Origin: Actinomycetota bacterium | Lineage (GTDB): Bacteria > Actinomycetota > Acidimicrobiia > Acidimicrobiales > RAAP-2 | Length of the DNA stretch: 44,276 nucleotides | Direction: 5' to 3' | Assembly: GCA_021324355.1 (NCBI GenBank) | Contig: JAJPJD010000002.1 | Coordinates: forward strand, 1-44,276 | Shown: positions 1-44,276 of the stretch, one piece after another | Layout of the letters: every line of letters begins with the position of its first letter | How positions within the stretch are numbered: position 1 is the first letter of the stretch | The notes under the pieces: model-generated | The model's database searches: none | The model's input: the letters and a program-made list of their open reading frames with translations, nothing else | Told to the model about the DNA's origin: nothing | Program-made: the position numbers and the translations under genes

Positions 1-1385
<1,385 letters not shown>

Positions 1386-1420
1386 TCCCACCCTCGCCGA
1401 GGCGAGCGCGCTGACGCTGT

Positions 1421-1455
1421 CCGGGCCCCGGGGGCGCCACGCCCCCGGGGCCCGG
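1421..1455 (+). terminator. Strong GC hairpin after groEL
   Basis: A perfect 15-bp inverted repeat lies at 1421-1435 and 1441-1455, with loop GCCAC, 36 bases after the groEL stop. No T run follows, so it may end transcription as a T-less terminator or protect the 3' end of the mRNA. Its 3' arm ends 12 bases before the hemQ -10 box, so it occupies the place where the hemQ -35 element would be. Confidence 0.75.
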
Positions 1456-1467
1456 CCGCGTCCTCCC

Positions 1468-1480
1468 TAGACTGGCCCCA
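1468..1480 (+). promoter_or_regulatory. hemQ -10 box, leaderless start
   Basis: TAGACT at 1468-1473 is followed by six bases and the ATG. A start site about 7 bases after the box would fall on or next to the A of the ATG, giving a leaderless mRNA. There is no Shine-Dalgarno sequence before the ATG. Confidence 0.6.
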
Positions 1481-2166
1481 TGGGTGGGACCGACCGGTTG
1501 GAGCCGAGCGAGGGGCTCGGGGTCCTCCACCTGTTCTGCCGCCTGGGCCCGGGCGTCGATCCCGAGGCGGTGACAGCGGCCGAGAAGGGCTTGCGCGAGG
1601 CCGGCGGCCAGCTGGTGACCGCGGCCATCTTGGGCCACAAGGCCGACGTCGGCTTCGTCGCGCTGGCTCCTGACCTGTGGTCCCTGTGGGGGTTCCAGCG
1701 GGCCTGCGCCGCCGCCGGACTGGAGGCCTGCGCCTCCTACGTGTCGCTCACCGAGGTGTCCGAGTACGCCCGCGGCGCCCCTGAGCAGCTGCGCAACGCC
1801 CGGCTCTTCCCCACGCTCCCGCCCGAAGGGATGCCGGCGTTCTGCTTCTACCCGATGTCCAAGCGTCGGACGCCGACCCACAACTGGTACGCGCTGGACT
1901 ACGAGGAGCGCCGACGGCTCATGCTGGGCCACGGCGAGGTGGGGCGGAGCTTCCGGGGCCGGGTGCTGCAGCTGGTGACCGGCTCGACCGGGCTGGACGA
2001 CTGGGAGTGGGGGGTGACCCTCTTCGGGGTCCACCCCGACGATCTCAAGGCCTGCGTCTATGAGATGCGCTTCGACGAGGCGTCCGCCCACTACGCCGAG
2101 TTCGGTCCGTTCTACGCCGGCATGGTTGGCGACGTCGCCTCGGTGGTCGCGGGACGGGGCCGGTGA
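1480..2166 (+). CDS. hemQ: Coproheme decarboxylase HemQ (chlorite dismutase family)
   Basis: HemQ (ChdC) carries out the last step of heme synthesis in Gram-positive bacteria: peroxide-dependent decarboxylation of coproheme III to heme b. The 228-residue length is normal for the actinobacterial form. The C-terminal half has FYPMSKRR with the probable catalytic Tyr124, LMLGHGEVGR with the probable heme-ligand His151, and the family signatures VTGSTGLDDWEWGVTLF and YEMRFDEASAHYAEFGPF. It lacks the distal Arg pattern expected of a true chlorite dismutase, so decarboxylase is the better call. It starts at ATG behind a leaderless -10 box, and its stop overlaps the larE start by four bases. No other heme genes are in the window. 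Confidence 0.93.
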   Translation: MGGTDRLEPSEGLGVLHLFCRLGPGVDPEAVTAAEKGLREAGGQLVTAAILGHKADVGFVALAPDLWSLWGFQRACAAAGLEACASYVSLTEVSEYARGAPEQLRNARLFPTLPPEGMPAFCFYPMSKRRTPTHNWYALDYEERRRLMLGHGEVGRSFRGRVLQLVTGSTGLDDWEWGVTLFGVHPDDLKACVYEMRFDEASAHYAEFGPFYAGMVGDVASVVAGRGR

Positions 2167-2969
2167 GCCCGGCCTCGCTCGACGACCTCGAGCGCGAGCT
2201 GCGCGCGTTGGGCCGGGTGGTGGTGGCCTTCAGCGGCGGCGCCGACTCGGCGTTGGTGGCCAAGGTGGCCCGGGACACCCTGGGGCGCGACCGGGCGCTG
2301 GCCGCCACCGCGCTCTCCCCCTCGCTGGCCGAGCGGGAGGAGGCCGAGTGCCGGGCACTGGCCGCCGAGTGGGACCTGCGCTGGGTCGGGGTGGCCACCG
2401 GGGAGCTGGACGACCCGGCCTACGTGGCGAACGGGCCGGACCGCTGCGCCCGCTGCAAGCACGCGCTCATGGCCGCCCTGGCGCCGTTGGCCGAGGCCGA
2501 GGCGGCCACCGTGGTGCTCGGCGTCAACCTGGACGATCTCTCCGACTACCGGCCCGGCCAGGCCGAGGCCAGCCGGCTCGGAGCCCGGTTCCCGCTGGTC
2601 GACGCCGGCTTCGACAAGGCGGCGGTCCGAGCGTGGTCTCGCCGGCTGGGCCTGCGGACCTGGGACAAGCCGGCCGCCGCCTGCCTGGCCTCCCGCATCC
2701 CCTACGGCACCCCGGTGACCGTCGGCACGCTGCGCTCGGTGGCCCAGGCCGAAGCGGCGCTGGCGGCGATGGGGCTCGGGACCCTGCGGGTCCGCCACCA
2801 CGGGACGGTGGCTCGCATCGAGGTCGAGCCGGACCGCCTGGCCGACCTGGTGGCCCGACGGGAATCGGTGATCGAGGCGGTCAAGTCGGCCGGCTACCGC
2901 TACGTCACCGTGGACCTGGCGGGGTTCCGCTCGGGGAGCCTGAACGAGGTGCTCGAGGCGCCGAGGTGA
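2163..2969 (+). CDS. larE: Pyridinium-3,5-biscarboxylate sulfur transferase LarE
   Basis: LarE is a PP-loop ATPase that adenylates the carboxylates made by LarB and adds sulfur to them, for the nickel-pincer nucleotide cofactor of lactate racemase and related enzymes. The N-terminus has the PP-loop SGGADS at residues 24-29. RCARCK (Cys95, Cys98) and DKPAAACLASRIPYG (Cys174) follow. Cys174 lies where Lactobacillus LarE has its sacrificial Cys176. Whether this protein sacrifices that Cys or uses a bound Fe-S cluster cannot be told from sequence alone. The length of 268 residues is typical. It starts at GTG overlapping the hemQ stop (GTGA) and overlaps the NIL gene the same way. larB and larC lie 18 kb away. 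Confidence 0.93.
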   Translation: MSPASLDDLERELRALGRVVVAFSGGADSALVAKVARDTLGRDRALAATALSPSLAEREEAECRALAAEWDLRWVGVATGELDDPAYVANGPDRCARCKHALMAALAPLAEAEAATVVLGVNLDDLSDYRPGQAEASRLGARFPLVDAGFDKAAVRAWSRRLGLRTWDKPAAACLASRIPYGTPVTVGTLRSVAQAEAALAAMGLGTLRVRHHGTVARIEVEPDRLADLVARRESVIEAVKSAGYRYVTVDLAGFRSGSLNEVLEAPR

Positions 2970-3214
2970 GCGGGACCATCGAGGTCCGGGTCCGGCTCAC
3001 CTTCCCCGAGGCCCTGGTCCGCCAGCCGGTGCTCGCCCGGCTGGTCCGCCGCTTCGAGGTGGAGCCCAACATCCGCCGGGCCGACGTGGGGGACGCAGAG
3101 GGCTGGATCCTCTGCGAGCTGACCGGGACCGCCCAGGACCTGGAGGCGGCGCTGGAGTGGCTGCGGGACCAGGGGGTCGGGGTCGACCTTTTGGGCGACG
3201 TCCTCGAGAGCTGA
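2966..3214 (+). CDS. Small NIL-domain protein
   Basis: This 82-residue protein begins at GTG, overlapping the larE stop by four bases (GTGA), so the two are translationally coupled. The sequence matches the NIL ferredoxin-like fold: a first strand IEVRVRLTFPE, a helix VLARLVRRFEVEPNIRRADV, then GWILCELTG and the helix DLEAALEWLRDQGV. NIL domains are known at the C-terminus of MetN methionine transport ATPases and in some ferredoxins, where they sense or bind small ligands. Here the domain stands alone with no transporter or Fe-S motif. Coupling to larE suggests a role with sulfur or with the nickel cofactor, which is inference only. Confidence 0.8.
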   Translation: MSGTIEVRVRLTFPEALVRQPVLARLVRRFEVEPNIRRADVGDAEGWILCELTGTAQDLEAALEWLRDQGVGVDLLGDVLES

Positions 3215-3221
3215 GGCGGCC

Positions 3222-3413
3222 TTAGGAGCTGCCGGGCCGCTTCTTCGGCACCTGCCAGCCGGCCGAGGAGGTGGAGCGGGGCTCGTAGAACACGCAGCCC
3301 GGGGGGCAGGCGAAGGGGAGTGGCTCGTTGGCGTCAAGCCGGCACCGCTCGAGCTTCTCGTTGCCCCTGGTGGTCTGCATCACGTAGTGCCGGCAGTCTT
3401 CGTGTACGGCCAC
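3222..3413 (-). CDS. Small four-cysteine protein of unknown function
   Basis: I do not recognise a named family. The protein has 63 residues if it starts at the GTG at 3413, six bases downstream of a CACAAT box; a GTG at 3419 is also possible. It contains DCRHYVMQTT, ERCRL and PFACPPGCVFYEPR, giving four cysteines spaced as in a small zinc- or iron-sulfur-binding fold, and ends in a basic tail. The longer open frame up to 3581 runs into the divergent NUDIX gene, so I reject it. Its stop lies 7 bases from the NIL-gene stop (convergent). The Cys/His pattern and clean fit between two genes argue that it is real. Confidence 0.6.
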   Translation of the reverse strand: MAVHEDCRHYVMQTTRGNEKLERCRLDANEPLPFACPPGCVFYEPRSTSSAGWQVPKKRPGSS

Positions 3414-3498
3414 GCCCACATTGTGGTCGATCGTGAGGGTCGGCCGGGGATCGCCCGGGCGACCAAACCGGCGGTCGAGGGGACTAGCGTCGCGTCCG

Positions 3499-4233
3499 GT
3501 GAGTTCGAGCGTGCCCGACAAGGTGCTGCTGCGCTGGAGCGAGAGCCTGGCTGCGATCGCTCGGACCGGGCTCGGCTTCACCGAGAGCCTCTACGAGCGG
3601 GAGCGCTTCGAGGAGGTCCTGCGGGTGGCGGCCGACATCCGGGCGGCGGCCGAGGAAGGGTTCGACGGGGTGGAGGACGCCGAGGGCCTGGTCGAGGAGT
3701 GGCTGGGCCAGGTGGTCGAGGGGATCCCCGGCTACGTCACCCCCAAGGTGGCCATCGGGGCGGCGGTCGGCAACGACCAAGGCCAGCTTCTGTTGATCCG
3801 GCGGGCCGACTCGGGGGTCTGGCTGTACCCGACCGGGTGGTGCGACGTGGGCTACTCGGCGGCCGAGGTGGCGGCCAAGGAGGTGCTGGAGGAGACCGGC
3901 ATCGAGGTCGAGCCGGTCCGGCTCATCGCGGTCCTCGACGGGTTGCGCCTCGGCATCACCCGGATCCCCCTGTACTCGCTCATCTTCTACTGCAAGGCGG
4001 TCGGCGGCGAACTGCGTCCCCACCCCCTCGAGTGCAGCGACGTCGGGTGGTTCTCCCGCGACAACCTGCCGACCCCGCTGGTCGGGGTCGAGCGGTGGGG
4101 CGACACGGTGTTTGCCGCGATCAATGGCGAAGTGCGCGACGTCCTCTATGACCGGGTCCGGCGCCCCCTGTGGCGTGGCTCGCCGGAGCAGGTGGCCGGC
4201 ACCGGCGAGGAGCGCGACCCTCGGCGCGAGTGA
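3499..4233 (+). CDS. NUDIX hydrolase with N-terminal helical domain
   Basis: The 244-residue protein has an N-terminal helical region (about residues 1-75, rich in Glu/Arg/Ala) followed by a NUDIX domain. This matches the subfamily with a NUDIX N-terminal domain, usually annotated as ADP-ribose or nucleoside-diphosphate-X hydrolases; the substrate is unknown. The NUDIX box reads GWCDVGYSAAEVAAKEVLEETG: the metal-binding EVLEE core is present, but the first Glu of GX5E is Tyr and the usual Arg is Lys. I chose GTG at 3499 because TAGCGT lies eight bases upstream. Upstream in-frame codons extend to 3421 but lie before this promoter. Its stop overlaps the GNAT gene (GTGA). Confidence 0.85.
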   Translation: MSSSVPDKVLLRWSESLAAIARTGLGFTESLYERERFEEVLRVAADIRAAAEEGFDGVEDAEGLVEEWLGQVVEGIPGYVTPKVAIGAAVGNDQGQLLLIRRADSGVWLYPTGWCDVGYSAAEVAAKEVLEETGIEVEPVRLIAVLDGLRLGITRIPLYSLIFYCKAVGGELRPHPLECSDVGWFSRDNLPTPLVGVERWGDTVFAAINGEVRDVLYDRVRRPLWRGSPEQVAGTGEERDPRRE

Positions 4234-4682
4234 GCGAGGAGCCCGAGGTCCGGGTCGAGGTGGCCCGGACTGCCGACCCCGAGCTGATCGACGCGGTGGC
4301 CCGGCTGCTCCCCCAGCTGTCCTCCTCGGCGGCCCTCCCCACTGCCTACGACCTCGAGACCATCATCGAATCGCCGGCCACCACCTTGTTCGTGGCCCGC
4401 GACGGCCGGGCCGGGATCGTGGGGATGCTCACCTTGGCCGTGTTCAAGGCGCCCACCGGGGTGCGGGCCTGGATCGAAGACGTGGTGGTGGACGGGGCCG
4501 CTCGGGGCCGGGGGATCGGGGAGGCGCTGGTGCAGGCGGCGCTGGAGACTGCCCAGCGGGCCGAGGCCCGCACCGTCGACCTCACCTCGCGGCCCGAGCG
4601 GGCCGAGGCCAACCGCCTGTACGAGCGACTGGGCTTCGAGCGGCGGGCGAGCAACCTCTGGCGGTTCAGCCTCGGGAGCTGA
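4230..4682 (+). CDS. GNAT family N-acetyltransferase
   Basis: This is a 150-residue acetyl-CoA-dependent acetyltransferase of unknown substrate. The central strand AWIEDVVVDGAARGRGIGEALV holds the acetyl-CoA pyrophosphate-binding loop (Q/RxxGxG/A type, here RGRGIG). It is followed by EANRLYERLGFERR, the typical C-terminal part of GNAT folds that contains the conserved Tyr. It starts at GTG, overlapping the stop of the NUDIX gene by four bases, so the two form an operon. It ends four bases before the convergent fpg gene. Confidence 0.88.
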   Translation: MSEEPEVRVEVARTADPELIDAVARLLPQLSSSAALPTAYDLETIIESPATTLFVARDGRAGIVGMLTLAVFKAPTGVRAWIEDVVVDGAARGRGIGEALVQAALETAQRAEARTVDLTSRPERAEANRLYERLGFERRASNLWRFSLGS

Positions 4683-4685
4683 CGA

Positions 4686-5522
4686 TCAGCGCAACAGCCG
4701 CGACAGCCGCCGGTCGGCCAGGACCCGGCCCCCGGTCTGGCACCGGGGGCAGTACACGACCTGGTGGGAGTCGAAGTTGACCGCCGCCAGCGGGCCGGCG
4801 CAGTGCAGACACGGCTGGCCGACCCGGTCGTGCACCGCGAAGCGGGCCCCCAGGCTGGCGCCCGACAGGCCGCCCTCCCGGCGCCGCTCGCGCCCCAAGG
4901 CCTCGGCCAGCACCGAGCGCACCGCGTCCACCAGGCGCTGGCGTTCGGCAGCGTCCAGGCTGCGGAGCGGGGCGAAGGGCGAGAGCTTGGCCCGATTGAG
5001 GGCGTCGTCGGCGTAGCCCCGGCCGACCCCGGCGACGAAGTGCTGGTCCCGCAGCAAGGTGTGGAGGCGCCGCCCGCTGTCGGTGGCGAGGAACCGTTGT
5101 GCGAACTCGGGGTGGTCGGGCTCGGGCCCGAGCGTGGCCAGCGGGCCGTCGTCCCCCTGCTCGAGCACCCACCAGCCGGCCTTGCGCTGGGTCCCGTGCT
5201 CTTTGACCAGCACCGCCACCTCGCCGAAGTGCAACCGGACCAGTGCCCCTCGGGGCCGAGTCGACTTTGGCGGCCGCTCCAGGTCGACCCGCCCGCCCTG
5301 GGAGAGGTGGACCAGGATGCGGCGGCCGCCCTCGAAGCTGACCACCAGGTACTTGCCCCGGCGCCCGACGGCGTGCACGGCCGTTGAGACCAGCTCGGCG
5401 GCGGCGGGCGAGACCGTCTTCAGGCTCGAGAAACCGAGCAGGTCGGCTCCCACCAGCCGCCGCCCGGCGAGGGCGTCGTCGAGGCGCTCGGCCAGCGCCT
5501 GCATCTCGGGGAGCTCGGGCAT
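4686..5522 (-). CDS. Formamidopyrimidine-DNA glycosylase family protein (Fpg/Nei)
   Basis: This is a base-excision repair enzyme that removes oxidised bases and cuts the abasic site. The protein begins MPELPEM, with catalytic Pro (after Met removal) and Glu. The helix-two-turn-helix region reads GVGRGYADDALNRAKLSPF, and the C-terminus carries a zinc finger with CLHC and CPRC. The 278-residue length is normal. I placed the start at the ATG of MPELPE; the open frame extends 11 codons further, but Pro must be the second residue. A -10 box TACACT lies 12 bases upstream. Fpg and Nei cannot be separated safely by eye, so no symbol is given. Confidence 0.92.
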   Translation of the reverse strand: MPELPEMQALAERLDDALAGRRLVGADLLGFSSLKTVSPAAAELVSTAVHAVGRRGKYLVVSFEGGRRILVHLSQGGRVDLERPPKSTRPRGALVRLHFGEVAVLVKEHGTQRKAGWWVLEQGDDGPLATLGPEPDHPEFAQRFLATDSGRRLHTLLRDQHFVAGVGRGYADDALNRAKLSPFAPLRSLDAAERQRLVDAVRSVLAEALGRERRREGGLSGASLGARFAVHDRVGQPCLHCAGPLAAVNFDSHQVVYCPRCQTGGRVLADRRLSRLLR

Positions 5523-5534
5523 GGGCGGGGGCCC

Positions 5535-5540
5535 AGTGTA
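5535..5540 (-). promoter_or_regulatory. -10 box of the Fpg-type glycosylase gene
   Basis: On the minus strand this reads TACACT, 12 bases before the ATG, so the predicted leader is only about five bases. Confidence 0.45.
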
Positions 5541-5567
5541 CGAGCCGCCCGCCATCGGCCGCCCCGC

Positions 5568-5596
5568 TACCGTTGACCGGCGTCGAAGGAGGGCCG
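5568..5596 (+). promoter_or_regulatory. doxX promoter and ribosome binding site
   Basis: TACCGT at 5568-5573 is a -10-like box. AAGGAGGG at 5587-5594 is a strong Shine-Dalgarno sequence just before the ATG at 5597. Unlike many neighbours, this gene therefore seems to have a short leader with a ribosome binding site. Confidence 0.5.
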
Positions 5597-6130
5597 ATGG
5601 GGGGCGACAGCGCCAATCTCGCGCTGGCAGTGCTGCGGGTGGTGCTCGGGGTGGTCTTCGTGGCCCACGGGGTCAATCACATCGTGGGCGGCGGGAAGAT
5701 CGCCGGGACCGCCCGGTGGTTCGAGCGCCTGGGCATGCGCCCCGGGCTGCTCCACGCCTGGACCGCCAGCCTGACCGAGCTGGGCGCGGGCGTGCTGCTC
5801 CTGGTGGGCTTGGTGACCCCGGTCGCGGCGGCCGGCGTGGTCGGGGTGATGCTGGTCGCCTGGGTGACCAACCACGCCCGCAACGGGTTCTTCATCTTCC
5901 GGCCCGGCGAGGGCTACGAGTACGTCATGACCCTGACCGTGGTCGGGCTGGTCGTGGCCACCCTCGGTCCGGGTCGCTGGAGCCTCGACCACGTGGCCGG
6001 GATCGAGGCGGCGCTGGCCGGGTGGCACGGTCTGGCCATCGGCGGCGGCGCCGGCGCGCTGGGAGCGGCCGCCTTGTTGGCCGGGTTCTGGCGGCCCGGC
6101 CGGTCGGGGTCGGAGGGCCCTTCGGCCTAG
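5597..6130 (+). CDS. DoxX family membrane protein
   Basis: This is a 177-residue, four-helix membrane protein of the DoxX/SURF4-like family. The first helix reads ALAVLRVVLGVVFVAHGVNH, with the family's HG motif, followed by GTARWFERLGM, a helix with LTELGAGVLLLVGL, a third with VGVMLVAWVTNHARNGFF, and a fourth around VVGLVVATLGPG. The family is linked to quinone or redox stress roles in some bacteria; no specific function can be assigned here. The start is set by a strong AAGGAGGG ribosome site. It is divergent from the Fpg gene and just upstream of the HTH-TOBE gene, whose -10 box overlaps this stop codon. Confidence 0.88.
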   Translation: MGGDSANLALAVLRVVLGVVFVAHGVNHIVGGGKIAGTARWFERLGMRPGLLHAWTASLTELGAGVLLLVGLVTPVAAAGVVGVMLVAWVTNHARNGFFIFRPGEGYEYVMTLTVVGLVVATLGPGRWSLDHVAGIEAALAGWHGLAIGGGAGALGAAALLAGFWRPGRSGSEGPSA

Positions 6131-6140
6131 CCTGTGGCGG
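6128..6140 (+). promoter_or_regulatory. -10 box of the HTH-TOBE gene
   Basis: TAGCCT (6128-6133) contains the TAG stop of doxX. Six bases later is a GTG at 6140. The earlier GTG at 6134 touches the box and could not be on a transcript starting 7 bases downstream, so 6140 is the preferred start. Confidence 0.5.
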
Positions 6141-6601
6141 TGCCGCAGTACCGCATCGGCCAGGCGGCCGAGGTCATGGGGGTGAGCCCCGACACCATGC
6201 GCCGCTGGGCCGATGCCGGCCAGGTGAAGGTGGTCCGGGGCCCCGGCGGCCGCCGGCTGGTGGACGGGGCCGACCTGGCCCGGTTCGCCCTCGAGCAGGC
6301 CGGTCGGGACGAGCTGGGCCCGGTCCGGGCCCAGTCGGCCCGGAACCGCTTCGCCGGCATCGTGACCCGGGTGGTGCGGGACCGGGTCGCGGCCCAGGTC
6401 GACGTCCAGGCCGGACCCCACCGTTTCGTGGCGCTCATCACCCGGGAGGCGGCCGACGAGCTCGATCTTGCGCCCGGGGTCCTGGCCGACGTGGTGATCA
6501 AGGCCACCAGCGTCGGGATCGAGCTGGCTGGGGGTCGGGAGGGGGGGAGGCCTGGGGCTCGGCTCGGGGCCACACCAGCACCGAGGACCCCTCGACGCTG
6601 A
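6140..6601 (+). CDS. Helix-turn-helix/TOBE molybdate-type regulator
   Basis: The 153-residue protein has an N-terminal excisionase/MerR-like HTH (YRIGQAAEVMGVSPDTMRRW, then a wing GPGGRR, residues 4-45) and a molybdate-binding TOBE domain (RNRFAGIVTRVV to ATSVGIEL, about residues 70-132). This architecture is known from small ModE-like or molbindin regulators and fits its position facing the molybdate transporter genes. The last 20 residues (rich in Gly, Arg and Pro) are an extension read through the antisense end of modBC; the genes overlap tail to tail by 104 bases. It probably senses molybdate and regulates the neighbouring mod/moa genes, which is inference from domains and position. Confidence 0.87.
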   Translation: MPQYRIGQAAEVMGVSPDTMRRWADAGQVKVVRGPGGRRLVDGADLARFALEQAGRDELGPVRAQSARNRFAGIVTRVVRDRVAAQVDVQAGPHRFVALITREAADELDLAPGVLADVVIKATSVGIELAGGREGGRPGARLGATPAPRTPRR

Positions 6602-8408
6602 CGCGCACCTCGGATCCGGGCCGTAGGCTCGGCGCCGCCCGGCGGCTCCGCAGCTCGACCCCGCCCGCATCCAGCACCACCTCGGTGGTGCCGCCCAGGT
6701 CGAGCACGTCCAGCACGGTGGCCGCCAGCGGCCCGGTGCCCACCACCACGTGCTCGGCCCGAACCCCCCACCACACCGGGGTGCCCGGCGACAGCTCGGC
6801 CGCCCGGGCGGCCAGCCGGAGGCTGCCCGCCACCACCTCCCCCGGGCTGCCCACCGTCCCGTGGTGGAGGTTGGCCACCCCCACCAGCCCGGCCACCGTC
6901 GGGCTGGCCGGCTCGGCTAGGACCCAGCCGGCCGGGCCGGCCTGGACCACCGTCCCGGCGTGGAGGACGACGATCTCGTCGGCCAAGGTGGCGGCCTCTT
7001 CGGCGTCGTGGGTCACGAGCACGGTCGAGATCCCGGTGGCTCGCTGCAGCCGGCGCAGCTCGTGGCGGAGCTGGGCCCGGATCGCGGCGTCGAGGGCCGA
7101 GAAGGGTTCGTCCAGCAACAGCAGCTCGGGGTCGCGGGCCAGGGCCTGGGCCAGGGCCACCCGCTGGCGCTGGCCACCGGAGAGCTCGCCCGGGCGCCGC
7201 GCCTCGAGCCCCTCCAGACCGAGTGCCCCCAGCCAGTGCCGGGCCAGCTCGGGCCGGGAGCCGACCCCGAGCCGCAGGTGGTCGGCCACGGTGAGATGGG
7301 GGAACAGCCCCAGGCCTTGGGGCACGTAGCCGAGCCGGCGGTCCTCGGGGGGGACCCGCTCCACCTGGCGGTCGCCGTAGCGAACCGGCCCCGGCGCCGG
7401 CCCGAAGAAGCCGGCCAGGCAGCGCAGGGTCAGCGACTTGCCGGAGCCCGACGCGCCGAGGACGGCCAGTCGGGGGCTGCGGGCCCGGTGGGCCACCTCC
7501 AGGTGGAAGGACCCGAACGTGGCATCGAGGTCGAACGCGACCGGGGCCGGTCGGGCCCGCACCGCCGGGGGCGGCGGGAGCGGGCGATCCGGCCCCGGCA
7601 CCTCGGCAGTCGGCTGCCCAGCCGGGGCCCGGCGCGCTCGGCTCGCCCAGCCGAGGGCGCCGATGAGGACGGCGGCACCCAGTGCGAGCAGGGTGGGCGC
7701 TCGGGTCGCCGGGATCCCCTGGCTCGAGAACTCGACGTAGGTGAGCACCGGCAGCGAGTAGGGGTGGTAGGCGAGGATCACGGTGGCGCCGTACTCGCCG
7801 AACGCCCGCAGCCAGACCAAGAGCAGGCCGGCTCGGATGCCCGGCCCGGCCAGGGGGAGGGCGATCCGCAGGAACCGGGACAGCTCCCGCCGGCCCAGGC
7901 TGGCGGCGTGTTCCAGGAGCGACGGGTCGAGCTGGGCGAACGCGGCCCGAGCGCTCACCACCCCGAACGGGGCGGCGACGAAGCTCTGGGCGAGGACGAT
8001 CCCGAGCATGGTCTCAGACAGCCGTCCGCCGGCCGCCCGGCCCAGCGCGGTGTCGGGGCCGAGCACGCTGATCAGCACGATGCCGCTCATGAGGGGTGGG
8101 ATGGCCAGGGGGAGCTGGACCGCCACCCCGACCAGGGCACCCAGGCGGCCCCGGGAGCGGGCCAGGGCGTACGCCAGGGGCACGCCGAGCAGGGCGACCA
8201 GCGCGGTCGAGATGGTCGCGGTGGCGGCCGACACGTACAGCGCGCCGAACAGCCCGGGGGCCGAGAAGCCCCGGTTCCTGGCTGCGGCCGACTCGACGAC
8301 GAACGCCGCCACCGGCACGCTCAGGTAGAGGGCGAGGAGCGCGCCCAGCCACCGAAGCGCGTTGCCACCAGCGCGAGCCGGCAGGCGGGCTGCGCCCGCC
8401 GGCCTCAC
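6498..8408 (-). CDS. Molybdate ABC transporter, fused permease and ATPase (ModB-ModC)
   Basis: This single 636-residue protein joins the two inner-membrane components of a molybdate/tungstate importer. Residues 15-255 form the permease with several membrane helices and the EAA-type loop LLEHAASLGRRELSRFLRIALPLAGPGI. A Pro-rich linker (about 260-290) leads to the ATPase: Walker A GASGSGKS (318-325), signature LSGGQRQR (409-416), Walker B LLLLDE (429-434), H-loop His467, and a C-terminal TOBE-like domain. Fusion of ModB and ModC is known in some bacteria. It starts at GTG, overlapping the modA stop (GTGA). Its 3' end overlaps the convergent HTH-TOBE gene by 104 bases, probably only in the Pro/Arg tail. 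Confidence 0.94.
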   Translation of the reverse strand: MRPAGAARLPARAGGNALRWLGALLALYLSVPVAAFVVESAAARNRGFSAPGLFGALYVSAATATISTALVALLGVPLAYALARSRGRLGALVGVAVQLPLAIPPLMSGIVLISVLGPDTALGRAAGGRLSETMLGIVLAQSFVAAPFGVVSARAAFAQLDPSLLEHAASLGRRELSRFLRIALPLAGPGIRAGLLLVWLRAFGEYGATVILAYHPYSLPVLTYVEFSSQGIPATRAPTLLALGAAVLIGALGWASRARRAPAGQPTAEVPGPDRPLPPPPAVRARPAPVAFDLDATFGSFHLEVAHRARSPRLAVLGASGSGKSLTLRCLAGFFGPAPGPVRYGDRQVERVPPEDRRLGYVPQGLGLFPHLTVADHLRLGVGSRPELARHWLGALGLEGLEARRPGELSGGQRQRVALAQALARDPELLLLDEPFSALDAAIRAQLRHELRRLQRATGISTVLVTHDAEEAATLADEIVVLHAGTVVQAGPAGWVLAEPASPTVAGLVGVANLHHGTVGSPGEVVAGSLRLAARAAELSPGTPVWWGVRAEHVVVGTGPLAATVLDVLDLGGTTEVVLDAGGVELRSRRAAPSLRPGSEVRVSVEGSSVLVWPRAEPQASPPPDPQPARSRRWWP

Positions 8409-9286
8409 CGGCCGAGCAGGCGGGAGCGGAGCGCTCGGGGAACGGCCGAGCGCGCTCCGTGCACCGAGACCCGGGTCATGGTGAGCCCGGCACGGGTCAG
8501 GATCGCCTCGCCCGGCTTGGAGAGCAGGTACGAGACGAAGGCCACCGCGGCCGCCGGGTCAGGTGCGTGGCGCAGGACCGTGACGGTGTACGCGGCGTCG
8601 TAGGAGAAGCCCTTGCCCAAGCCGATCGCCGGGATGCCGGCTGCCGAGGCCTCGACCGAGTAGAAGAACCCGGCGTCGAGCTGACCCGCCTGAAGCCGCC
8701 CGACCAGGGTCTCTTCGGGGAAGACGTTGGTGGTGGAGCGGGCCATGCGGGCAAGGGCCGGCTCGTGGTGGAGGCGGGCAGCCCGGGTGAGCGCGTCGAC
8801 GGTCAGCACGCCCTTGGGGTCGACCGCCGGGTCGGTCCGCCCCACCTGGATCCCCGGCTCGGCGATGACCCGATACCACGGCCCCCGGCGCAGGGCGCTG
8901 GCGAAGCGGCTGTGGGGGTTGTAGCCCAGCTCGAGCGGGGACAGCGCGAACGTCGCGTACCACGACACCCAGTTCCCGTTGGCCGCTCCCTCGAGCGAGG
9001 CGTTGACCGCTGGGCTGGCGCTGATGAAGACGTCGCCCTGCACGACGCCGCCCTTGATCTGGCTGGCCAGGCCCTGGGAGCCGCCGGCGAAGCCCGAGAC
9101 GCTGATCCCGGTGGCTCGCTGGAAGGCCGGGCCCAGCCGGTTCGTCATCACCGTGGTCAGTGAGCCGGCGTACAGGACGTTGACCTTCCCGCCCCCGGCC
9201 GCCCCGGCCGGGGGCGGGAAGGCCGCCAGGAGGCCGGCCAGGCAGGCGGCGGCCAGCAGGGCAGAGATCGACCGTCGGGGTGCCAT
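8405..9286 (-). CDS. modA: Molybdate/tungstate-binding protein ModA (WtpA-like)
   Basis: This is the extracytoplasmic substrate-binding protein of the importer. The 293-residue precursor has a Sec signal peptide (basic MAPRRS, hydrophobic core to about residue 25, AGAAG cleavage region) and then VNVLYAGSLTTVMTNRLGPAF, the usual start of the molybdate/tungstate-binding fold. VQGDVFISAS and QAGQLDAGFFYSVEA are ligand-site and hinge regions of the family. A Cys at residue 15 lies inside the signal without a good lipobox, so it is probably not a lipoprotein. The ATG lies 7 bases after a TAACAT box. modBC follows with GTGA overlap. Molybdate versus tungstate preference cannot be told; the moa/moe context favours molybdate. 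Confidence 0.92.
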   Translation of the reverse strand: MAPRRSISALLAAACLAGLLAAFPPPAGAAGGGKVNVLYAGSLTTVMTNRLGPAFQRATGISVSGFAGGSQGLASQIKGGVVQGDVFISASPAVNASLEGAANGNWVSWYATFALSPLELGYNPHSRFASALRRGPWYRVIAEPGIQVGRTDPAVDPKGVLTVDALTRAARLHHEPALARMARSTTNVFPEETLVGRLQAGQLDAGFFYSVEASAAGIPAIGLGKGFSYDAAYTVTVLRHAPDPAAAVAFVSYLLSKPGEAILTRAGLTMTRVSVHGARSAVPRALRSRLLGR

Positions 9287-9425
9287 CCGGCCGATGTTAG
9301 CCTCATGTGCGAACTTCGAATCTCAAGAACCTGGCGGTACCCAGCCTTTCTCACTGGAAGACTTGCAGGATCGAGCTGTGAGGTGGCCCGGCGGGCCGGT
9401 CGCCACGGCGCTTAGGGTGGTCGAG
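9287..9425. promoter_or_regulatory. Divergent modA / moaE control region
   Basis: On the minus strand TAACAT (9294-9299) lies 7 bases before the modA ATG. On the plus strand TAGGGT (9413-9418) lies 7 bases before the moaE GTG at 9426. Both would give leaderless mRNAs. An inverted repeat GTGGC (9383-9387) / GCCAC (9402-9406) encloses a second repeat GGCCC-GGC-GGGCC (9385-9397), just upstream of the moaE -10 box; it is a possible operator. TTCGAA lies about 10 bases behind the modA box. I see no Moco-riboswitch-like fold, and a leaderless moaE mRNA leaves no room for one. Confidence 0.45.
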
Positions 9426-9896
9426 GTGACCGAGCCAGACACTTGGGTCGATCTGACGGCGGAGCCCCTCCCGTTGGCCGAGGTGGTGGCGTGGGCCACG
9501 GTGCCGGGCTGCGGGGGCCTGGCGGTCTTCGTGGGAACGGTGCGGGACCACGCCGAGGGCCGACCCGGGGTCGTGGCCCTCGAGTACGAGGCGTACGAGC
9601 CGGCGGCCCAGCAGGTCCTGAGCCAGATCGCCGGCGAGGCCCGCCGGCGGTGGCCCGAGATCGGTCGGGTCGCCTTGTTGCACCGGACCGGACGGTTGGC
9701 GGTCGGCGAGGCGTCGGTGGTGGTCGCGGTCTCGACCCCGCACCGGGCCGAGGCTTTCGCTGCCGCCCGGTGGTGCATCGACACCCTCAAGGAGTCGGTG
9801 CCGATCTGGAAACGAGAGGCCTGGTCGAATGGACAGGCCTGGTCGCCCGATGCCCACCCCCTGCGGGAGGTCGGCTCGGGGGGAGGGGGCCGGTGA
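9426..9896 (+). CDS. moaE: Molybdopterin synthase catalytic subunit MoaE
   Basis: MoaE converts cyclic pyranopterin monophosphate to molybdopterin using the thiocarboxylate sulfur carried by MoaD. The 156-residue protein has the family motifs GLAVFVGTVRDHAEG, LEYEAYEPAAQQ, LHRTGRLAVGEASVVVAVS and PHRAEAFAAARWCIDTLKES. Catalytic lysines are Lys122 (TLKES) and Lys129 (IWKRE), matching Lys119 and Lys126 of E. coli. GTG at 9426 is chosen because the earlier in-frame GTG at 9417 lies inside the -10 box. The stop overlaps moaA by GTGA. Confidence 0.95.
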   Translation: MTEPDTWVDLTAEPLPLAEVVAWATVPGCGGLAVFVGTVRDHAEGRPGVVALEYEAYEPAAQQVLSQIAGEARRRWPEIGRVALLHRTGRLAVGEASVVVAVSTPHRAEAFAAARWCIDTLKESVPIWKREAWSNGQAWSPDAHPLREVGSGGGGR

Positions 9897-10936
9897 CCGG
9901 CGTCCCGATCGCGCTGGCTCGGCGGCGGCCCGACCCGGCCGACTCCTGGGCGCTGGTCGACCGTTTCGGCCGGGTCCACCGGGACCTGCGGATCTCGGTC
10001 ACTGACCGCTGCAACCTGCGCTGCATCTACTGCATGCCAGAGGCCGGCGTCGAGTTCCTCCCCCGTCACGAGCTGCTCAGCTACGAGGAGCTGGCCCGGG
10101 TGGCCGCGGTGGCCCATCGGCTCGGGGTGGTCCGGGTCCGGGTCACCGGAGGCGAGCCCCTGGTCAGGCGGGGCCTCGAGTCCTTCATCGAGCTGCTGGC
10201 CGGGATCGGGTTCGACGACCTGTCCATGACCACCAACGCGATCGGCCTGGCCCGGCGAGCCGACGCCCTGGCGGCGGCGGGGCTGCGGCGGGTGAACGTG
10301 AGCTGCGACTCCCTGCGCCCGGAGCGGTTCGCCGCCATCCGCCGGGGGGGCGACCTGCGGGTGGTCCTGGAAGGGATGGCCGCGGCCGAGCGGGCCGGGC
10401 TGCTGCCGGTCAAGGTGAACGTGGTGGTCTTGGCCGGTGTGAACGACGACGAGGTGGTGGACTTCGCCCGCTTCGCCCGGGAGACCGGACGGGTGGTGCG
10501 GTTCATCGAGTACATGCCGCTGGACGGCTCGGGCGAGTGGGAGCGCGCCAGGGTGGTCCCGTCGGCCCGAGTCCTCGAGACGATCGCCGAGCACTGGCCG
10601 ATCGAGCCGGTCCCGGCCCCGGAGGAGGACCCGGCCGCCCCGGCCACCCGCTACCGCTTTGTCGACGGCAGGGGGGAGATCGGGGTGATCCCCACGGTCA
10701 CCCAGCCGTTCTGCGGCACCTGCGACCGGCTTCGGCTCACTGCCGACGGGGCCCTGCGCAACTGCCTGTTCGCCCGGGAGGAGACCTCGCTCAAGCCCCT
10801 GCTGCGGGGCGGGGCCGACGACGAGGCCCTGGCCCGGGCGCTGCGCGAAACGGTGGCGGCCAAGCTGCCCGGGCACGGGATCAACGAGCCGGGGTTCTTG
10901 CGGCCCGCTCGTTCCATGTCGATGATCGGCGGCTGA
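9893..10936 (+). CDS. moaA: GTP 3',8-cyclase MoaA
   Basis: MoaA is a radical SAM enzyme that starts molybdenum cofactor synthesis by turning GTP into 3',8-cyclo-GTP with MoaC acting next. The N-terminal radical SAM cluster is CNLRCIYC (Cys40, 44, 47). The SAM motif TGGEPLVR follows, and the C-terminal substrate-binding cluster is C274-x2-C277-x13-C291. The protein ends in the characteristic free Gly-Gly tail (MIGG), needed for activity in the family. The 347-residue length is normal. Start GTG overlaps the moaE stop; moaD starts 7 bases after the stop codon. Confidence 0.97.
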   Translation: MTGVPIALARRRPDPADSWALVDRFGRVHRDLRISVTDRCNLRCIYCMPEAGVEFLPRHELLSYEELARVAAVAHRLGVVRVRVTGGEPLVRRGLESFIELLAGIGFDDLSMTTNAIGLARRADALAAAGLRRVNVSCDSLRPERFAAIRRGGDLRVVLEGMAAAERAGLLPVKVNVVVLAGVNDDEVVDFARFARETGRVVRFIEYMPLDGSGEWERARVVPSARVLETIAEHWPIEPVPAPEEDPAAPATRYRFVDGRGEIGVIPTVTQPFCGTCDRLRLTADGALRNCLFAREETSLKPLLRGGADDEALARALRETVAAKLPGHGINEPGFLRPARSMSMIGG

Positions 10937-10943
10937 GCTGGCG

Positions 10944-11174
10944 GTGGTCGTGTTCCTCGGGCCGGCCCGGGAGGCCGCTGGCACCGGTCGCTCGGTGGTG
11001 CCGGGGACCTCCGTGGGCGAGGTCGTGGCCAGCGTTCGGGCCCGGTTCGGGCCCGGGATGGACGACCTGCTGGCGGTGTCCCGAGTGTGGCTGAACGGGG
11101 CCCCCGCCGACCCCGATGCGCCGGTCGGCCCCGACGACGAGGTGGCCATCCTCCCGCCGGTCTCCGGCGGCTGA
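10944..11174 (+). CDS. moaD: Molybdopterin synthase sulfur carrier subunit MoaD
   Basis: This 76-residue ubiquitin-like protein ends in SGG; the C-terminal Gly-Gly is adenylated and turned into a thiocarboxylate that donates sulfur to the pterin in the MoaD-MoaE complex. Visible features are FLGPAREAAGT, VWLNGAPADPDAPVGPDDEVAILPPVSGG split into a strand, a loop and the tail typical of MoaD. It starts at GTG, seven bases after moaA, with no clear ribosome site, and is the last gene of moaE-moaA-moaD. No MoeB/MoeZ adenylating enzyme is seen in the window. Confidence 0.93.
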   Translation: MVVFLGPAREAAGTGRSVVPGTSVGEVVASVRARFGPGMDDLLAVSRVWLNGAPADPDAPVGPDDEVAILPPVSGG

Positions 11175-11181
11175 CCCCCGG

Positions 11182-11660
11182 TCAGGCCGGGGGGTGGGGG
11201 TGGTGCTCCCCGGCCAGCAGTGCCAGGGCGTGGGGCAGGACCTCGAGCACGGCCCGGAGGGACTCGACGGCTCCGGCCGGGGAGCCGGGGGTGTTGAGCA
11301 CCAGGCACGTGCCAACAGTCCCCGCCACCCCGCGCGAGAGCGGTCCCAAGGGGCTGGCCGCCCGCATCGCTTCGGCCAGGCCGGGGGCCGACCGCTCGAT
11401 GACCGCCACGGTGGCCTCGGGGGTGAGGTCCCGGGGCCCGAACCCGGTTCCCCCGGTGGTCACCACCAACCCGGCGAACCCGGCGGCCAGGCGGCGCAGC
11501 GCCGCGGCGACCGGCTCCTGGCCGTCGGCGCAGTGCGCTCGCTCGACCACCTCGTAGCCGTGCTCGGCCAGCAGCGCCGCCACCGCCTCGCCCGAGGCGT
11601 CCTCGCGGGTGCCGGCCGCCACGCCGTCGGAGACGGTGAGCACCTTGGCCCTCGGCCGGC

Positions 11661-11664
<4 letters not shown>
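11182..11664 (-). CDS. Molybdopterin adenylyltransferase (MogA/MoaB family)
   Basis: This 160-residue protein has the MPT-binding fold: KVLTVSDGVAAGTREDASG at the N-terminus, LVVTTGGTGFGPRDLTPEA in the middle and CLVLNTPGSPAGAVESL near the C-terminus. Family members activate molybdopterin with ATP to give adenylyl-molybdopterin before MoeA inserts molybdate. It starts at GTG overlapping the moaC stop (GTGA) and is the last gene of the nine-gene minus-strand operon. MogA and MoaB cannot be told apart by eye; with MoeA two genes upstream, the adenylylation role is the natural reading. Confidence 0.92.
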
Positions 11665-12151
<487 letters not shown>

Positions 12152-12152
<1 letters not shown>

Positions 12153-13402
12153 CAGCCGACCGCCGCTCCCTCGCCGGGGCCGAGCCGCTCGCCGTCGAAC
12201 ACGAGCACCGCGACGTCCTCGCCCGCTCCCACCCCCTCGCCGTCCTCCAGCACCACGAGGGCGTTCGCGTCGGCGAGGGCCTTCAGCTGGTGGGACTCCT
12301 GGCCGCCGGCCGGGCGGACCCAGAGCTGGCCCCTCGGGTCCACCACCGCCCGTGCCCGCAGGAAGTGGACCTTGCCGTCGGGCTGACGGGGCAGGGCGAC
12401 CGCGCTCTTGGCCCGAAGGGCCGGCCGCAGAAGCTCGCGGTGCCCAGCCATGCGCCGCAGCGCCGGCCGGGCCAGCAACTCGAAGGAGACCGAGGAGGAG
12501 ACTGGATTGCCGGGCAGCCCGAACACCGGGACTCGGCCGTCCACCAGGCCGAACGCGAAAGGCTTGGCCGGCCGGATGGCGATCTGCAGCCAGTGCATCG
12601 AGTCCCCGCACAGCTCCTCGAGCACCATCCGCACCACGTCGAGGTCGCCCACGCTGACCCCGCCGCTCGTGACCAGCGCGTCGCACGTCTGCGCCCCCTC
12701 GAGCACCGCTCGGCGCACGGCCGTCTGGTCGTCGCCCACGATGCCCAGGTCCATGACGCAGAACCCGGCCGACTGGATGAGCGCCCGGAGCATCGGTCGG
12801 TTGGCGTCGCGGATGGCGCCGGGGGGAAGGGGCTCGGGACCCTCTCGAAGCTCGTCCCCGGTCGAGAGCACGCCCACGGTGGGCGGCCGGTGGACGCTGA
12901 GCGCGTCCAGTCCCAGGCGGGCCAGCATGCCGAGGTGCGCCGGGGTGAGCACCGTGCCGGCCGGCGCCACCTCGCTCCCCTTGGGCACGTCGCTCCCCGG
13001 CTCGCGCACCGCGGTGCCGGCCGGGACGGCCACCTCGATGACCACCCGACGGCCGCCGTCTTGGGGGCGGGTGTGCTCGACCATGCACACTGCGTCCGCC
13101 CCTTCGGGGACCGGCGCGCCGGTCATGATCCGGACGGCCTGCCCGGTGCCCACCCGGACTGGCCGGCCGTCACCGGCCATCACCGAATCGACCACCTCGA
13201 GCACGGTCGGCGCCTCGGCCACGTCGCTCGCCCGCAGGGCGTAGCCGTCCATGGCCGAGGAGGCAAAGGTCGGGACGTCCTCGGGCGCCACCACCGCCTC
13301 GGCGAGGACGCAGCCGAGCGCGCGCTCGAGCGGCCGCCGCTCTGGCCCGAGGACCGGGCACGCCGAGACCACCAGCTGGCGGGCCTCGTCGAGCGGGATC
13401 AC
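12152..13402 (-). CDS. moeA: Molybdopterin molybdenumtransferase MoeA
   Basis: MoeA inserts molybdate into adenylyl-molybdopterin to form active Moco. The 416-residue protein has all domains in order: SSAMDGYALRASD, VRIMTGAPVPEGADAV, VGVLSTGDEL, ALVTSGGVSVGDLDVV and VFGLPGNPVSSSVSFELL, then a C-terminal beta domain. The start is GTG at 13402; coxG ends 12 bases before it in the direction of transcription. The stop overlaps moaC (ATGA). Confidence 0.96.
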
Positions 13403-13414
13403 GGACCGGCCGGC

Positions 13415-14050
13415 TCAGCGGCGCCGCCGGCGGCGCCAGATCGCGACCAGCACCACCGCGGCCAGGATCGGCAGGACCCGCTTCAGCACCGAGCCGCCGG
13501 CGGCATCGAGCAGGTCCACCGGCGGCCGCTCCGGGGCCTCGATCGGCCGCGGGCCCGGCCCGTCGGGCGCCGGGGCCGGCTCCGGGCGGCCCCCGTCGGG
13601 GTTGCCCGGCGCGAGCACCGTCCGCTCGAGCTCCTCGGTGAACTGCCCGAGCAGCTTCTCGCTGACCTCGGCCAGGACCCCCCGTCCGAACTGGGCCACC
13701 CGGCCCGAGACCTCGAGGTCGGTTGCCAGGTGGACCGCGGTGCCCGACCCGTCGGGGCGCAGCTCGGCCGTCACCGTCGCCGCCGCGGTGCCCTGGCCGC
13801 GGGTTTCTCGACCTTCGGCGCGCAGGACGGCCCGGTGGGAGGCCGGGTCCAACTCGACGATCCGGGCGGCCCCCCGATACTGGGCGGTGATCGGGCCCAC
13901 CTTCACCTTCACCACGCCCCGGTACTCGTCCCCCTCCACCTCCTGGAGCTGGGCCCCCGGCATGCACGGGGCGATCCGCTCGAGGTCGGTGAGCACCGCC
14001 CAGGCCTCCTCGATCGGCACCGGGACCGTGAAGTCGTGGTTCAGCTCCAC
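13415..14050 (-). CDS. CoxG-like SRPBCC protein with C-terminal membrane anchor
   Basis: This 211-residue protein has an SRPBCC/START-type lipid-binding domain, typical of carbon monoxide dehydrogenase subunit G: DFTVPVPIEEAWAVLTDLER, CMPGAQLQEVEGDEY, VKVGPITAQYRG and GRVAQFGRGVLAEVSEKLL. A Pro-rich linker and one membrane helix (VLPILAAVVLVAIW) followed by six arginines end the protein, consistent with a cytoplasmic domain tethered to the inner membrane. In CO dehydrogenase systems CoxG is tied to membrane association and quinone coupling of the enzyme. Here no CO dehydrogenase genes are present. GTG start at 14050, overlapping the mocA stop by ten bases. Confidence 0.88.
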   Translation of the reverse strand: MELNHDFTVPVPIEEAWAVLTDLERIAPCMPGAQLQEVEGDEYRGVVKVKVGPITAQYRGAARIVELDPASHRAVLRAEGRETRGQGTAAATVTAELRPDGSGTAVHLATDLEVSGRVAQFGRGVLAEVSEKLLGQFTEELERTVLAPGNPDGGRPEPAPAPDGPGPRPIEAPERPPVDLLDAAGGSVLKRVLPILAAVVLVAIWRRRRRR

Positions 14051-14595
14051 CGGGCCAGATCCTCCAAGGTGTCGATGTCGATGGCCTGTCCGGGACACGC
14101 TACCGCCTCGACCAGCTCGGGGTGCCGGGCCATCACCACCCGGGCGCCTTCGTCGCCGGTGGTGGGGAGCAGCGGCCAGACCGACGCCGCCAGCTTGGTC
14201 GGCGGGCACCGGCGGCCGGCGAAGACGGCCACGCCGATCGGCCCGGTCGCGGCCGCGCCCGCCCGCCAGGCCTCAGGGGGAACGAGCGGCTGGTCGCCCA
14301 GGCCGATCACCACCGAGTCGAGACCCTGTCGGCGGGCCCAGGCCACCGCGGCCTGGAGCGAGGTGGCCTGGCCGTCGGCCCAGCTCGGGTTGTCCACCCG
14401 CTCCAGGTCCGGGGGGACCAGCTCGCCGAGGTCGACCGCACCGGTGACCACCGCCGTCGGTCCCACCGCCGCCTGCCAGGCGTGCTCGAGCGCCCAGGCG
14501 ACCAGCGGGCGGCCCCGGAACGGACTGAGCAGCTTGTGGGTCGGCCCACCGAAGCGGGTCGAGCCGCCGGCCGCCAGCACCGCCGCGCCGGTCAC
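14041..14595 (-). CDS. mocA: Molybdenum cofactor cytidylyltransferase-like NTP transferase (MocA)
   Basis: The 184-residue protein is a MobA/MocA-type nucleotidyltransferase. It has the N-terminal nucleotide-binding loop VLAAGGSTRFGGPTHKLL, the metal-binding VIGLGDQPLVPPE, and the C-terminal DIDTLEDL. MocA transfers CMP from CTP to Moco, making the dinucleotide form used by xanthine-dehydrogenase and CO-dehydrogenase-type enzymes. GTG-versus-CTP specificity is inferred from the xdhC/cox neighbours. Its length matches the family. It starts at GTG overlapping the xdhC stop (GTGA). Confidence 0.88.
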   Translation of the reverse strand: MTGAAVLAAGGSTRFGGPTHKLLSPFRGRPLVAWALEHAWQAAVGPTAVVTGAVDLGELVPPDLERVDNPSWADGQATSLQAAVAWARRQGLDSVVIGLGDQPLVPPEAWRAGAAATGPIGVAVFAGRRCPPTKLAASVWPLLPTTGDEGARVVMARHPELVEAVACPGQAIDIDTLEDLARWS

Positions 14596-15413
14596 CAGAC
14601 CGTGCCGCCGCGGTGGATCGCCCCGGCCGAGCGGGAGAGGGGGACCACGGTCTCGGTCCCGGTCTGGGTGGCGATGATCTCGGCGCAGATGGAGATGGCC
14701 GTCTCCTCGGGCGTGCGGGCCCCGAGGTCCAGGCCGATCGGGGCCCGCACTCTGGCCAGCTCGGCCTCGCTCACCCCCTCGGCCCGCAGGCGCTGGTCCC
14801 GACGCTCCTTGGTGCGCCGGGACCCCATGGCCCCGATGTAGCCGACCTGGGTGGCCAGTGCCGCCCGGATGGCCGGGACATCGAACTTGGTGTCATGGGT
14901 GAGGACGCACACCGCGTCCCGGGGCCCGAGGGCACCGCCGACCCTGGCCAGGTAGCGGTCGGGCCACTCCACCACCACCTCGTCGGCGGCCGGGAACCGC
15001 TGGGCGGTGGCGAACACCGCCCGGGCGTCGCACACGACGACCCGGTAGCCGAGCACCCGGGCCACCTGGGCCAGCGCGGCGCTGAAATCCACCGCTCCCA
15101 GGATGATCATCGTCGGCGGCGGCGCGAAGGCCTCGACGAAGACCGTGACATCGTCCTGGCGGGCTTCGCCGGTCAGCCCGTAGTGGCGGGTGCCCGAACG
15201 ACCGGCGCTGAGCGCGCCCAGGGCGTCGCGTCCGACGACCGCGTCGAGGCCGGGGTCGCCCAGGGTGCCGAGCGGGTCGGCCCCTGGCCGCACCAGCAGC
15301 TTCGCCCCCAGCCGGCCAGGGTCGGCGCTGGCCACCACCGTGGCCAGCGCGACCGGTTGCTGCTGACGGAGGCAGCCGCGCAGCACCTCGTAGAGGGAGT
15401 CGCCGGCCTCCAC
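14592..15413 (-). CDS. XdhC/CoxI family maturation factor
   Basis: This full-length 273-residue XdhC-family protein has an N-terminal XdhC domain (VALATVVASADPGRLGAKLLV, GTLGDPGLDAVV) and a C-terminal Rossmann-type domain (MIILGAVDFSAALAQVARVLG, VCVLTHDTKFDVPAI, YIGAMGSRRTKERR, IGLDLGARTPEETAISI). XdhC proteins bind Moco, help its sulfuration and hand it to the molybdenum hydroxylase. It starts at GTG, three bases after the small XdhC-N gene, and ends overlapping mocA. Confidence 0.92.
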   Translation of the reverse strand: MEAGDSLYEVLRGCLRQQQPVALATVVASADPGRLGAKLLVRPGADPLGTLGDPGLDAVVGRDALGALSAGRSGTRHYGLTGEARQDDVTVFVEAFAPPPTMIILGAVDFSAALAQVARVLGYRVVVCDARAVFATAQRFPAADEVVVEWPDRYLARVGGALGPRDAVCVLTHDTKFDVPAIRAALATQVGYIGAMGSRRTKERRDQRLRAEGVSEAELARVRAPIGLDLGARTPEETAISICAEIIATQTGTETVVPLSRSAGAIHRGGTVW

Positions 15414-15416
15414 GCC

Positions 15417-15731
15417 CTACCAGTCCAGGGGCTCGACGAACAGCGAGATGGTGCCGCCGCAGGTCAGGCCGACGGCGAACGCCTCGTCGTCGGAGTACCC
15501 GAAGCTGCACAGGCGGGGGGTGCCGGTCTCCAACACCTCCAGGGCGGCGGTGACCACTGCGCCTTCGACGCACCCGCCGGACACCGACCCGGCAACCTCG
15601 CCATCCTCGCTAACCGCCATGGCGGCACCAGGACCGCGGGGGCCGGAGCCGACCACGTCCACCACCCGGGCCAGCGCCACCTTGCGGCCCTGGGCCCGCC
15701 ACCGGTCGATGTCGTCCAGGATGTCCTTCAT
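15417..15731 (-). CDS. Stand-alone XdhC N-terminal domain protein
   Basis: This 104-residue protein corresponds only to the N-terminal XdhC/CoxI domain: VALARVVDVVGSGPRGPGAAM, VAGSVSGGCVEGAVV and FAVGLTCGGTISLFV. The GGCVE and CGG motifs carry two cysteines, as usual for the domain. A ribosome site GAGGAGG lies five bases before the ATG at 15731, which decides that start over the in-frame GTG at 15737. It is probably a partner of the full-length XdhC encoded just downstream. Paired short and long XdhC proteins are common beside molybdenum hydroxylases. Confidence 0.9.
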   Translation of the reverse strand: MKDILDDIDRWRAQGRKVALARVVDVVGSGPRGPGAAMAVSEDGEVAGSVSGGCVEGAVVTAALEVLETGTPRLCSFGYSDDEAFAVGLTCGGTISLFVEPLDW

Positions 15732-15747
15732 GCCCACCTCCTCGTGC

Positions 15748-16851
15748 TCAGGCCGCCAGGACCTCCAGCAGGGCCTCGAGCGAGGCCACGTTGTGCCCCG
15801 GCAGGAACTGGTCGACGTGCGGCAGGGCCGCCGCCATGCCCAGCGCCAGCGGTTGGTAGTCGGGGTCGGCCTTCAATGGATTGACCCAGACGTTCTGGTG
15901 CACCACCCGGTGGAGCCGGGCCATCTGGGCCCCGAGCTCGTCGGGGTCCCCCCGGTCCCAGCCGTCGGAGAGGATGACCACCTGGGCCCCCCGGGCCATG
16001 CCGGCCACCCCGTAGCGGTCGTTGAACTCTCGCAGCCCGTCGCCGAGCCGGGTGCCCCCCGACCAGTCCGGCACTACCGCCGAGGCAGCGCGCATCGCGG
16101 CATCGGGGTCGCGCGACGAGAGCTGCCGGGTCAGCCGGGTGAGCCGGGTACCGAGGGCGAACGCCTCGACGTGGGTCCGGCCGGCCACCAGGATGTGGGC
16201 GAAGCGGAGCAGGGCGCGGGCGTACGGCTCCATCGAGCCGCTCACGTCGCACAGCAGCACGAGACGGCGGATCCTCGGCACCCGCCGGGCCCGTTCCACG
16301 ACCGCCACCTCGCCACCTCGCCGCATCGCGCCCCGGACGGTCGCCCGGATGTCCAGGCGCGCTCCCCGTCGGCCCCGGGCCCAGCGGTGCGACGCCCGGA
16401 CCGCCTCGTGCAGCGGGAGCCGGCGCATCGCGTCGACCGCCTCCACCAGCTCCTCGGGGCTGCAGGCAGCGAAGTCCTTGTGCCGGAGCACCTCGGCTCG
16501 GCTGTAGCGGAGGGCGCCGTCGGAGCCCTCGTCGTCGCCGGTCCCGTCCTCGGTCGGGCGGAGCCGCTCGAGCACCGAGGTCGCCACTGCCGGCGACTGG
16601 CGGGCCGGCGTGCCGGACCAGAAGGCCGCAAAGACCCGGTCGTAGGGGGCGATGTCGTCGGGCCGCCGGACCAGGGTCGCCCGCCCGGCCCAGTAGACGT
16701 CGGTCGTGCGCCGGACCCCCAGCGCGCCGAGCGCCCGCACGAAGCTGAACACCGCCGACACCGGGACGCTCAAGCCCTCGTCGCGCAGGGCTCGGCAGAA
16801 GCCGACCACGCAGCGAAGCGGTCCAGCTGGCTCGGGCAACGGTTCACCCAC
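15748..16851 (-). CDS. coxE: CoxE-like von Willebrand factor A domain protein
   Basis: This 367-residue protein has an N-terminal helical region with a conserved VFAAFW segment, an acidic linker (about residues 99-112), and a C-terminal VWA domain whose metal site begins DVSGSM (202-207), with SGGTRLGDGL and LSDGWDRGDPDEL further on. In CO dehydrogenase systems CoxE works with the AAA+ protein CoxD in building the Cu-Mo active centre. MoxR/VWA pairs serve other metalloproteins too. Its start overlaps the coxD stop by eight bases. Confidence 0.9.
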   Translation of the reverse strand: MGEPLPEPAGPLRCVVGFCRALRDEGLSVPVSAVFSFVRALGALGVRRTTDVYWAGRATLVRRPDDIAPYDRVFAAFWSGTPARQSPAVATSVLERLRPTEDGTGDDEGSDGALRYSRAEVLRHKDFAACSPEELVEAVDAMRRLPLHEAVRASHRWARGRRGARLDIRATVRGAMRRGGEVAVVERARRVPRIRRLVLLCDVSGSMEPYARALLRFAHILVAGRTHVEAFALGTRLTRLTRQLSSRDPDAAMRAASAVVPDWSGGTRLGDGLREFNDRYGVAGMARGAQVVILSDGWDRGDPDELGAQMARLHRVVHQNVWVNPLKADPDYQPLALGMAAALPHVDQFLPGHNVASLEALLEVLAA

Positions 16852-17794
16852 GGCCGGCCGCTTCGATCAGCCGTCCCAGCTCGGGGCGGGCTCGCTCTGC
16901 GTCCTCCCGGTACTTGAGCACCGCACCCAGGGTTCGGGCGGCGCTGGTCTCGTCGAGGGCCTGGCGTCCGAGCGCGTGCAAGGCGCGGGCCCAGTCGATC
17001 GCCTCCGCCACGCCAGGAGCCTTGTAGAGGCCCATCGAGCGCAGGGCTTGGACTGCCCGGGTCACCTGGCGAGCGAGCTGCTCGCCAGCCTCGGGGACCC
17101 GAGTGAGGACGATCGCGACCTCGCGCTCGAAGTCTGGGTGCTCGACCCAGTGGTACAGGGCCCGGCGTTTGAGGGCATCGTGCACGTCACGGGTCCGATT
17201 GGAGGTGAGGACGACCACCGGCGGGACCTCGGCCCGAAAGGTGCCGACCTCGGGCACCGTGACGGTGAAGTCGGCCAGGATCTCGAGCAAGAAGGCCTCG
17301 AACTCGTCGTCCGCCCGGTCGATCTCGTCGATGAGGAGCACCGGCGGCGCGGCCCCGGGGACCGCTGCGCCGGCGATCGCCTGGAGCAGCGGGCGCCGGA
17401 CCAAGAACCGCTCGGAGAACAGCTCGTCCTCGTCGACGATCGGGCTGCCTGGGCCCCGGTCGTGGGCCCGCAGGTAGAGGAGCTGGCGCTGGTAGTCCCA
17501 CTCGTAGATGGCCTGGTGGGCATCGATGCCCTCGTAGCACTGGAGACGCAGCAGCTCGGAGCCGAACCAACGGGCGATCGCGTTGCCCACCTCGGTCTTG
17601 CCGACGCCGGGCTCGCCCTCCAAGAAGAGGGGTCGGCGCAGCGCGATGGCTAAGAAGATGGCCGTGGACAGCCCGTCACCGGGCAAGTACCCCTGGGCCC
17701 GCAGGGCCCGGTCCACGTCGTCGGGAGAGGCGGGGGGCGACCAGGCAGCCCCCGGTTCGCGGGGCGCGGTGGGCTGGCCGGCCAGGTGCTCCAT
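16844..17794 (-). CDS. coxD: CoxD/MoxR-type AAA+ ATPase
   Basis: This 316-residue MoxR-type AAA+ ATPase has Walker A GEPGVGKTE (residues 60-68), Walker B VLLIDEIDRADDEFEAFLLE, sensor 1 VVVLTSNRTRDVHDALKRR and sensor 2 near the C-terminus. In Oligotropha, CoxD is needed for sulfur and copper insertion at the CO dehydrogenase Mo site; here it heads an operon of coxE, two xdhC-family genes, mocA, coxG, moeA, moaC and mogA. The ATG is six bases after TACGCT on the minus strand, so the operon mRNA is probably leaderless. Confidence 0.9.
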   Translation of the reverse strand: MEHLAGQPTAPREPGAAWSPPASPDDVDRALRAQGYLPGDGLSTAIFLAIALRRPLFLEGEPGVGKTEVGNAIARWFGSELLRLQCYEGIDAHQAIYEWDYQRQLLYLRAHDRGPGSPIVDEDELFSERFLVRRPLLQAIAGAAVPGAAPPVLLIDEIDRADDEFEAFLLEILADFTVTVPEVGTFRAEVPPVVVLTSNRTRDVHDALKRRALYHWVEHPDFEREVAIVLTRVPEAGEQLARQVTRAVQALRSMGLYKAPGVAEAIDWARALHALGRQALDETSAARTLGAVLKYREDAERARPELGRLIEAAGRG

Positions 17795-17800
17795 GACCCC

Positions 17801-17865
17801 AGCGTAGTGGGTCGATCGGCTCCTCCGGCCCCTTGACCAGGGTCGATGGTCGGTACGCTCGGCGT
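17801..17865. promoter_or_regulatory. Divergent leaderless promoters: coxD operon and alpha/beta hydrolase
   Basis: On the minus strand TACGCT (17801-17806) lies six bases before the coxD ATG. On the plus strand the same hexamer TACGCT (17854-17859) lies six bases before the hydrolase GTG, with TTGACC at 17833-17838 as a possible -35 element (15-base spacer). Confidence 0.55.
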
Positions 17866-18597
17866 GTGCGCTGGATCGACGACCAGACGGCCGACCGAGT
17901 CCGGGTGCGACGGTTCGACCTGGTCCGTGCTGGGCGGACGATCCCCGGGCTGCTGTGGTCGCCAATGGCACCGACCGCCCCGGTCCCGCTGGTGCTGCTG
18001 GGTCACGGTGCCTCGGGGAGCAAGACCACCGACTATGTGGTCAGCTTCGCTCGAGCCCTCGTGGGTCTGGGGATGGCGGCAGCCGCGGTCGACGGCCCGG
18101 TGCACGGCGACCGGCGGTCCGACGGCGGCCAGGACTCGAGACTCGTGTTCCTCGAGTTCTGCCAGGCATGGTCGTCGTGGCCGTCGATGACCGATGACAT
18201 GGTGGGCGACCTCATCGCGGTGCTCGATGCGCTGCTCGGGCTGGGGGAGTTCGACGAGGCTCGGATCGGTTGGTGGGGCCTGTCGATGGGAACGATCATC
18301 GGTCTGCCGTTTGTGGCGGCCGAACCTCGGGTCTGTGCCGCGGTCCTCGGCCTCATGGGTCTCACCGGTCCGACCAGGGGACGAATCGCCGCTGACGCGC
18401 CCAAAGTCCGGTGCCCGACGTTGTTCCTCCTCCAGTGGGACGACGAGCTGTTCGGGCGGGACCATTGCCTGGAGCTGTTCGATGCCATTGGCGCGCCCGA
18501 CAAGCGGCTGCATGCCCATCCTGGTCGCCACGGGTCGGTACCGGTCGAGGCCTTCGGAGCCTCGGAGGCCTTCCTCGCCAGCCGGTTGCGCGAGTAG
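17866..18597 (+). CDS. Alpha/beta hydrolase
   Basis: This is a serine hydrolase of the dienelactone hydrolase/acyl-peptidase-like type; the substrate is unknown. The 243-residue protein shows VLLGHGASGSK (oxyanion loop, 44-53), the nucleophile elbow GLSMG (Ser140), an acid in LLQWDDELFG (Asp192 or 193) and the final His222 in GRHG. There is no signal peptide, so it is cytoplasmic. GTG at 17866 is chosen from the TACGCT box six bases upstream; a TTG at 17833 is in frame but would lie in the promoter. It stands alone, followed by a weak hairpin. Confidence 0.87.
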   Translation: MRWIDDQTADRVRVRRFDLVRAGRTIPGLLWSPMAPTAPVPLVLLGHGASGSKTTDYVVSFARALVGLGMAAAAVDGPVHGDRRSDGGQDSRLVFLEFCQAWSSWPSMTDDMVGDLIAVLDALLGLGEFDEARIGWWGLSMGTIIGLPFVAAEPRVCAAVLGLMGLTGPTRGRIAADAPKVRCPTLFLLQWDDELFGRDHCLELFDAIGAPDKRLHAHPGRHGSVPVEAFGASEAFLASRLRE

Positions 18598-18617
18598 CGG
18601 CCAGCACGGCGTGGCCG
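18598..18617 (+). terminator. Weak hairpin after the hydrolase gene
   Basis: CGGCCA (18598-18603) and TGGCCG (18612-18617) form a 6-bp stem right after the stop codon. A second small repeat, TGCCA/TGGCA, lies about 20 bases further on. There is no T run. This is the convergent gap with the enoyl-CoA hydratase family gene. Confidence 0.3.
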
Positions 18618-18699
18618 GTGGCGTTCCTTGCCAGCTGCCGCCCTTGGCACCCTCATCGAGGTGGCGTCGACACCAGAGCATCGCCGCCACCGAGCTCCT

Positions 18700-19500
18700 C
18701 TACAGCGTCGACTCCGAGGACGAGGCACTGCCGGTCGCATCCTGGCCGTGCCGACCAGCGCCCTGGGCGAAGCGCCCGATCCCTTCCTGTGCCTCGCCGG
18801 TCGCGATGGAGTCAAGACCACGGCGGAACTCGTTCGCGATGGCCGAGGCCTCGTCGAGATCCCACTGCTCGATGGCCGAGAGCCGGTCGTTACGCAAACA
18901 GGCCTGTGGGAGCTGGGCGATCTGATGGCCGAGCCCCACCGCGGTCTTGAGGGCGGCCCCCGGTGGAACCAGTCGGTTGGCCAGCCCGATTCGCTCGGCC
19001 TCGACGCCATCGATGCTGCGGCCAGTGATGATCAAGTCGATGGCCCTGCTGTGGCCGATGAGTCGCGGTAGGCGCACGGTCCCGAGGTCCATGAGAGGGA
19101 CGCCCCATCGACGACACAGGACGCCGAGGGTGGCGTCGGTGGCGACAACTCGCAGGTCGCACCACAAGGCGAGCTCGAGTCCGCCGGCGACCGCTGGCCC
19201 TTCGATCGCCGCGATGGACGGCTTGGACAGCCTGATCCTGGTGGGACCCATGGGCGCCATCCCGTCGAGGGAGAGCGTGGTCCGCCCCCCGGCAGCCATC
19301 GCCTTGAGGTCGGCACCAGCGCAGAACGCTGTTCCGGCTCCAGTGAGCACGAGCACCAGCACTGCCGGGTCGGCATCGGCCTCTCGTACGGCATCGAACA
19401 GCTCCTCGGCCGTCTGGGCGTCGACGGCGTTGCGCCGTTCCGGGCGGTCGATGGTGAGGACCCTGACCGGTCCGTCGTCTCGTACCCGAACTCCGCTCAC
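18700..19500 (-). CDS. Enoyl-CoA hydratase/isomerase family protein
   Basis: The 266-residue protein has the crotonase fold: DRPERRNAVDAQT at the N-terminus, oxyanion-hole loops CAGADLKAM (60-68) and AIEGPAVAGGLELALWCDL (98-116), and VLCRRWGVPLMDLGTVRLP. The two glutamates that catalyse hydration in classical hydratases are not at their usual places: the FGQPE-type position reads LGVLC, and the second region has Asp138. It may be an isomerase, hydrolase or other crotonase. I start it at the inner GTG (19500) because GGGAGG lies six bases upstream; GTG at 19515 is the alternative. It is divergent from a TetR gene, which probably controls it. Confidence 0.88.
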   Translation of the reverse strand: MSGVRVRDDGPVRVLTIDRPERRNAVDAQTAEELFDAVREADADPAVLVLVLTGAGTAFCAGADLKAMAAGGRTTLSLDGMAPMGPTRIRLSKPSIAAIEGPAVAGGLELALWCDLRVVATDATLGVLCRRWGVPLMDLGTVRLPRLIGHSRAIDLIITGRSIDGVEAERIGLANRLVPPGAALKTAVGLGHQIAQLPQACLRNDRLSAIEQWDLDEASAIANEFRRGLDSIATGEAQEGIGRFAQGAGRHGQDATGSASSSESTL

Positions 19501-19524
19501 GGTGCCTCCCCTCACGGCCGATGC

Positions 19525-19571
19525 GGGACAATAATATCTAGATCACTCTAATAACAACAAGGGGGTCCATC
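19525..19571. promoter_or_regulatory. AT-rich divergent promoter and operator, crotonase/tetR
   Basis: This is a rare AT-rich patch. An inverted repeat TAGA-TCAC-TCTA lies at 19539-19550. Minus strand: -35-like TTGTTG (19555-19560), 18-base spacer, -10 TATTAT (19531-19536). Plus strand: GGGACA (19525-19530), 16-base spacer, -10 TCTAAT (19547-19552), ribosome site AAGGGGG (19559-19565) before the GTG at 19572. The repeat overlaps both promoters, as expected for an autoregulatory TetR operator. Confidence 0.55.
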
Positions 19572-20162
19572 GTGCCGCGACGCAGCGACACCAAAGAGCG
19601 GCTCCTCGACGCGTCCGCCCAGCTCTTCCGACGTCAGGGGTACTGGGGAACCGGGCTGGTCGAGGTCACCGAAACCGGGCAGGCACCGTGGGGGTCCCTC
19701 TATCACTACTTCCCTGGGGGCAAGGAACAGCTGGGTGTCGAGGCGCTGGAGCGTTCCGGCAGTCGCTACCAGCACCTCATTGCGTCGGTCTTCTCCCGAC
19801 ACACGTCGGTCACCGCGGCTGTCAAGGAGTTCTTCGAGCTGATGATCGATTCGTTGGAGAAGTCAGGCTTCGCCGACGGCTGCCCGATCGCGACGGTGAC
19901 CGTGGATGTCGCCTCGCGCAGCGAGGCACTTCGCCAGGCGTGCTCGACGGCGTTCTCGGCCTGGACGGAGCAGTTGACCGAGTACTTCGAGCCGACATTC
20001 GGCGCGGCCAGCGGCCGCCTTGCGGTCTTTGCTCTCTCGACGTTCGAGGGCGCGATGGTGCTCAGTCGGGCACACCACGACATCACCCCCCTGCGCGTCG
20101 CCTGCGAGCTGCTCGTCGCCGCCTTGGACGCGGCGATCTCGGGTGGCACGCAACCGCGCTAA
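19572..20162 (+). CDS. TetR family transcriptional regulator
   Basis: The 196-residue protein has the TetR HTH near the N-terminus: KERLLDASAQLFRRQGYWGT, VTETGQAPWGSLYHYFPGGK and a following helix (residues 8-55). The C-terminal ligand domain (DGCPIATVTVDVASRSEALR, EGAMVLSRAHHD) resembles the LmrA/YxaF-type subgroup. It most likely represses itself and the divergent crotonase gene by binding the 12-base repeat at 19539-19550 (inference). The ligand is unknown, perhaps an acyl-CoA. Its stop overlaps the larC stop by four bases, tail to tail. Confidence 0.92.
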   Translation: MPRRSDTKERLLDASAQLFRRQGYWGTGLVEVTETGQAPWGSLYHYFPGGKEQLGVEALERSGSRYQHLIASVFSRHTSVTAAVKEFFELMIDSLEKSGFADGCPIATVTVDVASRSEALRQACSTAFSAWTEQLTEYFEPTFGAASGRLAVFALSTFEGAMVLSRAHHDITPLRVACELLVAALDAAISGGTQPR

Positions 20163-21403
20163 GCCGGATCGTCAGCTGGCGCCTCGGGTGCACTGGTCGG
20201 CGTCTCGGGCTCTCGAGCCCGTTCCCGCCACGCCTGCTCGGCCAAGGACGCGACCTCCGAGACAGCGAGGCCGGTCTGAGCGGCCACCCGGGCTACGTCG
20301 TCGAACTCGGCCTTGATCCGCCCTCCGCCAGCCTTCACGTTGACGGGGTGACCGGCCACGTCAACCGGCTCGATGGTCCTGGCCGCCGGCCATCGTTCCC
20401 CGGCAACGGCGCGAACGCCGAAGGTCCCAGTGTTGAGGCGGATCAGGTCTCGAAGGGTCTCGCGTAGCGAGGGGTCGGCCAGGACGTGGATGGTGTGGCC
20501 CGGGCGCCCCTTCTTCATGACCACCGGGGTGATCCAGGCATCGTGGGCTCCGGCGTCGAGCAGGGACTGGATGGCGTGCGCGAGTTGCTCGCCGGTCACG
20601 TCGTCGAGGTTCGCCTCGAGGACCACGACGGGTTGGCCGGTGTCGCCGCTGCCCGACACCGGGCCGGTCGTGCCGACCACGACCTGGGTGCAGTTGGGGA
20701 GATCGTCGAGGTCACGGCTGCCGGCACCGAATCCGGTGCTTCCCACCTCCATCGCCGGCATCGGCCCGAACGAGGACGCCAACGCGGCCACGATCGCGGC
20801 TCCAGTCGGGGTGGTGAGCTCGACCGGCACGTCCCGGCCATAGCTGGGCACCCCTTGGAGGAGTCGGACGACGGCCGGTGCCGGGTTGGGCAGCAGACCG
20901 TGCGCGGTCCGCACCATCCCAGTACCGGTCGCGATCGCGGACGCCCGTACATCATCGATCCCCAAGATCTCGAGGGCTGAAGCCGTCCCGACAACGTCGA
21001 CAATCGCGTCGTGACCTCCGACTTCATGGAAGTGCACCTGCCCAGAGGACCGGCGGTGAAGTCGGCCCTCGACCTCGGCCAGGACTGCGAAGACGGCGAG
21101 CGAGCGAGCCTCGACCCGTGGTGGCAGGCGGGCCCCTTTGACAAGGTCGACGATGTTGGCATGTGTGCGCACCACGACATCGTCTGGTGCCGACACGACG
21201 GCGCGGGTGCACGCAATCCCGCCCCGAAGCACCTCTTCGGTCTGTAGATCCCAGCCCGAGAAGGGGACCCGCCGCAGCAGCTGGCGCACCTCTTCGACGT
21301 CAGCCCCGGCGTCGAGAAGGCTGCCCAGGGCCATGTCACCGGCGATCACCGAGAAGCAGTGGAACCAGGCCACGTTCTGAGCAGGCCCCGGAGGCGGAAT
21401 CAT
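20159..21403 (-). CDS. larC: Nickel insertion protein LarC (nickel pincer cofactor synthesis)
   Basis: LarC is a CTP-dependent cyclometallase that inserts nickel into the LarB/LarE product. The 414-residue protein shows WFHCFSVIAGDMALGSLLDAG at the N-terminus (split here as FHCFS and AGDMALG motifs), the metal-binding HFHEVGGHDAIVDVVG (124-139), ELTTPTGAAIVAALA, LEANLDDVTGEQL and ITPVVMKKGRPGHT. The last two belong to the C-terminal catalytic half. In Lactobacillus plantarum the two halves are joined by a programmed frameshift; here they form one open frame. ATG at 21403 overlaps the larB stop (ATGA). The first Gly of the usual CFSGI motif is Val. Confidence 0.95.
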   Translation of the reverse strand: MIPPPGPAQNVAWFHCFSVIAGDMALGSLLDAGADVEEVRQLLRRVPFSGWDLQTEEVLRGGIACTRAVVSAPDDVVVRTHANIVDLVKGARLPPRVEARSLAVFAVLAEVEGRLHRRSSGQVHFHEVGGHDAIVDVVGTASALEILGIDDVRASAIATGTGMVRTAHGLLPNPAPAVVRLLQGVPSYGRDVPVELTTPTGAAIVAALASSFGPMPAMEVGSTGFGAGSRDLDDLPNCTQVVVGTTGPVSGSGDTGQPVVVLEANLDDVTGEQLAHAIQSLLDAGAHDAWITPVVMKKGRPGHTIHVLADPSLRETLRDLIRLNTGTFGVRAVAGERWPAARTIEPVDVAGHPVNVKAGGGRIKAEFDDVARVAAQTGLAVSEVASLAEQAWRERAREPETPTSAPEAPADDPA

Positions 21404-22161
21404 GGCAGCATCCTGGCCACCGCGCACGCCGCTCCGAACCCGTTGTCGATTCCGACAACTGCGATGCCAGCAGCGCAGGAGGCGAGCATCGCCAGCAGTG
21501 CCGTCAGGCCTTCGAAGGACGCGCCGTAACCGACGCTGGTTGGGACAGCCACCACCGGTGCCGAGGTGATCCCACCCACCAGGCTGGCTAGAGCCCCCTC
21601 CATCCCGGCAACGACCACGATCGCGTCGGCGTCATGGATCTCGTCGAGCGATGCCAGTAGCCGATGGACCCCGGCTACCCCGCAGTCGCACAGCAGGGAT
21701 GGCGAGAACCCCAGCGCAGTCAGCGTGGCATGGCACTCCTCGGCCACCGGGAGATCGGCAGTCCCGGCCGTGACCACCAGGATGCGGCCCGGTCTGGCTG
21801 GCGCCGGCCGCCAGGTCACCGTGGACAGCTGTCCGGTCGTGGTGGCCCGGTGCTCGTCGAACCCGGCGCCGGTCGCGGCGGCCACGGCCGCCTCGACCTG
21901 GGCACGCTCGGCCCGGGTGAGCAGGATCGGCCCGGTGGAACCCTTGAGCAGCTCCACGACGATGGATGCGCACTGCTCTGGCGTCTTTCCGGGTCCGTAG
22001 ATGGCCTCGGGTATGCCTTGGCGCAGGTGCCGGTGGTGGTCGATCCGGGCGAAGCCGAGGTCCGCGAACGGCAGCCGGCGAAGCTGGCCGACGGCGTCCT
22101 GGACCGAGCACGTGCCCGCAGCCACGTCGGCCAGGAGGCGTTCCAGGGCGGGTCGGTCCAT
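21400..22161 (-). CDS. larB: Pyridinium-3,5-biscarboxylic acid mononucleotide synthase LarB
   Basis: LarB carboxylates nicotinic acid adenine dinucleotide and cuts it, the first step towards the nickel-pincer cofactor. The 253-residue protein has an N-terminal helical segment (PFADLGFARIDHHRHLRQG, PEAIYGPGKTPEQ) and a PurE-like domain: VVTAGTADLPVAEEC, LCDCGVAGVHRLLA, VVAGMEGALASLVGG, PTSVGYGASFEG and LASCAAGI. Cys229 in LASCAAGI corresponds to catalytic Cys221 of the Lactobacillus enzyme. I prefer the ATG at 22161, seven bases after a GATAGT box; the GTG at 22170 (three residues longer) overlaps that box. Confidence 0.95.
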   Translation of the reverse strand: MDRPALERLLADVAAGTCSVQDAVGQLRRLPFADLGFARIDHHRHLRQGIPEAIYGPGKTPEQCASIVVELLKGSTGPILLTRAERAQVEAAVAAATGAGFDEHRATTTGQLSTVTWRPAPARPGRILVVTAGTADLPVAEECHATLTALGFSPSLLCDCGVAGVHRLLASLDEIHDADAIVVVAGMEGALASLVGGITSAPVVAVPTSVGYGASFEGLTALLAMLASCAAGIAVVGIDNGFGAACAVARMLP

Positions 22162-22168
22162 GTCGTTC

Positions 22169-22184
22169 ACTATCCTGCCCGGAT
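22169..22184. promoter_or_regulatory. Shared -10 region of larB and pheA
   Basis: ACTATCCT at 22169-22176 holds TATCCT for pheA (plus, 22171-22176, eight bases before GTG) and GATAGT for larB (minus, 22174-22169, seven bases before ATG). Four bases are common to both hexamers, so both polymerases cannot bind at once. Confidence 0.5.
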
Positions 22185-23126
22185 GTGACCCGTCCTGCGA
22201 CCTCTGTCGGGTACTTCGGCCCGGCCGGGACCTTCACTGAGCAGGCGCTCCTCACCCAGGCTGACTACGCGGCAGCCAGGCGGGAGCCTCTTGCGACCAT
22301 CGTCGACGTGCTCGATGCGGTGGATCGCGGGCAGGTCGACGTGGGATTCGTCCCGCTCGAGAATGGCATCGAAGGATCGGTCCCGATCACTCTCGACAGC
22401 TTGGTGTTCGACTTCGACCTGCTGATCCAACGTGAGGTCGTCCTGGACATCCATCTCGCGCTCTTGGCCAACGAGGGAACGAAGCTCTCCGACATCAAGG
22501 TCGTGGCGTCCTTCCCACACGCGTTGGCACAGTGCCGGAAGTTCCTTCACGCCGAGGTCTCCGGCGCCCGTACCGTCGCCGCAGAGTCCACGGCCGAGGC
22601 TGCGAGAGCGCTTTCTGAGCACCCGGACCCGAGTGCAGCAGTCATCGCGCCTCCATCGGCAGCTCAGACCTACGGGCTCGCTGTCCTCGCCGAAGCCATC
22701 GAGGATCACCCCGAGAACCAGACTCGGTTCGTCGCGGTGGCCGCCTCGGGTGTGCCGAGGCCCACTGGGCACGACCGGACGAGCATCGTCTGCTTCCAGG
22801 GAGCCGATCGGCCCGGCAACCTCCACTCGATCCTCGGTCAGTTCGCAGCCCGGGACATCAATCTGACCAAGCTCGAGTCTCGTCCGACGAAACGAGGCCT
22901 CGGGGACTACTGCTTCGTCATCGATCTCGAGGGTCACATCGGGGATGAGATCGTTGCCGATTGCTTGCGAGATTTGCACGCGAGCTTGTTCAGGGTGAAG
23001 TTCCTCGGCTCGTATCCAGCTGCCGGGCGTCAGGGGCCGGACCGGCGGCGCGATGCCGATCGAGCCTGGCGGGAGGCGGACCGGTGGATCCAGTCACTGC
23101 GGGCCCAGATCGAGCCTCGTGAATAG
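22185..23126 (+). CDS. pheA: Prephenate dehydratase PheA
   Basis: This enzyme converts prephenate to phenylpyruvate in phenylalanine synthesis. The 313-residue monofunctional form has a dehydratase domain (VGYFGPAGTFTEQALL, VPLENGIEGSVPITLDSL, NQTRFV with the catalytic Thr180-Arg-Phe) and a C-terminal ACT domain (GNLHSILGQFAARDINLTKLESRP, about 198-275 in total) that senses phenylalanine; ESRP is part of the effector site. The last 35 residues are an Arg-rich tail. It starts at GTG 22185 with a -10 box eight bases upstream. tRNA-Ser follows 23 bases after the stop. Confidence 0.95.
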   Translation: MTRPATSVGYFGPAGTFTEQALLTQADYAAARREPLATIVDVLDAVDRGQVDVGFVPLENGIEGSVPITLDSLVFDFDLLIQREVVLDIHLALLANEGTKLSDIKVVASFPHALAQCRKFLHAEVSGARTVAAESTAEAARALSEHPDPSAAVIAPPSAAQTYGLAVLAEAIEDHPENQTRFVAVAASGVPRPTGHDRTSIVCFQGADRPGNLHSILGQFAARDINLTKLESRPTKRGLGDYCFVIDLEGHIGDEIVADCLRDLHASLFRVKFLGSYPAAGRQGPDRRRDADRAWREADRWIQSLRAQIEPRE

Positions 23127-23149
23127 GTTTTTCGCGGTGATGTGGACAT

Positions 23150-23237
23150 GGAGGGATGGCAGAGCGGACGATTGCGCGGCTCTTGAAAAGCCGTGGGACT
23201 TCGGTTCCCGTGGGTTCGAATCCCACTCCCTCCGCCA
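23150..23237 (+). tRNA. tRNA-Ser (anticodon UGA)
   Basis: The acceptor stem GGAGGGA pairs with TCCCTCC, followed by discriminator G and an encoded CCA. The anticodon stem CGGCT/AGCCG holds loop CTTGAAA with anticodon TGA. A long variable arm (GGGACTTCGGTTCCC) and the T arm GTGGGTTCGAATCCCAC complete a class II serine tRNA. Confidence 0.95.
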
Positions 23238-23309
23238 ACTGGGGATCCGTGGCGCCAGCCCGCTCCGGATGGCTGTCGGCGGGGTGGCTGCGGTGAAGAA
23301 GGCCGCCGA

Positions 23310-24233
23310 CTAGGAAGCGAGGCGGCCCTCGCCAACCTGGAGACCAGGTCGGTGACCTTGACCATCGCATCGTTGGGGATGGGTCGGCCCTGGGGCCACC
23401 GAGCCGAGGCGGATGGCGACAGCATCAACCGTCTCTTCCAGCAACTCGGCGGTCACAGGGACGGCCAGCGCTCGACCGCACTGAGGCCACCAGCCGATGA
23501 TCCGGATCGGTAGGTCGGCTCTCGAACCGAGCACGGCGGTCAGCGCGATGAACCCGAGCTCATCTCGTGCTGTCGGCTGGGGGCGGCCGGCCACCACGGT
23601 GAGCAAAGCACTCCGCCGTACGGGGCCGGCACGGTCGGTGCTGACCTCGATCGAGGTGCGAAGGTCGATCCGGCCGCGCAGGAAGAGCCGGGGCGAGGAG
23701 GCGAAGGAGATCGTCCGGTCGTCTCCGACTGCCGGGTTGACCAGTCGCGTCCAGTCAACGGCCGTGATGAGTTGGGTTGCCATGGTCACTGCCTCGGCCT
23801 CGACCAGGCTACGAGCGCCAAGGCTCAGGCCTGCCAACCACCGACACAGCGTGTGCCGACCGGCCAAGGGATGGGATCCGGAGCGAACCAGGCGATCGAT
23901 CGTCGATCGAACCGCGTCCGCCGGAGTTCCACCGGTTGCGAGGCAGGTCCTGACCGCGTCAAGGGCGACGGGACGCCGGGCAGATTCAGGGCTCCATTCG
24001 AAGGCCTGGTCCCACTGGGCACGTCCCCGGTCGGGGCGGAGCGAGTACGCGTCGATACGAATCTTGCGACCGGATTCGATGGTCGCGGCCCAACCGCGCA
24101 GGATGGCTTCTGTTCTGTGCCGGATGGGCTTCAGGTCGCGTTCGGAAATGGGCGTTCCTCGGGAGTCGGTGAGAAGGTCGGTCAGTGCCCGCGATCGAGG
24201 CAAGGCCATGGGCGAGACGGTGTTGGTAATCAT
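23310..24233 (-). CDS. Unknown protein, diverged copy of the upstream gene (PD-(D/E)XK-like core)
   Basis: I do not recognise a named family. The 307-residue protein starts at ATG 24233, overlapping the upstream gene's stop (ATGA). Its C-terminal half reads LFLRGRIDLRTSIEV, ALLTVVAGRPQPTARDELGF and PIRIIGWWPQCGRALAV, a strand-strand-helix-strand order like the RecB-type PD-(D/E)XK nuclease core. It aligns by eye with the same region of the neighbouring gene. The Asp of RGRIDL is present, but the second strand, which should carry D/E-x-K, reads LLTVVAG, so it would be catalytically dead. An N-terminal LRGWAATIES segment also matches the neighbour's LREWLEDG. The role is unknown. Confidence 0.7.
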   Translation of the reverse strand: MITNTVSPMALPRSRALTDLLTDSRGTPISERDLKPIRHRTEAILRGWAATIESGRKIRIDAYSLRPDRGRAQWDQAFEWSPESARRPVALDAVRTCLATGGTPADAVRSTIDRLVRSGSHPLAGRHTLCRWLAGLSLGARSLVEAEAVTMATQLITAVDWTRLVNPAVGDDRTISFASSPRLFLRGRIDLRTSIEVSTDRAGPVRRSALLTVVAGRPQPTARDELGFIALTAVLGSRADLPIRIIGWWPQCGRALAVPVTAELLEETVDAVAIRLGSVAPGPTHPQRCDGQGHRPGLQVGEGRLAS

Positions 24234-25090
24234 GGCTTCTCCCGTAGGGTGCTTCGCACGGTGTCGATGATCCGGACCACGCACGATGCCAGGAGGTCGT
24301 CGCAGACGTCTTCGGCTTCCACGGTTCCAGTCCTCGTGTAGAAGGTCGCAACCCGAAACGGGGGCGCGCCGCTGCGGAGGGTTTCGAGGAGGGCCGAGAA
24401 GCACCGCTCCTCCTGGTCCTGCGGCCGGGGGTGACCGGAGCGGACCTGCACGAGAGCGACCGACGCCTGACCGCTGGAAGGTGAGCCAACCACCAGGTCG
24501 AAGACACCGAGCAGCACGACACGCCCCCCCACCAGGGGTACGACGACCCGCTCATGGGTACGGGGCATCCAGCCGGGCTGGAGTCGTGGCCAACGACTGA
24601 CCAAGATGGCTGCCTGGGTCTCAAGCTCGTCGCGGAAGTCACGCAGTTGCGCTCCCTCCATTTGGCGGACGAAGCGAACGATTTCGGCCCTTCGTTTGTC
24701 CAGCTCGAGCGCGCTGAGGCCGTCGGCCAGCGGGTCTTCGATCCGACCCACCGTGACGTACTGGCGGAACAGGACTTCGATGAGTGCCGCGAGCGCCAGG
24801 CCAGGTCCCACCCTTGTGCTCTCGGCCGCGGCCGGCGGGCTCAAGGTCCGCTTAGTGACCACGAGCTCAGTGCTGGGACCAAGCGGGAGGGAGCACAAGC
24901 CATCCTCGAGCCACTCGCGCAGGCCACCGGCCAGACCGGGGTCGACCGGCGGCCGGAGGCGGGTCCGCCCCCTGATCGCGTCGAGCACCTGGTGAGTTCC
25001 GACGCTCGGTGTCGTCCTCGGTGGGGCAGCCAGATCGGGCACCCATCCACCATGGCGGCGGGCTGTGACACTGGGCGTAGGCTTTGGCAT
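24230..25090 (-). CDS. Unknown protein with degenerate PD-(D/E)XK-like core
   Basis: This is an unrecognised 286-residue protein. Residues from about 190 on read VVLLGVFDLVVGSPSSG, SVALVQVRSGHPRPQDQEER, then a helix CFSALLETLRSG and strand FRVATFYTRTG. This resembles RecB/Cas4-like nucleases (GxxD ... (D/E)xK), but the second motif is QVR instead of DxK, so activity is doubtful. The N-terminal half has GGLREWLEDGLCSL and LVVTKRTLSPP followed by helices. It looks homologous to the downstream gene with which it overlaps by ATGA. The ATG at 25090 touches the divergent gene's start; a GTG at 25042 (residue 17) is a possible start that would clear the divergent -10 box. Confidence 0.72.
   Translation of the reverse strand: MPKPTPSVTARRHGGWVPDLAAPPRTTPSVGTHQVLDAIRGRTRLRPPVDPGLAGGLREWLEDGLCSLPLGPSTELVVTKRTLSPPAAAESTRVGPGLALAALIEVLFRQYVTVGRIEDPLADGLSALELDKRRAEIVRFVRQMEGAQLRDFRDELETQAAILVSRWPRLQPGWMPRTHERVVVPLVGGRVVLLGVFDLVVGSPSSGQASVALVQVRSGHPRPQDQEERCFSALLETLRSGAPPFRVATFYTRTGTVEAEDVCDDLLASCVVRIIDTVRSTLREKP
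25078..25090 (+). promoter_or_regulatory. -10 box of the small membrane protein/patatin operon
   Basis: TAGGCT (25078-25083) lies seven bases before the GTG at 25091. It sits inside the first codons of the opposite-strand gene if that gene starts at 25090. Confidence 0.5.
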
Positions 25091-25321
25091 GTGGTGTCGG
25101 TCCAGCTGGTTGCGGCGACTGATGTGGCCTTCGGGATCGTCTTCGCCATCTTCGTGGCCGCCCTCGGCGTCCTGGCCTTCCTCGCGATCCGCTGGGGAGT
25201 TCGGCGTGACCGGGCGGGGAGGGAGGCGTGGCGGCGGCGGCTCGAAGCGGCATCGACTGGCTCACCGTCGCCCGCGGGGCACCGTGGGGCCCCTCCTCCT
25301 CGTCGCCGCGATCGCAGGTGA
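25091..25321 (+). CDS. Small single-span membrane protein
   Basis: The 76-residue protein starts at GTG 25091 behind a TAGGCT box. One membrane helix (VAFGIVFAIFVAALGVLAFLA in part, residues about 12-32) is followed by a basic segment RWGVRRDRAGREAWRRR and a Pro/Arg-rich tail, so the C-terminus is probably cytoplasmic. Its stop overlaps the patatin gene start (GTGA), so the two are translationally coupled. I recognise no family. The coupling and promoter make it credible as a gene; it may anchor or regulate the lipase, which is inference. Confidence 0.65.
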   Translation: MVSVQLVAATDVAFGIVFAIFVAALGVLAFLAIRWGVRRDRAGREAWRRRLEAASTGSPSPAGHRGAPPPRRRDRR

Positions 25322-26187
25322 CACCTCGCCGCCTGCCCTGGTTCCGGCGTCGCGAGCCCAAGACGGCCTTCGTCCTTGGCGGGGGCGGTTCGCGTGGTGC
25401 GGTTCAGGTAGGCATGCTCGCCGAGCTCGTGCAGCGGGGCATCCGGGCCGACCGGGTCTATGGTGCATCGGTCGGTGCGGTGAACGCCGCTGCCTACGCG
25501 GCTGATCCCACAGTTGAGGGGATCAAGCGCCTCGAAGACGTCTGGGTGAACTTGAGGCCGGACGACGTCTTTCCTCGGGCTCGCGTCCATGGCCCGTGGC
25601 TTTTCTTCCAACAGCGCTTGTCGGTGTATTCCAACAGCGGGCTGCGCAGGATCTTGGAGTCCGGGTTGGAGATCGACCGAATCGAGGACACCGCGATCCC
25701 CCTCGAGGTGGTCGCGACCTCGCTGCGCGATGGATCCGAGCGATGGTTCGACTCGGGGCCCATCGTGGACGCTGTGCTCGCGTCGGCGGCCATTCCTGGA
25801 ATCTTCCCTCCGGTCACGATCGACGGCGAGGCGTTCATCGATGGAGGCGTGGTTGACAACGTGCCGGTCAGCCGGGCCGCTGCCTGGGGGGCGACGCGCA
25901 TCTTCGTGCTCCTCTGCGGCCCGCCCCGCCACACCCCTCTGCCGACCAAGCGGCCCATCGAGGCCGTCATCTCTGCGTTGTTCACCAGCGTCCACGCCCG
26001 GTTCGCGCGGGAGATCGAAGAGCTACAACGCCGGCCCGGACTCCAAGTGGTCGTCCTGCGCGGGACCGAGCGCGTGCCCGAGGACTTTCGAGACTTCGGG
26101 TACTCGCCCCAGCTGATCGATGCGGGCCGGCGGGAGGTGGAGCGAGCCCTCGATGCTTTGGCCGGTCACAGGTCCGTGCTGGGCTGA
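25318..26187 (+). CDS. Patatin-like phospholipase (RssA type)
   Basis: This 289-residue protein is a patatin-fold lipid acyl hydrolase. It has the oxyanion loop GGGGSRG (residues 21-27), the nucleophile elbow GASVG (Ser51) and the catalytic Asp in FIDGGVVDNVP (Asp175), forming the Ser-Asp dyad. No signal peptide is seen, so it acts in the cytoplasm or at the inner face of the membrane. The start is the GTG overlapping the small membrane protein's stop; the longer open frame from 25228 would run inside that gene. The lhr gene starts five bases after its stop, so all three may be one transcript. Confidence 0.92.
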   Translation: MTPRRLPWFRRREPKTAFVLGGGGSRGAVQVGMLAELVQRGIRADRVYGASVGAVNAAAYAADPTVEGIKRLEDVWVNLRPDDVFPRARVHGPWLFFQQRLSVYSNSGLRRILESGLEIDRIEDTAIPLEVVATSLRDGSERWFDSGPIVDAVLASAAIPGIFPPVTIDGEAFIDGGVVDNVPVSRAAAWGATRIFVLLCGPPRHTPLPTKRPIEAVISALFTSVHARFAREIEELQRRPGLQVVVLRGTERVPEDFRDFGYSPQLIDAGRREVERALDALAGHRSVLG

Positions 26188-26191
26188 TCTG

Positions 26192-29100
26192 GTGACGCGC
26201 GCCGCCAGCCAGCCAGGGCCGGACGTGCTCGAGCTCCTCCACCCGGTGGTCAGCTCGTGGTTCTCCCGGGCCTTTCCCGGCGGGCCGACCGAGCCACAGG
26301 CTCGAGCCTGGCCTCAGGTGATGTCCGGTCGGGACGTCCTGGTTGCGTCACCAACCGGGACCGGGAAGACCCTCACTGGATTCCTGGTCGCGATCGATGC
26401 CATCTGTCGGGCCGAAATGACTGGGACCGCGAACTCGGCTGCTCCTCACGTGTTGTACGTCTCGCCGCTGCGGGCCCTTGCCGCCGACGTTCACCAGAAC
26501 CTGCTGGTACCCCTGGAGGGGATTCGCGCCGAGGCGGTACGGCTGGGGATGCCGGTTCCGGAGATCTCGGTGGCCACCAGAACCGGCGATACGCCGCCCG
26601 CACAGCGACGAGCGATGCAGAAAACGCCGCCCCACCTGCTGGTCACGACGCCCGAGTCCCTTTATCTGCTCCTCACCGCAGCATCGAGCCGGGCCCAACT
26701 CGGTCACGTGCGGACGGTGATCGTCGACGAAGTGCACACGCTGGCCCGGGACAAACGGGGCAGCCATCTCGCGCTCAGCCTCGAACGCCTTGCCAACCTT
26801 GTTGAAGCGGACGGTGGCCGGCTCCAGCGGATCGGCTTGTCGGCGACGCAGCGTCCACTTGATGTCGTGGCTCGCCTGCTCGGCGGGTCGGGTCCCAGCC
26901 GGCCGCTCCCCCAGATCATCGATTGTGGCCACCGGCGTGATCTCGATGTCGCCATCGAACTGCCAGACGCCGAGCTGGAGGCGGTCGCTCCTTCGGGACA
27001 GTTCGGGCAGGTTCTTGATCGCCTCGCCGAACTGGTGGTCGCTCACCGGACGACCCTTGTCTTCGTCAACACTCGCAAGATGGCCGAGCGGGTGGCCCAT
27101 CAGCTTTCCGAACGGCTCGAGTCGGGTGCGGGGCTCGGGGGTGACCGGCTCCTGGTGGCTGCCCACCATGGGAGCCTGTCAGCCGAGCGTCGGCGGATCG
27201 TCGAAGCGCAGCTGCGTGCCGGAGAGCTCCGAGCCTTGGTCGCCACCTCATCGCTCGAGCTCGGGATCGATGTCGGGCCGGTGGAGCTGGTCTGTCAGCT
27301 CGGCTCGCCTCGGTCGATCGGGACCTTCCTGCAGCGAGTAGGGAGGGCAAACCACACCCTCGAAGGCACACCGGCCGGCCGCCTGTTCCCGATGACTCGA
27401 GACGAGCTGGTCGAGTGCGTCGCACTGCTGGCCGCGGTGCGTGCCGGACACCTCGACCTCCTCCAGCCGCCCCAACGACCTCTTGACGTGCTTGCGCAGC
27501 AGCTGGTGGCCGAGGTGGCCGCAGCCAGCGAATGGACCGAAGCCGACCTTCTCGAGCTGGTCCGCCGAGCCACGCCTTACGCCGAACTCGGCGACGAGGA
27601 GTTCGAATCGGTGGTGGCGCTGGTGTCCGAAGGGATCATGACCGGGAGGGGCCGCAGGGGTGCGCACCTGCACCGCGACGGTGTGCACGGCGTCCTGCGG
27701 CCGAGGCGTGGCGCCCGGATCGCGGCATTGACCAGCGGCGGCGCGATCCCTGAGACCGGTGACTACCGCGTCGTCCTCGATCCTGACGGGGTGACGGTCG
27801 GATCGGTCCACGAGGACTTTGCTGTCGAAGCGACCATTGGTGACATCTTTTTGCTCGGGACGCACTCCTGGCGGGTGAACAAGGTGGAGGTGGGAACGGT
27901 CCGGGTACAAGACGCTGGCACGTTGCCACCGACCGTCCCGTTCTGGCTCGGAGAAGCCCCGGCCCGCACGCTGGAGCTCTCGCTCGAGGTCAGCCGGCTC
28001 CGCCAAATGGTGGACGACCGGCTGGCCAGCGGCGACGACCGGGGTGCACGGCTGGCGGTGCACGAGCTCTCCGGGGCGTGCGAGGAGGCGGTCAATCAGG
28101 TCGTGGACTACCTGGCCGCCGGACGGGCAGCGCTCGGGTGCCTTCCGACCCAGGAGCGGATCGTCGTGGAGCGGTTCTTCGATGACACCGAAGGAACCCA
28201 GCTCGTCATTCACAGCCCGTTCGGGGCGGCCGTCAACCGAGCCCTCGGGCTGGCATTGCGCAAGCGCTTTTGCGTCTCTTTCGACTTTGAGCTCCAGGCA
28301 GCGGCCGACGATGACACCGTCTTGTTGTCCCTCGGCCCCCAGCACAGCTTCCCGCTGTCGCAGGTCACCAAGATGCTCCCGAGCCGGCGAGCTGAAGAGG
28401 TGCTCACTCAAGCCGTGTTGCCCCACCCGATGTTCGCTGCTCGCTGGCGTTGGAACCTGAACCGAGCTCTCGTCGTCCCCCGGTCGCGCAATGGGCAGCG
28501 GCGCCCGATTCACCTCCAGCGCATGGAGGCCGACGACCTGCTGGCGGCGACGTGGCCGGCGCTGGCGGCATGCCAGGAGAACGCCCCCCCGGGACCGATC
28601 GCGGTCCCAGACCACGTGCTCGTCCGCCAAACGGTCCACGACTGCCTCCACGAGGCCCTCGACGTGGCGGGCCTCGTCGGTCTCTTGGAGCGAATCGAGG
28701 CGGGCGACGTCCAGGTCGAGCTCGTCGAGGCGGTCGAACCGTCCCCGCTCGCGCACGGGATCCTCACCGGGCGGCCGTACACCTTCTTGGACGACGCGCC
28801 GCTGGAGGAGCGGCGGTCCAGGGCGACGCCGATCGGCCGTGGACTGGTCCCGAGGCCGGACCACCCGGTGCCAGGGCCCGAGCTCGCCCCCCTTGACCCG
28901 GAGGCGGTCCAGACTGTCCTCGGGCAGGTCGCTCCCCAGCCCCGCGACCCTGAAGAGCTCCATGATCTGTTGCTCTCCTTGGTTCGAGCGAGGCCGGTCG
29001 AAGCGTGGCGGGGGCACTTCGCGGCGCTGGTCGAGGCGGGCCGGGCGACGAGCGCCGGCGGCTGCTGGGTGGCGACCGAGCGGATTGCAGCAGCCCGGTC

Positions 29101-30433
29101 GATCGAGCACGACGACGACGCCGCAGCCGAGTGCGTCTTCGGGCACCTGGCCGTCGCCGGACCGGTGAGCGCCGAGCGCCTGGTCGCCGATGGTCCGTTG
29201 CCCTCCGGCCTCGTTCGCGGGGCCCCGCTGTCCGCCGGCCGGGCCCGGAGCGCACTGGCCCGCCTGGAGGGTGCGGGGAGCGCGATTCAGTTGACCGGCG
29301 GTGAGTGGTGCGCTCGGCACCTTCTGGTCCGCATGCATGCAGCAAGCCGATCTCGGCGACGCAGCCGAGTGGAGCCGGCCAGCATCGCCCAGTTCGTGCA
29401 GTTCCTGGCCCGCTGGCAACACGTGGCGCCGGGGACCCAGCTGGAGGGCCGGTCGGGGTTGCTCGGGGTGATCGAGCAGCTGGCCGGGTACGAGGCCGCA
29501 GCCGGAGCGTGGGAGCGGCACCTCTTCCCGGCGAGGGTCGTCGGCTACGAACCGAGCTGGCTCGACGAGCTGTGCCTGTCGGGAGAGGTTGCCTGGGGCC
29601 GCTTGGCGCCGCGGGGCCTCGGCTCGGACCCAACGGCGCGGCGCGGCGGGGCGACACCGTCGTCGGCTACCCCGCTCGCCTTCGCTCGCCGGGAGGACTT
29701 GGGGTGGCTGCTCGCCGCCGTTCGGGCTGGCGAGCAGACCGCCGAGCCCTCGGTGGGTGCGGCTGCGGACCTCCTGGCCGTTCTTCGATCCCGGGGTGCG
29801 AGCTTCCGCGCCGACCTGGTGTCCGCTACTGGACGGCTCCCGAGCGAGGTCGACGAAGGGTTGTGGGATCTCGTTGCTCGCGGGTTGGTCACCGCCGACG
29901 CGTTCTCTGCGGTCCGCCAGCTGCTGCGGGCGCGGCCTTCGAGGCCCCGTGCTGGGCCGCCGCAGCGGAGGCTCGCCCGGCGACGGGCACGCACGGGCTC
30001 GGGTGTTGGTGAGGGTCGGTGGTCGCTCATGCCCTCTGACGTCCAGCCGCCGACCGACGAACTGGCCGAGGCCGTGGCTTCGCAGCTGCTCGAGCGGTGG
30101 GGAGTGGTCAGCTGGGAGTTGTGGTCGCAGGAGTCCTTCCGGGTGCCCTGGCGGGCAGTGATCGGCGCGCTGCGTCGCTTCGAGGCCCGAGGCGTCGCCC
30201 TCGGGGGCCGGTTCGTGGCCGGGCTCTCCGGGGAGCAGTACGCGCTGGGCGAGGCGGCGCAGCTGCTTGCGTCGGTCCGGCGAGACCAGGTCGACGAGAC
30301 CGTGGTCGTTGCCGGATCGGACCCGCTGAACTTGACCGGCGCGGTCCTAGGTGGCGCCCGGGTCCCGGCTGTGCGGAACCGGATGGTTTCGTTCCGCGCC
30401 GGCGTGGTCGTCGAGGAACACGCGCTGGCCTGA
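26192..30433 (+). CDS. lhr: Large ATP-dependent helicase Lhr
   Basis: Lhr is a superfamily 2 DNA helicase induced by DNA damage in mycobacteria. The 1413-residue protein has Walker A SPTGTGKT (53-60), motif Ia YVSPLRALAADV, DEVH box (179-182), SAT motif LSATQRP, and motifs IV-VI (LVFVNTRKMAERVA, LVATSSLELGIDVG, QRVGRANH). The winged-helix and beta-barrel core follow (ETGDYRVVLDPDG, LGTHSWRVNKVE), then the long Lhr C-terminal domain of about 550 residues. It is slightly shorter than the mycobacterial enzyme (about 1500). GTG at 26192 lies just after the patatin gene; the open frame upstream lies in that gene. It ends 20 bases before pxpA. Confidence 0.95.
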   Translation: MTRAASQPGPDVLELLHPVVSSWFSRAFPGGPTEPQARAWPQVMSGRDVLVASPTGTGKTLTGFLVAIDAICRAEMTGTANSAAPHVLYVSPLRALAADVHQNLLVPLEGIRAEAVRLGMPVPEISVATRTGDTPPAQRRAMQKTPPHLLVTTPESLYLLLTAASSRAQLGHVRTVIVDEVHTLARDKRGSHLALSLERLANLVEADGGRLQRIGLSATQRPLDVVARLLGGSGPSRPLPQIIDCGHRRDLDVAIELPDAELEAVAPSGQFGQVLDRLAELVVAHRTTLVFVNTRKMAERVAHQLSERLESGAGLGGDRLLVAAHHGSLSAERRRIVEAQLRAGELRALVATSSLELGIDVGPVELVCQLGSPRSIGTFLQRVGRANHTLEGTPAGRLFPMTRDELVECVALLAAVRAGHLDLLQPPQRPLDVLAQQLVAEVAAASEWTEADLLELVRRATPYAELGDEEFESVVALVSEGIMTGRGRRGAHLHRDGVHGVLRPRRGARIAALTSGGAIPETGDYRVVLDPDGVTVGSVHEDFAVEATIGDIFLLGTHSWRVNKVEVGTVRVQDAGTLPPTVPFWLGEAPARTLELSLEVSRLRQMVDDRLASGDDRGARLAVHELSGACEEAVNQVVDYLAAGRAALGCLPTQERIVVERFFDDTEGTQLVIHSPFGAAVNRALGLALRKRFCVSFDFELQAAADDDTVLLSLGPQHSFPLSQVTKMLPSRRAEEVLTQAVLPHPMFAARWRWNLNRALVVPRSRNGQRRPIHLQRMEADDLLAATWPALAACQENAPPGPIAVPDHVLVRQTVHDCLHEALDVAGLVGLLERIEAGDVQVELVEAVEPSPLAHGILTGRPYTFLDDAPLEERRSRATPIGRGLVPRPDHPVPGPELAPLDPEAVQTVLGQVAPQPRDPEELHDLLLSLVRARPVEAWRGHFAALVEAGRATSAGGCWVATERIAAARSIEHDDDAAAECVFGHLAVAGPVSAERLVADGPLPSGLVRGAPLSAGRARSALARLEGAGSAIQLTGGEWCARHLLVRMHAASRSRRRSRVEPASIAQFVQFLARWQHVAPGTQLEGRSGLLGVIEQLAGYEAAAGAWERHLFPARVVGYEPSWLDELCLSGEVAWGRLAPRGLGSDPTARRGGATPSSATPLAFARREDLGWLLAAVRAGEQTAEPSVGAAADLLAVLRSRGASFRADLVSATGRLPSEVDEGLWDLVARGLVTADAFSAVRQLLRARPSRPRAGPPQRRLARRRARTGSGVGEGRWSLMPSDVQPPTDELAEAVASQLLERWGVVSWELWSQESFRVPWRAVIGALRRFEARGVALGGRFVAGLSGEQYALGEAAQLLASVRRDQVDETVVVAGSDPLNLTGAVLGGARVPAVRNRMVSFRAGVVVEEHALA

Positions 30434-30441
30434 GCCGCTGG

Positions 30442-30454
30442 GATACTGGCGCCA
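30442..30454 (+). promoter_or_regulatory. pxpA extended -10 box, leaderless start
   Basis: TGG plus GATACT (30439-30447) forms an extended -10 element, six bases before the ATG at 30454. No -35 element or ribosome site is seen. Confidence 0.5.
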
Positions 30455-31224
30455 TGGGCGTGGCCCGGTCCATCGACCTCAATGCCGACCTTGGTGAGCG
30501 CTACGACGGCTGGCAGCCGGGTGTTGACGACGCCTTGCTCGCCGTGGTGACCACCGCCCACATCGCCTGTGGCTTCCACTCGGGGGACCCCGACGTGATG
30601 GTCGAGACCGTGAGGGCGGCGGCGGCTCGCGGCGCAGCCGTCGGTGCGCACCCTTCATACCCCGACCGAGAGGGCTTCGGGCGCCGCCCGATGGACCTGG
30701 GCCTGGACCAGGTCCGAGCAGCCGTCTTGTACCAGGTGGGGGCGCTCCAGGGGATCGCCCGCGCCGAGGGCGCAACCGTGGTCTCGGTCAAGCCTCACGG
30801 CTCGCTCTACAACCGGATGGCCGTCGAGGCCGATTGTGCACGCGCGGTCGCCGAGGCGGTGCAGCAGCTCGATCCGAACCTGTGGCTGGTCGTGCCGGCT
30901 GGGACGCCGGCGGTCGACGCCGCCCGATCAGTGGGGGTCCGGGTGGCTCAGGAGGCCTTCTGTGATCGCACCTATCAACCGGACGGGACCCTTACGTCCC
31001 GGGGTGCCGCCGGCGCAGTGCTCACCGACCCGGAGGCAGTGCAGGCGCAGGCAGTGCGCCTCGCTCACGATCACTGCGTGGAGGCGTCCGACGGGTCGAT
31101 CCTCCACTTGGAACCCGACACTCTCTGCATCCATGGCGACACACCCGGCGCCGCCGACCTCGCCGGCGCGGTGCGGCGCGCGCTGGAAGCCCATCTCGAG
31201 GTCAGCCCGTTCGCAGCCAGATGA
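30454..31224 (+). CDS. pxpA: 5-oxoprolinase subunit PxpA (LamB/YcsF family)
   Basis: PxpA works with PxpB and PxpC to open 5-oxoproline (pyroglutamate), a spontaneous glutamine/glutamate damage product, to glutamate with ATP. The 256-residue protein shows IDLNADLGERYDGW, HIACGFHSGDPDVM, VGAHPSYPDREGFGRRPM, VKPHGSLYNRMAV, FCDRTYQPDGTLTSRG and LCIHGDTPGA, all family signatures. It begins at ATG with a leaderless -10 box and overlaps the fused pxpB-pxpC gene by ATGA. Confidence 0.96.
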   Translation: MGVARSIDLNADLGERYDGWQPGVDDALLAVVTTAHIACGFHSGDPDVMVETVRAAAARGAAVGAHPSYPDREGFGRRPMDLGLDQVRAAVLYQVGALQGIARAEGATVVSVKPHGSLYNRMAVEADCARAVAEAVQQLDPNLWLVVPAGTPAVDAARSVGVRVAQEAFCDRTYQPDGTLTSRGAAGAVLTDPEAVQAQAVRLAHDHCVEASDGSILHLEPDTLCIHGDTPGAADLAGAVRRALEAHLEVSPFAAR

Positions 31225-32846
31225 CTGGCTCCCGCTTGCCGGCCGATCGAGGCGTCCAGTTGTTCGGGGACAGTGCGCTGTTCCTTGCGGCCTCGGGACC
31301 CGAAGCCGCCGGCGGGCTCGGCGAGGCGATCCGGGCCGCTTGTGTTCCCGGTGTCCTCGACGTGGTTGCCGGCTTGGACTCCGTGCTCGTCCACGTCGAC
31401 CCGGACTGCGACGTGGATGTCGTCAGCCACCAGCTCGTCGACGTTCGTGTCCGCCGCCGGCTGAGGCGCCGTCGGACGGTGGTCCTCCGGGTGGCGTTCG
31501 ATGGCCCCGATCTCGATGAAGTCGGGGTCCGAAGCGGACTCGGGGTCGACGGCGTCCGTCGGGCCCTGTGCTCGAGGCCGTTGCGGGTCGCCTTCCTCGG
31601 GTTCACCCCAGGCTTCGCCTACTTGCGCGGTCTCCCCGGGCCGCTGGCCCGGGTGGCCCGCCGTCCGAGCCCTCGACCCCGGGTCCCGGCCGGGTCGGTG
31701 GCTGTCGGTGGTGGCCACGCCGCGGTGTACCCCCAGGCCACCCCAGGTGGCTGGCAGCTCGTCGGGCGGACGGACGCGACGTTGTTCGACCCGGACACGC
31801 CACCGTATGCGACGTTGGCACCGGGAGACACGGTCCGCTTCGAGGAGGTGGAACCGGGCGAGCTCGGGCCACCACTCGAGCCGCGCCGAACCCTGCCCCG
31901 CCGCGCCCCCGACGCGGCGTTCGAGGTCCGTTCCCCTGGGGCGCTGACCACCCCGCAGGACACCGGCCGCATCGGTTTCGCCCACCTCGGAGTCCCGCGC
32001 TCGGGGGCCGCCGACCCCGACGCCTACGCCCTGGCCAATGCCCTGGTCGGGAACCCGCCGGACGCGGCCTGCCTGGAAATGACCGCGCACGGTCCTGATC
32101 TGCTGTGTCGGCGGGAGGTCCACGTGGCTGTGGTGGGCAGGGACGCGGCGGTGAGCGTCGACGGCCGACCGGCTCCGGTGGGCCGGGTCATCCCCCTGGC
32201 TCCAGGCCAGCGCCTGCGGGTGGGTCACACCGGTCGGGACCTTCGGGCGTATCTGGCCGTGCGGGGCGGCTTCGACACCCCGCTGGTTCTGGGGTCGCGC
32301 TCGGTCGACCGGCTAGTCGGCCTCGGCGGCGAGCCGTTGGCTGTCGGTGACGAGCTCGGGATCGGCGAGCCCGCCGGGCCGCTCGCTGACCATCTCGTCC
32401 CCGGCCCTCCTCTCCGCAGCGAGCCGTCCCGACGGGTGTTGCGGGTCCTGCCCTTGGAGGCAGATCGGGCATCGACGCTGTTCGGCCGGCCCTTCCGGGT
32501 CGACTCGGCGAGCGACCGGGTGGGCATCCGGCTCGAGGCGCTCGACGAGGGAGCGACGGCAGGCGTCGGCGGCGAGCGTTCCTCGGTCGGCACCACCATC
32601 GGGACTGTTCAGGTCCCGCCCGGTGGCGACCCGGTGATCCTGGGGCCGGACCATGCCACCGTTGGGGGCTATGCAGTCCCGGCGGTGGTGATCTCGGCCG
32701 ACTGGGGCGAGCTCGGTCGGTGCCAACCAGGGGACCTGGTCGAGCTGCAGCCGGTCGACGCTGCCGAGGCGTCCCGAGCTCGGCAGGCCCGGGCCAGAGC
32801 CCTGGCTGCGGCGGTCGCAGGCCACTATCCGCTGCGCACGGCGTGA
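31221..32846 (+). CDS. Fused 5-oxoprolinase subunits PxpB-PxpC (KipI-KipA)
   Basis: This 541-residue protein joins the two remaining subunits of the prokaryotic 5-oxoprolinase. The PxpB part (about 1-215) has FGDSALFLAA, VAFLGFTPGFAYLRGLP, RVPAGSVAVGGGHAAVYPQ and GGWQLVGRTD. The PxpC part (about 225-541) has GALTTPQDTGRIGFAHLGVPR, GAADPDAYALANALVGN, YLAVRGGFDTPLVLGSRS and GYAVPAVVISADWGELGRCQPGD. The linker is short. The longest of these are broken here only for display. Such fusions are known in other bacteria. It starts at ATG overlapping pxpA and ends 7 bases before the convergent permease gene. Confidence 0.93.
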   Translation: MTGSRLPADRGVQLFGDSALFLAASGPEAAGGLGEAIRAACVPGVLDVVAGLDSVLVHVDPDCDVDVVSHQLVDVRVRRRLRRRRTVVLRVAFDGPDLDEVGVRSGLGVDGVRRALCSRPLRVAFLGFTPGFAYLRGLPGPLARVARRPSPRPRVPAGSVAVGGGHAAVYPQATPGGWQLVGRTDATLFDPDTPPYATLAPGDTVRFEEVEPGELGPPLEPRRTLPRRAPDAAFEVRSPGALTTPQDTGRIGFAHLGVPRSGAADPDAYALANALVGNPPDAACLEMTAHGPDLLCRREVHVAVVGRDAAVSVDGRPAPVGRVIPLAPGQRLRVGHTGRDLRAYLAVRGGFDTPLVLGSRSVDRLVGLGGEPLAVGDELGIGEPAGPLADHLVPGPPLRSEPSRRVLRVLPLEADRASTLFGRPFRVDSASDRVGIRLEALDEGATAGVGGERSSVGTTIGTVQVPPGGDPVILGPDHATVGGYAVPAVVISADWGELGRCQPGDLVELQPVDAAEASRARQARARALAAAVAGHYPLRTA

Positions 32847-32853
32847 GGCGGAC

Positions 32854-33642
32854 TCAACCCACCAGAAGTCGGATCCCGGTGGCAAGGCCGATCGCAACCA
32901 CCACGACTCGGAGCACGCCCGCCGGGAGCGTCCGGGTGAGCGCGGCCCCGAGGTAGCCGCCGGCCAGCGCACCGATCGCGAGCATCCCGGCTGCGCCCCA
33001 TTGCAGGTGACCGTGGACGATGAAGACCAGCGCCGCTACCCCGTTGGCGATCACCGCAAGGACCGAGCGGATCCCCCCTGCACGGGGGAGGGTGTCGGGG
33101 AGCGCGATCCCGAGGACTGCCAGCGTGAGCACGCCCATCGCGGCGCCGAAGTAGCCACCGTAGACGGCGGTGACGAGCACGCCGGTGGCCAGGACGCCCG
33201 GTCGGCGTCCACTCGGGTGCTCGTGCGCGAGAAAGCGGGCGAGCACCGGACCAACGGCGAAGAGACCGGTCGCAAACAGGACGAGCCATGGGGCGAGACG
33301 GCCGAAGGCCGAGGACGGCGTGGTGAGGAGCAGGGTCGCCCCACCTGCCGCCCCGACGACCGTGAGCGGTGCGAGGAGGGAGAACCGGTCTCGCTGGTCG
33401 AGGACCTCGCGGCGGAACCCTGCCACCTGGCCGACATACCCCGACCAGATCCCCACCGTCGAGGTCACGTTGGCCACCAGCGCCGGGTACCCGAACGCAA
33501 GCAGGGCTGGGAACGAGATGAGGGTCCCGCCCCCGGCGATGCCGTTGAAGAGCCCGGCGACGAGGCCGGCAAGGGCGAGAAGTAGGTCGCGGCCCGGACC
33601 CAGCTGGACCAGTCCGGGGTGCACCACCAGGGCGCCGGCCAC
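32854..33642 (-). CDS. TauE/SafE family permease
   Basis: This 262-residue integral membrane protein has about eight helices. The first pair contains the family motif GLFNGIAGGGTLISFPALLA; later segments include VANVTSTVGIWSGYVGQVAG, GVLVTAVYGGYFGAAMGVL (the second repeat) and MLAIGALAGGYLGAALTR. TauE/SafE proteins are proposed exporters of sulfite, sulfoacetate or other organic acids; the substrate here is unknown. The start is uncertain: GTG at 33642, ten bases after the CHAD gene's stop, fits; the open frame extending upstream is the CHAD gene's shadow. It is probably cotranscribed with the CHAD gene. Confidence 0.85.
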   Translation of the reverse strand: MAGALVVHPGLVQLGPGRDLLLALAGLVAGLFNGIAGGGTLISFPALLAFGYPALVANVTSTVGIWSGYVGQVAGFRREVLDQRDRFSLLAPLTVVGAAGGATLLLTTPSSAFGRLAPWLVLFATGLFAVGPVLARFLAHEHPSGRRPGVLATGVLVTAVYGGYFGAAMGVLTLAVLGIALPDTLPRAGGIRSVLAVIANGVAALVFIVHGHLQWGAAGMLAIGALAGGYLGAALTRTLPAGVLRVVVVAIGLATGIRLLVG

Positions 33643-33652
33643 GACTTCGAGC

Positions 33653-35416
33653 TCAGGGGCGGCCCGGAGCGGGGTCGGCCGGGCTCTCTCCCTGGGCCGA
33701 CCGAGGAGGAGGGAGGGCGCGAGCGGTGGGGAGGGCCCGCAGGGGGCTCGTCGGGTGCCGTTGGGTGGACGGGTGCCGCTCGTGGCCGGCGGCCATCGTG
33801 GCGTCTTGGGGCGTCTCGAAACACCGGGCAAGGCGTTGCCACTCGTCGCCGCGCAGTACCTTGACCTTGCGGCGGGCTTCTGCGAGCAGCCCTGCGGCCT
33901 CGATGTCGGCCCGCTCGGCCAGCGCACCTAACAGGAACACCAGAGCGCGAGAGAGCGGGGGCTGCGTGGTCGTGGCCAGTGACCGGAAGCGCACCACCGC
34001 GACCTGGCCGTCTTGGATCGATCCGAGAAGGTCTTGAAGCCGGGCGAGGCGGCGGGCGAAGGCGGTGGCTGCCTCGCCGTAGAGGTCCTCCACGAACTCG
34101 ACCGCGTACCGCAGGCGCTTGCATCGGATGCGCAGGCGGTGGAAGTCGGCCGGCAGCCCGCTGCGGCGGGCTCGTTTGGCTGCTTTGGTGGCGGCGCGGT
34201 GGCGCCGGGCGATCAGTTCGGGGACCACCGCCGTCGCCGCCAGATGCCCGGTGGCAGAGTGGCGCCCGGCACCCTGCTGGACCAGGGCCACCAGCCCGGT
34301 GGTCAGCCGCTCGTAGCGGGGAGAGTCGAGGGCTTGGAGGAGGGCGACCCGTGCTTCCTCGCGTTCGCGCCGGAGCACCGTGCCCAGCTCTTCGAGCGGG
34401 GAGCCCGGCAGCTGGGCGGCAAGCTGACCGGCGAGCACTCCGGGCTCGCTGAGACGGGCAATCTGGACATCGAGATCCCGGACCGCGCCAAGGAGACCGG
34501 CCAGCCAGGCGAGCTCTGTGGCCAGGGACACCAGCTGGGTCGGGAGCGCGTCAGCGAACAGCGTGAGCGCGGCTCGAAGGCGACGAGTCGCGACCCGCAT
34601 GTCGTGGAGCTCCTCAGGATCGTCCCCCAGGCGGGTCCCGGGCTCGTGGCCGAGGAGGGCGGCCAGCTGTCGCCGGAGGACCGCGTCGGCCAGCTCACCG
34701 ATCGTCGCGCCCCGCTGGACCGAAGTGGGTCCCAGGTCGATCCCCGAAGGGATCGTGTAACCGAGAGCCAGGGCGCCGGCTTCGAACTTGGAGAGAGCGG
34801 CCGGAGTCAGGCCGGCCGACCGGCGCAGGTCCTCTACGACCGGCCCGAGCGCGTCAGCCCATGGTGGGGGGACCTCCACCTCCACCCGAAGGAGGCGCAT
34901 CGGGTTCTGCTCGCCGACGGCGATAACTGTCTCATCCAGTGCGACCTCGGCGACCTCTTCGTCCCCGACGGTGAGCACGAACGGTCGGCGCCTGGTGCGG
35001 ATCTCGAGTACCTGGTGAATTGGCCGTCTCCCGACCAGCGCAGCCACGCGCGACGCGACCTCACCGCCCTCGGCCAGCCACCGGCTGGGAGCCGTGGTCA
35101 GGGGTTGTGACAACTCACGGCGGCGCTTGGGCTCGGAGGAAGCGACCGGAGCGGACCGGGCCTTGAGGGTCACCTCCTGGCGATTCTGGGTTCGCCGGAG
35201 CCGCAGCACGTACCCAGAGCGCGCGATCCTCCAGTCCTCAGTGTCGAAGTAGGCGTCCTCGTGGAGTGAGGTGGGACGGAGCTGCGCGCTGAGCGGTCCG
35301 ACCGTCGGGAAGGAACGTGGGGTGCTGGTCAGCGTGGCCAGCCACCGCTCAGCTGGCCGCAAGTCCAGCGCATCGAACTGCCACTCGATCTCGAGCGTGT
35401 CCCCGGCGATCGCCAC
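33653..35416 (-). CDS. CYTH-CHAD domain protein
   Basis: The 587-residue protein has an N-terminal CYTH domain (LEIEWQFDAL with the E-x-E pattern, AYFDTEDWRIARSGYVLRLR, EIRTRRRPFVLTV, VEVEVPPPWADAL; residues 1-205), a triphosphate-tunnel fold, then a CHAD helical domain (ELHDMRVATRRLRAALTLF, RDLDVQIARL, FHRLRIRCKRLRYAVEFVEDL; about 230-520) with conserved His and basic residues that bind polyphosphate. A Pro/Arg tail of about 60 residues ends it. Known homologues are triphosphatases or polyphosphate-granule proteins. GTG at 35416 lies six bases after TAGCCT on the minus strand. It is divergent from a NUDIX gene. Confidence 0.93.
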   Translation of the reverse strand: MAIAGDTLEIEWQFDALDLRPAERWLATLTSTPRSFPTVGPLSAQLRPTSLHEDAYFDTEDWRIARSGYVLRLRRTQNRQEVTLKARSAPVASSEPKRRRELSQPLTTAPSRWLAEGGEVASRVAALVGRRPIHQVLEIRTRRRPFVLTVGDEEVAEVALDETVIAVGEQNPMRLLRVEVEVPPPWADALGPVVEDLRRSAGLTPAALSKFEAGALALGYTIPSGIDLGPTSVQRGATIGELADAVLRRQLAALLGHEPGTRLGDDPEELHDMRVATRRLRAALTLFADALPTQLVSLATELAWLAGLLGAVRDLDVQIARLSEPGVLAGQLAAQLPGSPLEELGTVLRREREEARVALLQALDSPRYERLTTGLVALVQQGAGRHSATGHLAATAVVPELIARRHRAATKAAKRARRSGLPADFHRLRIRCKRLRYAVEFVEDLYGEAATAFARRLARLQDLLGSIQDGQVAVVRFRSLATTTQPPLSRALVFLLGALAERADIEAAGLLAEARRKVKVLRGDEWQRLARCFETPQDATMAAGHERHPSTQRHPTSPLRALPTARALPPPRSAQGESPADPAPGRP

Positions 35417-35504
35417 CGCCGGAGGCTAGTTCGAGCGTGCTCGGCTCGCCCAGCCGCCGTCATGGTGCCGCGACCTCGACCGACGGGCCGGTAAGGTCCC
35501 GGTG
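35417..35504. promoter_or_regulatory. Divergent leaderless promoters, CYTH-CHAD and NUDIX
   Basis: Minus strand: TAGCCT (35423-35428), six bases before the CHAD GTG. Plus strand: TAAGGT (35492-35497), seven bases before the GTG at 35505. Between them is about 60 bases in which I see no other motif. Confidence 0.5.
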
Positions 35505-35975
35505 GTGGTCGAACCAACACCGGTCGCGCTGGATGAGCGACAGTCCGAGCTCGTCCTGGCGGCCGGTGGCCTCGTCCTGCGACGTGGCGACACCGGCAGG
35601 GTGCAGGTCGCGGTGGTCCATCGGCCACTGCGGGAGGACTGGTCGTTCCCGAAGGGCAAGGCCGAACCGGCGGAAACGCTCACCGAGTGTGCCTTGCGGG
35701 AGGTACTCGAAGAGACCGGGCTGCGATGTGCGATCCTGGCGTTCGTCGGGACCACCCAGTACACCGACCGCCGGAATCGGCCGAAGATCGTGGCCTACTG
35801 GGCCATGGCGCCGCGTTCCGGCGTCTTCCGGCCAAGCCAGGAAGTCGACGAGCTGCGCTGGGTCGAACTCGGCTCAGCCGGCCAGGTGCTCACCTACCGG
35901 CGCGACCGTGAGCTGTTGGACAGTTTGGCCGAAGCGGGGCCCTGGATCTTTCCGCGCCTGGCGGCCGGACGCTGA
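35505..35975 (+). CDS. NUDIX hydrolase (MutT1-like N-terminal domain)
   Basis: The 156-residue protein has a complete NUDIX box, GKAEPAETLTECALREVLEETG, preceded by REDWSFPKGK. This WSFPKGK type is typical of mycobacterial MutT1 and diadenosine-polyphosphate hydrolases. MutT1 normally carries a C-terminal histidine phosphatase domain, which is absent here. Possible substrates are 8-oxo-dGTP, diadenosine polyphosphates or inorganic polyphosphate; divergence from a polyphosphate-binding CHAD gene makes the last two attractive. The GTG at 35505 is favoured over 35502 by its 7-base distance from TAAGGT. Confidence 0.9.
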   Translation: MVEPTPVALDERQSELVLAAGGLVLRRGDTGRVQVAVVHRPLREDWSFPKGKAEPAETLTECALREVLEETGLRCAILAFVGTTQYTDRRNRPKIVAYWAMAPRSGVFRPSQEVDELRWVELGSAGQVLTYRRDRELLDSLAEAGPWIFPRLAAGR

Positions 35976-36238
35976 GGTCGGCAGCCCACGCTGGCGGGGG
36001 TCGCAGTTCCACAACCGGGGACCGGCGGTCATCCACCAGCCGCTGCGGCGACGGACAGCCAGGGTGTCGGGCCAGCGTCCCTGGTCGCAGCCGGTCCTAC
36101 CGATCTGGCCCCTGAGATCGTCTCAGAGTCCGGCCAGCCAGGAGCCCGGCCCGCCCGGACTGGTCGATCGGCGGTCGGAGCAGGCTCGTGCGGTACGACC
36201 GTGCTGGCAGTTTTCGATATCGTCCGAGCGGGACCCGG
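35976..36238. other. Gap without a gene before tRNA-Ser
   Basis: This roughly 260-base stretch has no convincing coding frame. A short patch AGTTTTCGATATCG near 36209-36222 is AT-richer than its surroundings and could be an upstream promoter element of the tRNA. Confidence 0.4.
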
Positions 36239-36251
36239 TAGCGTCCCAACT
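36239..36251 (+). promoter_or_regulatory. -10 box of tRNA-Ser(GCU)
   Basis: TAGCGT (36239-36244) lies seven bases before the first base of the tRNA, so transcription would start at or next to the mature 5' end. Confidence 0.5.
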
Positions 36252-36340
36252 GGAGAGGTGCGAGAGCGGCCGAATCGGACTCACTGCTAATGAGTTGACT
36301 GGGGAAACCCGGTCCGAGGGTTCAAATCCCTCCCTCTCCG
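36252..36340 (+). tRNA. tRNA-Ser (anticodon GCU)
   Basis: The acceptor stem GGAGAGG pairs with CCTCTCC, with discriminator G. The anticodon stem ACTCA/TGAGT holds loop CTGCTAA with anticodon GCT. The long variable arm and the T arm GAGGGTTCAAATCCCTC fit a class II serine tRNA. CCA is not encoded, unlike the other tRNA-Ser in the window. Confidence 0.95.
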
Positions 36341-36422
36341 CGAGCCGGCCCGGTACCGGGTACGCCACCTCGAGCGTCCGCCCGATGGCGGCGACCCGCC
36401 GCGGGCGGTCAGGGAGAGGGAC

Positions 36423-37772
36423 GTGAGCGCACAGCGGTACTGGCTGGAGACCTTGGGTTGTCCCAAGAACCGGGTCGACTCGGACAAGCTGGCGGGCTTG
36501 CTCGTTCGGGACGGCTACGCGCCGGCCGGGTCGGTCGAGGAGGCCGACCTGGTCGTCGTGAACACGTGCGCGTTCATCGAGGAGGCCCGTCGGGAGTCCA
36601 TCGAGGTGATCCTCGAGCTCGATGGACGGCGGTCCGCTGAGTCCCGGCTGGTCGTCACCGGATGCCTGGCCGAGCGCTACGGCGACGAGCTCGCCTCAGC
36701 GCTGCCCGAGGTCGACCGGGTCTGCGGGTTCGGGGTCCCGATCACCCCGGAGCGGACCCCGGTCACCCTGCGACGCCCCGCTGAGCGATCACGCTTCGAT
36801 CTGTTGAACCTGCCCCGACCGTCGGTCGGCGCCCCCTGGGCCTACGTGAAGGCAGCCGAAGGCTGTGACCGTGCCTGCGGGTTCTGCGCGATCCCGAGCT
36901 TCCGAGGCCCGCAACGTTCGCGCCCGTTGCGCGACCTCATGGCCGAGGTCGAGTCGCTCGTCGCCAACGGAGTCCGCGAGGTGGTCCTGGTCGCGCAGGA
37001 CCTGGCCTCCTATGGCCGTGACCGCTCTGTCCGGCGAGCCCGGGGTGGCGTGGACGCCTCGCCGTTCGGCGGGGGCATCGTCCAACTGGTCACATCGGTG
37101 GCTTCGGTCGCGCCTCGAACCCGACTGCTCTATCTGTACCCCTCGAGCCTGAACGACGCCCTCGTCGACGCGATCCTGGCGACCGGCGTGCCGTACTTCG
37201 ACCTGTCGCTCCAGCATGTGTCCCGGCCGCTGATGGCCAGGATGCGGAGGTGGGGTGACGGCTCGCGGTTCCTCCGTCGGATCGACCAGATCCGCTCGGC
37301 CGATCCTCTCGCCACCTTCCGCTCCTCGTTCATCCTTGGATACCCCGGAGAGACCGAAGAGGACCACGACCGGCTGCTCGAGTTCCTCGAGGCAGCCCAG
37401 CTCGACTGGGCCGGGTTCTTCTTGTTCTCGCCCGAAGAGGGGACCTACGCGTCAGGACTCCCGGACCAGGTGCCGCAGTCCCTGGCGCTGGAACGGCTGC
37501 GGGAGTGCACTGAGGTCCAGGATCGGATCACTGCCGCTCGCCGAGACCGGCTCGTGGGCCAGCGCCGGACGGTGCTGGTCGATGAGCTCGGGATCGGCCG
37601 CACGGTCCACGAAGCACCCGAGATCGATGGCGTGGTGCACCTGCCCTCGGAGCTGAGCCCGGGCATGGACGTCGAGGTCACGATCACCGAGTCGCTCGGT
37701 GTCGATCTCGTTGGCGATCCTGTCACGCAATCAGAGTCACTGCCGCAAGTGATCGGGTTCGGCGTCCGGTGA
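36423..37772 (+). CDS. rimO: Ribosomal protein S12 methylthiotransferase RimO
   Basis: RimO adds a methylthio group to an aspartate of ribosomal protein S12. The 449-residue protein has the N-terminal MTTase domain with cluster cysteines Cys13 (TLGCPKNRVDS), Cys49 (VNTCAF) and Cys81 (VTGCLAERYG), the radical SAM cluster GCDRACGFC (Cys148, 152, 155), and a C-terminal TRAM domain. GCPKNRVDS at the N-terminus separates RimO from MiaB. The GTG start has AGGGAGAGG upstream as ribosome site. One oddity is a small Gly-rich insertion around RRARGGVDASPFGGG after the radical SAM core. The stop overlaps pgsA (GTGA). Confidence 0.94.
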   Translation: MSAQRYWLETLGCPKNRVDSDKLAGLLVRDGYAPAGSVEEADLVVVNTCAFIEEARRESIEVILELDGRRSAESRLVVTGCLAERYGDELASALPEVDRVCGFGVPITPERTPVTLRRPAERSRFDLLNLPRPSVGAPWAYVKAAEGCDRACGFCAIPSFRGPQRSRPLRDLMAEVESLVANGVREVVLVAQDLASYGRDRSVRRARGGVDASPFGGGIVQLVTSVASVAPRTRLLYLYPSSLNDALVDAILATGVPYFDLSLQHVSRPLMARMRRWGDGSRFLRRIDQIRSADPLATFRSSFILGYPGETEEDHDRLLEFLEAAQLDWAGFFLFSPEEGTYASGLPDQVPQSLALERLRECTEVQDRITAARRDRLVGQRRTVLVDELGIGRTVHEAPEIDGVVHLPSELSPGMDVEVTITESLGVDLVGDPVTQSESLPQVIGFGVR

Positions 37773-38341
37773 CCGACGCCGCTCGCAACAGTTTCGGTCC
37801 GTCGGCACTGGCCACTCCGGCCAATGCCCTCACAGTGGCCAGACTATTGGCGACACCGGTCTTCATCGCGGTGATCGTCGAGCGCGGCGCAAGCTGGTGG
37901 ACCGTCGCGTTGGGGGTCCTGGTTGCGGGGACCGACGGGGTCGACGGCTGGATCGCTCGCCGACAGGGGGCAACCCGCTCGGGAGCTTTTCTCGATCCGC
38001 TCGCCGACAAGGCGGTCGTCCTGAGCGCCCTGTTCCTTCTCTCCTACGACGGGGTCCTGCCCTGGACCCCGGTCTGCCTCATCGGCCTGCGGGAAGTGCT
38101 CATGAGCCTGTACCGATCCTGGTCTGGCCGACGTGGTGTCTCGGTCCCGGCCCGCCCTTCGGCCAAGGTGAAGACGCTCGTCCAGGATCTCGCCATCGCC
38201 ACCTGCCTGGTGCCACCGCTCGCCCACCAGCACGATCTTCAGCTTGCGGCGGTCTGGCTGGCCGCGGCGTTCACAGTGGTGACCGGTCTTCAGTACCTGC
38301 TCGACGCCCGTCGGGCGACGCCGACACCGGAGGTGCCGTGA
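37769..38341 (+). CDS. pgsA: CDP-alcohol phosphatidyltransferase (PgsA-like)
   Basis: This is a 190-residue membrane enzyme that probably makes phosphatidylglycerophosphate from CDP-diacylglycerol and glycerol 3-phosphate. The family motif is complete: DGVDGWIARRQGATRSGAFL with the closing DPLADK (D-x2-DG-x2-AR-x8-G-x3-D-x3-D). N-terminal TPANALTVARLLATPVF is typical of PgsA. It has about five membrane helices. Start GTG overlaps rimO; stop overlaps cinA. The rimO-pgsA-cinA order is common in Actinomycetota and supports the PgsA call. Confidence 0.9.
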   Translation: MTDAARNSFGPSALATPANALTVARLLATPVFIAVIVERGASWWTVALGVLVAGTDGVDGWIARRQGATRSGAFLDPLADKAVVLSALFLLSYDGVLPWTPVCLIGLREVLMSLYRSWSGRRGVSVPARPSAKVKTLVQDLAIATCLVPPLAHQHDLQLAAVWLAAAFTVVTGLQYLLDARRATPTPEVP

Positions 38342-39621
38342 GAGTCGAGATCGTTGCCGTTGGGACCGAATTGCTCCTCGGACAGATCGCCGACACCAAC
38401 TCGGCCTGGCTCGGAGAGCAGCTGGCACTGGCCGGCGTCGACTCGCACTTTCACCAGGCGGTCGGCGACAACCAGGCGCGGATCGTCCTCGCTCTACGCA
38501 CCGCGTTGTCCCGCAGCGACGCGGTCATTGTGTGCGGTGGGCTCGGTCCGACCCAGGACGACATCACCAGGGAGTCCATCGCGCAAGTAATGAACGTTCC
38601 CTTGGTTCGCGACGAGGAGCTCGTCGAGCAGATCCGCAAGATGTTCGCTTCCCGTCAGCGCGTCATGCCCGAGAACAACCTGCGTCAGGCTGATGTCCCC
38701 GTGGGTGCGTCGATCATCGGACAGACCCGGGGGACCGCTCCAGGTTTGATCTGCCCTCTCGGCAACAAGGTGATCTACGCGGTCCCTGGAGTTCCACACG
38801 AGATGCAGGAGATGTTCACCCGAGGGATCCTGCCCGACCTTCGGCGGCGCATGGCCGAGCAGGGGGATGAGGCGGTGATCAAGAGCCGGGTCATCCGCAC
38901 GTGGGGTGCCAGTGAGTCCGCTCTGGCCGAGGCGCTAGCCGATCGGGTGGAAGAGCTCGACCACCGGGGATCCGACGACGGCTCGACGCTCACCATCGCG
39001 TTCTTGGCCAGCGGGATCGAGGGGATCAAGGTGCGCCTGACGGCCCGTGCACCGACCGAGGCCCAGGTCGACCAGATGATCGCTGAGGAGGAGCGGCAGG
39101 TGCGGGCGGTGCTGGCCGAGCGGCTGGGTGACGTCGTATTCGGGGTCGACGATCAGGCGATGGAGCACGCGGTCGCTCGGCTGCTCGTCGACAGCAAGCT
39201 CACGTTGGGCCTCGCCGAGTCGCTCACCGGCGGGTTGATCGGCGCACGTCTGGTCAATGTCCCAGGATCGAGCCGGTGGTTCCGCGGCTGCGTCGTCGCC
39301 TATGACTCCGCCGTCAAGCACGCCATCCTGGGCGTCCCACCCGGGCCGGTGGTTTCGGCTCAGGCCGCCGAAGCAATGGCGGTCGGCGCCCGAACGGCGC
39401 TGGATTCGCAGATCGGCCTGGGGATCACCGGAGTCGCCGGACCCGACGACCAGGAGGGGGTTCGTCCGGGAACCGTCTTCGTGGGGATCGCCCCACCCGA
39501 GGGCGAAGCCTTCAGCCGCGAGCTGCACCTGCCGGGAGATCGCGACCGGGTCCGGCAGTTCGCCGCCATCTCGGCATTGGACCTGCTGCGCCGGACCCTG
39601 CGCGGAGCTCCACCTCAGTAA
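38338..39621 (+). CDS. cinA: CinA family protein (competence/damage-inducible, NMN amidohydrolase)
   Basis: The 427-residue protein has an N-terminal MoaB-like (COG1058) domain: EIVAVGTELLLGQIADTNS, VIVCGGLGPTQDDITRE and IYAVPGVPHEM, known for ADP-ribose pyrophosphatase activity in some members. The C-terminal CinA domain (LAESLTGGLIGARLVNVPG, SSRWFRGCVVAYDSAVK, GLGITGVAGPD, RPGTVFVGIA) matches nicotinamide-mononucleotide deamidase. The GTG start overlaps pgsA, with GGAGG just upstream. It is the last gene of the rimO-pgsA-cinA operon. Confidence 0.94.
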   Translation: MRVEIVAVGTELLLGQIADTNSAWLGEQLALAGVDSHFHQAVGDNQARIVLALRTALSRSDAVIVCGGLGPTQDDITRESIAQVMNVPLVRDEELVEQIRKMFASRQRVMPENNLRQADVPVGASIIGQTRGTAPGLICPLGNKVIYAVPGVPHEMQEMFTRGILPDLRRRMAEQGDEAVIKSRVIRTWGASESALAEALADRVEELDHRGSDDGSTLTIAFLASGIEGIKVRLTARAPTEAQVDQMIAEEERQVRAVLAERLGDVVFGVDDQAMEHAVARLLVDSKLTLGLAESLTGGLIGARLVNVPGSSRWFRGCVVAYDSAVKHAILGVPPGPVVSAQAAEAMAVGARTALDSQIGLGITGVAGPDDQEGVRPGTVFVGIAPPEGEAFSRELHLPGDRDRVRQFAAISALDLLRRTLRGAPPQ

Positions 39622-39644
39622 CCTTTCGGCCGATCGAACGCGAC

Positions 39645-39878
39645 CTACTCCTCCGTCGGGTCAGTCGCCGGTGCCAGCAGCTCGAGCGGCTCAACGCCGA
39701 GCAGCGCTGCGATGCGCTCCAGAGTCCTCAGGGTCACGTTCCGCTCGCCCCGTTCGAGGCCGCCCATGTAGGTCCGGTGGATGTGCAGGGTGTCAGCGAA
39801 CGCCTCCTGGCTGATCCCCTTGGCCTTGCGCAGGTTGCGAAGGTTTTGGCCGAGCCGCCGCTGCAGGTCCCCCTCCAC
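39645..39878 (-). CDS. Small XRE-family HTH regulator
   Basis: The 77-residue protein is almost only a Cro/CI-type HTH: LGQNLRNLRKAKGISQEAFA, IHRTYMGGLERGERNVTLRT and LERIAALLGVEPLELLAP. It has no sensor domain. In many Actinomycetota an XRE gene (ClgR) lies between cinA and recA on the same strand; this one is on the opposite strand and shorter, so it may not be ClgR. A palindrome ACTGATCAGT lies 41 bases upstream and may be its operator. It begins at GTG 39878. Confidence 0.88.
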   Translation of the reverse strand: MEGDLQRRLGQNLRNLRKAKGISQEAFADTLHIHRTYMGGLERGERNVTLRTLERIAALLGVEPLELLAPATDPTEE

Positions 39879-39918
39879 GGGGGCCCACCCTGGGCGAGCG
39901 CTACTCCAACGTCTACAG

Positions 39919-39928
39919 ACTGATCAGT
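39919..39928. promoter_or_regulatory. Palindrome ACTGATCAGT upstream of the XRE gene
   Basis: This is a perfect 10-base palindrome in the 62-base gap between the unknown gene and the XRE gene. Its place suggests an autoregulatory operator; nothing else supports this. Confidence 0.3.
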
Positions 39929-39940
39929 AGCAGTACCTGG

Positions 39941-40342
39941 TCAGGAGCCGTCCAGATGGAGGTGGGGGTGCCACACCCCGTCGGTTCCCGGCCAGGCGTC
40001 CACCTCGAACACCGCCCGGCCGCCGGCTCGGAGCTGCAGGCCGATGCCTGGGCCCAGCTCAAGCGGTCCCGGGTGGGTTGAGCAGACCGCGAAGAGCAGC
40101 ACCTCTGGTCCGTGACCGCCGGTTGGGTCAGTTGGGTCGGGGAGCTCTAGGCGGAGCTCGGCAACATCGGCAAAGACCTCACCGACGATCCTGGGCCTGC
40201 CCTCGTCGTCGACCACCACCAGCTGGCGGGTCCGGACCTCCTCGGTCAAGTGCCCAATGGCCTGTTGAAGCCCGGCGACCACCCGCTCGAGATCTTCGAG
40301 CCGTGCGGGGATGTCGCGGTCATGGTTCCGGTAAGTGGTCAT
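39941..40342 (-). CDS. Unknown protein with N-terminal coiled coil
   Basis: I do not recognise the family. The 133-residue protein has a probable N-terminal coiled coil (IPARLEDLERVVAGLQQAIG, HLTEEV), then LVVVDDEGRPRIVGEV and a beta-rich half with ELRLELPDP, VLLFAVCS and WHPHLHLDGS. The ATG at 40342 is chosen over the frame start at 40357 because GGGGAGG lies six bases upstream. It lies on the same strand as the XRE gene, 62 bases before it, so the two may be cotranscribed. Confidence 0.68.
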   Translation of the reverse strand: MTTYRNHDRDIPARLEDLERVVAGLQQAIGHLTEEVRTRQLVVVDDEGRPRIVGEVFADVAELRLELPDPTDPTGGHGPEVLLFAVCSTHPGPLELGPGIGLQLRAGGRAVFEVDAWPGTDGVWHPHLHLDGS

Positions 40343-40481
40343 CTCGAGCCTCCCCAACGTTGTCGACGTGGCTGCATGGTGCGGCCGACCATCGCTGACG
40401 GCAGTGGCTGCACGAGGCGTCCAACCGGTGGAGCAGCTCGGGTCCTAGTCCTCTGCTGCGACATCCCGCTCCCTGGCAGAT

Positions 40482-40493
40482 GAGACTGGACCG
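40482..40493 (+). promoter_or_regulatory. Possible -10 box of the RNA ligase-family gene
   Basis: GAGACT (40482-40487) lies six bases before the GTG; it resembles the hemQ box TAGACT but lacks the first T. Confidence 0.35.
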
Positions 40494-41003
40494 GTGCGTC
40501 TGTTCGTCGCGGTGTGGCCAAGCGCACCAGTGCGGGTGGCGCTCGAGAACGCACCACGCTCCGGGTATCGGGGTGTACTGCGCTGGGTTGCGCCGGAGCA
40601 CTGGCATGTGACGCTGGCGTTCCTCGGTGAGGTTCCCGAGCGGGCATTCGACGACCTGGTCGCGGGGCTGCGAGCCGTGGCCCATCGGGCGGGGCCCCTG
40701 GCCGCGACGTTGGGTCCGAGCACCGTCAGGTTGGGGCGGTCGGTGCTGTGCGTGCCGGTGAGTGGGCTCGATCCCCTCGCCGAGGCGGTGCGAGCGGCCG
40801 TGCTCGGTCGATCGACGGACCTGCCCTTCCGAGGTCACCTCACCCTGGCCCGGGCCCGCGCAGGGCGCTCGGTCCCAGCAGCGCTCCTCTCACGGCCGCT
40901 GATGGCGTCCTGGCAGGTACGAGCGTTCAGCTTGGTGTCCTCGGTCACCGCCAGTTCGGGCCCGCACTACGAGGACCTGGTCCGTTTCACCCTGGCCGGG
41001 TGA
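40494..41003 (+). CDS. thpR: RNA 2',3'-cyclic phosphodiesterase / 2'-5' RNA ligase (ThpR)
   Basis: The 169-residue protein is a two-H phosphoesterase with both HxTx motifs, HVTLAF and HLTLAR, in the expected halves, and the N-terminal RLFVAVWP typical of ThpR. It hydrolyses 2',3'-cyclic phosphates on RNA or nucleotides, with weak reversible 2'-5' ligation in vitro for the family. The start is GTG 40494. It sits directly upstream of recA, but recA has its own regulated promoter. Confidence 0.92.
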   Translation: MRLFVAVWPSAPVRVALENAPRSGYRGVLRWVAPEHWHVTLAFLGEVPERAFDDLVAGLRAVAHRAGPLAATLGPSTVRLGRSVLCVPVSGLDPLAEAVRAAVLGRSTDLPFRGHLTLARARAGRSVPAALLSRPLMASWQVRAFSLVSSVTASSGPHYEDLVRFTLAG

Positions 41004-41020
41004 CCCGGACCATCCACGTA

Positions 41021-41034
41021 CGAACATGTGTTCG
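41021..41034 (+). promoter_or_regulatory. LexA-binding SOS box of recA
   Basis: CGAACATGTGTTCG is a perfect match to the Gram-positive/actinobacterial LexA pattern CGAAC-N4-GTTCG. It lies five bases before the -10-like box TAGGGT (41039-41044), so bound LexA would block the recA promoter. Confidence 0.9.
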
Positions 41035-41038
41035 GGTG

Positions 41039-41044
41039 TAGGGT
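41039..41044 (+). promoter_or_regulatory. recA -10 box
   Basis: TAGGGT lies just after the SOS box. A start near 41051 would give a leader of about 60 bases with GAGAGGGAGAGAGAG before the ATG as ribosome site. No clear -35 element is seen. Confidence 0.55.
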
Positions 41045-41113
41045 CAGCCTGATACATCCCGTCCGTATGGTCGTCTTCGCTCGAGGCAGCGGGCCTCAGA
41101 GAGGGAGAGAGAG

Positions 41114-42160
41114 ATGAGCGAGGAAAGCGAGAAGGCCCTGAGCATGGCGCTCAGCCAGATCGAGAAGCAGTTTGGCAAGGGCTCGATCATGCGCATGGGC
41201 GAGACCGTGCACATGGCGATCGAAGCGATCCCCACCGGTGCATTGTCTCTCGACCTTGCTCTTGGCATCGGCGGCTTGCCTCGCGGCAGGATCGTGGAGG
41301 TCTACGGACCGGAATCCTCCGGGAAGTCCACGCTGGCAATGCATGTGGTCGCCGAGGCTCAGCGCAACGGAGGCATCTGCGCCTACATCGACGCCGAGCA
41401 CGCAATGGACCCGGTCTACGCCAAGGCCATTGGCGTGAACGTCGATGACCTGCTGATCTCCCAGCCGGACACCGGCGAGCAGGCGCTGGAGATCTCGGAC
41501 ATGCTGATCCGGTCTGGTGCGCTCGACGTCCTGGTCATCGACTCGGTGGCGGCGCTGACCCCCCGAGCCGAACTGGACGGGGAGATGGGCGACACCCACG
41601 TAGGGCTCCAAGCCCGGCTCATGTCGCAGGCACTGCGCAAGCTCACCGCCACCTTGTCGAAGTCGAGAACCATTGCCATCTTCATCAACCAGCTTCGCGA
41701 GAAGGTCGGCGTGGTGTACGGATCTCCTGAAGTGACCCCGGGAGGGCGCGCGCTCAAGTTCTACTCGTCCGTTCGGATCGACATCCGACGGGTCGAACAG
41801 ATCAAAGATGGCGCCGACATCATCGGCAACCGGACGAGGGCCAAGGTGGTGAAGAACAAGTGCGGAGCCCCTTTCAAGCAGGCCGAGTTCGACATCATGT
41901 ACGGCAAGGGGATCAGCCGAGAAGGGTCGCTCCTCGATGTGGCCGTGGACTTCGGATTCGTCAAGAAGTCTGGTGCCTGGTTCACCTACGAGGGTGAGCA
42001 GTTGGGCCAGGGTCGTGAGAACGTGAAGCAGTTCCTCCTCGAGAATCCCCAGCTCATGGCAGAAATCGATCAGCGAGTGCGAGAGCGCCTGGCTCCGGTG
42101 GCCACGAGCGAGTCCAATCCCGAAGTCGACCCAGACGACCTTCCGATCACCCTGGACTGA
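41114..42160 (+). CDS. recA: Recombinase RecA
   Basis: RecA binds single-stranded DNA, catalyses strand exchange and triggers LexA self-cleavage. The 348-residue protein has the N-terminal [20 protein letters not shown], Walker [10 protein letters not shown], Walker [30 protein letters not shown] (L2 region) and an acidic C-terminal tail [12 protein letters not shown]. No intein is present. ATG start with a purine-rich ribosome site. A LexA box lies 80 bases upstream. recX, which usually follows recA in Actinomycetota, is not there: a convergent lipoprotein gene ends 10 bases downstream. Confidence 0.99.
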
Positions 42161-42170
42161 CGACGAAGGC

Positions 42171-43343
42171 TCAGCCCGGCGCAGTCACCGCGACGGTGCT
42201 CGGGACCAGTTCCACCCAAGTCCGCCCTGGCTGGAGGGTGATGGGCGTTCCAGCCTGCGAGACGAAGGCTGTCGGCTGGCTGAGGGAATTGCGGGACCAG
42301 GTCCCCGTGATCTCCACCCCATCACGGAAGACGGCGACGGGGCCACTGGCATCCTGGTAGAGGTTGGCTTGCACCTCGAGCCCCCCGAGGTCGTTCTCCA
42401 GCCATGGGCCGTACGTCACCTGGACGACCTGGACGATGACGTTGGAGGCTGAGTTCTGGGCCCCGTCTGACAGAACGTCGGGAGTGGACCCATAGGAACG
42501 CAGGTACTGCTTGGTGGCCGGGTCGTAGGTCCAGACGACATTGCCTCCCGGATATGCGATGGCCACCGACGTCCCCGGTATCCCGGTCGGCACGGTGGAG
42601 GAGTACTGGAACACTGGCGCCGGCGGCGTGTGCTGGGTGGGTTGCAGTGCCCACAGCGCCTCGGTCGAGGCATAGGTGTCGTAGGGAGCAACCCGACCTG
42701 GAGGGTTCTGGATGACCGAGGGGTTCACCCGCAGGTCGTTCTCGATGATCGGTGAGTTCGCGATGTTGTCGAGGACCGGTTGAATGCCCCCAACGTTCAC
42801 GAGCAAAGGGTGACCGAACTCTCCCAGGATGCCAATGTCGATATTGCGGGCCGACCTAATGGGACCGACGAGTGCAGCGTTCTGGCACTGGAAGACCGCG
42901 ACGTAGCGGGTGATCCCGCCTTCTACTGGCTCTTCGAAGACGATGTCTGCCTGGTCGAGACCGCTTTGGGGGCGAGCTGCGACGTAGTTGTCCACCTTGA
43001 CCGCCAGCGCTGGGCGTTGGGGTACGACCCCGCCTGGAGCGGGCTCGCCGGTGAGTGGACAGGGCGGTCCGGACGGCGTGGTCGGCTGGTCAGCGGTTGT
43101 CGTGGTGGTGCGAGAGGCTGCTCGTTGGAGGTGCGAGCACGCGCTCAGCCCGGCCACGAGCAGGACAAGTACGGGCACCACGACCCAGCGCCGTGTGCCC
43201 AGCTGCCGTGACCAGCGAGACGTCCGGACCGCTGCTTCAGCCAGCGTCGGCCCCCTGAGGACCTGGGGGCGCTGGCACGGGCCCGATACGGGCCGCGCGG
43301 TTGGACACGGATTGGTAGCCGGCCACGGCCACGAAGGTAGCAA
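42171..43343 (-). CDS. DUF3048 (YerB-like) lipoprotein, start uncertain
   Basis: The C-terminal 300 residues match the DUF3048/YerB family of secreted proteins of unknown function: VKVDNYVAARPQSGLDQADI, FEEPVEGGITRYVAVFQ, VGPIRSARNIDI and TYDPATKQYLRS. A lipoprotein signal is clear: RRWVVVPVLVLLVAGLSACSH, with lipobox LSAC, then a Thr/Pro-rich linker. The start is a problem. The only canonical in-frame start far enough upstream is TTG at 43343, which adds about 45 residues before the basic segment and lies upstream of a TACCTT box (43339-43334, minus). A CTG just before GTRRWVVV would give a normal signal peptide. I give the longest form. Confidence 0.75.
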   Translation of the reverse strand: MLPSWPWPATNPCPTARPVSGPCQRPQVLRGPTLAEAAVRTSRWSRQLGTRRWVVVPVLVLLVAGLSACSHLQRAASRTTTTTADQPTTPSGPPCPLTGEPAPGGVVPQRPALAVKVDNYVAARPQSGLDQADIVFEEPVEGGITRYVAVFQCQNAALVGPIRSARNIDIGILGEFGHPLLVNVGGIQPVLDNIANSPIIENDLRVNPSVIQNPPGRVAPYDTYASTEALWALQPTQHTPPAPVFQYSSTVPTGIPGTSVAIAYPGGNVVWTYDPATKQYLRSYGSTPDVLSDGAQNSASNVIVQVVQVTYGPWLENDLGGLEVQANLYQDASGPVAVFRDGVEITGTWSRNSLSQPTAFVSQAGTPITLQPGRTWVELVPSTVAVTAPG

Positions 43344-43409
43344 ACCGACCTTGCCACCCCGGTGGCAGGGCCGCGCAAGGTTCGTCGGGTGGCAGGGTCC
43401 GAGGAGCGC

Positions 43410-43421
43410 TACCGTCTGTCG
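43410..43421 (+). promoter_or_regulatory. -10 box of the acyltransferase gene
   Basis: TACCGT (43410-43415) lies six bases before an in-frame GTG at 43422; this supports that start over the earlier GTGs at 43362 and 43389. Confidence 0.45.
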
Positions 43422-44075
43422 GTGGCTCTGGGCGCGATCGCCAGCCCGTTGCGACGGCGTGGTGGAGCGATGATCCGTCAGCTGGCCCGCTGGACCAGGA
43501 TCGCGGCGTCGATTGGTCCCGACGATCCTGAGGCCAAGGAGTTTGGGTCGTTCGGACGGGGGTCATGCCTGGTCTTCCCGCAAGGGACCATCCTGAACCC
43601 GGCGCGCATCCAGCTGGGTTGTGACACGATCATCGGTCCGTACGCCTCGGTGACCGCCGGAATGGTCGAGGGTCAGGAGATTCTTAGCGATCCCGTGGTG
43701 AAAATCGGAGACCGCTGCCTGATTGGCCGGGGAAGCCACATTGTCGGCCACTGGAGCATCGAGCTTGGCGACGACATCCAGACTGGTCCGTATGTGTACA
43801 TCACGGATCAGAACCATTCCTACATCGATCCCGATCAACCCATCGGTTCGCAAGTCCCGATCGAAGCTGCGGTGCGGATCGGCTCGGGAAGTTGGCTCGG
43901 TGCCAACGCCGTTGTCCTGCCGGGCAGCATCATTGGGGAGCACGTCGTTGTGGCTGCTGGTGCCGTGGTGCGTGGCGAGGTGCCGGACCACTGCGTCGTT
44001 GCTGGAGTGCCAGCCAAGGTTGTCCGGCGATTCGTGGGGGGCCGAGGCTGGATCCCGGCAGCCGCGACTGAGTGA
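43422..44075 (+). CDS. Hexapeptide-repeat acyltransferase
   Basis: The 217-residue protein (from GTG 43422) has a left-handed beta-helix of hexapeptide repeats: IQLGCDTIIGPYASVTAG, VKIGDRCLIGRGSHIVG, IELGDDIQTGPYVYITDQNH, then IGSGSWLGANAVVLPGSIIG and GAVVRGEVPDHCVVAGVPAK. The pattern is that of O-acetyltransferases of sugars or serine (LbH/xenobiotic acetyltransferase types), with the catalytic His probably in DQNHSY. The acceptor is unknown. A longer N-terminus from 43362 is possible. The next gene follows after eight bases, so the two are probably one operon. Confidence 0.87.
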   Translation: MALGAIASPLRRRGGAMIRQLARWTRIAASIGPDDPEAKEFGSFGRGSCLVFPQGTILNPARIQLGCDTIIGPYASVTAGMVEGQEILSDPVVKIGDRCLIGRGSHIVGHWSIELGDDIQTGPYVYITDQNHSYIDPDQPIGSQVPIEAAVRIGSGSWLGANAVVLPGSIIGEHVVVAAGAVVRGEVPDHCVVAGVPAKVVRRFVGGRGWIPAAATE

Positions 44076-44083
44076 AGGAGCGA

Positions 44084-44276
44084 ATGGCTGTCCACGTCGG
44101 AGTGGTCGGGTCGCAGAATCCTCCGGCCGAGCTCGAGGCCATTGCAGAGCGGGTCGGGCGCGAACTGGCAACTGCGGGCGCGGTCGTGGTCACCGGTGGG
44201 CTCGGCGGCGTCATGGCCGCCGCCGCACGGGGTGCGGCAGAGGCGGGTGGCATGACGATCGGGATTCTGCCCGGTC
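44084..44276 (+). CDS. SLOG/LOG-like Rossmann-fold protein, 3' end missing
   Basis: An ATG at 44084, with AAGGAG five bases upstream, opens a frame that runs off the window (64 residues visible). It begins AVHVGVVGSQNPPAELEAIA, then ELATAGAVVVTGGLGGVMAAA, ARGAAEAGGMTIGILPG. This is the N-terminal Rossmann part of the TIGR00725/SLOG family, which includes LOG-type phosphoribohydrolases, DprA-like proteins and the algal molybdenum cofactor carrier protein. The family is clear, the function not: the PGGxGTxxE motif that would decide it lies beyond the window. Confidence 0.8.
   Translation, partial: MAVHVGVVGSQNPPAELEAIAERVGRELATAGAVVVTGGLGGVMAAAARGAAEAGGMTIGILPG

Follow-up and report, generated by a model that had tools for sequence, protein, structure and literature searches.

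Two overlapping genes in the window (the whole 44,276-nucleotide stretch of DNA that was analysed), here called A and B, belong to a family in which pseudo-nucleases occur in pairs and intermediates survive among living relatives, and we think it probable that their products associate as an obligate heterodimer that would bind nucleic acid and not cut it. Several features point to such a non-cutting complex: the fold is kept, catalytic residues are gone, one partner is basic, and the pairing is strict. The relatives can be ordered into a nested series: an intact iron-sulphur nuclease, then a copy that lacks the motif-I His and also the Glu, and last a copy whose one remaining catalytic residue is an Asp; the partner, B, has lost the site in every member seen. 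Such a series offers a way of testing how an enzyme turns into a structural pair, in what order its residues are lost, and what ligand the pair has. A search of the open-licence literature found no paper joining acidimicrobi- with the RecB family, or PDDEXK with pseudonuclease.

The gene pair and its predicted fold

The positions of A, B and their neighbours are listed in Table 1. An earlier note on this DNA had described two overlapping reading frames beside a tRNA-Ser and facing a lipase operon. Both frames are present and overlap at an ATGA, an arrangement that suggests translational coupling of A and B; there is a longer mechanical ORF for B (23310–24404), and we judge its GTG start to be unlikely. 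The tRNA-Ser does adjoin the pair and is convergent with B. The lipase gene, which encodes a patatin-like phospholipase, does not face the pair as described, and is divergent from A with the two 5′ ends adjacent; the region between them probably holds the promoters of both genes. Beyond B, larC and larB (nickel pincer cofactor; 20159–22170, − strand) adjoin pheA, in an order that is kept at many of the relatives' loci. Elsewhere in the window there is a second tRNA-Ser (GCT; 36252–36341, + strand), and a gene at 31221–32846 (+ strand) encodes a protein with 5-oxoprolinase PxpB-like and PxpC-like parts that match below curated cut-offs.

Table 1. Features of the A–B locus, in window coordinates.
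Feature	Coordinates	Strand	Description or basis
Gene A	24230..25090	−	286 aa, degenerate PD-(D/E)XK protein (predicted), upstream copy
Gene B	23310..24233	−	307 aa, degenerate PD-(D/E)XK protein (predicted), downstream copy
A/B overlap, ATGA	24230..24233	−	A stop at 24230–24232, B ATG at 24233; from sequence
Divergent intergenic region, A and patatin gene	25091..25227	.	ORF coordinates
Patatin-like phospholipase, divergent from A	25228..26187	+	PF01734, E 1.3e-38
Large ATP-dependent helicase, presumably of Lhr type	26120..30433	+	NCBIfam helicase models, below cut-offs
tRNA-Ser(TGA), convergent with B	23150..23237	+	tRNA annotation
Prephenate dehydratase, pheA	22170..23126	+	Neighbour beyond the 3′ side of B, opposite strand to B

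Neither window protein is recognised by Pfam (no match at E 5, PDDEXK_1, PF12705, included) or by NCBIfam (no family match at E 5). PDDEXK_1 comprises the RecB C-terminal, Cas4, AddB and Dna2-type nucleases, many of which have a four-Cys iron-sulphur cluster. AlphaFold2 models of A and B were made separately, each from rows of its own paralogue only (pLDDT 85.7 and pTM 0.81 for A; pLDDT 88.1 and pTM 0.82 for B), and both proteins are predicted to have a PD-(D/E)XK fold of the RecB/Cas4 branch. The best matches of the A model are to ACE1 (9iab; 190 aligned residues, 3.3 Å) and AdnA (9np6) at Z 13.3, with Dna2 (Z 12.0), Cas4 (11.7) and AddAB chain B (10.7) further down; the B model matches Dna2 (Z 9.9; 223 aligned residues, 5.1 Å), AdnA (9.8), ACE1 (9.4) and AddAB chain B (8.8). 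The earlier note had proposed a RecB/Cas4-type core in tandem, degenerate in both copies, and had named models that differ from each other or lack the fold as the outcome that would count against it. Both models do have the fold, and their best solved matches, among those listed, are to the same nucleases; the proposal is supported.

RecC of the RecBCD complex carries a dead nuclease domain with the fold of the RecB nuclease, and the A model has a weak match to RecC residues 825–1034 (Foldseek E 0.0017–0.0025), with a Z of 6.7 that is below the tool's noise mark of 8. The likeness lies in the dead nuclease fold; unlike RecC, A–B is without helicase domains, both of its members are degenerate, and the partner is a paralogue. 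Chi is reported to be recognised in a tunnel of RecC (PMC7644769).

Among the relatives, PDDEXK_1 (E up to 10) matches 24 of 30 single-copy homologues, 15 of 26 A proteins and none of 26 B proteins, and all three single-copy homologues scanned exceed its cut-off. The single-copy homologues share the motifs and the Cys signature of these nucleases, whereas A and B of the window share the predicted fold, have lost catalytic residues and the Cys, and lie side by side as two paralogues. In a PDDEXK_1 search of 41 genomes that included six congeners of the window's genome, A of all six reaches the cut-off (G001 barely), and the window's own A is absent from the matches listed. The best match in each of the 41 genomes is another locus, so other PDDEXK_1 proteins are also present. 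There is, for instance, a separate RecB-family exonuclease in the same genomes (e.g. G000:C39:111384-112118), which belongs to the same Pfam family and has visible motifs and three C-terminal Cys, but it is a distinct gene at another position. PHROGs gave one insignificant match, for A only (E 0.32), and sequences of solved structures gave no match to the single-copy profile. A defence role was considered and rejected, with no PADLOC match for A or B at E 1; the single-copy homologues have two weak DruK matches (best E 8.6e-8) and one weak Cas4 match, as expected from the shared fold.

Paralogy, pairing and origin

Plain alignment could not settle whether A and B are paralogues, as BLASTP gives an E of only 0.12. 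Comparison of the A-family and B-family profiles (26 rows each) gives an E of 1.1e-14 over 246 columns, and a single-copy profile (30 rows) matches A with an E of 3.6e-57 and B with an E of 1.5e-19. Iterated HMMs, one begun from A and one from B, gather essentially the same proteins, and B alone as a query matches single-copy homologues in four genomes (E 1.3e-4 to 9.2e-7). A and B share common ancestry, and the paralogy claimed in the earlier note is more than chance.

We surveyed 100 related genomes; 61 belong to the window's family, and each of the remaining 39 represents a different family of the same order. A as a query has matches in 86 of these and B in 61, both counts including single-copy genes. 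Within the window's family, A and B are on one contig in 57 of the 61 genomes, spanning 20 genera. In one of the exceptions (G036) A and B are at the ends of two contigs, in two (G007 and G056) one member is at a contig end, and in the last (G027) neither A nor B was found. Among the 39 other families there is a single copy in 25, a pair in two (G068 and G098) and no match to A in 12; the pair is also present in a further family, f45 (G317). Across the phylum, the single-copy profile matches 44 of 198 genomes, and outside the class there are 28 of these matches with an E below 1e-41 and three more that are weak. The C-terminal Cys signature is present at all of the 14 loci read outside the class; with a simple pattern search, motif I went undetected at two of these and D-x-K at another two. 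The family is also carried by contigs titled Bifidobacterium breve or Acidobacteria/Acidobacteriota (L127, L110 and L165), titles that look like mislabelled metagenome bins.

The earlier note had asked whether the two genes are always adjacent, and at loci picked around A or B matches all 84 records (59 from genome handles, 25 from contig loci; the two sets overlap) have both genes on one strand with A first. In 42 of the 84 the stop and the start could overlap by 4 bp (NTGA), and A and B are one open frame in three of the 59 genomes: G098, and the congeneric G026 and G038. The obligate adjacency and the fused frames fit a heterodimer, and genes that overlap and are sometimes one chain would most likely encode an obligate one. 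The distances of A and B are correlated (raw r 0.76–0.82), but B is at least as closely correlated with typA and with the helicase (0.83–0.86), and the pair is favoured by the partial correlations only (0.30–0.49 with neighbour genes removed; at most 3 of 2,000 permutations as high).

Two quick trees were made, both rooted on the other RecB-family exonuclease described above as outgroup. In the larger one (104 rows, with the rows of nine genomes left out beforehand and two outgroup rows lost) B is one clade with support of 100, and A is nearly so, with the divergent single-copy proteins of G079 and G091 falling with A. In the other (42 hand-picked rows) the A and B clades both have support of 100. 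In neither tree are A and B joined, each being on its own long stem among the single-copy proteins, so the trees do not show one shared duplication; they also do not reject it, and constraining A and B to one clade in the 42-row tree lowers the log-likelihood by 0.49 (p-AU 0.497). The simplest explanation of the adjacency is a tandem duplication, unproven by the trees, in which a single-copy iron-sulphur RecB/Cas4-type nuclease would have given rise to A and B, presumably in one local event.

Loss of the active site

The His of motif I, the Glu, the Asp of motif II and the [DE]xK are needed in RecB/Cas4 enzymes. We followed these in an alignment of 217 domains (80 single-copy, 68 A and 69 B rows), of which 25 single-copy, 43 A and 44 B rows are from genome handles and 55, 25 and 25, respectively, are from contig loci; the contig loci are the best 80 of 102, selected by conserved peptides, and the two sources are partly the same genomes, so that independent counts are lower. 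All four elements are present in 78 of the 80 single-copy rows, the other two being without the His only, and four Cys (one N-terminal, three C-terminal) are present in 79, the remaining row having ambiguous letters. The full active-site set is in none of the 68 A rows and none of the 69 B rows. The B rows are also without [DE]xK and without the four Cys in every case, and B has become basic, with a median domain pI of 9.64 (6.0 for A and 5.37 for the single-copy proteins). That A is on the whole slightly acidic counts against the preferred reading. The window proteins have pI values of 8.8 (A) and 10.8 (B).

A is more varied. D..[DE]xK is kept in 36 of the 68 rows, and all 13 rows with four Cys fall within these 36. 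The losses are thus nested, which suggests that the His and Glu went before the cluster and the cluster before D/E-x-K. In the window, A has kept the motif-II Asp (residue 198, in GVFDL), has QVR at the D/E-x-K site (residues 215–217), and is without the motif-I His, the Glu and the iron-sulphur Cys; in B, the Asp of GRIDL is the sole active-site residue kept, the D/E-x-K site is TVV, and the Cys signature is absent. The loss of D/E-x-K from both proteins is as the earlier note had it, but its picture of a degenerate core needs qualifying, as the motif-II Asp is still there in both. Judged by their residues, the window's A and B would not qualify as active RecB/Cas4 nucleases.

We propose that B lost its whole active site and became basic. 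In A the motif-I His and also the Glu would have gone first; the iron-sulphur Cys would have followed in some lineages, and the D/E-x-K, as in the window, last of all. What is left would be the framework of a nuclease, presumably including the groove for nucleic acid, and the A–B heterodimer would most likely bind DNA or RNA without cutting it and act as a sensor, a clamp or a docking platform.

The variation in A leaves room for a different reading, in which A is still catalytic in many lineages with an altered chemistry (His to Asp, Glu to Gln, D..[DE]xK kept), B is its dedicated non-catalytic partner, and activity was lost secondarily in lineages like that of the window. The 36 rows with D..[DE]xK are the ones where A may still cut, and there is an Asp at the His site in 34 of the 68 rows and a Gln at the Glu site in 34, as if selected; moreover, [DE]xK is still there in A of all six sampled congeners of the window's genome. 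However, none of the 68 A rows has the full set (the His stands at its site in seven), the window has QVR, and the share of rows with D..[DE]xK depends on their source, being 13 of 43 from genome handles and 23 of 25 from the contig loci, where the choice by conserved peptides favoured such copies. Rates of substitution (NG86, 11 genome pairs for each gene) give a dN/dS of 0.10–0.43 for A and 0.10–0.38 for B, with synonymous sites near saturation in several pairs and YN00 without an estimate in seven of the 22 comparisons. Both genes are under purifying selection, and the three A pairs without D..[DE]xK are similarly constrained (0.10–0.19), which also argues against a retained activity; we regard a catalytic A as rather unlikely, if worth keeping in mind. 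The nested loss of catalytic residues and Cys in A could instead be that of pseudogenes on their way out, and six of the best B rows come from matches that span one stop near the C-terminal end. We give this almost no credence, as the dN/dS values are the opposite of the near 1 expected in decay and the pair is kept in 57 of the 61 genomes, across the 20 genera noted above.

Neighbouring genes and a possible ribosomal role

Conserved neighbours were considered as a clue to the function of the pair, and none fixes it. The patatin gene is present at 35 of 59 A–B loci, always upstream of A on the other strand (35 of 35), and the Lhr-type helicase at 31, always on the strand opposite A–B (31 of 31). 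At 34 of the 59 loci there is a typA/BipA gene downstream of B in the same orientation, 6–108 bp past the aligned B stop; this is so in 13 of the 20 genera of the window's family, but typA is absent from the window's own locus. None of these three genes (patatin, helicase, typA) turned up in the stretches flanking single-copy genes, and 17 further loci have no neighbour common to more than four others. A typA gene behind B would be consistent with a ribosomal role and a divergent helicase with DNA work, neither being evidence enough.

The ribosomal role can be put more precisely, with A–B as an rRNA-binding heterodimer of pseudo-nucleases that is a bacterial architectural counterpart of the mL37–mL65 pair. 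The B model matches mitoribosomal chains, which from their chain letters we take to be mL65 and mL37. In animal mitoribosomes, mL37–mL65 (MRPL37 and MRPS30) is described as two endonucleases, repurposed and joined in a pseudo-dimer, that contact rRNA on a reduced domain III of the 23S rRNA (PMC8998825). A–B would resemble it as a pair of degenerate nucleases, and the typA gene behind B counts in favour. Nevertheless, the structural match of B has a Z of 4.4–5.0, inside the tool's stated noise range, no sequence link to A–B was found, and none of 26 B members matches the mitoribosomal Pfam families. Nor do the rRNA genes suggest a compensation like that of mL37–mL65: 23S rRNA was found in six of the 18 genomes searched, two of which carry A–B (G026, full length, and G016, in pieces), and the sole full-length gene from an A–B genome, that of G026, is not shortened; no 23S rRNA was found in the window's genome. 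We consider a ribosome-associated pair improbable, and slightly more so the particular version in which A–B grips rRNA on the ribosome or its precursors, convergently with mL37–mL65, and TypA/BipA is its operon partner in many relatives. Our preferred reading is still the heterodimer that binds nucleic acid without cutting it.

We note that the 23S genes of both A–B genomes have an insertion of ~0.7 kb at the same site (L239:3663-4367, and L242 of G016). An ORF overlapping the insertion in G026 has a motif by which we take it to resemble a LAGLIDADG homing endonuclease, so the insertion is probably an intron; Rfam named none there. The single-copy nuclease gene often has as its neighbour, mostly in divergent orientation, a gene for a small protein of ~100–130 aa (e.g. 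L071:5610-5912, L080:5123-5515 and L064:6789-7247), and the two such proteins scanned have no Pfam match. With a 61-residue query this small protein is found in 21 of the 25 single-copy genomes, in none of the 61 genomes of the window's family and in neither G068 nor G098. It is also present in two genomes without a detected nuclease, and in some genomes it is encoded elsewhere.
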